Of a stretch of 64,000 nt of DNA, positions 1-64,000 are shown in pieces. A program made the translations under genes and the position numbers. Under the pieces are notes generated by a model that saw only the letters and a list, made by a program, of their open reading frames with translations, did no database searches and had not been told where the DNA came from. The stretch is from an uncultured Clostridia bacterium (GTDB lineage: Bacteria > Bacillota > Clostridia > UBA1381): contig CANQDD010000007.1 in the NCBI GenBank assembly GCA_947591315.1, positions 1-64,000 of the forward strand, given 5' to 3'. Each line of letters starts with the position of its first letter. The stretch's first letter is position 1.

Positions 1-78
1 CCGCGATACATTGGAAACGGGCGAACACGGTTCGCCCCTACGTCCACACCATCAATACATACATAAATCACAATTTAC
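1..78. repeat. MITE-like palindromic repeat, cut by window edge
   Basis: Contains a hairpin module (GGGCGAAC...GTTCGCCCCTACG) like those near 36.85 and 38.85 kb. It ends in ATAAATCACAATTTAC (63-78), which differs by one base from the right terminal inverted repeat of the element at 47241-47545. The left part lies outside the window. Confidence 0.55.
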
Positions 79-85
79 CCCATCA

Positions 86-114
86 TTGAAATTCCCACAA
101 ATTTATGATACAAT
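86..114 (+). promoter_or_regulatory. Sigma-A type promoter of the two-component operon
   Basis: TTGAAA (86-91), a 17-base spacer and TACAAT (109-114), 22 bases before the response regulator start. It lies immediately after the repeat end. Confidence 0.6.
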
Positions 115-136
115 ACCCCTGAAAGGAGCGGTGACG

Positions 137-814
137 ATGGCGAAAATTTTGATTGTTGACGACGAGCCGGATATACGCGCCCTTGTGCGGCGCTATGCCG
201 AGCGCGAGGGATACGAGACAGCCGAAGCCGGAAACGGTATCGAGGCTGTCTCTATGTGCCGTGAAGCCGATTTTGACGTTATCATCATGGACGCGATGAT
301 GCCCGAGCTTGACGGCTTTTCCGCTTGCAAGGAGATCCTCGCGGTGAAGGATATCCCCGTTATAATGCTCTCCGCGCGCGGCGAGGAATACGACAAGCTG
401 TTCGGCTTTGAAACGGGCGCGGACGATTATGTTGTAAAGCCGTTTTCGCCGCGCGAGCTGATGGCGCGGGTCAAGGTGGTAACCGCCCGTCACGGCGGCG
501 TTTCCTCGGATAAATCGGATAAAATCAAAGCGGGTAATATCGAAATTGACACGCTCGGAAGAATCGTGTATATAAACGGCGAAAAAACGGAACTCACGGC
601 GAAGGAGTACGATTTGCTTTTGTATCTTACGAAAAACGAGGGAGTTGTACTGACGCGCGACCGCATTATGGACGCAGTCTGGGGCTATGAATATTATTCG
701 GCGGACAGAACGGTGGACTGGCAGATAAAGCAGCTCCGCGCGCATTTGGGCGACTGCCGCGATTACATTGTCACCGTAAGAGGGGTGGGATATAAATTTG
801 AAGCTCAACACTAA
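137..814 (+). CDS. OmpR-family response regulator
   Basis: A 225-residue DNA-binding response regulator. The N-terminal receiver domain shows the acidic pair D8/D9, the phosphoacceptor D52 in the IIMDAMMPELDG stretch, S79 and the invariant K101. A C-terminal winged-helix (Trans_reg_C) domain follows, with a RTVDWQIKQLR-type recognition region and a VRGVGYKF end. The open frame extends further upstream, but the ATG at 137 is preceded by AAAGGAG at the right distance and aligns with the family start. Its last 17 bases overlap the sensor kinase, so the two are translationally coupled. The signal and regulon are unknown; the downstream azlCD genes are a candidate target because they follow on the same strand without a visible terminator. 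Confidence 0.93.
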   Translation: MAKILIVDDEPDIRALVRRYAEREGYETAEAGNGIEAVSMCREADFDVIIMDAMMPELDGFSACKEILAVKDIPVIMLSARGEEYDKLFGFETGADDYVVKPFSPRELMARVKVVTARHGGVSSDKSDKIKAGNIEIDTLGRIVYINGEKTELTAKEYDLLLYLTKNEGVVLTRDRIMDAVWGYEYYSADRTVDWQIKQLRAHLGDCRDYIVTVRGVGYKFEAQH

Positions 815-2225
815 ATCAATCGGTTTTAAGCTGTGGATATATTTTACCGCGTTCGCGGCGGTAATTCTTGCCGTTTTGTGGCTGCTGCAAACGGTGTTTT
901 TGCAGAGCCTTTACAATTCCATGCAGAAGCATCAGATAAGCAAAATCGCCGATGAAATCTACCGCGCTGAAAACACGGAAGAGGCGATAGACACTCTCGC
1001 GGCGGACAATTCGATATTGATATTGCTCACCGACGCAAACGGAAGCATTATATACAGCGCGGACGAATACAGCCCGTCATACAGACCCGACGCACACGAG
1101 CACGGCGGCGGGCAAAATCCGTACCGTATAAATGAAGCACAGAATTGGCAGGAGCAGGAATACCGCCGCTTACCGGAGCATTACGGCGATTTTATTGAAA
1201 GATTGGGCGCGGAGGACAGCGTATGCTATACGATCGACCGCCCCGACGGCGGCACGCTCGTTTACGGTCGGCGGCTTTCGGACGGGAATATTTTGTATAT
1301 GAACACATCCCTCGGCGCGGTAGGCTCGGCTGTAGCGATACTGCGCGTGCAGCTTTGCGCCGTCACTTTTCTCGCGCTTTTGATAGGGCTTTTCATAGCG
1401 GTATGGATAGCGAAGCGGTTTTCAAAGCCCGTTTCGGAGCTTTCCGAGCAGTCGCTCAAAATGGCGAACGGCGATTTTGATTTGAAATTCAACAAAGGCT
1501 TTTGCTCCGAAACAGACGAACTTGCCGCGTCGCTCGAATACGCCGCGGGAAAAATCGCCGAGACCGACAAGCTGCGCCGCGATTTGCTCGCGAACGTATC
1601 GCACGATTTACGCACGCCGCTCACGATGATAAAGGGCTACGCGGAGCTTATACGCGACCTCGACGGCAGCGCCGACTCGGGAAACGATGCGGAAATTATT
1701 ATCCGCGAATCGGACAGACTTTCGCTCTTGGTAAACGATATTCTCGATTATTCAAAGCTGCAGTCCGGAGCGGTATCGTTTGAATTTGAGCGCGTGGATC
1801 TAAGCGCTCTCGCGGAAAAAACGGCGGAGCAGTTTTCTCAGATATGCAAATCCGACGACGTTGAAATAGTTACGGAAATCGCGCCGCAAAAGTACGTCAC
1901 GGCGGACGCGCGAAGACTTGAGCAGGTGCTCTATAATCTTATCTCAAACGCGGTCGCTCATGTCGGCTCCGACAAGCGCGTTTGCGTTTCGGTCGCTGAA
2001 AATGACGGATCTGTCCGAACGGAGATACGCGACAACGGCAGCGGCATAAGCGCCGAGGACCTGCCGCATATCTGGGACAAATATTTCACATCAAAAAAGC
2101 GCGGCACGAACGGACTGGGACTGTCGATAGTAAAGGAGATACTTACCGCCCACAACGCGCGCTTCGGAGTGCAAAGCGAGGAAGGCAAGGGCAGTACATT
2201 TTGGTTTGAATTGAAAAGTTTATGA
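798..2225 (+). CDS. Sensor histidine kinase (HAMP, HisKA, HATPase)
   Basis: A 475-residue membrane histidine kinase starting at a TTG codon inside the response regulator gene, with AGGGGTGGGA just upstream as ribosome site. Order of parts: membrane segment about 12-34, extracytoplasmic region about 35-177, second membrane segment about 178-204, HAMP, HisKA with H269 in the VSHDLRTPL motif, then an HATPase domain with DNGSGIS and a GLGLSIVKE G-box. The C terminus is typical of class I kinases (FWFEL). The external region is not obviously a known ligand domain, so the stimulus cannot be named. It is expected to phosphorylate the regulator encoded just before it. Confidence 0.93.
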   Translation: MKLNTKSIGFKLWIYFTAFAAVILAVLWLLQTVFLQSLYNSMQKHQISKIADEIYRAENTEEAIDTLAADNSILILLTDANGSIIYSADEYSPSYRPDAHEHGGGQNPYRINEAQNWQEQEYRRLPEHYGDFIERLGAEDSVCYTIDRPDGGTLVYGRRLSDGNILYMNTSLGAVGSAVAILRVQLCAVTFLALLIGLFIAVWIAKRFSKPVSELSEQSLKMANGDFDLKFNKGFCSETDELAASLEYAAGKIAETDKLRRDLLANVSHDLRTPLTMIKGYAELIRDLDGSADSGNDAEIIIRESDRLSLLVNDILDYSKLQSGAVSFEFERVDLSALAEKTAEQFSQICKSDDVEIVTEIAPQKYVTADARRLEQVLYNLISNAVAHVGSDKRVCVSVAENDGSVRTEIRDNGSGISAEDLPHIWDKYFTSKKRGTNGLGLSIVKEILTAHNARFGVQSEEGKGSTFWFELKSL

Positions 2226-2249
2226 TTTTTAGGGATGGGAGCATGGGTT

Positions 2250-2948
2250 ATGAACAAAACCACGGTAAAGGCAGCATTTAAGGCATCGCTGCCGGTTATG
2301 GCGGGGTACACCGTTCTCGGGATGGGCTTCGGTGTGCTTCTGGCATTGAAGGGGTACTCGTTTTGGTGGGCAATTCTGATGTGCGTCACGATTTTCGCCG
2401 GCTCGATGCAGTATGTCGGAGTAAACCTTCTCGCATCGGGCGCGTCAATAATATCAACGGCGATAATGACAATCATGGTAAACGCCCGCCATCTCTTTTA
2501 CGGCATATCCATGCTTAAACAGTACAAGGATATGGGGTGGCGCAAGTGGTACGCGTTTTTCGGTCTGACGGACGAAACGTACTCCATCGTCTCACTGAAC
2601 CCCGATTTGCCCGAAGGCGCGGACAGGCGCGATTTCAACTTTCTGCTCACGCTGATGAACCAGTGCTACTGGATTATCGGCGGGTTTTTGGGCGCGCTTT
2701 TGACAAACATTATTTCGTTTAATTCGGCGGGAATTGATTTTTCCATGACCGCTCTGTTTGTCGTTATATTTGTGGAACAATGGGAAAAGACACGCTGTCA
2801 TATCCCGATTTATCTGGGACTTGGCGTGTCTATTGTCTGTCTTTTTATTTTCGGCGCGGACAATTTCCTTATCCCGTCTATGATTGGAATAAGCGCCGGA
2901 CTGTTTATTTTCAGAAAACGTATCGAGGAGGTGCAGGAAAATGATTGA
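2250..2948 (+). CDS. azlC: AzlC-type branched-chain amino acid exporter subunit
   Basis: About 232 residues, highly hydrophobic, with the AzlC family pattern (ASLPVMAGYTVLGMGFGVLL near the N terminus, FAGSMQYVGV, NARHLFYGIS). AzlC is the large subunit of a two-component membrane exporter of leucine-type branched-chain amino acids and their analogues. An in-frame ATG lies at 2235, but GGGAG at 2237-2241 is well placed for the ATG at 2250, which gives the usual N terminus. It overlaps azlD by 8 bases, a standard arrangement for this pair. No terminator is seen between the kinase and azlC, so all four genes may be one transcript. Confidence 0.9.
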   Translation: MNKTTVKAAFKASLPVMAGYTVLGMGFGVLLALKGYSFWWAILMCVTIFAGSMQYVGVNLLASGASIISTAIMTIMVNARHLFYGISMLKQYKDMGWRKWYAFFGLTDETYSIVSLNPDLPEGADRRDFNFLLTLMNQCYWIIGGFLGALLTNIISFNSAGIDFSMTALFVVIFVEQWEKTRCHIPIYLGLGVSIVCLFIFGADNFLIPSMIGISAGLFIFRKRIEEVQEND

Positions 2949-3267
2949 CAAAACTCACTCTCTGATTTTAATAGCGGTAATGGCGGGAATTACAATGCTT
3001 CTGCGGTTCCTGCCGTACTTTATATTCTCGAAGCGCACGCCGAAAGCTGTGCTGTATTTGGGGAATGTGCTGCCGTATTCGCTTGTGGCGATGCTTCTTG
3101 TATACTGCCTCAAGAGAACGAATTTTATGAGTGGCAGCCACGGCATACCCGAAATAATCTCGGTGGCGCTTGTCTTTTTGCTGCACACGTGGAAGCACAA
3201 CACGCTTTTGTCGGTGCTTTGCGGAACGGTGTGCTATAGGTTTTGGTGCAGCTTGTATTTTAACTGA
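2941..3267 (+). CDS. azlD: AzlD-type small exporter subunit
   Basis: A 108-residue membrane protein with three to four predicted helices and the AzlD signature region (TMLLRFLPYFIF, LPYSLVAMLLVYCL, followed by a short loop and another helix). It pairs with AzlC. The start overlaps the end of azlC (ATGA-type coupling) and is preceded by GAGGAGGTG. The 3' end overlaps the convergent EamA gene by 8 bases (3260-3267), leaving no room for a terminator between the two convergent genes. Confidence 0.88.
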   Translation: MIDKTHSLILIAVMAGITMLLRFLPYFIFSKRTPKAVLYLGNVLPYSLVAMLLVYCLKRTNFMSGSHGIPEIISVALVFLLHTWKHNTLLSVLCGTVCYRFWCSLYFN

Positions 3268-4150
3268 CTTGCGTTTTATTTTTAACCGGGAGCTGCACGA
3301 TAATAATCGCGGCGAACATAAGCGCGCAGCCGAACAGTTCGCCGAGCGTGAGCATTTCATGAAGCAGTGCCCAGCCGGCGAGCGCGGCGAAAACGGATTC
3401 AAGGCTCAGTATTATCGAGGCGGTCGTCGGTTCTGCGTACTGCTGACCGACAATCTGCAGCGTGTACGCCACGCCGCAGCTCATCACGCCCGAATACACA
3501 ATCGGTACGGCGCACGAGCGTACAAGCTCCCAGTCGGGGTGCTCAAACAGGAACATCAGTATTATATTTATCGTGCCGCACACAAAAAACTGCAGACACG
3601 CGAGCTTTACGCAGTCGAGCTCGCTTGACAGGCGGTCTATCGCCATAATATGGAAAGCGAAAATAAACGCGCACGCGAGCGTAATAACGTCGCCCTTGTT
3701 TATCACGAAATCCGTGCCGCCGATTGACAGCATATACGTTCCCGCAACGGCAAGCGCAACGCCCAGAACCGTGACGGCGCGTATTTTTTTGCCCGCGAAA
3801 AGTCCGATAATCGGCACAAAAACCATGTACATCGCCGTTATAAAGCCGCTTTTGCCCGAAGTCGTGTACACCATTCCCCATGTTTGGAGCGTACCGGCGG
3901 CACACAGCAGCGCGCCGCACACAACGCCGCCAATCACGAGCTTCTTCTTGTCACACGGTCTGCTCTTTCCCGTCCTGTCGCGGAACAGAACGAACGGCAC
4001 CAGAATAAGCGCGCCGAGTATCGTGCGTATGCCGTTAAACGTGTTCGGCTTTATGTATTCCATGCCGACGCGCTGCGACACGAACGACACGCCCCAAATC
4101 ACCGCGGTCAGCATAAGTATAAGATTTCCCTGTAATGTGCGTTTCTTCAT
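3260..4150 (-). CDS. EamA/DMT-family transporter
   Basis: A 296-residue membrane protein of the drug/metabolite transporter superfamily with ten likely helices in two EamA repeats (about 8-135 and 150-288). Family hallmarks include an N-terminal LTAVIWGVSFVSQRVG and ESVFAALAGWALLHE near the end. The substrate cannot be read from sequence; relatives move amino acids or other small metabolites. GGGAGAGGGGAG precedes the ATG. It lies downstream of the amino acid ABC genes but is separated from them by a terminator, so its expression may depend on read-through or a promoter I did not identify. Its stop overlaps the end of azlD. Confidence 0.88.
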   Translation of the reverse strand: MKKRTLQGNLILMLTAVIWGVSFVSQRVGMEYIKPNTFNGIRTILGALILVPFVLFRDRTGKSRPCDKKKLVIGGVVCGALLCAAGTLQTWGMVYTTSGKSGFITAMYMVFVPIIGLFAGKKIRAVTVLGVALAVAGTYMLSIGGTDFVINKGDVITLACAFIFAFHIMAIDRLSSELDCVKLACLQFFVCGTINIILMFLFEHPDWELVRSCAVPIVYSGVMSCGVAYTLQIVGQQYAEPTTASIILSLESVFAALAGWALLHEMLTLGELFGCALMFAAIIIVQLPVKNKTQVS

Positions 4151-4176
4151 AGTCTCCCCTCTCCCTTATACGCAAT

Positions 4177-4209
4177 AAAAAAAGCTTACGGAGCGCCGAA
4201 GCGCCCCGT
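4177..4209 (-). terminator. Rho-independent terminator after the ABC ATPase gene
   Basis: A nine-pair stem with a CGAA/TTCG loop (4188-4196 with 4201-4209; one G-U pair on the RNA), with A-runs on the left and T-runs on the right. It can work on both strands; on the minus strand it closes the amino acid ABC operon. Confidence 0.75.
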
Positions 4210-4216
4210 TTTTTTG

Positions 4217-4963
4217 TTAAAGCACTTTGTTGAGGAAGTCGATCGTTCTCGGTTCTCTCGGATTTTTGATTACCTCCTCGGGCGTTCCTTCCTCCACTAT
4301 GTAGCCGCCGTCCATGAATATAACCCTGTCGGCTACCTCTCTCGCGAAGCCTATCTCGTGCGTTACTATTACCATCGTCATGCCGTCGGCAGCGAGCTGC
4401 TTTATAACATTCAAAACCTCCCCCACCATTTCGGGGTCGAGCGCGGACGTAGGCTCGTCAAAGAGCATTATGTCGGGGTTCATGCAGAGCGCGCGCGCTA
4501 TCGCCACACGCTGCTTCTGTCCGCCCGAAAGCTGGCTCGGGTACGCGGAAACCTTGTCCGACAGCCCAACTTTTTCAAGCATATGAACAGCCTGCTCTTT
4601 GGCTTCTTCCTTCGTCGCCTTCTTTAAATCCACCGGCGCGAGCGTCAGATTTTTGAGCACGCTCAAATTGTTAAACAGGTTGAAGTGCTGGAACACCATT
4701 CCGACATTCTCGCGCACCTTGTTTATGTCCACTTTTTTATCGGTTATCTTGTTTCCGTCTATTATGACTTCGCCGTCAGTAATGTCCTCAAGGCGGTTCA
4801 AGCAGCGCAGAAACGTCGATTTACCGCTGCCCGACGGACCGATTATAACAACGACCTCGCCCTCGTACACATCTGTTGAAATGTCCTTTAAGACCTCGAG
4901 CTTGCCGAAGTTCTTTTTGAGGTGCGAAACGTGGATCTTCACGTTTTTACTTTTCACGGTCAT
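4217..4963 (-). CDS. Polar amino acid ABC transporter ATP-binding protein
   Basis: A 248-residue ATPase of the GlnQ/ArtM class. Walker A is GPSGSGKST at 42-50, the Q-loop is VFQHFNLF near 90-97, the signature LSGGQ is at 145-149, Walker B is IMLFDE at 165-170 and the switch histidine is H202. It powers uptake of a polar amino acid together with the permease (overlapping by 17 bases) and the lipoprotein encoded upstream. GGAGAGGAGG precedes the ATG. The family covers glutamine, histidine, arginine, cystine and similar ligands; the exact substrate cannot be assigned here. Confidence 0.94.
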
Positions 4964-5627
4964 GGTCGAGCCTCCTCTCCAAAGCCTTTGAAACCTGCGA
5001 CAGCAGCGTGATTACGATTAAGTACATAACGCCGACTATCGCCCACGTCTGGAACGCCTTAAACGTGTTCGCCTGTACGTTTTTCGCGGAGTTTACGAGC
5101 TCCGGAAAGCCTATGACGGACAGAATTGACGTGTCCTTCAAGGTGATTATGAACTGGTTTATTATGCTCGGAATCATTATGCGTATCGCCTGCGGAAGCA
5201 CAATGCGCTGCATCGTGCGCCAGTACGGAAGTCCGAGGCTTCTCGCCGCCTCCGTCTGACCGATGTCGACCGCCTGTATGCCGCCGCGGATAATTTCCGA
5301 CATGTACGCGCCGCAGTTCAACGCGAGACATATCGTACCCGCCTGAAGCGCCGTAAGTATTACATCATGCTCGACATTTAAGATGTTGTTAAACAGATAC
5401 GGTATACCGAAAAACACGAAAAACGCAAGCACTATCATCGGCACGCCGCGCACAACGCCGACAAATATTGCCGCGATAACGTTGCACACCTTGTTTTTAA
5501 CGACGCTCAGTATGCCGAAAATCACGCCGAGAATACACGCGAAAAACAATCCGCAGAGCGCCAGCAAAAGCGTCTGACCCATCGCGCGCACAAGCAGACC
5601 GCCGTAGTTTGTTATTATCTGAACCAC
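4947..5627 (-). CDS. Amino acid ABC transporter permease
   Basis: A His/Glu/Gln/Arg-type permease of about 226 residues with five or six membrane spans and the EAA loop ([20 protein letters not shown]) that docks on the ATPase. I prefer the GTG at 5627: AAAGGGG sits eight bases ahead of it, while the ATG six codons earlier (5645) has no ribosome site because that same AAAGGGG lies inside its reading frame. Both starts give an intact permease. The 3' end overlaps the ATPase gene. Expression probably comes from the lipoprotein promoter, damped by the hairpin at 5649-5670. Confidence 0.9.
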
Positions 5628-5648
5628 ACTTTTATCCCCTTTCAAAAT

Positions 5649-5670
5649 ACGGACGCCTTTCGGCGTCCGT
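5649..5670 (-). terminator. Intercistronic hairpin, likely partial terminator
   Basis: A perfect nine-pair stem with a four-base loop between the binding-protein gene and the permease gene, followed on the minus strand by only a short ATTTTG. Such hairpins commonly allow excess production of the binding protein relative to the membrane subunits. Confidence 0.6.
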
Positions 5671-5692
5671 CATTGGATTGCGCGTTTTTTTG

Positions 5693-6484
5693 TTAACCGA
5701 GATATTTCGCGATAATCTCGTCGTATTTTCCGTTTGCCTTGATGTTTGCAAGTCCCGCGTTGAACATATCCACAAGCTCCTGCTTTTCGGGATCGAAGAT
5801 CGCGAGACCGTAGGGATTACCCTCGTTTTCCGTACCCTCAACGATCTTGAGGTCAAGACCGCCGTCCTTTATCGAAGAAGCCATAATCGGTGTGTCCTCG
5901 AAGCAAGCCGCAGCCTGTCCGCCCGATACAGCCTGGTACATTGTCGGCGAGTCCTCGAAATATGTAATGTTGAAGCCGTACTGATCCTTAAGGCTCTCCG
6001 CATACGACGCGCCCTGCGTGCCCGTCTTTACGGCTACCGTCTGTCCCGAAAGGCCGTCAAAGCCTGTTATATCGGAGTCAGCCTTTACCGTCATGCACTG
6101 CGTCGCGTCATAGTAACCGTCCGTGAAGATCCAGCCGTTCGCTATACGCTCTTCGGTGATTGACGCGCCCGCGATCATGCCGTCAGCCTGTCCCGCCTGA
6201 CAAGCGGCGATCGAAGCGTCCCAGCCGAGGCTCTTTATCTCGTAGTCAAAGCCCTGATCCTCCGCTACCGCGGCAACGATGTCAACGTCGATACCTACGA
6301 AGTTGCCGGATTCGTCGGTGTACTCAAACGGCTTAAATACTGTGTCCGTAGCGATAGTCCACTTCTTGCCGGAACTTGCCGTTTCGGCTTTGTCTCCCTC
6401 GTTTGTCGCCGGCTGCGACGAGCAGCCCGCCAGTGCCGCGGCAATTACGCCTGCCGACAGCAGTACGCTTAATACTTTTTTCAT
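5693..6484 (-). CDS. Amino acid ABC transporter substrate-binding lipoprotein
   Basis: A 263-residue SBP_bac_3 family protein. It has a lipoprotein signal (lipobox ALAGC, lipidated C21) followed by a two-lobe binding domain with KWTIATDTVFKPFEYTDESG, FVGIDVDIVAAVAE and the hinge region around VAVKTGTQGASYAE. The ATG at 6484 was chosen because AGAAAGGA lies about nine bases upstream and it starts directly at the signal peptide; an ATG three codons earlier is too close to that site. First gene of the importer operon, driven by a consensus promoter at 6530-6558. Lgt, encoded at 28 kb, would lipidate it. Confidence 0.93.
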   Translation of the reverse strand: MKKVLSVLLSAGVIAAALAGCSSQPATNEGDKAETASSGKKWTIATDTVFKPFEYTDESGNFVGIDVDIVAAVAEDQGFDYEIKSLGWDASIAACQAGQADGMIAGASITEERIANGWIFTDGYYDATQCMTVKADSDITGFDGLSGQTVAVKTGTQGASYAESLKDQYGFNITYFEDSPTMYQAVSGGQAAACFEDTPIMASSIKDGGLDLKIVEGTENEGNPYGLAIFDPEKQELVDMFNAGLANIKANGKYDEIIAKYLG

Positions 6485-6529
6485 AAAAAACATTCCTTTC
6501 TGTTTTATTTTTCTATTTTTATATGTATT

Positions 6530-6558
6530 ATTATACCCGAACGGCGCGGAATTGTCAA
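6530..6558 (-). promoter_or_regulatory. Consensus promoter of the amino acid ABC operon
   Basis: On the minus strand TTGACA, 17 bases, TATAAT: a perfect sigma-A promoter. Its -35 box ends four bases from the stop of the recombinase gene, so the importer is transcribed independently of the recombinase. Confidence 0.85.
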
Positions 6559-6561
6559 TAT

Positions 6562-8112
6562 TTAGTTTTCGCCGCGCACAATATCGCAATTTTCAATCGT
6601 CGTCGTGTACGCGTCCTTGTAGCCGCGCGTCGTGTATGCAATCCTGAATGAAAGATCGAGATATTTCGGCTTGACAATAAGACAGTCGGCGTAAACAGTG
6701 ATTTTATCGATAATTTCGGCGTACACGCTGTCGGAATAACGCGTTTCGTTTTTGATTATTTCGAGCATATCCGAGCCGCGCTGTCTTTCTGTTCTGATTT
6801 TTTGCTCATTTTCGAGTGCGTCAAGCTGAGCGGCAAGACGCGCAAGCTCACTGTCGTATTCGGCTGTAAGGCGTTCCCTGTCCGTTTCGGTTATTTTGCC
6901 GGAAAAATAGCCGTCGAGCATTTTGAGACGTTTACCGCTCACTTCTTTTATTTTTTCGGATACATGTGCCGTGCTAGTGTCGTCAGTGTCAGTAAGCGCT
7001 TCTATTTCCCTTGCGGCCTCCGCCGCCGCGCTTTCAAATTCGGCGGCGAAAAAATCCGAGATGTATTCCAAGACCGTTTTCAGCGATTTGTCGTTGACCG
7101 TCCGCATACCGCAGCCCGTTTTGCCTCGGCGCGAACGCGTGCGGCACATATGTAATGTATACGTTCCGCAGCTTTTGCGCGGCGATTTTCGCGGCGTAAA
7201 GCTCGCTCCGCAGCAGCCGCAGACTATTTTAACGCCGCTCCCGTACGGGCGCGTCACATTTGAGCTTACCGCGCGGCTCTCCCGTATTTCGCGCGCCTTG
7301 TCCCACATTTCGCGGTCTATAATGGGCGCGTGGTGACCGCGGATATAAATTTTGCCGCCGTTGTTGGCGACTTTTTTGTGCGTGAGGTAGTCCGTTGTGA
7401 TATATTTTTTTTGGAGCAAATCACCTATATATTTCTCGTTTTTAAGTATATGCAGCACCTCCGCGCCGCTCCAGTCACCGCTCGTTTTGGGCGGTTTAAT
7501 ACCGGCTTCGCTAAGCTCGCGCGCGATAATGTGCGAGCCCTTGCCCTCTAAGACGTATTTATAAAAAATAAGACGGACAATTTCCGCCTCGTCGTCGTTT
7601 ACCGTAAGCTGTCCGTTTTTAAGGGTAAAGCCGTAAATGCTGTTGTTGCCGAACACAACGCCTTTTTCCATTGCGCGCCGCTGTCCCCACCTGACGCGCT
7701 CCGACGTTTTGCGGCTCTCCTCCTGCGCGACCGACGCCATTATCGACAGCCGAAACTCGCCGTCGCCGTCGCGCGTGTCTATGTTGTCGTTGATAAAAAT
7801 AATGCCGACGCCGCAGGCGCGAAGCTCACGCGTGTACGCAAGCGCGTCAACCGTGTTTCTCGCGAAGCGGCTTACCTCCTTCGTCAGTATGAGGTCGATT
7901 TCGCCCGCTCTGCAAGCTTCAATCATTTTGTTAAAGCCCGCACGCCTCGCCGTCTGCGTACCGGTCACGCCCTCGTCGTAATACACGCCGGCAAAAATCC
8001 AATCGGGGCGGTTTTTTATGTAATTCTCGAAATACGCGCGCTGGTTCGCGAGTGAATTTATCTGGTCGTCCTTCTCGGTTGAAACTCTCGCGTAAGCCGC
8101 AACACGCAGCAT
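6562..8112 (-). CDS. Large serine recombinase
   Basis: A 516-residue site-specific recombinase. It has an N-terminal resolvase catalytic domain (S11 in YARVSTEKDD, LTKEVSRFARN, ARG-type residues), a Recombinase DNA-binding domain (IYGFTLKNGQL, SGDWSGAEVLHILKNEKYIGDL), a Cys-rich zinc ribbon near 300-345 (CGCCGASF ... CGTYTLHMC ... CG), a coiled coil near 370-430 and a C-terminal beta segment. All key catalytic residues appear present. Large serine recombinases integrate and excise phages and mobile elements, but no phage or conjugation genes surround this one, so it is an orphan or a remnant, or a dedicated inversion or excision enzyme. GGGGGGCGG precedes the ATG. A SHOCT-like mini-gene lies 15 bases upstream. 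Confidence 0.93.
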   Translation of the reverse strand: MLRVAAYARVSTEKDDQINSLANQRAYFENYIKNRPDWIFAGVYYDEGVTGTQTARRAGFNKMIEACRAGEIDLILTKEVSRFARNTVDALAYTRELRACGVGIIFINDNIDTRDGDGEFRLSIMASVAQEESRKTSERVRWGQRRAMEKGVVFGNNSIYGFTLKNGQLTVNDDEAEIVRLIFYKYVLEGKGSHIIARELSEAGIKPPKTSGDWSGAEVLHILKNEKYIGDLLQKKYITTDYLTHKKVANNGGKIYIRGHHAPIIDREMWDKAREIRESRAVSSNVTRPYGSGVKIVCGCCGASFTPRKSPRKSCGTYTLHMCRTRSRRGKTGCGMRTVNDKSLKTVLEYISDFFAAEFESAAAEAAREIEALTDTDDTSTAHVSEKIKEVSGKRLKMLDGYFSGKITETDRERLTAEYDSELARLAAQLDALENEQKIRTERQRGSDMLEIIKNETRYSDSVYAEIIDKITVYADCLIVKPKYLDLSFRIAYTTRGYKDAYTTTIENCDIVRGEN

Positions 8113-8127
8113 GCTACCGCCCCCCTG

Positions 8128-8250
8128 TTATTTTGTGATAAGTTTTCTGTATTCCTCCCTCGTGATACACGAGCGCGCGTACAGCTCCTTTATTATTCCG
8201 CGCCTGTACGCCGCTTGTATTTCCCGCCTTTGCCGCCGCGTAAGCTCCAT
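8128..8250 (-). CDS. SHOCT-like 40-residue protein
   Basis: A tiny charged protein with the pattern QAAYRRGIIKELY, a short linker, then ITREEYRKLITK. This resembles the short helix-turn SHOCT domain (two amphipathic helices, an 'I(T)xEEYxxLxxK' second half). GGGGGCGGTAAC precedes the ATG; the recombinase has an almost identical leader (GGGGGCGGTAGC), so the two starts share a duplicated translation signal. It ends 15 bases before the recombinase start and is surely co-transcribed with it. Its role is unknown; SHOCT domains are thought to mediate oligomerisation or targeting. Too short for many gene finders. Confidence 0.65.
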   Translation of the reverse strand: MELTRRQRREIQAAYRRGIIKELYARSCITREEYRKLITK

Positions 8251-8358
8251 GTTACCGCCCCCGTTTATGTATATGCGGCAAGTCGGAATTTAAGCAGTAA
8301 AATGTTAACGAAGTGAATAAATATGAGACTACGGAGCGAAAATATACGATAATTAAAT

Positions 8359-8387
8359 TTGACAATTTTCCTTTATTGTGGTATACT
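8359..8387 (+). promoter_or_regulatory. Consensus promoter of the repeat surface protein
   Basis: TTGACA (8359-8364), 17 bases, TATACT (8382-8387), giving a leader of about 40 bases before the ATG at 8437. Confidence 0.85.
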
Positions 8388-8436
8388 TAGAAGTTGTGAC
8401 ACGTTAATAATACATTTTAAGAAGGGATTGAACAAC

Positions 8437-11400
8437 ATGAAAAAAAGATTGGTAAGTATTTTGGCGATATGCGCGATGCTTACGGCACCGGCGGCAGCAC
8501 TGGCTGACTATGAAGCCGAAGAAGCGCCCGCCGCGGAAACCGTCACAGACACGGCGCGGGCAGACAGGCAAGCGGAACACGAGATGATGCTCGAAAGGGC
8601 GAAGGAGCAAGCCGATATTCAGAAGGTTATCGCATCCGAGGAAAACGGCGATATACAGCTTATGGCGGCGGACACCGTAACGCTTTCGGGAACGGTAACG
8701 CTGCCGCAGGGCGTAACCGCCGAAAAAGGCGACAGTGTATATATCGTAGTTTACACCATTGATAAAAATTCGGACGGTAAAATCTTAAATATGCTGTCAA
8801 ACCGAGGAACAAGTGCGGATTTTACGGAGGGCGCAACTTCAGTCGATTATTCGATGCAGGTTCCAAAGGGTGATTATATTGTCGGTATGAACACATACAG
8901 TATTTCCAGCCCTGCCGTTCTCGACGGCTATCTATACTATACATCCTCCGGCGATTATGCTTATGATGAGCGCCTCGGAGAGGTGCTGACGCTTAACGCG
9001 AACAAGACCGTCAACTTTGTGCTTCCCGCACCGAAGCATACCATAAGCGGCACGGTATCTCTGCCGGAGGCTGCCGCGGAGGACACGGTTGTGAACATGA
9101 ATGCCTATGTTCATAACGATAATTATCGTTACAGCATCGATACAAGCGGAAGCGTAACTATTAAAAAGGGACAGACGTCGGTTGACTATACTATGGGCTT
9201 ATACGATGATGGAATTTATTATATCGAAATGAATAACGACACCGGCTACGGATATTATTCGGTCTACGGAGATGTCCGCGACTACGACGACCGTATGTAT
9301 TTTGACACATCGAAGGGCAATATGACAGATATGGACGTATTGTTTAATCCTGTTCCGTACGATGATACCGAGGAGGATGAAGATACTTCGACAATTCCCG
9401 TCACGATCACACTGCCCGAAGAGTCCAAGAATTACGGCGGCTATAATGTGGAAATTGAACGGGCTTACGGTTCATATGCGTACGGTTATGCCAATATTAC
9501 AATAAAACCCGGGCAAAAAACGGCAACAGCAAATTTGCCGATAAATTATTACATAGATGAGCCCACGGATTTTGTAGTAATGATTGACGATTACTACCAC
9601 GATATAACAATGTACTACACAGTCGACGGAGGCGTGACGACAAATTATGACAAGGCGAGAGTATTTAACACTTCCTCGATAGACCAAATCAGAAGTCTGA
9701 ACATACGCATACCGAAAATGAGCACAGTGACGGGAACGGTTAGCAGAAACGGCTTTATGGAGGGCGAGTATGCGAATCTGCGGCTAAGCGGCACTACGGA
9801 TGACGGAGAAACATACGACACCACGGTGATCATACCTGCAGGCAGCGACACAGCGTCGTATACAATGCTTATTCCCGAAAAGTACATAGACAGCGAATTT
9901 TCCATGCAAACGGGACTTAACGTACGCGGATATGCGGGAAGAATTGTCGGCGATTTTGTCAAGCTGAAATTTACCGGAGGGACAGCAAGCGAAATCGTGA
10001 ACGCGCCGGACAGCGGCGAAATTTATAAAATCAAGGGAAAGGTTGTGCTGCCCGAGGCCGCGCCGAATGGCGGCGTGGCACTTGAAATAACCGGAAATTA
10101 TTATTACACAGCCAATTCATATATCATTCCGGAGGGTGAGACGGAAGCGAATATCGATACATATATGGCGGTAGAAGATCCGACAGATGTAGACCTGGAA
10201 ATATACGCAACCGCAATCGACGGCGAAACGTTCGCCGAATATTCGGATGTTATTGATATTACATCGGAAAATATCGACATCACAATGGAAAAGCTGTTGG
10301 AGGGCGAAGAGGTGACTGTAAGCGGCAAGGTAAAGCTTCCGCAGGATGTCACGCTTACAAACGGCCTGTCTTACGAAGTAGATGTTAGCACAGATTACGG
10401 CTCACATAGAACATATAATTCAATCTTCAAAAACGAAAGCGAAGCGTCCTACTCGGTCAAGATTCCGAAGGGATGCAGAATAAACAAAATAGAATTGACG
10501 GTTAACGCCGCGGGCGGTTCGAGTATATATGACCAAACGATATACTACACGCCGGAAGGCACGGTAACAGATGAAAACAATGGGTGGATGGGCATGAATG
10601 CGGATGATGATAAGACGGACATTGATCTTGCACTTATGCGCGGCTTGATGATTTCGGGAACAATCAAAACTCCCGACGGAGCGCCTCTCCCGAAAAACGC
10701 ACGGATACATGTTTATGCCGCGCGTGCAGGCTGGCGCAGCAGTATTGCGTCATGCACCATTGACGGCGTGACGCAAAACGAGATACCGTATTCACTCGTT
10801 CTCAGTCCGGATTTTACCGGAGATGTGAATATTTATTACTATGTGAGCGACGAAAGCCGCACGTATAACAGTGAGGATTATTATTATTCAAGCAACGGTC
10901 CGGTCATCTCAAGTGACGACGCTGATGTTATTACTGTAAACGGTGCTGATATAACGGGAAAAGACCTCGTGCTTGTAAAGAATAAAGCGGCGGTTACTCT
11001 GTCCGCGCAAACAGCGTACGGTATACCCGCCAATGTTGATATTTATTTAACTATTGGACTTGAGAGTGAGGGCTATGAATCATCAAATGCATGGATCAGC
11101 ATTTACGATGGAGAAACAAAAAGTGACGAGGGCTTTATAGAAGTTCCCGATATAGCGGAAACAGCCGATATGACATCATTCAAGCTGTACTACGAAAGCA
11201 ATTCATACGACAGCGACGACTATAATTGCGATTACGTGTACATAAATCCCGACGGCACCTGCACTCAGTACACCGAGGATGCGAAGGAGTTCGACATGGG
11301 AAATAAGAACGTCACTTTCACCGTTTACCCGAGCTCCTACTACGCGGCTGAGGCGGCAGGCAAGGGAGACTTGGAAATTACGGACGCAAATGCAACGCGC

Positions 11401-11682
11401 ACTGAGGACGGATTGGATTTGGAAGTAAGCTATGAGTATACTGCGCCGCTCGATAACTATAATGTAGCGGCGATTGTATGTGCTTACGACAATAATAACA
11501 GACTGCTCGGCGCGGCATGCGGCAATCTTGAACTGTTATCATACTCAGACACGGCGTATATTGACATTCTGACAGATCTCACGGGCGATAAATACAGACT
11601 TTATCTATGGGACAATACGCATAGCATAACGCCGCTTTGCGCTCCGTTTGAATTGACCGGGTTAGATACCGAATTGGGTTGA
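8437..11682 (+). CDS. Secreted protein with about eight tandem beta-type repeats
   Basis: A 1081-residue exported protein of unknown function. It has a Sec signal peptide (positive KKR start, cleavage after ALA near residue 23) and an acidic stretch to residue 80. Repeats of about 100-120 residues begin near 81, 201, 318, 429, 530, 626, 737 and 852. Each opens with a strand like VTLSGTVTLPQ, HTISGTVSLPE or LMISGTIKTPD and several close with a YYTxDG-like segment, resembling carboxypeptidase-regulatory or Ig-like beta sandwiches. A distinct C-terminal module (about 975-1081) resembles the ends of the proteins at 28.9 and 53.5 kb. The ATG at 8437 has GAAGGG upstream; the frame is open to 8359 but that part is the promoter itself. 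No catalytic motif is seen; adhesin or structural roles are guesses. Confidence 0.85.
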   Translation: MKKRLVSILAICAMLTAPAAALADYEAEEAPAAETVTDTARADRQAEHEMMLERAKEQADIQKVIASEENGDIQLMAADTVTLSGTVTLPQGVTAEKGDSVYIVVYTIDKNSDGKILNMLSNRGTSADFTEGATSVDYSMQVPKGDYIVGMNTYSISSPAVLDGYLYYTSSGDYAYDERLGEVLTLNANKTVNFVLPAPKHTISGTVSLPEAAAEDTVVNMNAYVHNDNYRYSIDTSGSVTIKKGQTSVDYTMGLYDDGIYYIEMNNDTGYGYYSVYGDVRDYDDRMYFDTSKGNMTDMDVLFNPVPYDDTEEDEDTSTIPVTITLPEESKNYGGYNVEIERAYGSYAYGYANITIKPGQKTATANLPINYYIDEPTDFVVMIDDYYHDITMYYTVDGGVTTNYDKARVFNTSSIDQIRSLNIRIPKMSTVTGTVSRNGFMEGEYANLRLSGTTDDGETYDTTVIIPAGSDTASYTMLIPEKYIDSEFSMQTGLNVRGYAGRIVGDFVKLKFTGGTASEIVNAPDSGEIYKIKGKVVLPEAAPNGGVALEITGNYYYTANSYIIPEGETEANIDTYMAVEDPTDVDLEIYATAIDGETFAEYSDVIDITSENIDITMEKLLEGEEVTVSGKVKLPQDVTLTNGLSYEVDVSTDYGSHRTYNSIFKNESEASYSVKIPKGCRINKIELTVNAAGGSSIYDQTIYYTPEGTVTDENNGWMGMNADDDKTDIDLALMRGLMISGTIKTPDGAPLPKNARIHVYAARAGWRSSIASCTIDGVTQNEIPYSLVLSPDFTGDVNIYYYVSDESRTYNSEDYYYSSNGPVISSDDADVITVNGADITGKDLVLVKNKAAVTLSAQTAYGIPANVDIYLTIGLESEGYESSNAWISIYDGETKSDEGFIEVPDIAETADMTSFKLYYESNSYDSDDYNCDYVYINPDGTCTQYTEDAKEFDMGNKNVTFTVYPSSYYAAEAAGKGDLEITDANATRTEDGLDLEVSYEYTAPLDNYNVAAIVCAYDNNNRLLGAACGNLELLSYSDTAYIDILTDLTGDKYRLYLWDNTHSITPLCAPFELTGLDTELG

Positions 11683-11705
11683 CGGTAAGATGTCCGCATT
11701 ATACA

Positions 11706-11734
11706 AAGACCACCCCTTTTTAAGGGGTGGTCTT
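11706..11734. terminator. Bidirectional terminator hairpin
   Basis: A perfect 13-pair stem (11706-11718 with 11722-11734) with a three-base loop between the repeat protein gene and the convergent dipicolinate synthase remnant. The U-tracts are weak on both sides. Confidence 0.7.
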
Positions 11735-11753
11735 GACTTTATGAGGAAAAATT

Positions 11754-12179
11754 CTAAATCCGCTGCATTTTCGCTAATGCGGTAGGTACGGCGTTGCGCA
11801 CAGCGAGTTCCTCGCGCTTTAGGTAGTCGCGGTAGGCTATTCCCCGCTCGTCAAGCTCCGCCGCGAGCGCGGGGCGTATCTGTCCCCCGAAAACGACGGC
11901 TGACGGGTTTATGTTGTCCAGAAGCTCGTCGATCGTCAGCGGATCGTCCGAGTAGGGCGAGTTCACCGTCACTCCGTCGAACGTCACCGGAACGGGCAGC
12001 ACAACAATATCCGCGCCAAGCACGTAGTCAAGGTCGCTCTCCGCGTCCGCGCCGCCGCCCAAAAGCGAGCCGTCCCTGTCAAAGCCATATAGAAAAACAT
12101 GAAAACCCTCCGCACGCAAAAGCCGCGCGACGGTAAGCTGTCTTAAATCTCCTCCTATTACGGAAATTGTGTCAAACAT
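11754..12179 (-). pseudogene. dpaA: Truncated dipicolinate synthase subunit A (N-terminal domain only)
   Basis: 141 residues matching the N-terminal domain of dipicolinate synthase subunit A (ISVIGGDLRQLTVARLL start, ADIVVLPVPVT, an LLDN..PSAVVFGGQ region, and REELAVRNAVPTA at the inter-domain junction). Full-length subunit A is about 290-300 residues and continues from this junction into a NAD-binding Rossmann domain; here the frame stops six residues later and runs into the terminator. Subunit B is not adjacent. The reading frame itself is clean and has AGGGGG before the ATG, so it could still be expressed. Dipicolinate synthase makes the spore core component dipicolinic acid; this copy should be inactive unless the other half lies elsewhere. 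Confidence 0.7.
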
Positions 12180-12280
12180 ATTGCTCTTACCCCCTGTTTT
12201 TGTTTTATCCTGTGGTTTATATTATGTTTTCGGCGCGGTTTGTGTGAGTCAAATAATTTTGCCGGATTTATTTCATAATA

Positions 12281-12309
12281 TTGACAAAAGGATATATTTG
12301 ATGTAGAAT
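12281..12309 (+). promoter_or_regulatory. Sigma-A promoter of the aldolase gene
   Basis: TTGACA (12281-12286), 17 bases, TAGAAT (12304-12309). AAGGAGG at 12335-12341 provides the ribosome site. Confidence 0.8.
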
Positions 12310-12349
12310 ATATTTAGTAAAAATATACGAATTTAAGGAGGAATATGTA

Positions 12350-13642
12350 ATGAATTTGGATATGCTCCACCCCGCCGACCAGCTTGTAATGTTCATGGAA
12401 AGAATTTACGGCTACGGCATGACAACAACATCGGGAGGCAACCTCTCGATCCTTGACGACAACGGCGACATATGGATAACGCCCGGCTCTATCGACAAGG
12501 GTTCGCTCACGCGTGACGATATGGTTCGTATCACGCCCGACGGTCAGATCATCGGCAACCACAAGCCGTCAAGCGAATACCCGTTCCACCAGCATATTTA
12601 CAAGGCGCGTCCCGACCTCAAAGCCGTACTGCACGCTCACCCGCCGGCTCTCGTTGCGTTCTCTATCGTTAGAAAGCTGCCGCACACGAGCCTTATCCCG
12701 AACGTAAAGTTCTCGTGCGGCGAGATAGGCATAGCGAAGTACGGTCTGCCCGGCAGCAACGATTTGGGCGACAAGATCGCGGCTGAGTTTATGAAGGGCT
12801 TTAACACCGTTATTCTTGAAAATCACGGCGTTGTTATCGGCGCGAAGTCAATGTTCGACGCGTTCAAATCGTTCGAGACGCTCGACTTCAGCGCGAGACT
12901 TGAAATAGACGCGAACAACATAGGCACGCCGAAGGCGCTTACGGCGGAGCAGATCGACTGGTACAAGTCGAGACAGGACACGTCGATGGACGAGTTCGTG
13001 GCTCACAACATATCGAGCGAGGAAAAAGCGTCGCGCAGAGAAATGTGCAAGCTTATAAAGCGCGCGTACAACCAGCAGCTCTTTACGAGCACGCAGGGCA
13101 CATTCTCACAGAGGATAAGCGGCGACAGCTTCATCATAACGCCCACAGGCTCGGACAGAAAATATCTCGAACCGGAGGATATAGTTAAGATAAGCGGCGA
13201 CTTTAAGGAAATGGGCAAAATCCCGTCGAAGAGCGTGGAGCTGCACAAGGAAATCTACAAGCAGCACCCGCACATCAACTCGATCATCATAGCCCACCCG
13301 CCCTGCATAATGGCGTTCGCGGTCACAGACGAGCCGCTCGACTCGCGCACTATCCCCGAAAGCTACATTCTCATGCGTAAAATCCCGAAGCTCGAATTCG
13401 GCGCTAACTATATGAAGCCGAAAGAGACGGCTGCAGTGTTTGAGGAAAACACGCCTATCGCGATTATCAAAAACGACTGCGTAATCGTAACGGGCAGCGA
13501 CCTTCTTAACGCGTTCGACCGCCTTGAGGTCGCGGAATACAGCGCGAAGGCGATTATTGCGGCGAAGGATCTCGGCAGCGTTGTGGCGATAAACGACGAC
13601 GAAATAAGCGAAATCGAGGACGCGTTCCACCTCGCGAAATAA
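12350..13642 (+). CDS. Tandem class II aldolase/adducin-family protein, second half degenerate
   Basis: 430 residues made of two class II aldolase domains. The first (about 5-195) has the full L-fuculose-1-phosphate aldolase type set: catalytic E76, zinc ligands H95 and H97 in LHAHPP, and H159 in ENHG. The second (about 225-420) keeps the fold and E297 and H316 but has isoleucine (I314) at the first histidine position and KNDC in place of ENHG, so the metal site is lost. The likely activity, inferred for the first half only, is retro-aldol cleavage of a phosphorylated deoxysugar (fuculose or rhamnulose phosphate class) or a related sugar acid. It sits alone with its own promoter and terminator. 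It would fit with rhamnose released by the nearby lyases. Confidence 0.88.
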   Translation: MNLDMLHPADQLVMFMERIYGYGMTTTSGGNLSILDDNGDIWITPGSIDKGSLTRDDMVRITPDGQIIGNHKPSSEYPFHQHIYKARPDLKAVLHAHPPALVAFSIVRKLPHTSLIPNVKFSCGEIGIAKYGLPGSNDLGDKIAAEFMKGFNTVILENHGVVIGAKSMFDAFKSFETLDFSARLEIDANNIGTPKALTAEQIDWYKSRQDTSMDEFVAHNISSEEKASRREMCKLIKRAYNQQLFTSTQGTFSQRISGDSFIITPTGSDRKYLEPEDIVKISGDFKEMGKIPSKSVELHKEIYKQHPHINSIIIAHPPCIMAFAVTDEPLDSRTIPESYILMRKIPKLEFGANYMKPKETAAVFEENTPIAIIKNDCVIVTGSDLLNAFDRLEVAEYSAKAIIAAKDLGSVVAINDDEISEIEDAFHLAK

Positions 13643-13651
13643 GAATACCGT

Positions 13652-13682
13652 CGAAAGGGCATAAAAATGCCCTTTCGTTTTG
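13652..13682 (+). terminator. Terminator of the aldolase gene
   Basis: An eleven-pair stem (13652-13662 with 13667-13677), AAAA loop, followed by TTTTGCTCTTTT. Confidence 0.8.
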
Positions 13683-13718
13683 CTCTTTTATATCAATTTG
13701 AAAATTTTTTCAAATTCG

Positions 13719-13747
13719 TGCAACCTTTTGCCGTGCTGAAAAGTATT
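13719..13747 (+). promoter_or_regulatory. ECF-sigma-like promoter of the SLH protein
   Basis: TGCAACCTTTT (13719-13729), 13 bases, GTATT (13743-13747). The same two blocks with the same spacing recur at 47724-47752. The AAC-containing -35 element is the style of ECF sigma promoters. A near-perfect 20-base palindrome (13696-13715) lies just upstream. No ECF sigma gene is in the window. Confidence 0.5.
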
Positions 13748-13783
13748 TAATGTAGAGAGCAAAATTACAGGGAGGTACACATT

Positions 13784-15811
13784 ATGAAAAAGATTGTTTC
13801 ACTGATTGCGGCGGCGGCGGTTATGATGAGCTTTACCTCGGCGTTCGCCGACAACAACGCGGACGAGCTGCAAAAGGTACTCGTGGGCGTCAAGCCGCGC
13901 GTCGGCGTAACGGACGAGTACACGGAGTTTACGAGCCGTACGTTCGCAACGGACAGCGGCAGTTCCTACATGTTTAACTGGAGCACCGAGGACGGCGACA
14001 AAAATATTAGCGTTACGGCGTACGAGGACGGCGTTATCACCGCGTACAACAGCTATGAGAGAAGGGACGGGTACGACGGTCCGAAAATGGCGTCGATGTC
14101 CGCGGAGGACGCGAAGGCAATAGCCGAAGCGTTCGAGGATAAAATCAACCCCGATTACCCGTACGAAACGGAAATTTTCGAGCGCGGCAGCGCGTCGCTT
14201 TACGACGGCGTGCGGAATTTCGGCATAACGGTATACATAAACGGCGTGCCGCTGAATGAAACGGGCAGTATCGGCGTTGACACCGTGAAAGGAACGGTTA
14301 CGTCGTACTCGGTTTGGTACGATCCCGCCGCGGCGGTTGACTTTGAGTCGGCGGACGCGTTTATCGGCGCTGACGCGGCAAAGAGCGCGTACAAGGAAAA
14401 GCTCGGTATGGAGCTTGTTTATTCGAGCTTTTATGACTATGACAGCGATAAGCTCACGTTCTACCCCGCATATGTGCAGAAATCGTCGTACGGCAGGTAC
14501 ATCAACGCTCTGACCGGCGAGGTCGAGGATATAAACCGCAATTACTCCGTCCCCACCTCGGGCGGCGGCGCGACCGCAAACATGAAGGCGGAGGACGCGC
14601 TGGAGAGCGGTTTAAGTCCGCGCGAAATAGAGGAAATAGACAATATAAACGGTCTTATATCAAAGGCGGACATTGAAAAGCAGATAAAGGACAACAAAAC
14701 GCTTGCCGTTCCGTCCGATATGAAATCGGAGCGCGTAAACCTGTATAAAGACACGTCGGAGGACACTTATTTCTACAACATCAGCATGACCTCTTCCGAC
14801 AAGGATAACGCTGTATACGTTCGCGTCACGGCAAACGCGAAAACGGGCGAAATCATTTCGTTCAGCATGAGCCGCGATTACGACGTAAACGAAAAGGATA
14901 TCAATTACACGTACCAAAATGACGACGTGCTTAAAGCTCTCGCGGGCGGCAAGGCTGACGAGTACGCGTACGACGAGGAAACAAGCGGCTACGACAGATA
15001 CGTAAACGGCGCGAGAGTGGAGCGTGACGGCGCGTATATGACGCTTACGAACGGCGTTCTCACGAACTACGATATCACGTATTCCGACGTTGAGTTTCCG
15101 TCAATCGACGACGCTATGACTGCCGACGAGGCTGCCGACGCGTTCTTTACGCAGAAGGAATACAAGCCCGTGTGCATGGAGACGTACCGTGGGGACGGAG
15201 CGCATATTGTTCCCGTTTACGCGTATGACGGCTCGTACACGTCGGTAAATCCGTTCACGGGCAAGCTTATCGACTGGCGTAACCAAGAGGTGACGGGCGC
15301 GGAGGACGAACCTCTCTCCTACTCCGACATATCCGGTCACTACGCGGAGAGTTATATAAACGCGCTCGCGGAGTACGGCATAGGCTTTGAGGGCGGCAGC
15401 TTCAAGCCGGACGAGAAAATAACGCAGTCCGACCTTCTGACGCTTCTGACGTTCGTTTCGGGCGGCGAAAGCGTTATCGTAAGGTACGGCAGCACCGAGC
15501 AGATCGACGCGGCGTACGCGCGCGCTGCCGCGGGTAATATCATAAAGGAAAACGAACGCGAGGACGACGCGGTTATCACGCGCGAAACGGCGTCAATTTA
15601 CCTCATACGCGCGATAGGCGCGGAGGAATACGCGAAGTATGATGATATTTACGTCACGCCGTACGCGGACGTTACCGAAAATAAGGGATATATTGCGCTT
15701 TTAACGGCGATGGGCGTTGTAAAGGGCGACGACAGCGGCAGCTTCAACCCGAAGCGCGAGATCACGCGCGCGGAATTCGCGGTAATGCTGTATAACTATC
15801 TGAACAGATAA
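13784..15811 (+). CDS. YcdB/YcdC-like surface protein with SLH repeats
   Basis: A 675-residue exported protein. A Sec signal peptide (cleavage near SAFA-DN) is followed by two regions resembling YcdB/YcdC (DUF4901, PepSY-like) repeats, about 30-270 and 285-505. Two S-layer homology repeats follow near the C terminus: one beginning YSDISGHYAESYINALAEYG with a GGSFKPDEKITQSDLL second half, and one with SGSFNPKREITRAEFAVMLY. SLH repeats bind pyruvylated cell-wall polysaccharide, so the protein should sit on the cell surface. Function of the YcdB part is unknown; PepSY-type domains often inhibit or chaperone proteases. AGGGAGG precedes the ATG. Its promoter is ECF-like. Confidence 0.85.
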   Translation: MKKIVSLIAAAAVMMSFTSAFADNNADELQKVLVGVKPRVGVTDEYTEFTSRTFATDSGSSYMFNWSTEDGDKNISVTAYEDGVITAYNSYERRDGYDGPKMASMSAEDAKAIAEAFEDKINPDYPYETEIFERGSASLYDGVRNFGITVYINGVPLNETGSIGVDTVKGTVTSYSVWYDPAAAVDFESADAFIGADAAKSAYKEKLGMELVYSSFYDYDSDKLTFYPAYVQKSSYGRYINALTGEVEDINRNYSVPTSGGGATANMKAEDALESGLSPREIEEIDNINGLISKADIEKQIKDNKTLAVPSDMKSERVNLYKDTSEDTYFYNISMTSSDKDNAVYVRVTANAKTGEIISFSMSRDYDVNEKDINYTYQNDDVLKALAGGKADEYAYDEETSGYDRYVNGARVERDGAYMTLTNGVLTNYDITYSDVEFPSIDDAMTADEAADAFFTQKEYKPVCMETYRGDGAHIVPVYAYDGSYTSVNPFTGKLIDWRNQEVTGAEDEPLSYSDISGHYAESYINALAEYGIGFEGGSFKPDEKITQSDLLTLLTFVSGGESVIVRYGSTEQIDAAYARAAAGNIIKENEREDDAVITRETASIYLIRAIGAEEYAKYDDIYVTPYADVTENKGYIALLTAMGVVKGDDSGSFNPKREITRAEFAVMLYNYLNR

Positions 15812-15821
15812 ATTAAGACGC

Positions 15822-15855
15822 AAAAAACGGGGCGGCGACTGCCGTCCCGTTTTTT
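15822..15855. terminator. Bidirectional terminator between SLH gene and hisS
   Basis: A 15-base arm (AAAAAACGGGGCGGC) pairs with its near complement after a GACT loop, flanked by A-run and T-run, so it can stop both the SLH gene and the convergent dcw/hisS transcript. Confidence 0.85.
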
Positions 15856-15891
15856 GGGTTAAAGAATAGAAATGAAAAAAATGAATTGACT

Positions 15892-17121
15892 TTATTTAAG
15901 CTCGCGTATCTCGTCCGTATTGTCCGCGAAGCAGAAGCCCGAATAGCCCTTTTCTGCAAGCCTGTCGAGGTATTTTGACATCTTTTTCGGCTTTTCCGCG
16001 AGCGTTACCTCGTACGTTTCGCGAAGCGTCTCCGCCGCCCTTACCGCGTTTACAACGTCGTCCTTGTCGAATATCAGCGCTATCCTCTTTTTTGCCTGCG
16101 GCAGCGCGTTTTTCTCTTCGGACATTATCGCGAAAATACGCTCAAAGCCGATTGAAAAGCCCACCGCCGGTACATTTTCACCCGTGAATTTGCCGATGAG
16201 GTTGTCGTATCTGCCGCCGCCCGCGACCGAGCCGCGGAACTTATCCGACACTATCTCAAACACCGCGCCGGTATAATATCCCTGTCCGCGCACGAGCGAT
16301 ATGTCAAACTCAACGCCATATCTGCCGTCCGCAAGCTCCCTCGACGCGTTTATGATAAACTCCGCGTCATTTGTAAGCTCGCCGCCGCATATTTCCTTTA
16401 TTCTGTCGAGTGTGACGGGCGATGCGAACATTTCGGCAAAACGTCCTATCGCTCCGCCGTCAAAGCCCTTGTCCGTAAGCTCCGCCTTCACGCCGTCAAG
16501 ACCTATTTTATCGAGCTTGTCAAACGTGATGCACACGCTGTCAAGGCTGTCCTCCGCAAAGCCGAGCTTAGTCAAAAGCGCGCGCAGTATGCGGCGGTCG
16601 TTTACCCTTACCGTGAAGCCGCTCATACCGAGCGCGAGCAGCGCTTTTGCGGTCGTGTGTATAAGCTCGACCTCGCACGACGGCGACGATGAGCCGATTA
16701 TATCTATGTCGCACTGCATAAACTCGCGCAGTCTACCCTTCTGCGGACGCTCCGCGCGGTACACGCGGTCGATCTGTATGCACTTCGCCGGAAGCAGCAG
16801 TTTTTCGCGGTTGTTCGCGAAGTAGCGCGACAGCGGCAGCGTGAGGTCGTAGCGCAGTCCCATATCCGCGAGGTTCTTTTCATCGCCCGTTTCGAGCGCC
16901 TTTTGCAGCTTGTCGCCGCGCTTTAATATTTTGAATATAAGATTTAAATTATCTCCCCCGTCGCTCTTGTCGAGGTTCTCTATATCCTCGACAGCCGGCG
17001 TCATTATGCGCTCAAAACCCGCGTCGGTGTACGTTTTGAGTATCGTCTGCTGAATGTAGCCGCGCAGTCTCGCCTCTTCGGGGAGATAGTCGTTTGTGCC
17101 TTTTACCGTTGTTTTTTTCAT
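15892..17121 (-). CDS. hisS: Histidine--tRNA ligase
   Basis: A 409-residue class II synthetase-type protein. Motif 2 is recognisable (RVYRAERPQKGRLREFMQCD), as is the histidine-binding region (LVRGQGYYTGAVFEIV, where most HisRS have GLDYYTG) and motif 3 (GFSIGFERI). The C-terminal anticodon-binding domain looks short (about 65-80 residues). The N terminus KTTVKGTNDYLP is the usual start. The chief alternative is HisZ, the ATP phosphoribosyltransferase regulator, but the retained histidine-specific motifs favour a true synthetase. It directly abuts the stop of murG and is the last gene of the dcw transcript, an unusual location. Confidence 0.85.
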   Translation of the reverse strand: MKKTTVKGTNDYLPEEARLRGYIQQTILKTYTDAGFERIMTPAVEDIENLDKSDGGDNLNLIFKILKRGDKLQKALETGDEKNLADMGLRYDLTLPLSRYFANNREKLLLPAKCIQIDRVYRAERPQKGRLREFMQCDIDIIGSSSPSCEVELIHTTAKALLALGMSGFTVRVNDRRILRALLTKLGFAEDSLDSVCITFDKLDKIGLDGVKAELTDKGFDGGAIGRFAEMFASPVTLDRIKEICGGELTNDAEFIINASRELADGRYGVEFDISLVRGQGYYTGAVFEIVSDKFRGSVAGGGRYDNLIGKFTGENVPAVGFSIGFERIFAIMSEEKNALPQAKKRIALIFDKDDVVNAVRAAETLRETYEVTLAEKPKKMSKYLDRLAEKGYSGFCFADNTDEIRELK

Positions 17122-18228
17122 TTACCCGTTTCCTTTCGACATTTTTATCATCAGTTCGTATATGCGTTCGAGCGCGTCCGTTCGCGCGATTTTTTTTAGA
17201 TTCGCCGACATCAGCTTAAGCTGCGCCTCGTTTTCCACGAGCGACATCATTTTTTCGTACAGCTTTTCGGACGTAAGCTCGCTTTCGAGTATTACCGCCG
17301 CGGCGTTGTTCGCTTCAAATTCGCGCGCGTTCTGTTCCTGGTGGTTGCGTACCACGTTCGGCGACGGTATCAGTATCGACGGCTTGCCGAGCGCGGCGAT
17401 TTCGCTTACCGTTATCGCGCCCGCGCGCGACACGACCACGTCGGCTGCCGACATATAGTCAGCCATATTGTCTATATACGCCGTTATTTTCACATTGTCG
17501 CCGACCGTTACCTTCTTCGCGGCGATCGTCTGCATAACCTTGTCGTAATTGCGCACGCCCGTGCCGAACAACAGCTCTATTTCCTGCTCCGCGTTTATGC
17601 GGTCGAGCATTTCTATCACCGTGTCGTTTATCTTGTCCGCTCCGAGACTGCCGCCGAAAATCATAACGAACGGCTTTTTTATGCCGAGCCTGTCGCGCGA
17701 CGTCTGCTTGTCCGCCTCGAGAATTTCCTTGCGTATCGGGTTACCGGTCACGACGCACTTATCCTTGTGCTTCATGTGGTTCACCGTTTCCTCAAAGCTC
17801 AAAGCAAGGTACGTCACGTAATTTTCCGCGCCCTTTACCGTAAGTCCGGGGTACACGTTCTGCTCGTGTATGAGCGACGGCACGCCCGTGTCCTTAGACG
17901 CTATCGCGACGGGACCGCTCACATAACCGCCGGTGCATACGATACAGTCGGGCTTGAAATCCCTTATTATCTCAGCGCAGTCGCGGCGCGACTGCATGAG
18001 CTTTTTGATGACTGATATATTTTTTAGAAGGTGCCGTCTGTCGAAGCCCTCAATGTCGATATATTTAATGTCGTAGCCCGCCTTCGGCACAAGGCGCGTC
18101 TCCATACCGCTTTTCGTTCCGATAAAAAGCGCCTTAAAATCGCCGTCCTGCGATTTCGCGTAGTCGGCGATTGAAATTGCGGGGTTTATGTGACCCGCCG
18201 TGCCGCCGCCGGCAAATATTACTCTCAT
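17122..18228 (-). CDS. murG: UDP-GlcNAc:lipid I N-acetylglucosaminyltransferase MurG
   Basis: 368 residues of the GT28 family enzyme that converts lipid I to lipid II on the inner face of the membrane. The N-terminal GGGTAGHINPA motif, the TGGYVSGPVAIASK loop, the NPIRKEI region, the IFGGSLGA motif and SRAGAITVSEIAALGKPSILIPSPNVVRNHQEQNA (donor binding, split in two stretches) are all visible. It ends directly at the hisS start and follows ftsW by 11 bases. Length is normal. Confidence 0.96.
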   Translation of the reverse strand: MRVIFAGGGTAGHINPAISIADYAKSQDGDFKALFIGTKSGMETRLVPKAGYDIKYIDIEGFDRRHLLKNISVIKKLMQSRRDCAEIIRDFKPDCIVCTGGYVSGPVAIASKDTGVPSLIHEQNVYPGLTVKGAENYVTYLALSFEETVNHMKHKDKCVVTGNPIRKEILEADKQTSRDRLGIKKPFVMIFGGSLGADKINDTVIEMLDRINAEQEIELLFGTGVRNYDKVMQTIAAKKVTVGDNVKITAYIDNMADYMSAADVVVSRAGAITVSEIAALGKPSILIPSPNVVRNHQEQNAREFEANNAAAVILESELTSEKLYEKMMSLVENEAQLKLMSANLKKIARTDALERIYELMIKMSKGNG

Positions 18229-18239
18229 AGTAATCTCCT

Positions 18240-19409
18240 TTAATCCTTAATTGAATAGCGTGATATGTTCAGCAGTATGCCCATTTCAAGCAAAAGCGTC
18301 AGTATCGCCGTACCGCCGTAGCTGAAGAACGGCAGCGACACACCGGTATTCGGCACGCTTGACGTTGCGACCGCTATATTGAGTATCGTCTGAATCGCGA
18401 GCTGCGCGGCTATGCCGAGCGCCACAAGCGACGAATATGTATCGGGAGCATTTACCGCTATCTTTATCGCTCTAAGTATCAGCGCCGCAAACAGCAACAT
18501 TACGACTACCGCGCCGACAAGTCCGAGCTCCTCGCATACAATAGCGAATATAAAGTCGTTGTACGGCTCTGGGAGGTACGAATATTTCTGCACGCTCTGT
18601 CCGAGTCCGCGTCCGAATATGCCGCCAGAGCCTATCGCGTAAAGTCCCTGCGCGACCTGATAACTTTCGTCGCGTATGTCCTTGAACGGGTCAAGGAAAC
18701 TCGTTACTCTCGCCCACCGCACCGCGCTCACCGCGTGGATCGCGATTATTCCTATAGGCAGCAGTATAAGCAGTCCTATGAGCATCGGCTTTATCGGCGT
18801 GCCTCCGGCTATCATTACCGTAACGCCTATGCCCGCTATAACTATCGCGCCCGACAGGTGCGTTTCCATAAGCATCAGTCCGAGCACAATTATAAGCACG
18901 CCTATGAACGGCAAATTGCCGCCCGGTTTTTTCAGATCGTATTTTCCCGTGTCAATCTGTTTCGCAAAATAAATCGCGATAACGGGCTTCATAAACTCCG
19001 ACGGCTGAAGCTGTATAAACGGCGTGTTGAGCCACCTTCGCGAACCGTTCAGCCTCACGCCTATGCCCGGCACAAGCACGCACACGAGCAGTATTATACA
19101 TACGAGCATCATCGGGTTCGCGAATTTTTTATACACGTTGTAATTTATCCGCGACACAAGGAACATTCCGACAAGTCCCGCCGCAGCGCATGACGCCTGC
19201 TTTATAAAAAAGTAGTACGGGTTGCCGTATATGGTGCTGCCCGCCGGCGCGGACGACGACAGCAGCATTACAAGTCCGAAAAACAGCAGCAAAATAACTA
19301 TGAACAAAAACGTGTAGTCCATATCTCCCGCCTGTATCCGTACCGCGCTTTTACGCGGAGGTATTCTTTTTTGCCGCGAAGTTCCGCTTAACGTGGATGC
19401 TCCCGCCAT
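18240..19409 (-). CDS. ftsW: FtsW/SpoVE-type SEDS peptidoglycan polymerase
   Basis: A 389-residue polytopic protein of the SEDS family with ten likely helices. Conserved parts include the LLSSSAPAGS loop, VGVRLNGSRRWLNT-type region, LQPSEFMKPVIAIYFA, EPYNDFIFAIVCEELG and the C-terminal SSVPNTGVSLPFFSYGGTA. SEDS proteins polymerise lipid II glycan strands with a cognate class B PBP; the SpoVD-like PBP upstream in this cluster is the natural partner. I chose the ATG at 19409, eight bases after AAAGG, over an upstream GTG (19418) that would overlap that site. FtsW versus SpoVE cannot be decided from this sequence. Confidence 0.92.
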   Translation of the reverse strand: MAGASTLSGTSRQKRIPPRKSAVRIQAGDMDYTFLFIVILLLFFGLVMLLSSSAPAGSTIYGNPYYFFIKQASCAAAGLVGMFLVSRINYNVYKKFANPMMLVCIILLVCVLVPGIGVRLNGSRRWLNTPFIQLQPSEFMKPVIAIYFAKQIDTGKYDLKKPGGNLPFIGVLIIVLGLMLMETHLSGAIVIAGIGVTVMIAGGTPIKPMLIGLLILLPIGIIAIHAVSAVRWARVTSFLDPFKDIRDESYQVAQGLYAIGSGGIFGRGLGQSVQKYSYLPEPYNDFIFAIVCEELGLVGAVVVMLLFAALILRAIKIAVNAPDTYSSLVALGIAAQLAIQTILNIAVATSSVPNTGVSLPFFSYGGTAILTLLLEMGILLNISRYSIKD

Positions 19410-19439
19410 GCTTATCACCTTTTCCGTTTTATGCTGATT

Positions 19440-20471
19440 TTATATGAGTATGCCGAACCACGCGATTATACATAGTATTGCCGTGGCGAGCGTAAATATT
19501 ATAACTATTTTCTTCTCGCTCCAGCCGCACTTTTCAAAATGGTGGTGTATCGGCGTCATTTTGAATATTCTTCTGCCCTCGCCGTACTTCTTTTTCGTAA
19601 TCTTAAAGTACGTCGTCTGCATTATTACCGACAGCGTTTCCATGAGGTACACGAAGCCGACGATTATGAGGAATATCGTCATTTTGAGGTCTATCGCCAT
19701 AAGCGCGGCAGCCGCGCCGAGAAACAGCGAGCCCGTGTCGCCCATGAACACCTTCGCGGGGTATTTGTTGTAGCAGAGGAACGCCAAAAGTCCGCCCAGA
19801 AGCGCGGCGGCGAACACCGTTACGCCCGTTTCGGAAAACTTCATGTACGCCGTGAGCATAAAGAACAGCGCCACAACAGCCGTTATGCCCGACGCAAGCC
19901 CGTCAAGTCCGTCCGTGAGGTTCACGGCGTTTACAACGCCGACTATCACGAACATGATAAACGGTATATATAACCACAGCGGCATTGTCCATTCTATCGC
20001 TGTGAACGGTATTATGATCGCCGTGTTAAGCTCGCCGAGCGCGTACATCGCGACGACGTACACCGCTGCAAGCAAAACCTGAAGCATAAACTTCTGTATC
20101 GCGGTAAGTCCGAGGTTGCGCTTTTTTACAACCTTTATATAGTCGTCTATAAAGCCGATTACACCGAAGCCGAGCGCGACGGCGAATATTACTATACACC
20201 TTGCGAATTTCGGTGAAAAGTTACCCTGCGCGGCGAACATTACCGACGCGGCGGCAACTCCGACCGCTATGCCCGTTATGAACATTATTCCGCCCATAGT
20301 CGGCGTGCCCGACTTTTTTTGGTGCCACTTCGGACCCTCCTCGCGGATCTCCTGTCCGAATTTCAGCCTCCGAAGCCACGGTATGAACACCCGTCCGAGC
20401 AGCAGTGTTACCGCGAGCGACGCGATAAACGGCAAAAGCGCGAGCATCACAAGTTCCTTTATACTGTCCAT
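19440..20471 (-). CDS. mraY: Phospho-N-acetylmuramoyl-pentapeptide transferase MraY
   Basis: A 343-residue integral membrane enzyme that attaches phospho-MurNAc-pentapeptide to undecaprenyl phosphate, making lipid I. Seen are the GPKWHQKKSGTPTMGG N-terminal motif, FIDDYIK, the NAVNLTDGLDGLASG metal/catalytic motif, FMGDTGSL and the TPIHHHFE histidine loop. About ten helices. It lies between murF and ftsW; in many clusters murD would follow here, but ftsW comes next after 30 bases. Confidence 0.96.
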   Translation of the reverse strand: MDSIKELVMLALLPFIASLAVTLLLGRVFIPWLRRLKFGQEIREEGPKWHQKKSGTPTMGGIMFITGIAVGVAAASVMFAAQGNFSPKFARCIVIFAVALGFGVIGFIDDYIKVVKKRNLGLTAIQKFMLQVLLAAVYVVAMYALGELNTAIIIPFTAIEWTMPLWLYIPFIMFVIVGVVNAVNLTDGLDGLASGITAVVALFFMLTAYMKFSETGVTVFAAALLGGLLAFLCYNKYPAKVFMGDTGSLFLGAAAALMAIDLKMTIFLIIVGFVYLMETLSVIMQTTYFKITKKKYGEGRRIFKMTPIHHHFEKCGWSEKKIVIIFTLATAILCIIAWFGILI

Positions 20472-20484
20472 TTCTTACACCTCT

Positions 20485-21843
20485 TTAGTTATCCTTTATC
20501 GCGTTGTAAACCTCTGCAAATCTCATGCCGTGCGACGCCTTTATAAGCACCGCGTCGCCCTCTTTGAGAGCGTCCTTTACGAAATTGCAAGCTTCAAGCG
20601 TCTTGTCGAACGCGTGTATTTCACTTACGCCCTGCTCCTTCGCTCCGCGCGCAATGTTTTTCATATTCTCACCCGCCGTAACAAGCACGTCTACGCCCGC
20701 GTCCTTCACGTATTTCGCAAGACCGTAATGCGCCGAGGGAGCGTGTTCACCCATTTCGAGAACGTCTCCGAGTACCGCGACGCGCCTTTTCGCGTCGGTC
20801 GCGGCGAGCACCTTAAGCGCAGCCTTTATAGAGTCGGGCGAGGCGTTGTAGCAGTCGTTTATTATCGTTATACCCTTGTAATCCTCGACCGCGAGCCTCT
20901 GCGCCGTCGGCTCAAACGTCTTTATGCCGCGCAGTATATCGTCCATCGGTATCTTAAACTCGATACCCGCGCATATCGCCGCGAGTGCGTTATACACGTT
21001 ATGCTCACCCGGTACGGCAAGCTCCGCCGCGTATTCCGTGCCGTTTACAACAGCCGTGAACGATATGCCGCCAAGACCTTTATTTACTATATCCTTAGCG
21101 TACACGTCGTTATCGCTTCCCAAGCCGTAGCGCACGACCTTGTATTCTCCCTTTACCGTGCGAAGGAAGTCGTTGTCGCCGTTTACTATAAGCGTGTTGT
21201 CCCTGCCGAAACGGTTTGTTATCTCCATTTTAGCCTTGAATATACCCTCGCGCGAGCCGAGATTTTCGATGTGCGACTCGCCTATGTTCGTTATTATCGC
21301 GGCGTCGGGCTTGCCTATTGAGGCGAGGTAGTCTATCTCGCCGAAATGGTTCATGCCCATTTCGAGCACAGCCGCCTCATGCTCCTTTTCAAGCCGGAAA
21401 ATCGTCAGCGGCAGACCGATGTCGTTGTTGAAGTTAGCCGCCGTTTTAAGCGTGTTGTACTTCTGCGATATTACGGAATACACCATGTCCTTCGTTGTCG
21501 TTTTGCCGACGCTGCCGGTGACGGCTATTGTCGTGACGTTGTGCTTTTCCTTGTAGTACGTGGCAATCGCGCCGAGAGCCTTTTTAGTGTCCTTTACGCG
21601 TATAATCGTCTTACCTATAAAAAGCTCCGTTTCCTTCGATGTGAGAGCGGCAGACGCGCCAAGCTCAAACGCCGCGCGTATAAACTCGTGACCGTCGAAC
21701 TTATCGCCGACGAGCGGTATGAACAGCTCGCCCTCTTTAATCTCACGCGAATTTGTGGATATACCTTTTATCACCGTTTCGCCGCCGCCTATGAGCGTGC
21801 CGCCGGTCGCTTTAATTATTTCTTCCGTCGTTAAAGACTGCAT
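20485..21843 (-). CDS. murF: UDP-MurNAc-tripeptide--D-Ala-D-Ala ligase MurF
   Basis: A 452-residue Mur ligase that adds D-Ala-D-Ala to the cytoplasmic UDP-MurNAc-tripeptide. P-loop TGSVGKTTTKDM, the ATP-site EMGMNHFGEI and NIGESHIE segments, the central NVYNALAAICAG and the C-terminal DCYNASPDSI motif are all typical. It is close to mraY (13-base gap). A hairpin lies between murE and this gene. Confidence 0.95.
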   Translation of the reverse strand: MQSLTTEEIIKATGGTLIGGGETVIKGISTNSREIKEGELFIPLVGDKFDGHEFIRAAFELGASAALTSKETELFIGKTIIRVKDTKKALGAIATYYKEKHNVTTIAVTGSVGKTTTKDMVYSVISQKYNTLKTAANFNNDIGLPLTIFRLEKEHEAAVLEMGMNHFGEIDYLASIGKPDAAIITNIGESHIENLGSREGIFKAKMEITNRFGRDNTLIVNGDNDFLRTVKGEYKVVRYGLGSDNDVYAKDIVNKGLGGISFTAVVNGTEYAAELAVPGEHNVYNALAAICAGIEFKIPMDDILRGIKTFEPTAQRLAVEDYKGITIINDCYNASPDSIKAALKVLAATDAKRRVAVLGDVLEMGEHAPSAHYGLAKYVKDAGVDVLVTAGENMKNIARGAKEQGVSEIHAFDKTLEACNFVKDALKEGDAVLIKASHGMRFAEVYNAIKDN

Positions 21844-21900
21844 GACTGTGACCTTTAACCCCTTTCGTAACTATATCGGCTCTCGCCGTATTACATAAAC

Positions 21901-21926
21901 AAAGGCTGCCGCTTGTGACAGCCCTT
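21901..21926 (-). terminator. Hairpin between murE and murF
   Basis: A ten-pair stem including two G-U pairs with a six-base loop, followed on the minus strand by GTTTATG. Too weak a U-tract for a full stop; it may attenuate or process the dcw transcript. Confidence 0.4.
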
Positions 21927-21931
21927 GTATT

Positions 21932-23368
21932 TTACTTATTCAAATGCTTGTAAACTACAACTCTCTCGTCAAAATCTATCTTTTCCTTACCGATTATCTG
22001 GTACGTTTCCTGTCCCTTGCCGGCAAGGATAATAACATCGTCCTTTTCGGCGTGGTCGAGAGCGTAGCCTATCGCCTCTCGGCGGTCGGCTATGACGGTG
22101 TACTTGCCGTCCGTCTTTTTCATACCTTCCTCTATACTGTTTATAATCGCCATCGGATCCTCGGTGCGCGGGTTGTCGGAGGTGATTATGCTGTAGTCCG
22201 ACAGCCGTCCGGCGATCTCGCCCATTATCGGACGCTTTGTCGCGTCACGGTCGCCGCCGCAGCCGAACAGCGTTATTACCCTGCCCTTCGCGAAATCCTT
22301 TACGGCGCGTATGATGTTTTCAAGCCCGTCGGGCGTGTGCGCGTAGTCTATTATTACCGTGTAGTCGGTGTCGGTCGGAACGACCTCGACGCGTCCGACA
22401 ACACCCGTCGCTTTTTCAAGTCCTCTTACTATGGTCGGTATGTCTATGCCGAGCTGCAGCGCAGCGCCGAACGCGCATATTGCGTTGTACACGCTGAACC
22501 GTCCCGGTATCACTATATGAACGGGGTACTTTTCCCCGTTATACACAACGTCAAAATCAGTGCCGCGAGCCGTTATGCGGATATTCTCCGCCTGAAGGTC
22601 GCACCCGTCGCCGAGACCTACCTTTATAATGTCGCACGGCGCTGTCGCGGCTATCTTCCTGCCGCCCTCGTCGTCAAAGTTTACAACGCCCTTCGCGCTT
22701 ATATCGAACAGCTTTGCCTTCGCCGCGAGGTAGTTTTCCATAGTCTTATGGAAATCGAGGTGGTCGCGCGTAAGGTTTGTGAACACGCCCACGTCGAATC
22801 GGCAGCCGTGCACTCTTTCAAGCTCCAGCGCGTGGCTCGAAACCTCCATTACAACGCCGTCCGCGTCGCTCTCCGCCATTTCCGCGAACAGCTTTTGCAG
22901 CTCCAAAGCGTTGGGCGTCGTGGGGGTGGTGCTCTGCGTGACAAGCACCTTGTCGCCGATTATATTCTGATTCGTGCCGATAACGCCTATGAGCATACCC
23001 GCCTCCTCGACAATGCTCTTTATAAGGTACGTTATCGTCGTTTTGCCGTTCGTGCCGGTAACGCCTATGAGCTTAAACTTCTTCGAGGGATTGTCGTAGT
23101 ATTTGCAAGCCATTTCAGCGATTTCCTTGCGCGAATTTTCAACATACCACACAGGCACGCTCACGTCAAGCGCGTCCTCCGCGACTATGAGCGCCGCGCC
23201 GTTCTTGACTGCTGCGGCGGCGTATTTGTGTCCGTCCGTTTCAAATCCCTTTATGCACACGAACACGTTGCCGGGAAGCACGCTGCGCGAATCGTACGCT
23301 ATGCCCGTAAGTTCGATATCATCATGTTCTTCAAGCCATTTCGCTCCGAGAAGCTCACTTGCCAACAT
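21932..23368 (-). CDS. murE: UDP-MurNAc-dipeptide--meso-DAP ligase MurE
   Basis: A 478-residue Mur ligase. P-loop GVTGTNGKTT at 102-111, substrate motif TTPTTPNALELQKLF, EVSSHALELERV, the AAKAKLF lysine region (carbamylated Lys in the family), DYAHTPDGLEN and DNPR at 398-401. DNPR is the known specificity signature for meso-diaminopimelate rather than lysine, so the organism should have DAP-type peptidoglycan. It lies 18 bases after the PBP gene. Confidence 0.95.
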   Translation of the reverse strand: MLASELLGAKWLEEHDDIELTGIAYDSRSVLPGNVFVCIKGFETDGHKYAAAAVKNGAALIVAEDALDVSVPVWYVENSRKEIAEMACKYYDNPSKKFKLIGVTGTNGKTTITYLIKSIVEEAGMLIGVIGTNQNIIGDKVLVTQSTTPTTPNALELQKLFAEMAESDADGVVMEVSSHALELERVHGCRFDVGVFTNLTRDHLDFHKTMENYLAAKAKLFDISAKGVVNFDDEGGRKIAATAPCDIIKVGLGDGCDLQAENIRITARGTDFDVVYNGEKYPVHIVIPGRFSVYNAICAFGAALQLGIDIPTIVRGLEKATGVVGRVEVVPTDTDYTVIIDYAHTPDGLENIIRAVKDFAKGRVITLFGCGGDRDATKRPIMGEIAGRLSDYSIITSDNPRTEDPMAIINSIEEGMKKTDGKYTVIADRREAIGYALDHAEKDDVIILAGKGQETYQIIGKEKIDFDERVVVYKHLNK

Positions 23369-23386
23369 TTATAATTCCCCTTTCGT

Positions 23387-25666
23387 TTAATCTGAAGTCA
23401 ACTGACGGAATTCCACTCCGATTACCGTCGCCGGAGCGACCTGTTCGCCGGCTTCAATGCTCTGCTTTACGGCGTACGCTCCCTTTTCCTCACTGTGACC
23501 GGCTCCTATCACCTCGAAGTTCAGTCCGCACAGCGCAAGAGTGTATTCCGCGTCCTCGACCGAGACGCCTGTAAGATCCGGCACGGTGACGGTATCCGAT
23601 TTATCTCTTTCCTCTGTGTATATAATTACTGTTGAATTTTCTCCTATCATTACGCCCGGCTGCGGAAGCTGATCCACAACGGTGTCGCCGTCTCCCACAA
23701 CATTCAGATAAAGTCCCGCCTCGGCTATTTTTGCACGCGCTTCCGACTCTTCAAGCTGCCTTACGTCGGGTATTTCCACCCTTACGTCAGGTGTTTCGTC
23801 CGCGGTGTACTGCTTCTCTATGCCGAGATAATTCATCGAGTCCTCTATAATCTCACCCACAAGCGGCGCGGCAATCGTTCCGCCGTACTTATTGTCCACC
23901 TGCGGCTCGTCGAGCATTACGAGGCATACAAGCTCCGGATCGTTCGCAGGAGCAAAGCCTATGAAGGACGCGATACGCTTTTCCTCCTCACGGTTACCCT
24001 TCTCGGACGTTCCTGTTTTGCCTCCTATGCGGCAGCCCTTTACATAGGCGTTTTTACCCGTCGAAGTCGGGAGCGACACGACCGATTCGAGTATCTCGCG
24101 CATTTTCTGCGACGTTTCCTCGGATATTACGCGCGCGACCTCCTCCGATTCATAGCTCTTTACAACGCCGTTTGTGCCGCGTATTTCCTTTACTATTCTC
24201 GGCTTCATTCTCACGCCGCCGTTAACAACGGCTGAAACAGCCGTGGCAAGCTGTATCGGCGTTATCTGAAAGCCCTGTCCGAACGAGCTTGTGGCAATAT
24301 CCACGTCGCTCATTCTGTTGTGGTAATATATGCTCGAAGCCTCTCCGACAAGTCCCATATCGGTCGTGTCGGCAAGTCCGAAGGCTCTGAAGTATTCCAT
24401 GAATTTGTCCGCGCCGAGACGAAGTCCAAGCTCCATAAACACAGGGTTGCAGGAGTTTTGAACGCCCTCCACGAATGTCTGCGGTCCGTGACCGTCTGTG
24501 TTCGCGCAGTTTATCTTTCTGTCGGCGACTATCTTAAAGCCCGGGCAGTAGAACGTCGAATCGAGGTCTACCACATGTTCTTCGAGCGCCGCCGCCGCGG
24601 TTATTATCTTAAAGGTCGAACCCGGCTCGTACGTGTCGGATATCGCCTTATTTCTCCACATCTTGTTACGCGCCGCCGCGACCTCCTCGTCGGTGAGGTT
24701 TTCTATTGTCTTTTTCGGCTTCGGCGTCGCTTTTGCGCCGTCCTCGTCCTCGTCCTCATCGTCGGTTGTTTCCGTATATTTGAGCATGTATTTTTCAAAC
24801 TGCTCTATATCGTAAGGATTGTTTACATCAAAATCGGGCTTTGTCGCCATAGCGAGTATTTCGCCCGTCTTGGGGTTCATAATTATACCCGCCGCGCCCT
24901 CCTTAAGCTCATCCTCGGCGACGGCTTCCTCCAAATGCTTTTCAAGGAAGTGCTGGAGCGTTTCGTCTATCGTCAGTACGACGTTGTAGCCCTTTACCGC
25001 TCCGTTTATGTACTCCGCCTGCTGCGCCTTGAGCGTTGTGCCGTCGGCATTCTGGTTCTGCTCGATGCTGCCGTTCTTGCCCATAAGCGCGTCGTCAAAC
25101 GTTAGCTCTATGCCCTGTATGCCGTTGTTGTCGTAACCCGTGAAGCCGAGCACGTGCGGCGCGACGTTAAAGGGATAGTAACGCTTCGAGTCCTCCTCAA
25201 AGTATATTCCGCTGAACGCCTTTGCCGTTTCCGCGTCGTTGTCGGAGCTCAAAAGCTCCTTTACCGCGTTTGTTTCGTCTGTTGAAAGACGTTTTTTTAT
25301 AACCTGATACCTGTTTTCCTTTGTAATAAGCTTCTTTATTTCGTCCGGCTTCATATCTATTACCGGCGCGAGCCTTGAGGCTATAACATCGGCGTTGCCG
25401 TCAGCCTTAACGTCCTCCGGGTTGCATATCAGCGTATTCGCGGACGCGCTTTCGGCAAGCACCTTGCCATTGCGGTCGTAGATCGTGCCGCGCGACGCCG
25501 TTATAACTCCCGAGCCCTGCTGCTGCGCTTTTGCTTTCGCGGACAGCTCCTCGCCGCGTATAATCTGCCAATAACCGACGCGCAGCGTCAGAGCCATAAG
25601 CGCGATTACCACGACCGCGGCAATGATTGTACTTTTCTTGTTTATTTCATTAAGCGACGGTTTCAT
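23387..25666 (-). CDS. SpoVD/FtsI-type class B PBP with two PASTA domains
   Basis: A 759-residue transpeptidase. One N-terminal membrane anchor (about 13-33), PBP dimerisation domain (about 50-220), and a transpeptidase domain with S350-TFK, S405-CN and K550-TG as catalytic motifs. Two PASTA domains follow (about 628-688 and 692-757). The domain order matches SpoVD and PASTA-bearing PBP2 proteins. Just before the SxxK motif there is an acidic and proline-rich insertion (residues about 299-320, DDEDEDEDG then TPKPKK), unusual inside this domain. It makes DD-crosslinks in septal or spore peptidoglycan, partnered with the SEDS protein of the same cluster. Whether it serves division or sporulation cannot be told. 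Confidence 0.92.
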   Translation of the reverse strand: MKPSLNEINKKSTIIAAVVVIALMALTLRVGYWQIIRGEELSAKAKAQQQGSGVITASRGTIYDRNGKVLAESASANTLICNPEDVKADGNADVIASRLAPVIDMKPDEIKKLITKENRYQVIKKRLSTDETNAVKELLSSDNDAETAKAFSGIYFEEDSKRYYPFNVAPHVLGFTGYDNNGIQGIELTFDDALMGKNGSIEQNQNADGTTLKAQQAEYINGAVKGYNVVLTIDETLQHFLEKHLEEAVAEDELKEGAAGIIMNPKTGEILAMATKPDFDVNNPYDIEQFEKYMLKYTETTDDEDEDEDGAKATPKPKKTIENLTDEEVAAARNKMWRNKAISDTYEPGSTFKIITAAAALEEHVVDLDSTFYCPGFKIVADRKINCANTDGHGPQTFVEGVQNSCNPVFMELGLRLGADKFMEYFRAFGLADTTDMGLVGEASSIYYHNRMSDVDIATSSFGQGFQITPIQLATAVSAVVNGGVRMKPRIVKEIRGTNGVVKSYESEEVARVISEETSQKMREILESVVSLPTSTGKNAYVKGCRIGGKTGTSEKGNREEEKRIASFIGFAPANDPELVCLVMLDEPQVDNKYGGTIAAPLVGEIIEDSMNYLGIEKQYTADETPDVRVEIPDVRQLEESEARAKIAEAGLYLNVVGDGDTVVDQLPQPGVMIGENSTVIIYTEERDKSDTVTVPDLTGVSVEDAEYTLALCGLNFEVIGAGHSEEKGAYAVKQSIEAGEQVAPATVIGVEFRQLTSD

Positions 25667-25707
25667 TGCCTCATTCCTTCTAAATTATATTACAGGGCTT
25701 CCAAGAA

Positions 25708-26199
25708 TTATTTTATGCTGAAAAAGTTGACAATATAACTTCCGGCGCTCTTAATCATGTTCATAATTCTGTTCCCCGTGCCTTCGACTTCGCCCGCCGT
25801 CTTTTCCGTCATATCGTCCTGCTTGACGTTCACATAAATTATCTGGTATTTTTCGGGGCGCTGCATGCCGAGCCGCGTCGTCGCCTGCTTTTCAATCTCC
25901 GCGAGGTCAACGCTCTGCTCCATGTCAAAAATCATGCGGCTCGTTACCGCCTCCGTGTCGGAAAGCTGCTTACGGAGCGACTCGATCTTTCTGCTTCCCT
26001 CGTTTACGGCGACAAACTGTGATATCATAAAGCTCGCAGAAACAGCGACAGCCGCGATAACGCAAACTCTGCGAATCATCTTATTCCTTAACGCCATCTG
26101 CTTTCTTGTCCTTCTAACCTGTTTTTTCTTACGTTTCTTCTGCGGGGGACGCTTCGGGCGTTCCTCGGGCAATTTGTATGCCAGATTACCGTAATTCAT
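25708..26199 (-). CDS. ftsL: FtsL-like septum protein
   Basis: A 163-residue bitopic protein: a basic proline-rich cytoplasmic tail (residues 12-44, with KKRKKKQVRR), one membrane helix (about 44-62), and a coiled-coil/leucine-type extracellular segment (66-100) followed by a QATTRLGMQRPEKYQIIYV motif typical of FtsL/DivIC-family septum proteins. The frame is open 12 codons further up, but AAGGAGACTTAT directly precedes the ATG at 26199. Assignment rests on architecture and position between rsmH and the PBP gene, as FtsL sequences are poorly conserved. Confidence 0.8.
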   Translation of the reverse strand: MNYGNLAYKLPEERPKRPPQKKRKKKQVRRTRKQMALRNKMIRRVCVIAAVAVSASFMISQFVAVNEGSRKIESLRKQLSDTEAVTSRMIFDMEQSVDLAEIEKQATTRLGMQRPEKYQIIYVNVKQDDMTEKTAGEVEGTGNRIMNMIKSAGSYIVNFFSIK

Positions 26200-26218
26200 A
26201 TAAGTCTCCTTATTATCC

Positions 26219-27151
26219 TCAAAGCTTTTCCGCAATTCTCAGCTTTGCGCTCTTGCTTCTCGGATTGTCTGCGCACTCCTTTGTGCCGGGCAGTACGGGC
26301 TTGCGCGACACAAGCTTTATCGTAGGCTTGTTGCCGCACACGCACACCGGAAATTCCTTCGGGCACGTGCAGCCCTTGCTCATTCTCGCAAATTCCTGCT
26401 TTACTATTCTGTCCTCAAGAGAGTGAAACGTGATGACCGCAAGTCTGCCGCCGCTTTTAAGCGCGTCCGTGAAGTCCGCAAGCGCTGTTTTAAGCGCGTC
26501 AAGCTCACCGTTTACCTCTATTCTTATCGCCTGAAATACCCTTTTAGCGGGGTGACCGCCGTCACTTCTCGCCTTTGCGGGCACAGCCGCCTTTATGACG
26601 TCCACAAGCTCGTACGTTGTCTCGATCGGTCTTTCGGCGCGGCGTTTGCAGATAAACTCCGCGATGCGCTTCGACCACTTTTCCTCGCCGTACTCGTAAA
26701 ATATACGCGTAAGCTCCCCGCACGCGTAACCGTTTACAACGTCGCGCGCGCTTTTTCCGCTTCTCGCGTCCATGCGCATATCGAGCGGAGCGTCGTGCAT
26801 ATACGAAAACCCGCGCTCGGGATTGTCTAGCTGGTACGAGCTTACGCCTATGTCGAGCAGCGCGCCGTCTATCTTGCCAATCGACAAATCGGAAAGTATG
26901 TTTTTTATGCTGCTGAAATTGTCGTTTACAGCCGTGAATCTTTCCCCGAACCGTTCAAGACGCTTCGACGCGGCGGCGATCGCCTCGCTGTCGCGGTCTA
27001 TGCCTATGAGACGGCAGGTGTCGTTTGACGCGAGTATTCCGTACGAATGACCGCCTCCGCCGAGCGTGCCGTCGACGTACAAGCCGTTTTCCCTGACCTG
27101 AAGCGCGGCTATGCTTTCCTCATACAGAACCGAAATATGCCGAAAATCCAT
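26219..27151 (-). CDS. rsmH: 16S rRNA (cytosine-1402-N4) methyltransferase RsmH
   Basis: A 310-residue SAM-dependent methyltransferase that modifies C1402 of 16S rRNA. Seen are the start FRHISVLYEESI, the SAM-binding VDGTLGGGGHS, DALLDIGVSSYQLD-like core, PLDMRMDARS, RVFQAIRIEVNGEL and VITFHSLEDRIVKQEF. The frame remains open upstream of 27151, but AAGAAGGAG precedes this ATG and the family begins here. Follows mraZ by 14 bases in the dcw operon. Confidence 0.95.
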   Translation of the reverse strand: MDFRHISVLYEESIAALQVRENGLYVDGTLGGGGHSYGILASNDTCRLIGIDRDSEAIAAASKRLERFGERFTAVNDNFSSIKNILSDLSIGKIDGALLDIGVSSYQLDNPERGFSYMHDAPLDMRMDARSGKSARDVVNGYACGELTRIFYEYGEEKWSKRIAEFICKRRAERPIETTYELVDVIKAAVPAKARSDGGHPAKRVFQAIRIEVNGELDALKTALADFTDALKSGGRLAVITFHSLEDRIVKQEFARMSKGCTCPKEFPVCVCGNKPTIKLVSRKPVLPGTKECADNPRSKSAKLRIAEKL

Positions 27152-27165
27152 AACCGTTCTCCTTC

Positions 27166-27609
27166 TTATATATTCAGGTCGTACTTTAAGATACCCTCCA
27201 TCATAACATCGTCGGAAAGCTCCGCCTGGTAATGCTCCCAAACCTCGCTGTCCCAAATCTCAAGGCGCGTGTTCGCGCCGACAAGCACGACGTCCTTTTT
27301 AAGTCCGGCGTACTCTATGAGACGCTTTGAAATGGGTACTCTTCCCTGCTTGTCAACGTCCGCCGAGCTTGCCTTGCCGAAAAAGAGACGCGAAAACGCC
27401 GCCGCATTCCTGTCGGTTGCGGTCGGCAGTCTGTTTATTTTTTCGGCGAGCTTGTCCCATTCCTCCTGTGTGAACAGAAGCAGACACCTGTCGGACATCG
27501 AACGGGTGACATATACCGTTTCGGACATCTTTTCCCTTACCTTCGCGGGCAGAATTATTCGTCCGCGCTCGTCAAGCTGTCGGGGATATTCGTCCACAAA
27601 ATTTACCAT
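27166..27609 (-). CDS. mraZ: Transcriptional regulator/division protein MraZ
   Basis: 147 residues with two MraZ/AbrB-like beta repeats, each with a DxxxR signature (YPRQLDERGRIILP and ADVDKQGRVPISKRL). MraZ forms rings and represses its own dcw operon by binding repeated TGG(G/A) boxes, which are present here just upstream. I chose the ATG at 27609, eight bases after CAGGTGA, over a GTG four codons upstream that overlaps that site. First gene of the ten-gene transcript. Confidence 0.94.
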   Translation of the reverse strand: MVNFVDEYPRQLDERGRIILPAKVREKMSETVYVTRSMSDRCLLLFTQEEWDKLAEKINRLPTATDRNAAAFSRLFFGKASSADVDKQGRVPISKRLIEYAGLKKDVVLVGANTRLEIWDSEVWEHYQAELSDDVMMEGILKYDLNI

Positions 27610-27669
27610 TATATATGTCACCTGCCTTTCGGATTTAATTCGGAGTTACCCAAAGTCCATGGTTTTTAA

Positions 27670-27705
27670 TCCCATTTACTCCATTTCACTCCCATTATCT
27701 CCATT
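27670..27705 (-). promoter_or_regulatory. MraZ operator boxes
   Basis: On the minus strand four direct TGG(A/G)(A/G) boxes follow one another with 9, 11 and 9 base periods, about one helix turn each. They start at the -10 box of the mraZ promoter and run into the leader. This is the arrangement expected for MraZ self-repression. Confidence 0.75.
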
Positions 27706-27731
27706 TTAACCTAATTTTACGAAAAATGCAA
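27703..27731 (-). promoter_or_regulatory. dcw cluster promoter
   Basis: TTGCAT, 17 bases, TAAAAT on the minus strand. The -10 box shares bases with the first MraZ box. Confidence 0.7.
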
Positions 27732-27781
27732 TACTTTTTTTATTTTTCGTACCCGTACTTTTCATTATTTTTCCGTTTCTC

Positions 27782-27810
27782 TTGTAATTTTGCTCAAGAT
27801 ACGGTATAAT
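27782..27810 (+). promoter_or_regulatory. Promoter upstream of lgt, with start-stop mini-frame
   Basis: TTGTAA, 17 bases, TATAAT (27805-27810). Just downstream GGAGG is followed at normal spacing by ATG immediately followed by TGA, then about 160 AT-rich bases before lgt. Confidence 0.6.
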
Positions 27811-27857
27811 GTAACGGAGGCAGTCAAATGTGAATCATATATATTGTTAAATTTTGG

Positions 27858-27885
27858 ATATACACATACAATATATTGTGTATAT
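27858..27885. repeat. Inverted repeat in the lgt leader
   Basis: Arms ATATACACA and TGTGTATAT (nine bases, perfect) separated by ten AT-rich bases, between the promoter and lgt. It could be an operator or an RNA hairpin. Confidence 0.4.
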
Positions 27886-27995
27886 TGCTATTATATCACA
27901 AATGTTTCAAAATGTGAATAGGAAAATTAAAATTTGATTGCTGAAAGATTACAGAAATATTTCAAATGTTTCGATAAAATTTTGGAGGTTTTTAC

Positions 27996-28808
27996 ATGAA
28001 TAATATTTCCTTCCCGAACATAGGACTGAGCATGAATATAAATCCCGTCGCGTTTCACGTGGGTTCGCACCCCGTGTACTGGTACGCGATTATAATACTC
28101 GGCGGCTTTATCCTCGCGATGCTGTTCGTGTGCGCCACCTGCGAAAACCGAGGCGTAAAAAAGGACAACATATGGGATATCGCTCTGTACGGGCTTATCA
28201 CCGGTATAATCGGCGCGAGAATTTACTACATTCTGTTTTCACCCGGCGAATTTCACTCCTTTGCCGACATGCTGAAAATATGGAACGGCGGTCTCGCGAT
28301 TTACGGCGGCTTGATAGCGGCGGTGATCACGGCGTATATCTACTGCCGCGTCAAAAAAATAAACACCTTGAAGGTGTTCGACGCGTGCGCGCCCGGTCTT
28401 TTGATAGGTCAGGCGATAGGCAGGTTCGGAAATTTCACGAACGCCGAAGTGTACGGCGGCGAAACGTCATCGCTGCTCGGCATGAGCATTAACGGCGCTC
28501 CGCCCGTACATCCGCTGTTTCTGTACGAGGCGGTGTGGAATTTGATCGGGCTTGCGATAATGCTGCTTCTGCGCGACAAGAAAAAGGCGGACGGACAGGT
28601 GTTCTGTTTCTATCTTATGTGGTACTCGTTCGGCAGATTTTTCTTAGAGGGTATGCGCGATCCGATGTATGTGCTGTTTTTAATACCCGGCAAATTCGGC
28701 ATATCGCAGCTTGTGGCAATCATACTGTTCGTCCTCGCGGCTGCCGGAGCGGTGTTTTTGCATATAAGAAAGAAAAGAATGAGATATATGAAAATCACGA
28801 TAAAATAA
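27996..28808 (+). CDS. lgt: Prolipoprotein diacylglyceryl transferase
   Basis: A 270-residue membrane enzyme that transfers diacylglycerol from phosphatidylglycerol to the lipobox cysteine of prolipoproteins. The HPVYWYAIIILGGF start, the GARIYYI arginine region, WNGGLAIYGGLI and the GRFGNFTNAEVYG core (usual motif GRxGNFxNxE) plus HPLFLYEAVWN are present. About seven helices. TTTTGGAGG precedes the ATG. It serves lipoproteins such as the ABC binding protein at 5.7 kb. Confidence 0.95.
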   Translation: MNNISFPNIGLSMNINPVAFHVGSHPVYWYAIIILGGFILAMLFVCATCENRGVKKDNIWDIALYGLITGIIGARIYYILFSPGEFHSFADMLKIWNGGLAIYGGLIAAVITAYIYCRVKKINTLKVFDACAPGLLIGQAIGRFGNFTNAEVYGGETSSLLGMSINGAPPVHPLFLYEAVWNLIGLAIMLLLRDKKKADGQVFCFYLMWYSFGRFFLEGMRDPMYVLFLIPGKFGISQLVAIILFVLAAAGAVFLHIRKKRMRYMKITIK

Positions 28809-28884
28809 GAACCTGACCCAACACGAAATCAAAGATTTCTGTCGGGTACCCCAGAACCTTTTTGCCTCGCAATAAAAGCAAAGC

Positions 28885-28916
28885 CCCGACCGCAATATAA
28901 CGGTCGGGACTTTTTT
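28885..28916 (+). terminator. Terminator after lgt
   Basis: An eight-pair CCCGACCG stem with an eight-base loop, followed by ACTTTTTTG. It faces the convergent subtilase gene and may serve both. Confidence 0.8.
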
Positions 28917-28931
28917 GTCAGCCGCAGCTAT

Positions 28932-31900
28932 TTATTTTGTAACCGCTGCGCAGAGCGGCGTCATTTCACCATGCTTCCACACAAACAGCTTTATAGCATC
29001 AGCATCAGGCACATCGTCAAAACCGAATGTGAATACCTTTTTTTCACCGCTTTTAAGAATTACGTTTTGCTTGTCAATTCCTATAAGCCTGCCGTCATAG
29101 TCATACACTGCCGTTATAACGTCCGCGTCCGCGTCGTCGGCTGTGTTCGTCACATTTGCAAAAACCGCGGCGCTGCCGCCGTTTGTAACAACGCCCGTGA
29201 TTTCCGCGCTGACCTTGCCGATTGTGAACACGTTTTCGTTATACGCGTAGTCGATAACGGAAAATTCGAGCGTATCAGCGTCCATACCTGTTATGTCAAG
29301 CTTTATATCCGCGCTCTTTTCAGCCTTGATCGGCTCGGTAACTGTTTTACCCGACGCGTCGTGAGCCGCCGCGCCCATCAAGTATCGGTTGTCGCTCGCC
29401 GTGAACGACGCGTATTCCCTGCCGCCCTCCTCGTAAATTTCCGGATTTTGTATGTCGGGCGGCTCGGAGTCGATGTAGCATTTATACGTTCTTTCCTCGA
29501 CGCGGCTTTGATTACTGCCGTAGCCGTTCTTACCCGACACGGTAACATAATAATCGCCGTCGCTCACGTCGTCAAAATAAAGCCAAAGGGTTGCGTTGCC
29601 ACCGCCCTCCTCTTCGGTCTTGCGCGTCAGTCCAAAATCTATCTTATTTTCGCCGATCAAATCACCGTCAACGCCTTCAATTTTCACATTAGCGTCTGTC
29701 AGGGTGCGCCGCATACACATCAGCACGTAGTAATCATCCGCGTGAGCATCGGAAAGTCCGACATAATCTTCGCTTTCGTATTCGCTCCTGTCGGCTTCAT
29801 CCTGTGCGAAAAGATTTGTGCCGAGCATAAAATCCGCGTCGCCATACGACATCATTAAACCGCCGTCTCCGCCGCCGTCTCCGAAATACGGCGTAGCTAT
29901 GGCGTCGATCGCCGTCCAGTCGCCGTAAAAACCGGTGTACGGCATACTCACCCTTGCCGCCGCGCCGTTCGAGGACGAGAGAACGACAAAGCCATCAACC
30001 CAAAAGCCGTTTGTGAAAATTTCTTTATTCGCGGTTGTCCGCGCGCTGTTGAGTTTTATCTTAAGCGTTATTTCTTTTTCTCCGTTCGCGGGTACCGTCA
30101 CGCTCGAGGGATTTTCTGCGTCGGGCTCAAATTCGAGCTTAACGGAATCTGTAATAATATTTTTACCGTCACGCTCCTCATAATTATCCGTGAACGCGTA
30201 AATTTTTATATTGTCGTACGTTACAGGCTCGCCCGTCAGATTTTTTGCCGTGAACTTAAGCGTTATGTCATCTGTCAGATTATCCTTGAGGCTCAGCTTC
30301 GACTTGCCCGTATCGCCCTTTAATATCACGGGGATTTTCATCGCGTTTTTCAAATCCACCAGTCCCGCGCCCTGACGTCTTGGCGACTCGGGGAGCGTCT
30401 TTCCCTCGTCTTGGAACACAATATCAGCCGAGCTCATCAGCAGATTTTCCATAAGCGCGACCTTGTCCTCGTTAACAGCGGGATATTTCGCGTCAACAAA
30501 GCCGCTCATAAGCGCCATAGCTCCCGTTATTTGCGGCGCCGCCATCGATGTGCCGCTGTCGTTTCTGTACTCATCATCGTTTACCGACGAAAGTATATTG
30601 CTGCCGGGAGCGGTAATCTCCGGCTTAAGCTCGAGACTCGCCCCTGTACCCCAGTTTGTATAGTCAGCCATAACCGGCTCGTTGTCCTTATTATATATAA
30701 TTTCCCCGACATTCGCCTGAATTGCTTTGTTTTCCGCGTTCCGAAGCTTTTCTCCGACGGATTTGCTCACCATTACACCCGGTATTTCATCGCTTACCGT
30801 GCTTATTACGAAGAAATCTTCATTCTTCGATACGGCTATAAGACCTACGACGCCCATTTCAAGCAGTTTACTGCTTTTCGCGTCCGTCCCGTACGGAGCC
30901 ACCGCTATTTTACCCGCGATATCATCCATCGCTTGAAAATCGGCGAGCGTCTCGCCGCAAACGTACTCGTACGGCTTATCCGAAAATTTTTCAAAGAACG
31001 GCTTGCTGTAAGACGCATCCAGCTTTTCATCGCCGAGAGTAAACTTTCCGGAAAACACCCACACACGGTTCGGCTCAATCGACGCGACCGCCGTGGCTGA
31101 CGACAAGCCGGCAGGGAAAATATTGTAGCTGTAATCCGGATTGTCCGTTGTTTCCTCGTATCTGTTATCGTTACCCGCCGCGCATACAAACGCTATACCC
31201 GCGCGGCGCAAATTGTTCGAGGCAGTAATATACGGAGGATCTTCACCGTCAGATCCGCCGAGACTTGCATTTACCGCGCACACGCCCATTTTCGACGCAT
31301 CGTCCATCGCGGCTATGATTGTGCTGTTGTTCATAATGTCATCACTGTCTGCCACCTTCATCAGCACAAGCTGCGCTTCCGGCGCGACGCCCGAAAATGT
31401 CGTGTCCTCGATCACGCCGTTCTTACCCGCCGCTATACCGGCGACGTGAGTACCGTGAATATCCGCGGCGTACGTGTCCGCGTCACCTTCGCCGTAATCG
31501 TACGCGAACGGGATTTTTTCACTTTTGTACACCTGATTTGCCGATATATTGGCGTTCAGCTTGTTGTTTTCAATAAGCTCCTTTATCGAGCTCTTTGTAA
31601 ATTTCGGATTTTCTATGTCCGACGCGAAAAAATCATGCGACGTGTCAAATGCGCCGTCAATAATCGCCACCGCCTGTCCGCGCCCGTCATAGCCCGCATC
31701 GTACATTGCCTGCGCGTTTATCATCGCCGCGCCGTAGCCCGGCTCGCTTTCACCGTTTGACACGGGTTCCCGCGGAATATCGTACGTTTTGGATATGTAC
31801 ACATTTTTAACCCCGTCAACGGCTTTTATCTTTTCAATATCGCTTTCGCGCGCATCTATAGAAAATCCGTTGAAAACGCTCGTATAGGTAAAACCCGAAT

Positions 31901-32162
31901 TAACGTCGGCGTTTGTGCGTCTTTCTATATTGGACTTAACAGCCGACTGTGCTCTCAATATATGCGCCTCCGTATCCTTCGCCTCGCCCGTCTCCATATA
32001 GTCCGCCGCGCCCATGCGAACCGCGTTTTTTGTCGCGAGAAGCGGCGCGCCCTCGGTTTCGACGATAAGAGTAACCTTCTCGTCCTTCGCCGCCGCGGGT
32101 ATATATGCCGCGCCGATAAGCAACGCCGACGACAATACGATTGAAATCAGTTTTTTATACAT
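28932..32162 (-). CDS. Large secreted subtilase (S8, C5a-peptidase-like)
   Basis: A 1076-residue exported serine protease. Signal peptide ends near AAA-KD (residue 26), followed by an inhibitor-I9-like propeptide to about 130. The catalytic triad is D169 (VAIIDGAFD), H236 (HGTHVAG) and S539 (GTSMAAPQ), with oxyanion N331 in AAGNDN. A PA-type insertion lies at about 365-490, between the His and Ser blocks, as in cell-envelope and C5a-type peptidases. Fn3-like and other beta domains follow, then a C-terminal module (last about 85 residues, with AVYDYDGRLIG and KLFVWKHGEMTPLC) shared with two other proteins in the window. The ATG at 32162 starts the signal peptide and has AGGAAAGGTG upstream. 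No LPXTG or SLH anchor is seen. Substrate unknown. Confidence 0.92.
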   Translation of the reverse strand: MYKKLISIVLSSALLIGAAYIPAAAKDEKVTLIVETEGAPLLATKNAVRMGAADYMETGEAKDTEAHILRAQSAVKSNIERRTNADVNSGFTYTSVFNGFSIDARESDIEKIKAVDGVKNVYISKTYDIPREPVSNGESEPGYGAAMINAQAMYDAGYDGRGQAVAIIDGAFDTSHDFFASDIENPKFTKSSIKELIENNKLNANISANQVYKSEKIPFAYDYGEGDADTYAADIHGTHVAGIAAGKNGVIEDTTFSGVAPEAQLVLMKVADSDDIMNNSTIIAAMDDASKMGVCAVNASLGGSDGEDPPYITASNNLRRAGIAFVCAAGNDNRYEETTDNPDYSYNIFPAGLSSATAVASIEPNRVWVFSGKFTLGDEKLDASYSKPFFEKFSDKPYEYVCGETLADFQAMDDIAGKIAVAPYGTDAKSSKLLEMGVVGLIAVSKNEDFFVISTVSDEIPGVMVSKSVGEKLRNAENKAIQANVGEIIYNKDNEPVMADYTNWGTGASLELKPEITAPGSNILSSVNDDEYRNDSGTSMAAPQITGAMALMSGFVDAKYPAVNEDKVALMENLLMSSADIVFQDEGKTLPESPRRQGAGLVDLKNAMKIPVILKGDTGKSKLSLKDNLTDDITLKFTAKNLTGEPVTYDNIKIYAFTDNYEERDGKNIITDSVKLEFEPDAENPSSVTVPANGEKEITLKIKLNSARTTANKEIFTNGFWVDGFVVLSSSNGAAARVSMPYTGFYGDWTAIDAIATPYFGDGGGDGGLMMSYGDADFMLGTNLFAQDEADRSEYESEDYVGLSDAHADDYYVLMCMRRTLTDANVKIEGVDGDLIGENKIDFGLTRKTEEEGGGNATLWLYFDDVSDGDYYVTVSGKNGYGSNQSRVEERTYKCYIDSEPPDIQNPEIYEEGGREYASFTASDNRYLMGAAAHDASGKTVTEPIKAEKSADIKLDITGMDADTLEFSVIDYAYNENVFTIGKVSAEITGVVTNGGSAAVFANVTNTADDADADVITAVYDYDGRLIGIDKQNVILKSGEKKVFTFGFDDVPDADAIKLFVWKHGEMTPLCAAVTK

Positions 32163-32198
32163 TACATTCACCTTTCCTATCTGTCCATTTCGTGTTTT

Positions 32199-32227
32199 AT
32201 TATACAATAATTCAGTATAAAATGCAA
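32199..32227 (-). promoter_or_regulatory. Promoter of the subtilase gene
   Basis: TTGCAT, 17 bases, TATAAT on the minus strand. Confidence 0.75.
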
Positions 32228-32259
32228 TAACGCGGCGTAAAATGCGCTCTTTTCGGCGT

Positions 32260-32285
32260 AAAAAAGACAGCGCCGAAGCGCTGTC
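32260..32285 (-). terminator. Terminator of mgtE
   Basis: A perfect eight-pair stem GACAGCGC/GCGCTGTC with a TTCG tetraloop, then six T on the minus strand. Confidence 0.9.
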
Positions 32286-32290
32286 GTATT

Positions 32291-33637
32291 TTATGCTATA
32301 TTAAAGAATTTCGCGGCTATGGTGAAATAAATCAATATCGACGCCGCGTCCACTATCGTGGTGATAAGCGGCGCAGCCATAACCGCCGGATCGAGCCTGC
32401 AGCGTTTCGCGAGCATCGGCAGCGTGCAGCCTATAAGCTGTGACACGACCACTATCCCCGACACCGACAGGCTCACGACGAGAGCAATTCTCAAATCGTG
32501 GTTCATAAGCCATATTCGTATGCCGTTTACGACCGACAGCGTTACGCCGATTATGACCGACACCCTTAGCTCCGTCCACACGACCTTGAAGAAGTCGCGA
32601 AGCTTTATTTCCTCAAGGCTCATGCCGCGTATTATCATCGTGGAGCTTTGCGAGCCGCAGTTGCCGCCCGTACTCATAAGCATCGGTATGAACGAAATTA
32701 AAATCGGCACGGACGCGCAAGCCGTCTCGTACCTTTGCAGCACCGCGCCCGTCACGGCTGCCGACAGCATGAGCACGAGCAGCCAAACTATTCTGTTTCG
32801 CGCGTGTTTTATGTCCGAGGTTTTGAAATACGACTCCTCGTTCGGCGCGATAGCAGCCATTCGCTCGATGTCCTCAGTCACCTCGTCCTGCATTACGTCG
32901 ATAGCGTCGTCGAACGTAACGATTCCGACAAGCCGCCTCTCGTCGTCAACGACCGGCATAGCGGCAAAGTCGTAGTGGCTCATCTCGCGCGCCACGTCCT
33001 CCTTGTCGTCGTGCGTGTGGACGCAGATGATCGTCTTGTCCATTATTTCCTCGATGCGCTCGTCCTCGTCCGCGAGCAGTAAATCCTTTATCGGAAGGTA
33101 GCCGAGCAGCGTGCGGTCGTCGTTCGTCACAAAGCAGATGTACGCCGTTTCCGCGTCGGCGATCGTGCGGCGTATGCGCTTTTTCGCGTCGCTTACCGTC
33201 ATTTTCGGGCGCAGACTTATGTAGTCCGTCGTCATGAGCGAGCCGGCGCTGTCCTCGGGATATTTCAGGATTTCGTTGATTGTGTGGCGCATTTCGGGAT
33301 CGGCGTTCTGGAGTATGCGCTTTACGACGTTCGCGGGCATTTCCTCTACAATATCCGCCGCGTCGTCTATATAAAGCTCGTCGAATACCTCTTTAAGCTC
33401 GCTGTCCGAAAAGCCGCGTATAAGCATTTCCTGATTTCCACTGTCCATAAGTGCGAACACAGCCGCCGCAAGGTCTTTCGGCAAAAGGCGGAACAGCACG
33501 GGTATGCTGTCGTTTTCCGCTTCCTCGAATATAACGGCTATATCCGCCTCGTTCATCGAAGAAAGCACGTCGCGGAGCGACGAGTATTTTTTATTTTTAA
33601 GCAGTGTTTCAACCGTTTCAGCCATCATTGAAGCCAT
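32291..33637 (-). CDS. mgtE: Magnesium transporter MgtE
   Basis: A 448-residue MgtE-type channel. It has an N-terminal superhelical domain (to about 130, with AAAVFALMD and DDAADIVEEMP), two CBS domains (about 135-255, with SLMTTDYISLRP and VGIVTFDDAIDVM) that sense cytoplasmic Mg2+, a plug helix and a C-terminal five-helix pore with PILISFIPMLMSTGGNCGSQ and AAPLITTIVDAASILIYF. Length and residues are normal for the family. GGGAG precedes the ATG. Monocistronic: own consensus promoter and terminator. Confidence 0.95.
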   Translation of the reverse strand: MASMMAETVETLLKNKKYSSLRDVLSSMNEADIAVIFEEAENDSIPVLFRLLPKDLAAAVFALMDSGNQEMLIRGFSDSELKEVFDELYIDDAADIVEEMPANVVKRILQNADPEMRHTINEILKYPEDSAGSLMTTDYISLRPKMTVSDAKKRIRRTIADAETAYICFVTNDDRTLLGYLPIKDLLLADEDERIEEIMDKTIICVHTHDDKEDVAREMSHYDFAAMPVVDDERRLVGIVTFDDAIDVMQDEVTEDIERMAAIAPNEESYFKTSDIKHARNRIVWLLVLMLSAAVTGAVLQRYETACASVPILISFIPMLMSTGGNCGSQSSTMIIRGMSLEEIKLRDFFKVVWTELRVSVIIGVTLSVVNGIRIWLMNHDLRIALVVSLSVSGIVVVSQLIGCTLPMLAKRCRLDPAVMAAPLITTIVDAASILIYFTIAAKFFNIA

Positions 33638-33673
33638 ATCCGCCGCTCCCTTCCCACAAATTTTCTCTATTAT

Positions 33674-33702
33674 ATTATACCCTCATTTTACGGTTCTGTC
33701 AA
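33674..33702 (-). promoter_or_regulatory. Consensus promoter of mgtE
   Basis: TTGACA, 17 bases, TATAAT on the minus strand, about 40 bases before the start codon. No magnesium riboswitch-length leader is present. Confidence 0.85.
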
Positions 33703-33732
33703 TTTCCCGCGCAAAAAATTTTATTATTATGC

Positions 33733-33761
33733 TTGACATTTATCCGTTTTACATGTATAAT
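33733..33761 (+). promoter_or_regulatory. tRNA-Asp promoter
   Basis: TTGACA, 17 bases, TATAAT: perfect consensus, as common for stable RNA genes. Confidence 0.9.
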
Positions 33762-33778
33762 ATCTTAATGTCGGGAAT

Positions 33779-33855
33779 GGCCCGGTAGTTCAGTTGGTTA
33801 GAACGCCAGCCTGTCACGCTGGAGGTCGTGAGTTCGAGCCTCATCCGGGTCGCCA
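33779..33855 (+). tRNA. tRNA-Asp (GTC)
   Basis: A 77-base cloverleaf. The acceptor stem GGCCCGG pairs with CCGGGTC (one G-U), the discriminator is G and CCA is encoded. The D arm GTTCAGTTGGTTAGAAC, the anticodon stem CCAGC/GCTGG with loop CTGTCAC (anticodon GTC) and the TpsiC loop GTTCGAG are intact. Confidence 0.97.
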
Positions 33856-33862
33856 TATAAAA

Positions 33863-33889
33863 ACAGCCGCATTTTTGCGGCTGTTTTTT
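33863..33889 (+). terminator. Terminator of tRNA-Asp
   Basis: A nine-pair stem ACAGCCGCA/TGCGGCTGT, TTTT loop and a run of six T. Confidence 0.9.
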
Positions 33890-33945
33890 GTCGTTGTTTT
33901 TAATACCCTTGGTCGTCAATGAACGCTTGTCGTCACGGATTAAAA

Positions 33946-36225
33946 TCATCGGCGAACCGGCTGCGCCGTTTCGGTATTATCGGTCAATTCAAAGCTGTTT
34001 TTAATAACATCGACCTGCTCAAACATTTCTCTGTACTCCACCGCGATTACAACGTCCTCCTCGTCATGGTCTGCCCATACGGGGTATTGCACATCTGTTG
34101 GAATTTCATAAATATAAGCGTAATTTTCACCGCGATACAGCAGCTCGCTTCCTCCGAGCATATTTAGCAGTTCGTCCGCCGCCTCCGGCGATACACGTTC
34201 CACTCTGCACAAGGTTCCCGCTCCGTATTTGTCATAGGTCGCTTTTTGAATAAAACTATAGCTTGTTCCATCATCAGACTTTTCCGTATTAACTATATAT
34301 TTACCGCTCCAGCTGTCGGGGATTTTAACCGAAAATCCTTCGCCGATAAACTGCTGCGCACCGTAAACTTCATCGTATGTATTGGTGATTATCGGCTTCA
34401 TTCCTTCGCCGGACCCGTTCGTCGGGAACGTCACCCAATCCGCCGCCGTAATTATTGCGAAAAATGCTTCATCGGTTCCTGTGGGATTTATCTCCCACTC
34501 GTCGGGACGAATACATTTCTCGCCGCGGAAGTTTTGTATATAGTTTACGCCCTCGAATATCCTCGTAAAATTTTCAATGTTGCGCCACGAGTTTGTAAAC
34601 AGCCTGTGCTTTGTTTCCAATTCCTGATTTTGCGTGGAAACAACAAGAATGACTTTACCGTTGTTGTCCGTAACGATGCGCTTTACCTTTTTACCGGGAT
34701 TTTCGCTTGTGTACTTATCCTGCTCTGCGGCAGTGCCGATTACGGCCTCCTCGCCTTTCGCGTAATAGCTTTCGGGGTCGGTCGGCTTTATGACGTTCAG
34801 CCTGAAATCCGCGAACGACGAATAATACTGCATAATTGCCATAAAGCTTTCTATCGGCGCGTACATCACGCCGTCCGCGATTACGGGACGGTTATTCGAC
34901 GCGTACATTTCACGTTCGCCGAATGTTATCGAGGTGAAAGAACCCTCATTAGCGTCAAAGCTGAAATATCTGAAATAGCTGCCCTCCGTTCCCGTAGGGA
35001 TTGGGGACATTTCCTCGTCCTCCGGCACCGTTACCGTCGCAACGCCGTTAGCGTAGGAAATATCGGTGTATCCGAAGCCGTTAAGCGTTTCGCGCAGCGG
35101 CAGATAGTAGTCGCCATTGTAAATAAACGGCTCGTGCGCGGTTTCAACCAGCCTGTCACCGTCGTAAATTTCGTATTTTATAACGTTTCCGTCATTATTG
35201 TTGCCGCCGCCGAGCACTCCGTCGGCGAGCACACCGCCCGCGAACACCGCCGCGGCAGTCATAACGACCGCGAGACACGCGGACAGTGCGCGTGTTGCTT
35301 TTCCTATTATCCTTTTATCCTTAATCATAGTAAATCTCCTCCTTAAAACCCTTTTACCGCCCGTCATTCCCGTTGTGAGTGGAACGGTGCGTTTGCCGTT
35401 TGAAAGGAGAGCGAGAATGGTATCAATGTAGCCTGCTTCCTCGCCGCGCGTCATGCCCGACGTCACAGCCGCGTCGCATGAGATTTCACATTCCGTGTTC
35501 ACGCGCGCCGCCATAAAATACACCGCCGGATTGAACCAGTGGACGCACTTCACAACGGCGGCAAGCCACTTGTAGAGAATGTCGCCGCGCCTTAAATGCG
35601 TCGTTTCGTGCAGCAGCACGTAATGAAGCTGCTCGTCGTTTAAGTCCGCGTCCGGCATCAAGAGTGTCGGACGGAACACACCGACTATCAGCGGCGACGC
35701 GATACCTCCCGAGCGGCGCACCGTCACGCGCCGTTTCGTGTACCGTGCAAGCTGCGGCAGGTCGGTGACGTATGAGGATTTCCTCATTCTGCGGCAGAAC
35801 AGCGCGTAACCCGTAAGCCTTGCCGCGAAAAGCGCGGCTGCCGTGATAACCCATACGTACGCGAGCGCGTTCAATACGTCGTCAGCCTTCGCGCCAAGCG
35901 GTTTGCCCGACGCGCGCACGGGTTCAGCTTTTACCGGCGCGGCTTCCGTTTGTTCCGCTGCCTGTACCTGCGCGGCGTTATCCGTCGCCGCCGCGTCGGT
36001 TTCGGTTACGGTTACGGGTGCGGGCTGTGCGGCTTCACGCACGCGGTGCGGCAGCGAAATACGTGCCGGACACAGCATGACGACCATTACCGCAAGCCAT
36101 ACGTAATAATTCCAGCCCGCCGAGAACCGCCGCCGTGTGAACGGGTGCGCGAGCGCGATTATAAGCGTCAGCGCGCCGCCAGCGAGCGAGGTCACAAGCG
36201 CGGCTTTGAATATTTCCGTCATCAT
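33946..36225 (-). CDS. BlaR1/MecR1-type M56 metalloprotease sensor with copper-amine-oxidase-N-like domain
   Basis: 759 residues. The N-terminal M56 membrane protease has helices near 9-28, 38-52, 121-142 and 222-240, zinc motif HETTH at 206-210 and the downstream ECEISCD glutamate (E247). After another helix (about 309-334) the extracellular part lacks a penicillin-binding domain. Instead it carries a copper amine oxidase N-like (stalk) domain (YNGDYYLPLRETLNGFGYTD, then VTVPEDE) and an uncharacterised region to the end. In the BlaR1 paradigm, ligand binding outside triggers cleavage of the BlaI-type repressor inside. It starts right after that repressor gene, so the two form one operon. The signal is unknown and is probably not a beta-lactam. 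Confidence 0.88.
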   Translation of the reverse strand: MMTEIFKAALVTSLAGGALTLIIALAHPFTRRRFSAGWNYYVWLAVMVVMLCPARISLPHRVREAAQPAPVTVTETDAAATDNAAQVQAAEQTEAAPVKAEPVRASGKPLGAKADDVLNALAYVWVITAAALFAARLTGYALFCRRMRKSSYVTDLPQLARYTKRRVTVRRSGGIASPLIVGVFRPTLLMPDADLNDEQLHYVLLHETTHLRRGDILYKWLAAVVKCVHWFNPAVYFMAARVNTECEISCDAAVTSGMTRGEEAGYIDTILALLSNGKRTVPLTTGMTGGKRVLRRRFTMIKDKRIIGKATRALSACLAVVMTAAAVFAGGVLADGVLGGGNNNDGNVIKYEIYDGDRLVETAHEPFIYNGDYYLPLRETLNGFGYTDISYANGVATVTVPEDEEMSPIPTGTEGSYFRYFSFDANEGSFTSITFGEREMYASNNRPVIADGVMYAPIESFMAIMQYYSSFADFRLNVIKPTDPESYYAKGEEAVIGTAAEQDKYTSENPGKKVKRIVTDNNGKVILVVSTQNQELETKHRLFTNSWRNIENFTRIFEGVNYIQNFRGEKCIRPDEWEINPTGTDEAFFAIITAADWVTFPTNGSGEGMKPIITNTYDEVYGAQQFIGEGFSVKIPDSWSGKYIVNTEKSDDGTSYSFIQKATYDKYGAGTLCRVERVSPEAADELLNMLGGSELLYRGENYAYIYEIPTDVQYPVWADHDEEDVVIAVEYREMFEQVDVIKNSFELTDNTETAQPVRR

Positions 36226-36228
36226 AGC

Positions 36229-36606
36229 CTATTCCTCCCTGTCGTCGAAAATAGCCCTCAATTCCTTTACATCCTCCTCGGAAAGCGCTTCCTCCTCGAA
36301 AAGCGACGCGGCAAGCTCTTTTGCCGAGCCGTCGTAGAGCGACCGTATCAGCGACCGCGTCTGCGCGCGGCGGTAGTCGCGTTTGGATATAAGCGGCGTG
36401 TAATAATACATGTTGCCGCGCTTTTCCGACGTGACCGCGCCCTTTTCGCAAAGCCGCGTGAGGAAGGTGGAAATCGTCGTGCGCTTCCAGCCCTTGCTTT
36501 CAACGGCTTTACCTATGTACTGCGTGTTTACGGCTTCTCCCGCTTTCCACAGAACCTTCATTATCTCCAGTTCCGCTTCTCCTATACTGATATTTCCTGA
36601 CGTCAT
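36229..36606 (-). CDS. BlaI/MecI/CopY-family transcriptional repressor
   Basis: A 125-residue repressor. The N-terminal winged helix (ISIGEAELEIMKVLWKAGEA, RTTISTFLTRLCEKG, YYYTPLISKRDY) is classic for BlaI/MecI, and the C-terminal helical dimerisation region carries the segment cleaved in relatives. It overlaps its own operator logic: two TACA-N4-TGTA-like boxes lie at its promoter, and a second promoter with the same boxes lies in front of the membrane protein gene at 38.6 kb. The protease gene follows after a few bases. Expected to repress both units until the sensor is triggered. Confidence 0.92.
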   Translation of the reverse strand: MTSGNISIGEAELEIMKVLWKAGEAVNTQYIGKAVESKGWKRTTISTFLTRLCEKGAVTSEKRGNMYYYTPLISKRDYRRAQTRSLIRSLYDGSAKELAASLFEEEALSEEDVKELRAIFDDREE

Positions 36607-36623
36607 AAGAAATACCCACCTTT

Positions 36624-36673
36624 CTACACGTGTAGTCTACTGTTATTCTACACTGGTAGTCGGGATTTGTCAA
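36624..36673 (-). promoter_or_regulatory. BlaI-type operator and promoter of the sensor operon
   Basis: On the minus strand TTGACA, 17 bases, TAGAAT. Box CTACCAGTGTAG (36648-36659) overlaps the -10 and a perfect palindrome CTACACGTGTAG (36624-36635) lies 24 bases further on, in the leader. Confidence 0.85.
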
Positions 36674-36730
36674 GGGGTTTGGGGAAATTTTTTTGAAATA
36701 AAAAGACCTCGTGGGGGTGCGACTGCGAAA

Positions 36731-37012
36731 GGCCCCCTTGTCAAAGGGGGCTGTCGGCAGAGCCGACTGGGGGATTCCTTTTTGTTGTTATAATGAATCC
36801 CTCCACCGCCTTCAGCGGTCCCCCTCCCTTTGACAAGGGAGGCTAGCGGGCGAACACGGTTCGCCCCTACGTAATCGGGCTGTCGAGGGCGCCAGCCCCT
36901 ACGGCGCATGAATTTCAAATTACGGGTGTAGGGGACGGCGTTTTGCTACGGCATACGAGCATAGCTCTATGCCTACAACACATATGTGTTGTTCACCTCG
37001 ACGTCCCGCACC
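36731..37012. repeat. Mosaic palindromic repeat region
   Basis: Fills most of the 419-base gap between the repressor and the DUF6056-like gene. A composite inverted repeat (36731-36843, both arms containing CCCTTGTCAAAGGG) is followed by hairpin modules ending in CCCCTACG, a block ending GGTGTAGGGGACGGCG, and GACGTCCCGCACCTAC. Between the last two lies an extra block of about 54 bases (36941-36995) with an 18-base perfect palindrome ACAACACATATGTGTTGT (36975-36992) that is absent from the related copy at 38.9 kb. Confidence 0.7.
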
Positions 37013-37025
37013 TACGTATAACACC

Positions 37026-38621
37026 CTATTGAACAAATTCAAGCGTGTCACATTCGGGGATATATGTCATCTCTGTGCCGATTTTATCCGCCAACTCCCT
37101 AATCGGTACGCACACCTCGCCGCCAATGTTAAAGGTCTTTGAAAAATCCTCGCGGCTGACTTTACCCTCGCAGTTAAATATCCTTACCGCCCGTTCAAGC
37201 GGCACATACGTCACATCACAGGCGCAGGAGTGTATGCAAGGTAAATCCGACGGTGCGCCGTTTATGATAACGTCGGTGTTCCATGTTAAAATCATGTTGT
37301 CGTGAAAACAAGCCGGCACGCTTATATATGTAAAGCGCGGAGGAAGTATGGACTTGTCGCTGTATATTCTCCCGCGCTCTCCGACTTCGGCATGATACGT
37401 CTGCGCCGCGCCGTGTAAATCATTGTACGCCAAAGAGAAATTTGTATTCGGCGCCTGAAAAAACAGCGATACTGCAAACATCACCGCGCCCGCCGCGCAT
37501 ATTGCCCGCCTTAACCCTTTTCGGGGTTTAATATCTTTTAATCTGCCTGATATGTAACCTACGGCATAAAATGAGTTCCCGAACATAAAAAATATGTACG
37601 CGAGGTAAAACAGATTTTTTATCCGCGGTATATTACAGTCGTTCATGGCGTAAAGCGGCGGAACGTACAGCGAGGCAAGCAGTCCGAACGACACGGCGAG
37701 AACGATAATCGGATTGAGGCGGTATGTTCTTTGTCCGTCACGCGAAAAAACAAAAGCGGCGGCGCACAGTATAAGCGCCCCTATAATTGCCGCGTTGGTA
37801 TAGCGTACAATGTCCGAAGCAGCATGACACAGCGCGGATATTACCGCGCCCAGCGGCGGCAGAGTATCAAACACGGCTTGTCGTACGGCGTTGCCGGGCG
37901 CCGCCATACTGATTATAAGTCCTGCGGCGGCGAAAAGCGTTATAAGCGCGTTCTTTACAACGGCTTGCGCCGTATCGCGCGAAAGCGCCCTGTAAGCGGT
38001 GATAACAAACGACGTAAGGCAGTACGTCAGCGAGGTTAAATAATTGCCGCCCGTCACAACAAAGGCAAGTAAGCATTGCGCGGCAACGGTTATTGTTTTC
38101 GTATTTTTATTTGTGATTTGCGTTATGACCGCGAGAACCGACAGGCACCAAAAAATAATATAATGCACGCCGCCGTTCCACCAGAATATGCCCTCCGCAG
38201 CCGACGGGAGGAATTGTACCGATAAAAGCGCGGTCACGCTGCCGATAAGTATTTTCCCCGAGCGGCTCATACCGCGCGCGGAATTTAAGGCAAAAAATAT
38301 CGGAACAACAACCGCAACGAGCATCACAAACGGCGTAATTATATAAAGCCTGCCGTCAAAAACGCCCGGCTGCAGCGAAAACAGAATAACCGAGCTGTAC
38401 GTACCCTGCCAGTTCATATATGTATATCTTAAATTTTCCGCCAGCGCTTTGATCACGCCCAAAAACCCCGTCCCCGTAAGCAGCGCGTAATGCACGGGTG
38501 CGCCGTATCCGAAATCGTCTGCCGACGGAGACGTGTACGGCGCGAGCATTATAAGCGGAATCAGGGAGAGTAAAAATAACGCCGCCGTTATCGCAGCCGC
38601 ATATTTGATAGCTTTTCTCAT
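37026..38621 (-). CDS. DUF6056-like polytopic membrane protein with extracellular copper-amine-oxidase-N-like tail
   Basis: 531 residues. About eleven helices, with an early SADDFGYG motif, MNWQGTYSSVI and WNGGVHYI that recall DUF6056 and GT-C-type glycosyltransferase-like proteins (acidic residues in the first external loop). The last about 85 residues form a copper amine oxidase N-like domain (VIINGAPSDLPC, TYVPLERAVRIF, VCVPIRELADKIGTEMTYIP, TLEFVQ). The ATG at 38621 has GAGAGG upstream. The promoter carries two BlaI boxes spaced exactly as at the neighbouring blaI-type gene, so it is the apparent target of that circuit. Enzymatic function is unproven; a lipid-linked sugar transferase acting on the envelope is one possibility. 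Confidence 0.75.
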   Translation of the reverse strand: MRKAIKYAAAITAALFLLSLIPLIMLAPYTSPSADDFGYGAPVHYALLTGTGFLGVIKALAENLRYTYMNWQGTYSSVILFSLQPGVFDGRLYIITPFVMLVAVVVPIFFALNSARGMSRSGKILIGSVTALLSVQFLPSAAEGIFWWNGGVHYIIFWCLSVLAVITQITNKNTKTITVAAQCLLAFVVTGGNYLTSLTYCLTSFVITAYRALSRDTAQAVVKNALITLFAAAGLIISMAAPGNAVRQAVFDTLPPLGAVISALCHAASDIVRYTNAAIIGALILCAAAFVFSRDGQRTYRLNPIIVLAVSFGLLASLYVPPLYAMNDCNIPRIKNLFYLAYIFFMFGNSFYAVGYISGRLKDIKPRKGLRRAICAAGAVMFAVSLFFQAPNTNFSLAYNDLHGAAQTYHAEVGERGRIYSDKSILPPRFTYISVPACFHDNMILTWNTDVIINGAPSDLPCIHSCACDVTYVPLERAVRIFNCEGKVSREDFSKTFNIGGEVCVPIRELADKIGTEMTYIPECDTLEFVQ

Positions 38622-38646
38622 GATAGAACCTCTCATTTCTGTAATT

Positions 38647-38696
38647 CTACACGTGTAGTCGGATATCATTCTACATCTGTAGTCGTATTTTGTCAA
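38647..38696 (-). promoter_or_regulatory. BlaI-type operator and promoter of the DUF6056-like gene
   Basis: TTGACA, 17 bases, TAGAAT on the minus strand, with boxes CTACAGATGTAG (38671-38682, over the -10) and CTACACGTGTAG (38647-38658). The 24-base box spacing and the downstream perfect box are identical to the 36.6 kb site, and flanks upstream of the -35 are also similar. Confidence 0.85.
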
Positions 38697-38727
38697 GAGG
38701 TTTGGGGAAATTTTTGGGAAAAAGTAT

Positions 38728-38957
38728 GACCCCCTCTATGAGGGGGTCGAAATCTTTGATTTCGGGGGGTGTATAATTCACAAACAACACCCCCCTAAAC
38801 TTGCAAGCAAGTTTAGACCCCCTCGGAGAGGGGGTCTTATACTGGCGGCCAATGACCGCCCCTACGTAAACGGGCTGTCGAGGGCGCCAGCCCCTACGGT
38901 GCATGAATTTCAAATTACGGGTGTAGGGGACGGCGCCCTCGACGTCCCGCACCTACA
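38728..38957. repeat. Mosaic palindromic repeat region, second copy
   Basis: Fills the gap between the BlaI-boxed promoter and uxuA. Two GACCCCCTC...GAGGGGGTC hairpins (from 38728 and ending 38836) enclose two further hairpins; CCCCTACG modules and the GTGTAGGGGACGGCG ... GACGTCCCGCACCTAC block follow, closely matching 36.85-37.01 kb. Confidence 0.7.
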
Positions 38958-38970
38958 CCCGTCATGTACA

Positions 38971-40038
38971 TTATTTATTACTCTTTTCTATCGCTTCCCA
39001 CAGACCGTTAAGGTACGTTGCTCCGAGAGCGCGGTCATACAATCCGTAGCCGGGCATGGCGACTTCGTCCCAAATCATTCTGCCGTGGTCGGGGCGTATC
39101 GGTCCGTCAAAGCCTATATCGTAAAGCGCCTTCATTATCTCGTACATATCAAATGTGCCGTCGCTGGACAAATGCGCCGCTTCCTCAAAGTCGGTCGGAG
39201 AGTTGAATTTGAGGTTCCTCACGTGCGCGAAATGTATTCTGCCTTTGAGCGAGCGTATCATATCGGGAAGGTCGTTTTCAAGGTTCGTGCCGTACGAGCC
39301 GGAGCAGAACGTCACGCCGTTATGCACATCGTCCACCATGCTCATCATGCGCAGAATATTCTTTTTGTTTATGATAATTCTCGGCAGCCCGAACACGCTC
39401 CACGCGGGATCGTCGGGGTGTATCGCCATTTTGATATCGTACTCGTTGCAGACGGGCATTATTTTTTCGAGAAAGTATTTAAGGTTCTGGAACAGCTTTT
39501 CATCGTCAACGTCCTTGTACATCTCGAAAAGCTCCTTGACGCGCGCCATTCTCTCGGGCTCCCAGCCGGGCATTACAGTGCCGTTCATGTCGCCCGAAAT
39601 GCTCTCGAACATCTTTTCCGGCACGATTTTGTCTATGTCGTCCTGATTGTACGCGAGTACCGTGCTGCCGTCCGGGCGTTTGCGCGCAAGCTCGCTTCTC
39701 GTCCAGTCGAACACGGGCATAAAGTTGTAGCACACGAGATGTATACCCTCTTTGCCGAGGTTTTCAAGCGTTTCTATGTAGTTCGCGATGTATTTGTCAC
39801 GCTCCGGCGTGCCGACCTTAATCGCGTCGTGAACGTTCACGCTCTCGATGCCGCTAACGTGCAGTCCCGCCGCCTCGACCTCATCGATCATCGCGCGTAT
39901 GCGCTCCCTTGACCAGACCTCGCCGGGCTGCGTGTCGTAAAGCGTCGTTATAACGCCCGTCACGCCCGGTATTTGTCTTATCTGTTTAAGTGTTACGGTG
40001 TCGAATTTGCTGCCGTACCAGCGCAGTGTCATTTCCAT
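38971..40038 (-). CDS. uxuA: Mannonate dehydratase
   Basis: A 355-residue TIM-barrel enzyme that dehydrates D-mannonate to 2-keto-3-deoxygluconate in glucuronate catabolism. It begins MEMTLRWYG and contains GIESVNVHD, MPVFDWTRSELA, the metal-site histidine in MAIHPDDP, the cysteine in VTFCSGSYGTN, HFAHVRN and RPDHGRM, all diagnostic for UxuA. AAAGGGAG precedes the ATG. Last gene of the GH42-GH35-uxuA operon. Other uronate genes (uxaC, kdgK, eda) are not in the window. Confidence 0.95.
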   Translation of the reverse strand: MEMTLRWYGSKFDTVTLKQIRQIPGVTGVITTLYDTQPGEVWSRERIRAMIDEVEAAGLHVSGIESVNVHDAIKVGTPERDKYIANYIETLENLGKEGIHLVCYNFMPVFDWTRSELARKRPDGSTVLAYNQDDIDKIVPEKMFESISGDMNGTVMPGWEPERMARVKELFEMYKDVDDEKLFQNLKYFLEKIMPVCNEYDIKMAIHPDDPAWSVFGLPRIIINKKNILRMMSMVDDVHNGVTFCSGSYGTNLENDLPDMIRSLKGRIHFAHVRNLKFNSPTDFEEAAHLSSDGTFDMYEIMKALYDIGFDGPIRPDHGRMIWDEVAMPGYGLYDRALGATYLNGLWEAIEKSNK

Positions 40039-40059
40039 TTTTATACTCCCTTTCTCAAA

Positions 40060-42108
40060 TTAAAACTCTCTGTAAAAGTCGTCCTTCATTTCCGACACGG
40101 CGATGTAGCACTCTTTTCCGTATATGAGGCTGCACGGCACGCGCCACGTCACGCCGCTGTAAAAGTTGTCGGCGGCAAGCTTGCCGTCGGCGTAAAGCTG
40201 CAATACGTCGCCCTCAATATTGATCTCGGCAAAGCCGCCGTCGCCGTCTGCGGTGATTTTCTTCCATGTTATTTCACGCTCGCCGCCGATCGAGAGCTGC
40301 TCCTTGTACCGCGGCTCGAACGGCGCTTCGCTCACGTCCTCTATCGTGACGTTCGCCTTGCGTTCGGGCTGATTTATCGTGAAGCTCTCAAAACCCACGC
40401 CGTTCCACTTCTCGCACTCATACTCGCCGTTTTCGGCTGAATACACGCTGCCGCCCATCGTGTACAGGTCGCAGCCGCCGCCTATATGGAGAACGCCGCC
40501 GAGCCTGCGTAAAAATCTTGCACGGTCGTAATCGAGCGTGACGATACGGGTATTGTTGTAGGTAAAGTCGTTTACGTTTGTGAATTTCTTTCCGTCCGCG
40601 AACTCGTACTCCGCGTCAACATTCGGTATTTTCGCGAAGAAGTACGCGCCGCCGTCGGTGCAGAGCGGCTGCGCCGTCGCGTAACGCAAGGTGTTGCCGC
40701 CCACGCGCATATTAAACGGCATGAAAAAGCTCACATCGCCCTTTACGTCTATCGGTGGAAATTCAACCTTGCCCGTGTCTATCACAACGTCCGCAAGGTC
40801 GTCGAGCGCGCCGTACTGCTGGTGATGGTTGATGAATACGAAGCCGCTCTCACCGTCGGTTCTCATGCTGTAACGAAGCGACGAGTTGTCCGTCGGTTCC
40901 GGCGATGTAACGGCGTCCACCGCCTCCATAGGCGCAAGCACGTCTCCGAAATCGGCGGCGAACAGGTGGAGCATATTCAAAAGTCTGTACTGCTCCCTCA
41001 CCTCGCCGTACTCCGACAGCGGCGCCTGAAAGTCGTATGACAGGATCGGGTAGTCGTTCGGGTAACCCGTCGCGCGCGACTCGTTGAGCGTGGACAGCTT
41101 GCCTATCTTGTTTGTGCCGCCGTGGTACATGTAGTAGCCTATGAGGTTGTTTCCGCTGCCGAGCTTTACGAGCGACAGCGCGTAGGTGTCCATCGGCGAG
41201 ACTATCGGTCGGCGGTGATGCGTCGGCTGTATGCCGCCGCCGAGCTCGCACGTCGCGAACGGGTAACGCTCGTAAGGCAGCCGCCAGCCGTTGTCGTCCT
41301 TTCCTTCAATCAAATCCGCGCCTATCGCGCAGTCGTTGCGCATACGGTTAAAGACGAAGTGCGGCGTCGGTCCGAGCGGTCTTGTGTGGCGCGACCACGG
41401 CGTTGTGACGTACGCTCCGAAAACAGGCACGACCTCGTCGACCGGTATTTCCGCGCCGTAGACGCTGTTCCAGCCGGTCACGGTGTAGAGCGGCGCAACC
41501 AAGCCGCATTCCACGGCGATTTTTTTTAGCTCCGCGAGGTGATCCGCGCCGTCGATGTACTCGTTTTCAAGCTGCACCGCGATTATGTTACCGCCGTCCT
41601 TGTAGAAAAGTCCCTTTACCTCGTCGTATATGCGCGAGTACCATTTGCGCACAAGCGCGAGGTACTCGTCGTTGTTCGTTCTTATCTCGAACGGCTTCCG
41701 CACAAGCCAGTCGGGAAGTCCTCCGTTGCGGCACTCGCCGTGCGCCCACGGGCCGACGCGTATCACAACGTCAAGTCCCGTTTCGCGCGCGTCCTCGATA
41801 AACGCGCGGACGTCGTTGTCGCCCGAAAAATCGTAAACGCCCTCCGTTTCCTCGTGGTAAATCCAGAAAATGTAGGTCGAAACTATCGTAATTCCGCCCG
41901 CCTTCATTTTGGCAAGCTCCTTTTTCCAGTTACCGCGGCTGTCGCGCGAAAAGTGGTACTCGCCCATCACGCCGATAAACGGCTTGCCGCCGCGCGTGAA
42001 GTAGAGGTTCGTGAGGTTTATTTCCTCGCCTTCGGGGTTCGCGCCGCCGAGGTTTAAGTGGTTCTCCATGAGCTTCGAGGGCTTATATTCCTTAAACGTG
42101 TATTTCAT
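40060..42108 (-). CDS. GH35 beta-galactosidase family protein
   Basis: A 682-residue glycoside hydrolase of family 35. The barrel shows GEYHFSRDSRGNW, GGITIVSTYIFWIYHE, VIRVGPWAHGECRNGG-like, acid/base E183 in QLENEY and nucleophile E288 in ATCELGGG; C-terminal beta domains follow. No signal peptide, so it is probably cytoplasmic and acts on imported oligosaccharides, likely beta-galactosides from rhamnogalacturonan side chains (inference). It starts directly after the GH42 stop, and GGGAGAG inside the end of that gene serves as its ribosome site. Confidence 0.92.
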   Translation of the reverse strand: MKYTFKEYKPSKLMENHLNLGGANPEGEEINLTNLYFTRGGKPFIGVMGEYHFSRDSRGNWKKELAKMKAGGITIVSTYIFWIYHEETEGVYDFSGDNDVRAFIEDARETGLDVVIRVGPWAHGECRNGGLPDWLVRKPFEIRTNNDEYLALVRKWYSRIYDEVKGLFYKDGGNIIAVQLENEYIDGADHLAELKKIAVECGLVAPLYTVTGWNSVYGAEIPVDEVVPVFGAYVTTPWSRHTRPLGPTPHFVFNRMRNDCAIGADLIEGKDDNGWRLPYERYPFATCELGGGIQPTHHRRPIVSPMDTYALSLVKLGSGNNLIGYYMYHGGTNKIGKLSTLNESRATGYPNDYPILSYDFQAPLSEYGEVREQYRLLNMLHLFAADFGDVLAPMEAVDAVTSPEPTDNSSLRYSMRTDGESGFVFINHHQQYGALDDLADVVIDTGKVEFPPIDVKGDVSFFMPFNMRVGGNTLRYATAQPLCTDGGAYFFAKIPNVDAEYEFADGKKFTNVNDFTYNNTRIVTLDYDRARFLRRLGGVLHIGGGCDLYTMGGSVYSAENGEYECEKWNGVGFESFTINQPERKANVTIEDVSEAPFEPRYKEQLSIGGEREITWKKITADGDGGFAEINIEGDVLQLYADGKLAADNFYSGVTWRVPCSLIYGKECYIAVSEMKDDFYREF

Positions 42109-42109
42109 G

Positions 42110-44074
42110 TCAACTCTCCCGTATCATTTCCGCGCCGAACGGCGCGATTCTGCTATTAAATTCATTTCCGCTTATGAGCGACTTACCCTTTATGTCAACG
42201 TCCGTTTCCGTTTCGTTGAAATTCAGGATAACGGTGTAATCGCCCTTGGGCGAGGTTTTACGTACTATCTCCACACCGTCGGGCGCATCCTTAGCGTCAA
42301 TTCCCGCCGACGTTGAAATCATGCGGACAAGCTCCTTTACCGCCGCATCATCGAGGTCGCAGCCGACGTAGTACACGCGTCCTTTGCCGTAATCGTTTAC
42401 GGTAATCGCCGCCTTGCCGCTGTAATATTCGCTTGCGTACTCGCTTATTACCCTTGCCGTTACAGGCTTTATAACGTCGCACCAAATGTTTGCCGTGCCG
42501 TTTATTTCACCTTTTACGCCGACGCTTACGCGCGGCGCGTCAAATTCCTCAACCTCTATTCCGGCTATTTCGGCGAACACTCCGGGTACGACGATCGGTC
42601 TTACGCGGTTATATTCGTCGCGCGTGCCGCTGCGGAACGACAAAACGAGCGTGCCGCCGTTTTCTACGTAGGATTTAATCTCGTCAAGCTCGCCGTCCGT
42701 TACTATGTTATACGCGGGCATATACACGACCTTGTATTTTTCGTAATTTCCGCGTGAAACGGCTGTGCCGACGCGCAAATCTATACTTGCCTTGTAATAT
42801 TCGTAGAGCATGTCGCGGTACGAGAATTTGTCCGCGTGGCGCTTTATGTCGTGCGCCCAGATGTTATCGTACGACTTTACGATAAGCGCGTCACAGAGCG
42901 GCTCGGCGTTTATGATGTAGTCGTTTAACTCCTGCAGTTCGCGTCCCGTCTGCTGCAGCTCGTAAAAGCGTCTGCGCGGCACGCCGTCGTGGTCAAGTAC
43001 GCCGTACCAGTACTGCTCCATGCCGAACAGAGCCGTGCGGAAACGGAAATATACCATTCCCTCCGCGCCGTGCGCTATCGCCTGATATGTCCACAGTCTG
43101 AGCTCACCGGGGCGCGGCGTGCGTCCCATGATATCCCAGCCTGCCGGACCCGCCTGCTCCTCCATTACGATAAAATTCCTGTCCTTCGCGCCACGCATCG
43201 TTTCATGCGCCATCGAGACGTACTCGTGTTCCGAACCACCCCACTGGTTGTCGGGGTAATTATCCCATGAAACGAAATCGAGATCCTTCGACAAATCAAA
43301 CGCGCTGATGTCCGAAAAATGTCCCATTAAATTGTGCGTTATCGGCAGATCGGTGTATTCCCTTAAAATATCTATCTGACGCTTTTGATATTTCACCCAC
43401 GAATCTGACGAGAACCGCCTGTACTCAAGGTCGAGCGCGGGATTGTGCGACCACAGATTGCCGGAGGTCGGCTCGCACGAGTTGTACGCGGGCAGGATCA
43501 TATCGTCAAACGAGTCATAGTCAAGGCTCCAGAACACGTTTCCCCACTTTTCGTTGAGATTTTCTATAGTGCCGTACTTTTCCCGAAGCCACTCCGCAAA
43601 CTCCTTTCGGCAATGCTCGCAGTAGCAGTGCGTGCTCGCGTGGCAGCCGAATTCGTTGTCTATCTGCCATGCTATCACGTTTTTGTTGTCCGCGTAATGC
43701 TTCGCCATTTCATTGACGATGATTTTGCTTTTTTCTATGTAATCGGGATTGTTCGCGCAGCACTCGCGCCGTGCGCCCCAGCCTTTTTTGCGTCCGTACT
43801 TGTCGCGCTGCAGAATGTCGTACTTGTTCACGAGCCACTTCGGAGGCGCGGCGGTCGGCGTGCCGAGAATTGTCTTAACGCCGTAATTCGCAAGAATTTC
43901 TATCGCCTCGTCGAGGAACGAAAAATCGAACTCTCCCTCGCTTTTTTCAAACAGCTTCCACGCGAACTCGCCCATGCGGACGGTGTTAAAGCCGCCCTCC
44001 TTCATGAGCGCAGCCTGCGTCTCCCACTCGGACTTGTCCCAGTGCTCGGGATAATAGTCAACACCGAAAATCAT
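42110..44074 (-). CDS. GH42 beta-galactosidase
   Basis: A 654-residue family 42 enzyme. N-terminal GVDYYPEHWD, acid/base E141 in QIDNEFG, nucleophile E304 in VMEEQAGPAGW, and the structural zinc cysteines (C105/C106 with C150, C152, C155). A trimerisation-like domain (about 390-590) and a small C-terminal beta domain follow. Cytoplasmic (no signal). First gene of the operon; AAAGGGG precedes the ATG. The divergent AraC gene starts 184 bases away and is the likely regulator. Confidence 0.95.
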   Translation of the reverse strand: MIFGVDYYPEHWDKSEWETQAALMKEGGFNTVRMGEFAWKLFEKSEGEFDFSFLDEAIEILANYGVKTILGTPTAAPPKWLVNKYDILQRDKYGRKKGWGARRECCANNPDYIEKSKIIVNEMAKHYADNKNVIAWQIDNEFGCHASTHCYCEHCRKEFAEWLREKYGTIENLNEKWGNVFWSLDYDSFDDMILPAYNSCEPTSGNLWSHNPALDLEYRRFSSDSWVKYQKRQIDILREYTDLPITHNLMGHFSDISAFDLSKDLDFVSWDNYPDNQWGGSEHEYVSMAHETMRGAKDRNFIVMEEQAGPAGWDIMGRTPRPGELRLWTYQAIAHGAEGMVYFRFRTALFGMEQYWYGVLDHDGVPRRRFYELQQTGRELQELNDYIINAEPLCDALIVKSYDNIWAHDIKRHADKFSYRDMLYEYYKASIDLRVGTAVSRGNYEKYKVVYMPAYNIVTDGELDEIKSYVENGGTLVLSFRSGTRDEYNRVRPIVVPGVFAEIAGIEVEEFDAPRVSVGVKGEINGTANIWCDVIKPVTARVISEYASEYYSGKAAITVNDYGKGRVYYVGCDLDDAAVKELVRMISTSAGIDAKDAPDGVEIVRKTSPKGDYTVILNFNETETDVDIKGKSLISGNEFNSRIAPFGAEMIRES

Positions 44075-44111
44075 ATGCCTTCCCCTTTCATTATACGCTT
44101 ATTATACTTTA

Positions 44112-44137
44112 CATCAATTTTATCAAATTTTCATCAA
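44112..44137 (-). promoter_or_regulatory. Phased TTGAT direct repeats before the GH42 operon
   Basis: On the minus strand three (C/T)TTGAT(G/A)AAA-like repeats spaced 11 and 9 bases, just upstream of two TATAAT boxes without a clear -35. This resembles an activator-dependent promoter; the adjacent AraC protein is the obvious candidate. Confidence 0.4.
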
Positions 44138-44198
44138 GTATGTTGGCGCAAAGATTGAGTATATTGTGCTAAAAAGGCGGGAATTTTTACATTTCGAC

Positions 44199-44227
44199 TT
44201 GAATTACGCGCGTGAAAATAGTATAAT
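44199..44227 (+). promoter_or_regulatory. Promoter of the AraC-type regulator
   Basis: TTGAAT, 17 bases, TATAAT, with AAAGGGG ahead of the ATG at 44258. Confidence 0.7.
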
Positions 44228-44257
44228 ACACTTATACCGAAGAAAGGGGCGCAAAAA

Positions 44258-45064
44258 ATGGAGCAAGGTCTTACGTTCCCAAATCTCGATTTCGGGCTTG
44301 CGCACAAGATCGACGCGCAGCCGGACAACATCGACTTCAAGCTGCACCAGCACGACGACGTTTTTGAAATTGTGCTGTTCATGAGCGGCGACGCGGAATT
44401 TTACGTCGAGGGCAACGTCTACAAATTGAAGCCCTACGACCTTATAATAACGCGCCCGTTTGAGATGCACCACATACGCTGCCTGTCACAAAGACCGTAC
44501 GAGAGAATAATATTCTACCTCACGCCCGATTTCTTCACGCGCCACGAGTGTGAGGAATACAAGGATATTTTCATAAACCGCGCGGCGGGTACCGGCAACG
44601 TCATACCGTCGGACATAGTTAAGGATCTGCTCTTAAACTCGATAAACCGCATGAGCGTGTACGCGCATGACGGCGCGTATACAGCGGTCGGCGCGGTGAT
44701 GGTTGAGTTTCTGTACCTTTTGAGCCACACCGTCACGGCGATCTCGCCCGAAAAGTCGAAGGACGAGCGCGTAAGCAAAATCATAGCGTACATAAACGGG
44801 CACCTCTCCGAGCAAATCACACTCGATTTCCTGTCGGAGCATTTCTACATAAATAAATACCACCTGTGCAAGCTGTTCAAAAAAAACACCGGCTACACAT
44901 TAAGTCAATACATAAATCACAAGCGCATACTTCTCGTGCGCGAGCTTCACATGTCGGGGCAGTCGCTGCTCGAAGCAAGCACGAACGCGGGATTTAACAA
45001 TTATTCCCATTTTTACCGAATGTATGTAAGGAAAACGGGAATGACGCCGAAAAACATGGACTGA
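44258..45064 (+). CDS. AraC-family transcriptional regulator
   Basis: 268 residues: an N-terminal cupin sugar-sensing domain (KLHQHDDVFEIVLFMSGDAEF, YDLIITRPFEMH) and a C-terminal double helix-turn-helix (LSEHFYINKYHLCKLFKKNTG, RILLVRELHMSGQSLLEASTNAGFNNYSHFYRMYVRKTG split over the two helices). It is divergent from the GH42-GH35-uxuA operon and most likely activates it in response to a sugar or oligosaccharide (inference from position). Confidence 0.93.
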   Translation: MEQGLTFPNLDFGLAHKIDAQPDNIDFKLHQHDDVFEIVLFMSGDAEFYVEGNVYKLKPYDLIITRPFEMHHIRCLSQRPYERIIFYLTPDFFTRHECEEYKDIFINRAAGTGNVIPSDIVKDLLLNSINRMSVYAHDGAYTAVGAVMVEFLYLLSHTVTAISPEKSKDERVSKIIAYINGHLSEQITLDFLSEHFYINKYHLCKLFKKNTGYTLSQYINHKRILLVRELHMSGQSLLEASTNAGFNNYSHFYRMYVRKTGMTPKNMD

Positions 45065-45083
45065 TATGAGTTTTAAAAAAAGT

Positions 45084-45112
45084 GGAACTTCTCGTCGTGT
45101 TTCGGTGTCTAA
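45084..45112 (+). promoter_or_regulatory. ECF-sigma-like promoter of the second SLH protein
   Basis: GGAACTT (45084-45090) and GTGTCTAA (45105-45112), an AAC ... GTC arrangement reminiscent of ECF sigma promoters, 50 bases ahead of the start codon. No sigma-A -35 is visible. Confidence 0.45.
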
Positions 45113-45162
45113 TATAGTGAAGGGTCAAAAAAATACACTACCGACAGAAAAGGAGAAAAATC

Positions 45163-46791
45163 ATGAAAAAGACCATTTCTTTATTGCTCGCGGCAGTAAC
45201 AGCCGCGGTAATGAGCGTTCCGGCTTTCGCGGACAACACCGAGATCAAAGTGCCGGACACAGAACCTACTATTCAGGGGGACATTATGCTGATAGGCGGT
45301 GAAAACAACGCGGCATTTGAAATCGAGCGCTGGACGGTTGAGGCGGAGCCGACAGCCGTAAAGGACGGCGTTGTTACCTATAAGACAGCCGACGGTGAAG
45401 GCGGCGAGGTAGGTATCGCGGACGCGGTTATTCTCGACAGCAAGGGTAATGTTAAAGAGGTAAAAGACATTGAAGGCGCGAAAAAGCTCGTTTTCTACAT
45501 GAGCGGCGTTAAGAGCGCTTCAAACATTGTCCCGTCAATAGTCGTAATCGACGACGGCGAGGGTATGGTTGAGGTCGGCAAATTCGCCGTTGACGCGGAA
45601 GGCACGCTCGTAAACGAAGAAAATACGCTCGCGCTTAACCTTGACGAGACGGTTGAGCTTGCGAGACTTTCAAACTTACAGGACGGCATAGCCGAGGACG
45701 GTCCCGCTCCGACCGCCGAGGATCTTAACGGAAGATGGCTCATGGTATTCTACACGGATTCCACAAGAAGTATCCCCGCCCAGACAACTCCGTCAAAGGT
45801 AATCGCGCTCAACGAGGACGCGGTCATTACCGCTCCGGGCCCCGTTGTAACCGAGCCGCAGTTTACGATTGACCATGTAACGGTTGAGGAAAACGCGAAT
45901 CCGCAGTTTGACGGCGCTGTTATATTTGACGCTGAGGGCAGCATAAAGACCGCGGCTGACATCAAGCCCGGCGACGTTCTCACTTTAATTCAGAACAAGG
46001 CGAAAACGGCTGTTGAACCCGAGTACGTTGTTATCATGAAAGACGTAAACGACGTCGGCATAGCGGCGGATTTGTTTGTAAATTCCACAACGCTCGGCGA
46101 ATACGTTGACACGCAGAACGGTCTCGCGCTCACGATAGCGGACGACACGCCGATTGTTGACCTCGAGGGTAACGCGGTAAGCGACAGAAATCTTGACAAC
46201 AAGTACCTTCTCGTATTCTACGACAAGATTACGATGAGCATACCCGGAATAACAACTCCGATCAAGGTTGTCGTTCTCGGCGGCAACGACGGTATAGACA
46301 CCGGAGATATGTTCCATAAGGTTGTGGAGATTGCTACCGATAAGGATTACAACGCTGACACGCTCCTTACGCGCGGCATGATTATAACGGCTCTCGCGAA
46401 GGAGGCTGCGGCTGCCGAGGATTTGACGACAGATAAGTACACCGACTGCGACAGCGCGGCTTATTACGCTCCCTACGTTGCGTGGGCGACGAACAGCGCC
46501 ATAGTAAACGGCTTCGGCGACGGCACGTTCCGCCCGAATGACGCGGTTACGCGCGAGCAGGCGGCTGTTATCATAAAGAATTATCTCACGAGCGTTGTAA
46601 AGCTCACGGACGTTCCGACGCAGAAAATCGCGTACGCCGACAGCGAGGATATTTCCGATTGGGCGCTCGAAAGCGTTATGTACTGCACGTCGATTGATAT
46701 GCTCCACGGCCGCGACGACGGTCGTTTCGACCCGAAGGCTAACATCACCTGCGGCGAGTTCGATATAATGCTCGGATATATGCCTAAGTAA
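45163..46791 (+). CDS. SLH-domain surface protein with duplicated N-terminal domain
   Basis: A 542-residue exported protein. Signal peptide ends near AFA-DN (residue 24). Two similar domains of about 130 residues follow (about 55-225 and 235-380); each ends in LNGRWLMVFYTDSTRSIPAQTTPSKV or the related NKYLLVFYDKITMSIPGITTPIKV (each cited in part), so they are a duplication of an unknown beta domain. Then come two SLH repeats (YTDCDSAAYYAPYVAWA...FRPNDAVTREQAAVII and ISDWALESVMYC...RFDPKANITCGEF), which should anchor it to the wall. GAAAAGGAG precedes the ATG. Function unknown; its promoter looks ECF-type. Confidence 0.85.
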   Translation: MKKTISLLLAAVTAAVMSVPAFADNTEIKVPDTEPTIQGDIMLIGGENNAAFEIERWTVEAEPTAVKDGVVTYKTADGEGGEVGIADAVILDSKGNVKEVKDIEGAKKLVFYMSGVKSASNIVPSIVVIDDGEGMVEVGKFAVDAEGTLVNEENTLALNLDETVELARLSNLQDGIAEDGPAPTAEDLNGRWLMVFYTDSTRSIPAQTTPSKVIALNEDAVITAPGPVVTEPQFTIDHVTVEENANPQFDGAVIFDAEGSIKTAADIKPGDVLTLIQNKAKTAVEPEYVVIMKDVNDVGIAADLFVNSTTLGEYVDTQNGLALTIADDTPIVDLEGNAVSDRNLDNKYLLVFYDKITMSIPGITTPIKVVVLGGNDGIDTGDMFHKVVEIATDKDYNADTLLTRGMIITALAKEAAAAEDLTTDKYTDCDSAAYYAPYVAWATNSAIVNGFGDGTFRPNDAVTREQAAVIIKNYLTSVVKLTDVPTQKIAYADSEDISDWALESVMYCTSIDMLHGRDDGRFDPKANITCGEFDIMLGYMPK

Positions 46792-46805
46792 TAATTAAAA
46801 TATGT

Positions 46806-46841
46806 AACAGGCGGGAACAACGGTTTTCGCCTGTTTTTTTT
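46806..46841 (+). terminator. Terminator of the SLH gene
   Basis: AACAGGCG pairs with CGCCTGTT (46806-46813, 46828-46835), followed by a run of T. Confidence 0.85.
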
Positions 46842-46982
46842 ATCCTTTTTATCATCGGAGCGCGGACTGCGCCAGCCGCGGGATTCAAGAAAAAAATTAC
46901 TGCTCACGGGGGAACGCTTCTTACTCCCCTCACTCTTACTATTTTCTTTTACTATATTTATCTTACTATCCTCATACGCTCG

Positions 46983-47072
46983 TGGTATACCCTCTCCTAC
47001 GGCTGTGGTATAGGTGGTCACGGGTGTGATATACCTTGTATATATTGTATCATAAAAAGATATATTTGTCAA
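46983..47072 (-). promoter_or_regulatory. Isolated minus-strand promoter with three phased repeats downstream
   Basis: TTGACA, 17 bases, TACAAT (47044-47072). Just downstream are three copies of TGGTATACC-like sequence (starting 46983, 47006, 47027 on the plus strand; 23 and 21 base spacing, two helix turns). No convincing gene follows before the terminator at 46.8 kb, so it may drive a short RNA or be a remnant of a lost gene. The 47073-47240 stretch holds nothing I recognise. Confidence 0.4.
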
Positions 47073-47240
47073 GTGATTTTTTCGCTAAGTTGAATATTAA
47101 GACACAAAAAAATATGCTCCGTTTAGTCGCTTCCGAAGCGTATATTAAAAGATTTCCCGCGTTGATCAGCAGAGCATTGCTCCGATTAAATTGATTTGTG
47201 TAATGAAAATGTCGTTTTTGTGATAGGTATAGTCTGTTTG

Positions 47241-47545
47241 GTAAATTATGATTTATGTGAGTGCGGGACGTCGTGGGCGCCGTTCCCTACGTAAGGCTCC
47301 CCTTGAGGGGAGCTGTCGGCGGAGCCGACTGAGAGGTGGTTTCCTAAAATTCGTTGCCACCTCTCCGTCATCGCTTCGCGATGCCACCTCCCCTCGAGGG
47401 GAGGCTCACGATGTGCGGCACACGCCATATGGCTTCCCCTTGAGGGGAAGCTGTCACGAAGTGACTGATGAGGTGATTGTCACCTCATCCACCGCTGCGC
47501 GGTCCCCCTTCCCCTCAAGGGGAAGGCTAATAAATCATAATTTAC
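47241..47545. repeat. MITE-like element with 16-base terminal inverted repeats
   Basis: Bounded by GTAAATTATGATTTAT (47241-47256) and its exact complement ATAAATCATAATTTAC (47530-47545). Inside are an inverted copy of the GACGTCCCGCAC block seen at 37.0 and 38.95 kb and two large composite palindromes (47295-47405 and 47431-47527) whose arms read GGCTCCCCTTGAGGGGAGC-like. No coding capacity. Remaining bases to the next promoter show nothing recognisable. Confidence 0.75.
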
Positions 47546-47723
47546 AGCTAAAAACACTTTCCCATCAATTTGCCGTTTTCATATTCTTTATCACATTCTT
47601 GATTTAAGTTATATAACCGCTGCTTCTTCCTCCTAACCGTTTCCACCTCCCCATAAATACATTCTGCCACGTTTTTATAAAATGTGCAGCTCATCGTCCT
47701 CTGTGAATTTTTTTCAAAAACGA

Positions 47724-47752
47724 TGCAACCTTTTGCCATGTTAAAAAGTATT
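47724..47752 (+). promoter_or_regulatory. ECF-like promoter, twin of the 13.7 kb site
   Basis: TGCAACCTTTT (47724-47734), 13 bases, GTATT (47748-47752), the same blocks and spacing as at 13719-13747. It lies 158 bases before the PL11 gene, farther than expected, so it may be a relic of a lost surface-protein gene or give a long leader. Confidence 0.45.
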
Positions 47753-47909
47753 CTTTTTGTAAAGGAATTACAACTACGTCAGCATCTCAAGCCCGTTTTT
47801 CAGTTTCACGCTGTTTAATTGCCGATTCACGTTGTTTCGCGTGTGCAAGCGGAAATTTGTGATAGAATTAACGGGTAAGGCAAACACTGACCATAATCGG
47901 AGGAAAGAC

Positions 47910-50900
47910 ATGAAAAAACAAATCACAGCACTATTAACGGCAATTTCAATAGCGATGCCGCTCGGCGCGGCGGCTTCGGCGGCGGAAGCGCGGCAGATGG
48001 AATACCTCGACAGAGGCACGGTCGCGGTAAAAAGCGGCAGCGGCGTGTTTTTATCGTGGCGGCTTTTGGGTACGGAAAATTACGGCACGAAATTCGACGT
48101 GTACCGAGGCGATACGAAAATCGCGGAGGCGCTCGACGCGACAAATTACACCGATACCGCGGCAGGCGCGTCGTATACTGTCGTTCCCACAGGTGAAGCG
48201 GTATCGTCGGGCAAGGCGGTTACGGTATGGGAAAATCAGTATCTCACAATTCCGCTCGACCGTCCGGCGGGCGGCACGAGCCTTGACGGAGACGAGTACA
48301 CGTATTCCCCCAACGACGTAACGCCCGCCGATGTGGACGGTGACGGTGAGTACGAGCTTATTCTTAAATGGGAGCCGTCCAACTCATTTGACAGCGGCAA
48401 GGACGCAAATCATAGCGGAAACGTTTACATCGACTGCTATGAGCTTTCGGGCGAGAAGCTATGGCGTATCGACATGGGTATAAACATAAACGCGGGCGCG
48501 CATTTTACGCAGATCGCCGCATATGATTTCGACCTTGACGGCAAGGCGGAGCTTGCGATGAAAACCGCTCCCGGCACAAAGGACGGCAGGGGCAGTTATG
48601 TTTCAAATCTGCTCGCGTCGGACGAAATAATTGACAACACCGCCGATTACCGCCACAGCGAGGGCGGCGTAAACGACACGGGCGGACGCGTTATGTCGGG
48701 GCCGGAATTTTATACGGTGTTCCAAGGCGACACGGGCGCGGCGCTCGATACCGTTTACTATCCCCACCCGCGCGGCACGGTGACGGAATGGGGCGACGAC
48801 TGGGGCAACCGCTCCGAGCGTTATCTCGCGGGCGTTGCGTATCTTGACGGCAAAACGCCGTCCATGCTCGCGTGGCGCGGATATTACGCTAAAACCACCG
48901 TTACGGCGTATAATCTCGTCGATAAAAAGCTCGTTCAGGTAGCCGATTTTGACACGTCCAAGAACGGGAACGGGCAGTTTGCCGGAAACGGCAACCATAA
49001 TCTGACCGTCGGCGACGTTGACGGGGACGGCTGCGACGAGGTGATCTGCGGCTCGCTCGCGCTCGACAATGATTTGTCGGTGCTGTGGTGCTCGGGACGC
49101 GGTCACGGTGACGCGCTGCATCTCGCCGACTACGACCCGACGCACGAGGGACTTGAATATTTCAGCGTCCACGAGGATTACGGCGGCAGCGAAATAACGG
49201 GCAGCACTACCGGCAACGACGGTCAGCAGCATTTGGGCGGCATGACGCTGTACAAAGCCGAAAGCGGCGAGGAACTGTTCCACGTCGATTCAAACAGCGA
49301 CCAGGGACGCGGCATGATGGCGAACGTCGGCTACGGTGACGGCTATTTCGAGCTTTGGGGCGCGGGCAATTACGTTTCCTACGGCGGCGCAGATGTGCAA
49401 AAGTCAAGCTACCGTCCCGACTCGGCAAATCAGCGCGTTTTCTGGGACGGAGATGTGTATGACGAATTGTTTGACGGAACGGGCGGCGATAATAACGGCA
49501 GCGACGCGAAAATATCCGACGACACGGGCAGAATTCAGTCGCTCAGGAACGTCACGACGAACAACGGCACGAAAAACAACGCCGGACTTATTGCTGATAT
49601 TCTCGGCGACTGGCGCGAGGAGATAGTTATGCGCGGTCAGGACGACGCAAGCCTTATCGTTTACACGACGACTATACCGACCGAGCATAAGCTCTACACG
49701 CTCATGCACGACGGCGCGTACCGTATGCAGGTCGCGGCGCAGAATGCGGGCTACAATCAGCCGCCGCATATAAGTTACTATATAAATGAGGAAAATGACA
49801 AGTATGACACTCGTCAATATGCGGCGTATGTGAAAACTGTCCATGGCGGAGTTACGGAGGTCAGAACTGACAATACGCCCGAGCCGGCAATTCCGTTCAC
49901 TGCTGAAGCGGTCGGCGGTAAAATTACGATAACGAACAGGACGGGTAAGAAAACCAACGCGGTGATTTACACGGCGCGCTACAGCGACGGCGCGCTCGAA
50001 CATGTAACGAGGAAAGACGTTACCATTGCCGCGTCGGGATATATCGGTGATACGGGCGCGCAGGTCGGCGATACGGTATTTATATGGGGCACAAATCAAA
50101 AGCCGCTTACGGATAAGATTACGGTAAAGGCTGCGCCCTCCCCAACGCCTTCACCCTCACCCACTCCGTCTCCGACTCCCACTCCGACGCCCTCTCCCAC
50201 TCCAACTCCGACCCCTACGCCTACACCCTCTCCAACTCCGACACCCACACCCGCGCCGAAATTTGAAGTTGACGAGGACGGAACGCTTCTCGCATACAAC
50301 GGCACGGACACGAACGTAGTCATTCCCGAAAAGGTTGACGGTGTAACGATAACGGCGATAGGCTCCGACGCGTTTGAGGACCATACAGAAATGGAAAGCG
50401 TGACATTGCCGGACAGTGTGAAAAGTATAGGAAACGCGGCATTTTCGGGCTGCACATCGCTGACGGAATTTGATACAAACAAGGTTGAAACGATCGGTGA
50501 AGCCGCGTTTCACGGCTGCGCGAATTTACGGGAGCTTATTTTGGGCGAAAACGTTACGCATATCGGAATGAGGTTCTGCGTTGAGTGCGGTAATCTTGAA
50601 AAGCTCAACGTGCTTAACAGAAACCTGTCCTTTAACGGCTATTTGTGGAATGAAGGCGTTGTAAAGGAGATACACGGCTACATCGGCTCCGCTGCGGAGC
50701 AATACGCGCATATGAATAAAATCCCGTTCTATGATATTGAAACGGGCGAAAGAGTGATTAAAGAATGGGTAATTGACGATATCGGTGAAATCGCGGCGTA
50801 TAACGGTGATGATACGGATATTGTTGTTCCGCCGGAGGTTGACGGCACAGCGGTCGAGGGTATCGGCAGCGAAGCGTTCGCGGGCAAGGCGGTTAAGTCA

Positions 50901-51191
50901 ATAGAACTGCCCGACAGCGTGAGATATGTCGGTTACTACGCGTTTGAAGGCTGCACGGCTCTAAAGACCGTCAAGCTGTCGCCGTCCATGACGAGACTTC
51001 TAAATTCCTTCGGCGGCTGTACGGCGCTCACGGCGGTGTATATCCCGTCAAGCATAACAGACATAGAGGAAGGAATATTCGCTGACTGCCCGAATGTGAC
51101 GCTTCACGTCGCTGACGGCTCGGCGGCTATGGACTACGCAACAGCGAATGATATTTCGTACGTCGTAGATCCCGATATGGCGTTTGTATAA
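47910..51191 (+). CDS. PL11 rhamnogalacturonan lyase with Pro/Thr/Ser linker and BspA-type leucine-rich repeats
   Basis: A 1093-residue secreted polysaccharide lyase. Signal peptide ends near ASA-AE (about residue 26). The PL11 eight-bladed propeller spans about 28-640, with repeated calcium-type loops ([35 protein letters not shown]) and [48 protein letters not shown] spacer and a low-complexity PT/PS linker (about 743-785) join it to two blocks of BspA-like leucine-rich repeats ([21 protein letters not shown] and similar) at the C terminus, likely for adhesion or protein contact. It cleaves the rhamnose-galacturonate backbone of rhamnogalacturonan I by beta-elimination (family knowledge). 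CGGAGGAAAG precedes the ATG at 47910. Confidence 0.92.
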
Positions 51192-51207
51192 ATCTTAATT
51201 CAACACA

Positions 51208-51237
51208 AAAACGGCGCTGCAGACGCGGCGCCGTTTT
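51208..51237. terminator. Bidirectional terminator between PL11 and alcohol dehydrogenase
   Basis: AAAACGGCGC pairs with GCGCCGTTTT, ten pairs, between two convergent genes. Confidence 0.8.
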
Positions 51238-51240
51238 ACC

Positions 51241-52368
51241 TTACCCGTTATATCTCCACTTTTTATAATCCCTGTCCTTATTCATGAGCGCGTTGCGGTA
51301 TATCTGACCTTCGTCCTCGCGCGTGAGCGTGCCGTAACAGTTTTCGCTTACGGTGTCCGTGATCGAGTAATCGAGCCACATCTCTATATCGTCCTCGGTT
51401 ATTTCCTCCGTCACGGGCGCGACCGCGTCAATGAATTTTTTAAGTCCGGGCAAATCGGTGCCGAACGCCGTCATAACGTCAACGGTACGCATAACGTCAT
51501 ACCTTGCCGCCCACGCTATAAACTCTACAAGCAGCGCGCCGTTCGCTCTGCCGTGGGGTATTCCCTTTTCGCATGTAAGCTGATGTCCCATGGCGTGTAC
51601 CATGTTAAGACCGGTGTGCGCCACAGCCATACCGCCCGACGACGCGGCAACGAGCAGCTTTTCCCTGTCCTCCTCGGTTATGTTGCCCGACGCAAGCGCG
51701 TCGGCGCACGAGCCTATCAGCCGCACCGCCTCAAGCGCCGCCGTATCGGAAAACGCCGAAGCCTGCGTGTTAAGGTACGACTCGACCGCGTGACACAGCG
51801 CGTCAACAGCCGTGTTACGCGTAACCTCTATCGGCAGCATCATTGTGTAGCGCGAATCGAGGTACGTCGCGTACGGGAAGCACTTGTCCGACTTAAAGCT
51901 GCGGCGGTTATGCACGTCGTCAAGCATCATCATCACGTACTGCGTCGTATCCGAGCCCGTACCCGCCGTGGTCGGCACACATATCACTTTAAGCGGCTCG
52001 TCAAAGCTTTCCTCGTATATTTCCATAGGTTCTATATCATTCGCCGCGTACACTGCCGCAGCCTTCGCGACGTCGAGCGGCGTACCGCCGCCGATACCAA
52101 TCACAAATTCCACGCCGCTTTCGCGCATAGTTTTGCCGAGCTCGTATATTTCGCTTATGCCCGTCTCACCCGTAACCTTGTCGTACACATCGTACTCAAT
52201 TCCGTTTTCGTCGAGCACAGCCGTTATATCGTCGAGCGCGCCCGACAGTATCGCGGACTGTCTGCCCGTCACGATCATACACTTTTTACCGAGCCTGAAA
52301 TGGCGCGGGTGTCTTTTTACGCAGCCGCGTCCGCTCAAAAGCATTGTCGGCATATAATATTTTGGCAT
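51241..52368 (-). CDS. Iron-containing alcohol dehydrogenase
   Basis: A 375-residue type III dehydrogenase. NAD-binding GIGGGTPLDVAKA, PTTAGTGSDTTQY, metal-site residues in AVDALCHAVESY, and the histidines of NMVHAMGHQLTCEKGIPHGRANG (two stretches) are conserved. Likely reduces an aldehyde such as lactaldehyde or acetaldehyde, which would suit disposal of lactaldehyde from deoxysugar aldolase cleavage (inference). CGGAGGAG precedes the ATG. It follows the amidase gene by 22 bases and is probably co-transcribed with it, though the functions are unrelated. Confidence 0.92.
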   Translation of the reverse strand: MPKYYMPTMLLSGRGCVKRHPRHFRLGKKCMIVTGRQSAILSGALDDITAVLDENGIEYDVYDKVTGETGISEIYELGKTMRESGVEFVIGIGGGTPLDVAKAAAVYAANDIEPMEIYEESFDEPLKVICVPTTAGTGSDTTQYVMMMLDDVHNRRSFKSDKCFPYATYLDSRYTMMLPIEVTRNTAVDALCHAVESYLNTQASAFSDTAALEAVRLIGSCADALASGNITEEDREKLLVAASSGGMAVAHTGLNMVHAMGHQLTCEKGIPHGRANGALLVEFIAWAARYDVMRTVDVMTAFGTDLPGLKKFIDAVAPVTEEITEDDIEMWLDYSITDTVSENCYGTLTREDEGQIYRNALMNKDRDYKKWRYNG

Positions 52369-52390
52369 ATATTTCTCCTCCGATTGTTAT

Positions 52391-53413
52391 TTATTGCACC
52401 GACGACAGATATTCGTCCACGCCCTCGGCGATCGCTCTGCCTATCTCGTCATGCGACGAGTTCAGTATCGCGAGATCCGAGCTGTTGTCAAAAAATCCTA
52501 TCTCAAGATACGCTATCGGCACGAGACACTTATTGAAAAGTATAAGATACCCCTCGCCCCCTATCGCGCCGTTGGCGTGAAGTCCCGACGCCGCCGCGAC
52601 CTTGCCGTTTATAATGCTGCCCGCAGTGTTCGACGTTTCAGCGTAGTCGGGCGGTATAAGGCTCTGCTCATACGCACCTTCAAGGCTTATGTACGACGTG
52701 CCCGAGCCGCCGCCGGCGTTCGAGTGTATGCACACGTAAAGCGCCGCGTCGGGCTGCCGCGTTATATCGTTATTCGGGAAGCAGTACGACACGCGCTTGT
52801 TCATCGACGGGTTCTGCTCGTTCGACGTGCGCGTAAGACGCACCTCGTAACCCATTCCTTCAAGGTACCGCTTTGCCGCGAGAGTGTTTTGCAGATTTAT
52901 ATCGGGTTCAGTGTCGCGGTCGCCGTTACCCATGGGGTACCAGCACGAGCCGCCGCTCGGCGCGGTCAGCGTACAGCCCGAACCGTGGCAGTCGTCGCCG
53001 TAAGTGCCGTTTTTATAGTGCCGCCACTCACCCCACGAGCCGCGGTCCTCGTTGTACTCGTAGCCCTCAGCCGTCTTTTCGTCGGACGACATATACGACG
53101 AGGACTTACCGTGTCCCGCATCAAGCACCACAACCGTCTTTTGCGCCGTATTCGGCTCAGTCATATTGTCGCCGTTAAGCGCGATTATATCTTCCTCAGT
53201 TTTTATCGGTTCCGGTGTATTGTTCCCTTTCGTCTTATCGCTAAGCTCCGGCATCTGCATTTCGGCTATTTTCGTTTCATTCTCAACCCTGTCATTTTCC
53301 ATATCCGTTTTCACACTTTGCGTGTAAAACAGCGCGAATATGCAGAACACCACCGACAGCGCGAGGTATATCACCAACAGCTTTAATATCAAATTCAGTT
53401 TATTGTCGTTCAT
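52391..53413 (-). CDS. Membrane-anchored N-acetylmuramoyl-L-alanine amidase (Amidase_3)
   Basis: 340 residues: one N-terminal membrane helix (about 8-31), a charged stalk (32-90) and an Amidase_3 zinc domain with VVVLDAGHGK, VCIHSNAGGG and the late glutamate motif YLEIGFFDN. The expected second metal glutamate lies in a long insertion after DAGHGK (residues about 105-165, rich in G, Y, H and with CHGSGC), longer than usual for CwlD/CwlC enzymes. It should cleave the MurNAc-L-Ala bond of peptidoglycan outside the membrane. GGGAGAG precedes the ATG. Confidence 0.88.
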   Translation of the reverse strand: MNDNKLNLILKLLVIYLALSVVFCIFALFYTQSVKTDMENDRVENETKIAEMQMPELSDKTKGNNTPEPIKTEEDIIALNGDNMTEPNTAQKTVVVLDAGHGKSSSYMSSDEKTAEGYEYNEDRGSWGEWRHYKNGTYGDDCHGSGCTLTAPSGGSCWYPMGNGDRDTEPDINLQNTLAAKRYLEGMGYEVRLTRTSNEQNPSMNKRVSYCFPNNDITRQPDAALYVCIHSNAGGGSGTSYISLEGAYEQSLIPPDYAETSNTAGSIINGKVAAASGLHANGAIGGEGYLILFNKCLVPIAYLEIGFFDNSSDLAILNSSHDEIGRAIAEGVDEYLSSVQ

Positions 53414-53445
53414 TCAGCGTCTCTCCCATAATCATTCATACGGAT

Positions 53446-53474
53446 ATTTTACCATTATATCGACAAAAATGCAA
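53446..53474 (-). promoter_or_regulatory. Promoter of the amidase gene
   Basis: TTGCAT, 17 bases, TAAAAT on the minus strand. Confidence 0.65.
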
Positions 53475-53487
53475 GTACCAAGGCACG

Positions 53488-53518
53488 AAAAAAGCGCGAA
53501 CCCCGAAGGATCCGCGCC
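53488..53518 (-). terminator. Terminator of the second PL11 gene
   Basis: A ten-pair stem with TTCG loop and two G-U pairs, followed on the minus strand by six T. Confidence 0.85.
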
Positions 53519-53529
53519 TTTTGCCTTAT

Positions 53530-56500
53530 TTACTCATACTGCGCCGCAGGTACCGCGGGCTTTAACTCGTTTTCACCGAGACCGTTCCACATAAACAGCT
53601 TCACCTTACAGCCGCTTACGTCATTGTCAAACGTCAAATCGCCCGTGCAAACCTTGTTCGCAGCGAAATCGCCGAGTGACGAAATATCAGCCCACTTAAC
53701 TTCCTTAAGCGCGGTTCCGTCATACAGTGCGCCGATTATCTTATCGGCATCCGACGCGGCAGCAAATTCGGCAGTCACCGTCTTACCGCCCGCGGAAGCA
53801 ACCGCAACATACGGCTCTACGTCCTGAACCTGCTCCTCACCCTCAACAAATTGAAGGACGGTAAGGTTATCAAGTCCGTTGGGATAGTTCCAAGTCTCTG
53901 TTGTCACATCGGCTATTTTGTTAAGACCGAAAGTTACCTTATTCATCGGATCATCCTCTAACAACGTATCCGACATAACGGACTTTCCGTCAAACAACAG
54001 GCTCTTTACTATTGACGTTGCCTTGTCGTACACAAGATGAATATTCTTTGTAAATGTCGAATTACTGCCTGAAAATACCGGATCCGTTTCCCACGTTTCT
54101 CCGCCGTCCTTGCTCAGATAAGCCTTATAGTCAGATTTCCAGCCGAAACGAATTTTATCGCCTATCTGTATATACTCCGAATGTTCTTTGCCTGTTCCGA
54201 CCTGACTTCCGAAATACCAGTCAAGGTCATACGTCACAAGCGCGTCCTCAGCAATGTCAAACGTCTTTGTCGCGCTGTAAGAACCGCCGGGGTTGGGGGG
54301 ATTATACCAAATTCTGTTATTTGCTGCATCAACCGCCGGCGCAGCCACTGTTTCACCCTCAAGCGTCCAGTCCGAAATATCCGCGTCAGTCCACTTGTTG
54401 GCGTCAATGGTTGCCTTGTCGTAAAGCTTGCTGCCCACACCGTCCGAGGGAATGGCATAGCTGTATGACACATTGCTGATTGACGGCGAAACTGTAATTG
54501 TACCTGTGCCGTCTTTTGTTGTATATAGCTTCAGCGTCTTAAATACCTTTCCGTCAAAGTTAAACGTCTTTCGATATTCACTTAAACTGCCATCATCACC
54601 AAGATCGTTTTTAATAGATACCGTGCATTGATTGCTTCCATAATCAAATTCAACCGTGGTGTGCCAGCGCGCGGCACTTCTTTTAAGGGGAGAATTTTTA
54701 CCCGAGCTGACCTCAGTCCAATCACCCGCTATTTTTTTGCTTTCCGCGTCCAAAGCAGCATACATAGTATCCTGTGCGGCTGTGGTCTGTGCCTGAGATA
54801 CGGTTAAAATATTATTTCCCTCATTGTCCAGCAAACTAAATCCTATTGAGTATTCATGATTAGTCCAATCATACTTCGAGCCATCCAACTTCTTGCCGCC
54901 GGTATTAACAGAGAACGACAGCGTAGCCTTATTGTCACTGATTTCCTCAAAGTCCTTCTGTACCGAAAAAGTGTCAGTCGCTTCTTTCTGTTCCACGCTT
55001 ACGCCGGTTGCGGACAATCCCGATATTGTCGTACCGGTTCCCGCAGTCGTTGACGTGAACTCATTATCGCCCGTCTTATCGGTCACCTTACCAGCGACAC
55101 TGACGATTTTTTCGCCCATGAAGCCGCCTTCGGCTGTTACGGCTCTGATAATCGCGCTGCCCGGTCCCACGCCGGTAACAACGCCGTCAGCGTCAACCGC
55201 CGCCACATTCGGATTTGTTGACGACCAGTTGATCGTCTTAACCGTCGCGTTTGACGGGACTACGCTCGCGTTTATTTTAGCCGTGCCGCCCTGCATGATC
55301 GTGATATTGTCGTAGCCGGGCATCTGAATACCCGTCACGTCTGTGGCGTAAACCTCAACCTGACACTGTGCCGAGAATGTGCCCGCCGTCGTGTCCTTCG
55401 CCGTAGCCGTAATCGTAGCCGTGCCCTTGCCGACAGCGGTAATCGTGCCGTTCGCAACGGTCGCCACGTCCGCGTCCGTTGTGGACCATGTTACCGTTTT
55501 CTTGTCAGCGTTTTCCGGCTCGATAATCGCCTGAATAAGCTCCGATTCGCCCTTTTCAAGCCTTACGCTGTCCTTTGAAAGCGATATGCCCGTTACGGGA
55601 GTTGTTATTTCCGTAGTCGCGTACTTAACCTTTGTAAACGGCGTTGCCGGAGCAAGGTAGTTGAGCTTGTTGCCGCTCTCGTCCGTCGCAAGCGCCGCCG
55701 AGCCTATGTAATAGCTCGTATGCGGCGGCTGATTGTACGCCACGTTCTGCCATGCTATCGCACAGCGGTACTGGCTGTCGTGCATAAGCGTTGTAAGGCG
55801 ATAATCGGTCGGCAGTGTTGATGTCATAATTCTTAACGCCGCCTGATCGGTATTGCCTACCGCGTCGTTTATCGGCATAATGATTTCTTCGCGCCAGTCG
55901 CCCCATATATCGGCTACAAGAGAGTAATTGTTTTTGGAATGATTGTTTACATTACCCGGTGCAAGAGTATAAGCCTGACTGTCTGTCTGATAAAATCTCG
56001 GTTCCGTACCGTCCGCGATGTTATATTTCTTTATAATATCCGCGTCAAGCAATTCACTTGCCAAATCGCCGTCCCAATATACAAGGAAGTTGATAAAGCT
56101 GCCCTTTCCGGCGTTCGTAGGCTTATGCAAAAACTCCGTGCCGTCCAAGCCGTACATTGACGGATGATAACTCGTCCAGCCGACCGACAATGCCTCGGGG
56201 TGAGCCGCCGCGTAAGCGTCGTCCACATTAGCCATTACGCCGCGTCCTACGTCGGGCCACTTCCATTTTTTTTCATCTTCATCGTAATACTGCTCAACCG
56301 ACAGGTTGAATAAAGCGGCATTTTTATTTTCGCCGCCCGGACGTCTGAAGTTCGCGCCGGTTGTCATTTTTGCCGACGTATCTTCCTTTACAGAAAATAC
56401 CTCCTGCCAACCGTCGTTATCAAAGTCCGAAACATGCAAAGCATCGCCGTGTCCCATTCCGATGTTGTCAATGGTCTTTTTACCGTCGTCGTCAAGGGTA

Positions 56501-57801
56501 GCCGAGCCGTATACGATTTCGTCCTTGCCGTCGTTGTCCACGTCGGCTATCGAAAGGTTATGGTTGCCCTGTCCGTACATTGTGGAGCTGTCGCCCTTTT
56601 TGCTGTCATGTTGCCAGCGCATTGAAAGCGTTGAGCCGTCCCAGTCATACGCGCGTATTACTGCGTCGTCATAATAACCGCGGCACATGATAAGGCTCGG
56701 GTGAACGCCGTCAAGGTACGCTACGCCCGCGAGGTATCTTTCACTTCGGTTGTATTTTGCGCCGTCGTCACCCCAGTTGCTGTCGGCGTGCATTTCATAA
56801 GGGATATAATCGGTAGTGTAAAGAGCTTCGCCCGTCTCGCCGTCAAATATAGTGAGATACTGCGTGAACGGATTTTTACCCTTAAGTCTGCCGCTCGTTT
56901 CGATATAAGATTTTTCATTGTCCACATTTCTTATTTCGTCGCTGTCTCCGACTTTGGAAACGTATTCGCCTGTGCCGTCCTTTGAACCCGGAGCTGTTTT
57001 CATTGCTATTTCCGCCTTGCCGTCGCCGTCAAAGTCATAGACGATAAACTGCGTATAGTGCGCGCCCGCCGTGACGTTTTTGCCGAGATCTATGCGCCAC
57101 TTGTAGCTTTCTGCGTTAGGGTCGATTTCGTACGCGTCTATGTATACATTTCCCGTAAAGTCGGCGCCCGCGCTGTCCTTTGAATCCTGCGGATCCCATT
57201 TTAAGACAATTTCGTAATCGCCGTCGCCGTCAAGGTCGCCGACGCTCGCGTCGTTAGCTCCGCCTACCCATTCACCCTGTTTTCCGCTTCGTCTGTATGA
57301 TGACAATTTTCCGTCGCCCATTCTCTCTACATCAGCCGGAATTTGTATGGGAATATCAACATATGAATATGAGTTTTTGGGGGAATTGTTGGTTGTACTG
57401 AAATTATTCGGGTTCACCTCAACCCATTCCTCAGCCGCCTTTTCCGCTTCCGTCGCGCCGACCTTTACAACCTTATACTTGCTTGATGTCGTTCCGTTCG
57501 CATCAGTATAGTTGCTTGCTTTTCCGCCCGCTATCGTCGCTATGGGCGCAGCCGTTCCTTCTCTGTATACCTCATAAGCGGTAGTTGCCAAGTCCTCTGT
57601 ACCAAAAACTCGCCATGACAAATACACGCCGTTTGAAACCTTAACGGCGATAAGTCCGCGGTTCAGCTTTTCCATTTCGCGCGCGGTAGTCTGATACTGC
57701 GGTGTGTTTGCTCCGTCAGCAAGTGCCGTTACGGAAAGTGACGCGCAAACCGTGCCTGTCATCGCGATACACAGAAGCGCGCTTATAATCCTTTTCCTCA
57801 T
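53530..57801 (-). CDS. Multidomain PL11 rhamnogalacturonan lyase with Big_2 domains and C-terminal module
   Basis: A 1423-residue secreted enzyme. Signal peptide ends near ALA-DG (residue 29). PL11 propeller about 35-725 ([87 protein letters not shown]). Then two Big_2 Ig-like domains (about 745-910; GISLSKDSVRLEKGES and MQGGTAKINASVVPSN), two concanavalin/CBM-like beta domains (about 930-1330) and a C-terminal module (last about 90 residues, with CKVKLFMWNGLGENELKP) related to the ends of the 8.4 and 28.9 kb proteins. Its catalytic part is clearly homologous to the 47.9 kb lyase, but the accessory parts are entirely different. GAAGGAGAC precedes the ATG. Confidence 0.93.
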   Translation of the reverse strand: MRKRIISALLCIAMTGTVCASLSVTALADGANTPQYQTTAREMEKLNRGLIAVKVSNGVYLSWRVFGTEDLATTAYEVYREGTAAPIATIAGGKASNYTDANGTTSSKYKVVKVGATEAEKAAEEWVEVNPNNFSTTNNSPKNSYSYVDIPIQIPADVERMGDGKLSSYRRSGKQGEWVGGANDASVGDLDGDGDYEIVLKWDPQDSKDSAGADFTGNVYIDAYEIDPNAESYKWRIDLGKNVTAGAHYTQFIVYDFDGDGKAEIAMKTAPGSKDGTGEYVSKVGDSDEIRNVDNEKSYIETSGRLKGKNPFTQYLTIFDGETGEALYTTDYIPYEMHADSNWGDDGAKYNRSERYLAGVAYLDGVHPSLIMCRGYYDDAVIRAYDWDGSTLSMRWQHDSKKGDSSTMYGQGNHNLSIADVDNDGKDEIVYGSATLDDDGKKTIDNIGMGHGDALHVSDFDNDGWQEVFSVKEDTSAKMTTGANFRRPGGENKNAALFNLSVEQYYDEDEKKWKWPDVGRGVMANVDDAYAAAHPEALSVGWTSYHPSMYGLDGTEFLHKPTNAGKGSFINFLVYWDGDLASELLDADIIKKYNIADGTEPRFYQTDSQAYTLAPGNVNNHSKNNYSLVADIWGDWREEIIMPINDAVGNTDQAALRIMTSTLPTDYRLTTLMHDSQYRCAIAWQNVAYNQPPHTSYYIGSAALATDESGNKLNYLAPATPFTKVKYATTEITTPVTGISLSKDSVRLEKGESELIQAIIEPENADKKTVTWSTTDADVATVANGTITAVGKGTATITATAKDTTAGTFSAQCQVEVYATDVTGIQMPGYDNITIMQGGTAKINASVVPSNATVKTINWSSTNPNVAAVDADGVVTGVGPGSAIIRAVTAEGGFMGEKIVSVAGKVTDKTGDNEFTSTTAGTGTTISGLSATGVSVEQKEATDTFSVQKDFEEISDNKATLSFSVNTGGKKLDGSKYDWTNHEYSIGFSLLDNEGNNILTVSQAQTTAAQDTMYAALDAESKKIAGDWTEVSSGKNSPLKRSAARWHTTVEFDYGSNQCTVSIKNDLGDDGSLSEYRKTFNFDGKVFKTLKLYTTKDGTGTITVSPSISNVSYSYAIPSDGVGSKLYDKATIDANKWTDADISDWTLEGETVAAPAVDAANNRIWYNPPNPGGSYSATKTFDIAEDALVTYDLDWYFGSQVGTGKEHSEYIQIGDKIRFGWKSDYKAYLSKDGGETWETDPVFSGSNSTFTKNIHLVYDKATSIVKSLLFDGKSVMSDTLLEDDPMNKVTFGLNKIADVTTETWNYPNGLDNLTVLQFVEGEEQVQDVEPYVAVASAGGKTVTAEFAAASDADKIIGALYDGTALKEVKWADISSLGDFAANKVCTGDLTFDNDVSGCKVKLFMWNGLGENELKPAVPAAQYE

Positions 57802-57839
57802 AATATCTGTCTCCTTCTCTATAGTTTCTTAATAGTTCT

Positions 57840-57868
57840 ATTTTACTACAAATCAAGAAAATTCTCAA
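57840..57868 (-). promoter_or_regulatory. Promoter of the multidomain PL11 gene
   Basis: TTGAGA, 17 bases, TAAAAT on the minus strand, in an AT-rich leader. Confidence 0.65.
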
Positions 57869-57942
57869 CAGAATTGACAATTTATTTTTTCTCCGTTATA
57901 TACAAAAAATTACACTAAATTTGTGCAAATTGGCAACGGCGG

Positions 57943-58872
57943 CTATTTCTTCACTATTTCAATCCCCGTGTAGTACGTTTTCAGTATTTCGTCGTACTTG
58001 CTCCCGTTTTTCGCCATGTAGTCCGCGCCGTACTGGCTCATGCCCACGCCGTGACCGTAGCCGCGCACGCTCATAATGACGTTTCCGTCCTTTTCAGTAA
58101 GCTCGGCGTTTGTGGAGCGCAGTCCGTACATTGCGCGGAAGTCGGTGCCGCGCACGCTCACGCCGCCGATTTTAAGCGTGATTATGCCGCCTGCCTTGCT
58201 GCGCTCGATGTCAGAAAAAAGCGGGTTCGACCAGTCCGTGCCGTCGAGAGTTTCCTCGGCTGTAGCCTTGAAGTCCTCCGCGCTTAAAGTGAGGGAGCTT
58301 AGGTATTTGGGCGATTCGATGTCGCCGACGCTCGGCACGCTTTGAAGGTACGGCACGTCGCTGCCCCACACGTCGACAGCCGCCTCCGTCGCGCCGGAGG
58401 ACGTGGAGTGGAACAGCGCGGAGATTATTTCGCCGTTGTACGTCATGTACTCCCCCGTTGTCTCGTTTACCGCCGAAACAATGTTGTCGGGCGCTTCGCG
58501 GTCGGTGTACGCCTGGCAGTGGGTGTAGTCGGTGCATACCGCCGCGCCGTTGTGACTTTCGGAAATGTTGCCCGCCGCGACCTGCTCCATGCGCGAATAC
58601 AGGTACGTGCGCGCCGCAACCGCCTGCGCCTTAAGCGCCTCGTACTCGAAATCCGCCGGCATTTCTGCCGCGACAACGCCCGTGAGGTACTCGTTTATGT
58701 CCATGTCCGCCACTCTGCCCTCGTCCGACAGGTACACCGCGACCGTGCCCGCGTCCGTGGGCGGCTCGTACTCCTTCGGTACGCCGAGCTTGCCCGCGAG
58801 CCTCACGATGCAGAGCGGCAAGATAAGCGTTATGAATATCACGATAAACAGAATTACAAGCAGTTTTTTCAT
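57943..58872 (-). CDS. spoIID: SpoIID-type lytic transglycosylase
   Basis: A 309-residue membrane-anchored protein (helix about 4-25) with a SpoIID/LytB domain: VAVYLSDEGRVADMDINEYLTGVVAAEMPA, ALKAQAVAARTYLYSRM and RGYGHGVGMSQYGADYMAKNGSKYDEILKTYYTG (cited in pieces) match stage II sporulation protein D. SpoIID cuts glycan strands stripped of peptides during engulfment of the forespore, normally with SpoIIP and SpoIIM. The full length and intact motifs suggest the organism keeps sporulation or a related wall function, despite the truncated dpaA. It follows glmS but is separated by a terminator. Confidence 0.92.
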   Translation of the reverse strand: MKKLLVILFIVIFITLILPLCIVRLAGKLGVPKEYEPPTDAGTVAVYLSDEGRVADMDINEYLTGVVAAEMPADFEYEALKAQAVAARTYLYSRMEQVAAGNISESHNGAAVCTDYTHCQAYTDREAPDNIVSAVNETTGEYMTYNGEIISALFHSTSSGATEAAVDVWGSDVPYLQSVPSVGDIESPKYLSSLTLSAEDFKATAEETLDGTDWSNPLFSDIERSKAGGIITLKIGGVSVRGTDFRAMYGLRSTNAELTEKDGNVIMSVRGYGHGVGMSQYGADYMAKNGSKYDEILKTYYTGIEIVKK

Positions 58873-58923
58873 TCACATTCCGCCTTTATTGTTGTTTTAC
58901 ATATCATTCTATTTTTGCGCCGC

Positions 58924-58950
58924 AAAAAAAAGAACCCGCGCGGGGTTCTT
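58924..58950 (-). terminator. Terminator of glmS
   Basis: AAGAACCC pairs with GGGTTCTT around a five-base loop, then a T run on the minus strand. Confidence 0.9.
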
Positions 58951-58961
58951 GTGATTTTTGA

Positions 58962-60788
58962 TTATTCGACCGTTACGGACTTCGCGAGGTTGCGCGGCTT
59001 GTCTATGTCGCAGCCCTTGTTTGACGCGACGTAGTAACCGAAAAGCTGCAGCGGTATCACCGACAGTGACGGCAGCAGCATCTCGTGCGCCGCCGGTATT
59101 GTTATAACGTGGTCGGCGACGTCGCCCATGTGGTCGTGCTCCTTCGTCGTGACGCCCATTACGACCGCGCCGCGCGCCTTTACCTCCTTGACGTTTGAAA
59201 CGGTCTTGTCGAAAAGCTCACGTCCCGTCGCGAGCGCGACAACGAGTGTGCCGTCCTCGATAAGCGAGATCGTGCCGTGCTTTAATTCGCCCGCGGCGTA
59301 CGCTTCGCTGTGTATGTACGATATTTCCTTCAGCTTCAGCGAGCCTTCGAGCGATACGGCGTAGTCGAGGTTTCTGCCTATGAAGAATATCGAGTGGCAG
59401 TTGTAGAACTTCGACGCGAGGTACTGTACCTCTTCCTTATTTTTGAGTATTTCCTCAACCTTTTCGGGCAGCGCTTCGATTTCGGCTATAAAGTCCGCGT
59501 ACTCCTTATCGGTAAGTCTGCCGAGCTTTTCCGCCATGTACGCCGCGATGAGGTATATTACCGCAAGCTGTGTGCTGTACGCCTTCGTCGTCGCGACGGC
59601 TATTTCGGGGCCCGCCCACGTGTATATAACATCGTCGGACGCGTTTGCTATCGCGCTGCCCACAACGTTTACGATTGACATTACTCTTGCGCCGCGCGAT
59701 TTCGCCTCTTTGAGCGCGGCAAGCGTGTCAGCCGTTTCACCCGACTGGCTTATAACTATAACAAGGTCGTTTTTGCCTATTATCGGATCGCAGTAACGAA
59801 ATTCCGACGCTACCTGTACCTCTACAGGTATGCGGCACATTTTCTCTATCACGTACTTGCCGACTACTCCGACGTGGTACGCGCTGCCGCACGCGGCTAT
59901 GTATATCTTGTTTATGTTTTTGATGTCGTCGGCTGTGAGGGATATGTCGTCGAGCACGACCCTGCCGTCCTTTATTCTGGGGCTTATCGTGTCGCGCAGG
60001 GCTTTAGGCTGCTCCTCGATCTCCTTCATCATAAAATGCTCGTAGCCGCCTTTTTCAGCCGCGCTCACGTCCCAATCGACCGTGAATTTTTCCTTCCTGA
60101 CTTCCTCTCTGTCGGTGTTGTAAACCTTTACGCCGTCCTTTTTAAGCACGACAATTTCGTTATCCTCAAGGTAGTAAATGTCTCTCGTGTGCTTCAATAT
60201 CGCCGTAACGTCCGACGCTATAAAGTTTTCGTTGTCCCCAAGTCCCACAATCAGCGGACTTGCCTTACGTACCGCCACAAAGCTGTCGGGGTAGTCGGAG
60301 CAGAGCACGCCGAGCGCGTACGAGCCTTCGACGCGGTTTATGACCTTTATAACGGCCTCCATTATGTCGCCCTTGTAGTAGTACTCGAAAAGGTGAGCGA
60401 TAACCTCGGTGTCGGTTTCGCTGATAAACTCAAAGCCCTTTTCGGTAAGACGCTTTTTGAGCGAGATATAGTTTTCTATAATGCCGTTATGCACGACCGC
60501 GAAACGTCCCGACATCGACACGTGCGGGTGGGCATTTTCGTCCGACGGCTCGCCGTGCGTTGCCCAGCGCGTGTGACCTATTCCCATTGTTCCCGGCACG
60601 CTCTTGCCGTCATTCGTTTTGTCGGCGAGTACTTGAAGCCTTCCCTTAGCCTTCGCGACGTCTATGTGTCCTTCGTTGAATATAGCGATACCCGCGCTGT
60701 CATAGCCCCTGTATTCGAGCTTGGACAGCCCTTCGAGCAGTATCGGCGCGGCTTGATTTTCTCCTATGTAGCCAACTATTCCGCACAT
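58962..60788 (-). CDS. glmS: Glutamine--fructose-6-phosphate aminotransferase
   Basis: 608 residues making glucosamine-6-phosphate for wall synthesis. The start MCGIVGYIG exposes the nucleophilic Cys after Met removal; GHTRWATHGEPSDENAHPH belongs to the glutaminase domain (to about 215), followed by two SIS sugar-isomerase domains (ACGSAYHVGVVGKY, SQSGETADTLAAL, EAYAAGELKHGTISLIE) and the invariant end PRNLAKSVTVE. GGAGG precedes this ATG; the frame is open further up, but that part overlaps the promoter. The leader is only about 35-40 bases, too short for the glmS ribozyme found in many Firmicutes. Confidence 0.96.
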   Translation of the reverse strand: MCGIVGYIGENQAAPILLEGLSKLEYRGYDSAGIAIFNEGHIDVAKAKGRLQVLADKTNDGKSVPGTMGIGHTRWATHGEPSDENAHPHVSMSGRFAVVHNGIIENYISLKKRLTEKGFEFISETDTEVIAHLFEYYYKGDIMEAVIKVINRVEGSYALGVLCSDYPDSFVAVRKASPLIVGLGDNENFIASDVTAILKHTRDIYYLEDNEIVVLKKDGVKVYNTDREEVRKEKFTVDWDVSAAEKGGYEHFMMKEIEEQPKALRDTISPRIKDGRVVLDDISLTADDIKNINKIYIAACGSAYHVGVVGKYVIEKMCRIPVEVQVASEFRYCDPIIGKNDLVIVISQSGETADTLAALKEAKSRGARVMSIVNVVGSAIANASDDVIYTWAGPEIAVATTKAYSTQLAVIYLIAAYMAEKLGRLTDKEYADFIAEIEALPEKVEEILKNKEEVQYLASKFYNCHSIFFIGRNLDYAVSLEGSLKLKEISYIHSEAYAAGELKHGTISLIEDGTLVVALATGRELFDKTVSNVKEVKARGAVVMGVTTKEHDHMGDVADHVITIPAAHEMLLPSLSVIPLQLFGYYVASNKGCDIDKPRNLAKSVTVE

Positions 60789-60822
60789 AAAAAATCCTCC
60801 TGTCAGATTTGTATATAGATTT

Positions 60823-60851
60823 ATTTTATACCATGCGGCGGCGTTTTTCAA
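60823..60851 (-). promoter_or_regulatory. glmS promoter
   Basis: TTGAAA, 17 bases, TAAAAT on the minus strand; fixes a short leader. Confidence 0.65.
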
Positions 60852-60964
60852 TCCTTTTTTGAAAATGTAACTTAAATGTTAGTTTTTTCCCGAAATTTGC
60901 CGATGATATGTATAAATATGGTATTTATAGGTAATACTTCAATAAAAAACACGGAGGAATTATT

Positions 60965-61330
60965 ATGAAATTAAAGAATACACTGATTATTTCTTCATAC
61001 GTATTACTTGTGGCACTGCTTTTTTCGGGGAGCTACGTGCTCGGAAGAAGCACCGTCCGCCGAGACGTGCCCGAGCCTACAGCCGAACCCGCCGCCGAAA
61101 CGGTCGAGACTGTGACGGAGAACGAGGTTAAAGCGCCGTTTTACGAGGTCGTTATGGAGGACGGCAGGCTCATTATCTACAAGTGCATCGGCAACACGAA
61201 AAGCGTCGTCGCGAGCGAGGAAGTGAGCGAGAGCATTTTCCCCAAGGACGACGTTAAGGAGCTTAAAAAGGGCGTAAAATTCGACAGGCTCGACGGTGCG
61301 CAGCAGATGTTCGAGAACTTTGTATCTTAA
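60965..61330 (+). CDS. Small membrane-anchored BofC C-terminal-like protein
   Basis: 121 residues: an N-terminal helix (about 7-27) as anchor or signal, an acidic Pro/Ala/Glu linker (35-56), and a globular part (57-121; FYEVVMEDGRLIIYKC, ELKKGVKFDRLDGAQQMFENF) that resembles the C-terminal domain of BofC, found in many small clostridial membrane proteins. BofC controls SpoIVB in spore formation in Bacillus, but this shortened version has no N-terminal BofC domain and its role is unknown. CGGAGGAA precedes the ATG. Divergent from glmS; the promoter is unclear. Confidence 0.7.
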   Translation: MKLKNTLIISSYVLLVALLFSGSYVLGRSTVRRDVPEPTAEPAAETVETVTENEVKAPFYEVVMEDGRLIIYKCIGNTKSVVASEEVSESIFPKDDVKELKKGVKFDRLDGAQQMFENFVS

Positions 61331-61364
61331 ATGTGAACAATTTATGAAATATTCGTCTCCCCTA

Positions 61365-61393
61365 TTGACAATTTATGCGCGCGGTGGTAAATT
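61365..61393 (+). promoter_or_regulatory. groESL promoter
   Basis: TTGACA (61365-61370), 17 bases, TAAATT (61388-61393), immediately followed by the CIRCE element. Confidence 0.75.
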
Positions 61394-61400
61394 ATACTTG

Positions 61401-61427
61401 TTAGCACTCGAATGGGTTGAGTGCTAA
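61401..61427 (+). promoter_or_regulatory. CIRCE operator (HrcA site)
   Basis: Perfect TTAGCACTC-N9-GAGTGCTAA between promoter and groES. HrcA repressor binds CIRCE and is released on heat stress. Confidence 0.98.
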
Positions 61428-61451
61428 CAAGCTTATGTAAATACAATTTAG

Positions 61452-61748
<297 letters not shown>

Positions 61749-61763
61749 AAATACGGGAGGTAA

Positions 61764-63395
<1,632 letters not shown>

Positions 63396-63403
63396 TAAAC
63401 AGC

Positions 63404-63472
63404 GGGGACACTAAAGTAAAATTATGGGGACACTAAAATGGGGGCACTAAAATTTTAGTGTCCCCGTTTTTT
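63404..63472 (+). terminator. groESL terminator preceded by repeated GGGGACACTAAA
   Basis: GGGGACACTAAA occurs at 63404-63415 and 63426-63437, and a third, slightly altered copy (63440-63452) forms the left arm of a 13-pair hairpin ending TAGTGTCCCC at 63465, followed by GTTTTTT. Only the third copy can fold locally with the right arm, but the first two could pair with it alternatively. Confidence 0.85.
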
Positions 63473-64000
63473 ATTTTATCCTTTTCGCTTCGAGGTAGAA
63501 ACGCTTGTCCGCCGCCTCTCCCATAGAGAACGTTTTGCGCGGAAGCGAGCCGTCCTTTATGACCGTTTCAAACAACTCGTTCTTACCCATAGCGTCAACC
63601 ATAAAACCTATAGTGTTTTCCTCGGCGGCGAGCCTTTTCACAACGTCGCTGCCGTGAATGTAATCTATCCTGCCGCCGTTTTCGGCAAGGTACTTGTCAA
63701 GGAAATTCTGCAGCGTACCCACCGGAAGATTTGACGAGGGGTTTTCCACGTATATGCTGCCCTCGTTACCGGCGTACGCGTAATCTATCCGCTGTCCCTT
63801 GTCCCCCGTTTTGTAATATGACCTGAACGCCGCGAGCAGCTTTTCGGGATCGGTGTCGAATATCACGCGCTGTATCGGCTCAAATTCAAGCGCGTCGTCG
63901 TGGATATTCATAACCTCCACGAGCGCGTACCGCGCGGGGTGGTTCTCACGTTCCTTTTCGGTGAGGTCTTTTTTTATTTCTTCCCAGCACGACTTTGCAG
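63471..64000 (-). CDS. DUF1015-family protein, C-terminal part (cut by window edge)
   Basis: The reading frame is open from the right edge of the window to the stop at 63471, about 176 residues. The segments PARYALVEVMNIHDDALEFEP, PIQRVIFDTDPEKLL (overlapping, abbreviated), ENTIGFMVDAMGKNELFETV and DGSLPRKTFSMGEAADKRFY match the C-terminal half of DUF1015 (SerC/SerS-linked) proteins, which are about 400-440 residues. The family is widespread in Clostridia, often beside phosphoserine aminotransferase and phosphoglycerate dehydrogenase genes; its function is not established. The N terminus lies outside. A GTG at 63920 is internal, not the start. Its stop lies at the edge of the groEL terminator. 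Confidence 0.85.
   Translation of the reverse strand, partial: AKSCWEEIKKDLTEKERENHPARYALVEVMNIHDDALEFEPIQRVIFDTDPEKLLAAFRSYYKTGDKGQRIDYAYAGNEGSIYVENPSSNLPVGTLQNFLDKYLAENGGRIDYIHGSDVVKRLAAEENTIGFMVDAMGKNELFETVIKDGSLPRKTFSMGEAADKRFYLEAKRIK

Follow-up and report, generated by a model that had tools for sequence, protein, structure and literature searches.

BlaI and MecI repressors bind TACA-N2-TGTA dyads that lie over the promoter, and the biology of their circuits involves cleavage of the repressor. To our knowledge, the signals and outputs of M56 sensors without a penicillin-binding domain are largely unknown. In Clostridium thermocellum, DAP-seq of BlaI_0696 gave peaks with two motif matches each at three promoters including its own, upstream of clo1313_0680, clo1313_0696 (its own operon, with two BlaR1 genes) and clo1313_2238 (PMC8457756). 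The authors read this regulon as a beta-lactam response and suspected the hypothetical protein Clo1313_2238 to be an effector (PMC8457756). GT-C enzymes of Gram-positive envelopes are the subject of a review (PMC8035078), by whose account the enzymes of multi-component transmembrane glycosylation systems, such as YfhO and GtlB, have a many-helix GT-C fold; in some of them, extracellular domains are believed to bind the acceptor polymer.

Here we describe a locus of a gut bacterium in which a membrane enzyme appears to be controlled by a switch related to that of penicillin resistance, but with other outer domains where the penicillin-sensing part would be. The window is the whole analysed stretch of 64,000 nucleotides from an uncultured Clostridia bacterium, whose assembly comprises 2.34 Mb and is 85% complete.

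Organization of the locus

The DUF6056-like gene (the target), the BlaI-type repressor gene and the M56 sensor-protease gene follow one another on the minus strand (Table 1), and a tRNA-Asp gene (33779-33855) lies beyond them on the opposite strand. Two-box promoters, also on the minus strand, precede blaI (36624-36673) and the target gene (38647-38696). A subtilase-like gene (by eye; 28932-32207) is found near this locus, and a similar one (L060:1-3087) lies some kilobases from another BlaI/M56 locus in the same genome.

Table 1 Coordinates of the features of the BlaI/M56 locus within the window.
Feature	Position	Strand	Remarks
BlaR1-like M56 sensor-protease	33946..36225	-	759 aa
BlaI/MecI-family repressor	36229..36606	-	125 aa; Penicillinase_R 1.9e-31
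blaI box 2, CTACACGTGTAG	36624..36635	.	perfect
blaI promoter, -35 TTGACA / -10 TAGAAT	36645..36673	-	
blaI box 1, CTACCAGTGTAG	36648..36659	.	covers -10
79-bp repeat copy, between target gene and blaI	36862..36940	.	97.5% identity to 38857-38935, same orientation
DUF6056-like membrane protein, predicted GT-C glycosyltransferase	37026..38621	-	531 aa
target box 2, CTACACGTGTAG	38647..38658	.	perfect
target-gene promoter, -35 TTGACA / -10 TAGAAT	38668..38696	-	
target box 1, CTACAGATGTAG (minus-strand reading)	38671..38682	.	covers -10
79-bp repeat copy, upstream of target gene	38857..38935	.	partner of 36862-36940

Repressor and sensor-protease

By its profile matches the repressor is a member of the MecI/BlaI family. 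Penicillinase_R (PF03965) covers the whole protein (109.2 bits, cut-off 22.6), MecI and BlaI are matched at 4.7e-15 and 1e-12, and the alignment with MecI is gap-free over residues 6-121. Residues 101-102, which we take to be the MecI cut site, are S-L.

The sensor matches Pfam M56 at 4e-53 and has four hydrophobic stretches, with HETTH at 206-210. The preliminary description had called it an HETTH protease without a penicillin-binding domain, and this is borne out: there is no KTG-like triad, the sole SxxK stands at 275, ahead of the last hydrophobic stretch, and Pfam matches up to E 1 include no transpeptidase. Judged from these matches and a blaR1_generic score of 98.9 bits (cut-off 400), the sensor resembles BlaR1 in the membrane-protease part and lacks the defining penicillin-binding domain. 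Its ectodomain comprises a Cu_amine_oxidN1-like module (~350-479), a low-confidence stretch (480-620) and a Mog1/PsbP-like module (~622-751), with residues 296-620 barely covered by the fold comparison.

Many M56 sensors of these Clostridia have no penicillin-binding domain. In the loci examined, a motif rule yielded 37 M56 ORFs, of which 24 were aligned and scanned and 13 left out; at E 0.05 a transpeptidase family was matched by none of the 24. Cu_amine_oxidN1 was matched by 21 of the 24 at the same threshold (best 9.2e-10 against the Pfam model), a share that is biased because several of the 13 omitted sensors have visibly different ectodomains, and that would fall to 21/37 if none of the 13 has the domain. 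DUF4829 was matched by four of the aligned sensors. C-terminal modules vary among close orthologues (33946-33990; L026, L027, L028): the window sensor ends in the Mog1/PsbP-like module only, that of G011 has the same module plus an end domain, and those of G008 and G009 have the end domain only. In several other M56 sensors from the family and order the ectodomain looks, by eye, like LytR-CpsA-Psr proteins (L042, L045, L047, L048, L050, L052), a possible further link to the envelope.

Two-box promoters

Both promoters share one plan, TTGACA-N17-TAGAAT with one dyad covering the -10 and, 24 bp beyond it, a perfect CTACACGTGTAG. The layout proposed in the preliminary description therefore holds at both, with one correction to the box over the -10: the TACA/TGTA dyad is perfect only in the target promoter, and the -10 box at the repressor's own promoter, CTACCAGTGTAG, is imperfect, with TACC as its left half.

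Within the window, CTACACGTGTAG with up to two mismatches occurs four times against 1.73 expected, and 9 of 100 shuffles reach four; this count is weak evidence. The whole assembly contains three CTACANNTGTAG sites, all inside these two promoters, and five sites per strand of the reversed pattern, so the short box alone is no rarer than chance and the weight falls on the full two-box pattern. Searched with up to three mismatches, that pattern has two matches in the window genome (G000), the blaI and target promoters, with no third. It has 16 matches in 12 of 70 family genomes. Across the order, with 95 genomes that contain these 70, 13 genomes hold 17 matches, and the reversed control gave none. 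The genes downstream of the 17 promoters are blaI (12), the DUF6056-like gene (3; G000, G008 and G011) and a gene whose secreted product has SLH and PBP-like domains (2; G018 and G033, with Pfam support for the G018 protein). Boxes before the DUF6056-like gene are thus present in three genomes, that of the window included, and the SLH/PBP-like cases imply that targets differ between genera. These latter genes lie at L092:3307-5028 and L093:4329-5677.

In each of the three genomes the two promoters carry an identical box 2, while spacer bases vary. At the centre of box 2 the two promoters of the window genome have CG, and the two of G008 and the two of G011 have AT. Target and blaI operators seem to change together (36624-36635 and 38647-38658; L061, L063). 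An altered repressor specificity was considered as the cause of the changed box centre and set aside, since G000, G009, G011 and G005 share the helix region WKRTTISTFLTRL unchanged; in G008 a single T is replaced by A, and G011 has two changes just ahead of the region.

The target and its outer module

Fold comparison predicts a GT-C glycosyltransferase fold for the target, with 4-12% identity to solved GT-C chains and weak Foldseek E-values. The target scores 24.1 bits against DUF6056 (PF19528), below the gathering score of 27, a Flavonifractor relative lies above it at 33.5 bits, and at E 0.05 the family is recognised in 22 of 26 aligned relatives. Across these 26 sequences (20-89% identity to the window protein) E143, W147, N149, N193, R247 and R333 are invariant, and D35/D36, just after helix 2-25, are conserved at 90% or more. 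The two aspartates are candidates for the acidic residue that GT-C enzymes carry in the first extracytoplasmic loop. From its modelled fold, the target is probably a membrane enzyme that adds sugars to the cell envelope. No GtrA-type gene was found beside the target gene.

The tail of the target (~445-531) is Cu_amine_oxidN1-like and contains a CxxxC. The domain type assigned earlier to both proteins finds weak backing: profile comparison of the sensor and target-tail modules gives a local likeness (Prob 67-80% over 36-40 columns; 16-40% global), but both fall short of the Pfam gathering score for Cu_amine_oxidN1 (PF07833), the sensor with 17.9 bits against 24.2 and the window target with no match. 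Of the 26 target-family sequences, two reach E 0.05 against this family (best 0.017). The likeness may be real. A shared outer domain is weakly supported and in any case uninformative, because the window genome holds 38 Cu_amine_oxidN1 matches (37 above the cut-off, some within one gene).

Neighbourhoods of target relatives were scanned over up to 8 kb on each side (less at contig ends, with only 8.3 kb for L112; ORFs of at least 60 aa). The scan covered 40 loci, with some places present in a second copy, and six had matches; BlaI and M56 genes both lay near the target relative at 3 of 33 named loci (L106, L107, L110).

Origin of the target promoter

The six closest loci (76-89% identity) come from metagenome-assembled uncultured Clostridia labelled Lapin. 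Target relatives with 76-85% identity have a divergently oriented HTH_3 (XRE-type) gene as neighbour; they occur in G037, in G043 and as a second copy in G011. Genome G011 holds the GT-C gene twice (L064:9661-11262 and L063:1286-2881), once with a BlaI-type promoter and once beside an XRE-type regulator. The two copies are sisters (support 100/99; 91% nucleotide identity), identical in the 25 bases that end with the start codon and different in their promoters. Their sister relation could reflect conversion.

In G011 the target and blaI promoters have the same base at 73 of 85 aligned positions, in an alignment that starts 33 bases upstream of the -35 and runs through box 2; agreement is 65/76 in G000 and 84/101 in G008. 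The three target promoters score 65-148 against the blaI promoters of the five genomes in the group (G000, G005, G008, G009, G011) and 43-61 against five other two-box promoters (G001, G043, two of G018, and G033), a control set that includes G001 of the same genus. In G005 the neighbouring mannonate dehydratase gene is followed by blaI, with the target gene absent between them. The target gene of the window is flanked by a 79-bp direct repeat, and the G005 intergenic stretch has one similar copy. On these alignments the target promoter seems to be copied from that of blaI and set before a gene that elsewhere lies beside an XRE regulator. A copied blaI promoter ahead of an incoming gene would fit this arrangement, with or without a later loss in G005.

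Proposed circuit and alternative readings

We propose a two-promoter BlaI/M56 switch that controls a GT-C target, and consider this account as a whole, promoter copy included, reasonably probable. Judging from the operators, the BlaI-like repressor would bind the paired dyads at its own and the DUF6056-like promoter and block both. By analogy with BlaR1, an extracellular envelope signal would act on the sensor ectodomain, where Cu_amine_oxidN1-like and Mog1/PsbP-like modules appear to replace the penicillin-binding domain; the cytoplasmic zinc protease would be activated and BlaI lost. The derepressed target, as predicted from its fold, would transfer sugar from a lipid carrier to an envelope polymer, and the extracytoplasmic tail of the target may help it to hold the acceptor. 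The promoter comparison suggests that the target came under BlaI through a blaI promoter copied directly upstream of its existing leader.

The target might belong to the BlaI regulon and yet not act as a glycosyltransferase: with its GT-C fold it could be a scaffold in the membrane, or a binding protein, and its tail could hold a component of the envelope. The low identity to solved GT-C chains and the weak Foldseek E-values leave room for this, but the six invariant residues and the conserved D35/D36 are as expected for an active site, and we consider a scaffold unlikely. Less likely again is that the repeat-rich intergenic region gave rise to the second promoter incidentally; the gene would then be driven by a duplicated blaI promoter, without selected BlaI control. 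The 79-bp repeat around the target and the G005 arrangement would both suit such an origin; against it, the boxes are kept in three genomes despite spacer changes, with box 2 identical within each.

The preliminary description had further suggested that sensor and target sense the same ligand or each other. In its developed form, the sensor ectodomain and target tail recognise the same envelope polymer, and the enzyme product feeds back on its own expression. Cu_amine_oxidN1-like modules in both proteins, and the adjoining target and BlaI/M56 genes of four genomes, speak for it. However, the module belongs to a family with 38 matches in the window genome and is matched by 21 of the 24 aligned M56 sensors, most with no target known, and the target keeps the same tail in Flavonifractor and XRE contexts where neither a BlaI nor an M56 gene was found in the examined stretch. 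The idea of a common ligand is set back by these genome matches and target relatives, and we hold the same-polymer reading to be the least probable considered here. A wider version, a closed feedback loop in which the sensor ectodomain monitors the polymer that the GT-C enzyme decorates by way of a related outer module, and in which the regulon arose from a copy of the blaI promoter and conversion or selection keeps the two operators identical, is also improbable, if less so; were it true, a protease switch would titrate envelope glycosylation.

Under the two-promoter account that we favour, the predicted GT-C glycosyltransferase gives an M56 sensor of this kind a nameable output with testable activity, which suggests a role for the protease switch in maintaining the envelope as well as in resistance to beta-lactams. 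The growth of a regulon can, moreover, be read from this locus: the same gene and leader occur under XRE-side and BlaI-side promoters, and in G011 both versions occur within one genome.

Comparison with known systems

CopY/TcrY copper repressors have a C-terminal Cys metal site as their motif. The window repressor shares their superfamily (E 4e-24), but it scores below the model cut-off (85.3 against 121.95 bits) and lacks that site, C53 being its single cysteine; a CopY-like copper circuit was excluded on this score and this cysteine.

The earlier statement that no description of such a system is known needs qualifying. It stands insofar as no title or abstract among the matches listed in the open-licence literature reports a BlaI-controlled GT-C enzyme; there, no paper on DUF6056 was found, and Cu_amine_oxidN1 gave only a match on another subject. 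It does not stand for paired boxes, for which BlaI_0696 of C. thermocellum is a published precedent and, within the part of PMC8457756 that covers it, the nearest described regulon. Both systems have a small regulon with paired boxes; unlike the window locus, the section on the BlaI_0696 regulon names no GT-C enzyme (PMC8457756). The window target resembles YfhO and GtlB, as portrayed in PMC8035078, in its predicted many-helix GT-C fold, and differs from those systems in its DUF6056-like sequence, its BlaI-type promoter and the lack of an adjoining GtrA-type gene.

With the staphylococcal BlaI-BlaR1 and MecI-MecR1 systems the locus shares the repressor family, an M56 membrane protease with HEXXH and TACA-N2-TGTA-type dyads over the promoter, and a sensor loop aligned with BlaR1 281-284 is conserved as in BlaI-BlaR1. 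By analogy, the window circuit should work like BlaI-BlaR1 in mechanism. Unlike those systems, its sensor has no penicillin-binding domain, and its target is a predicted GT-C enzyme rather than a beta-lactamase or PBP2a.
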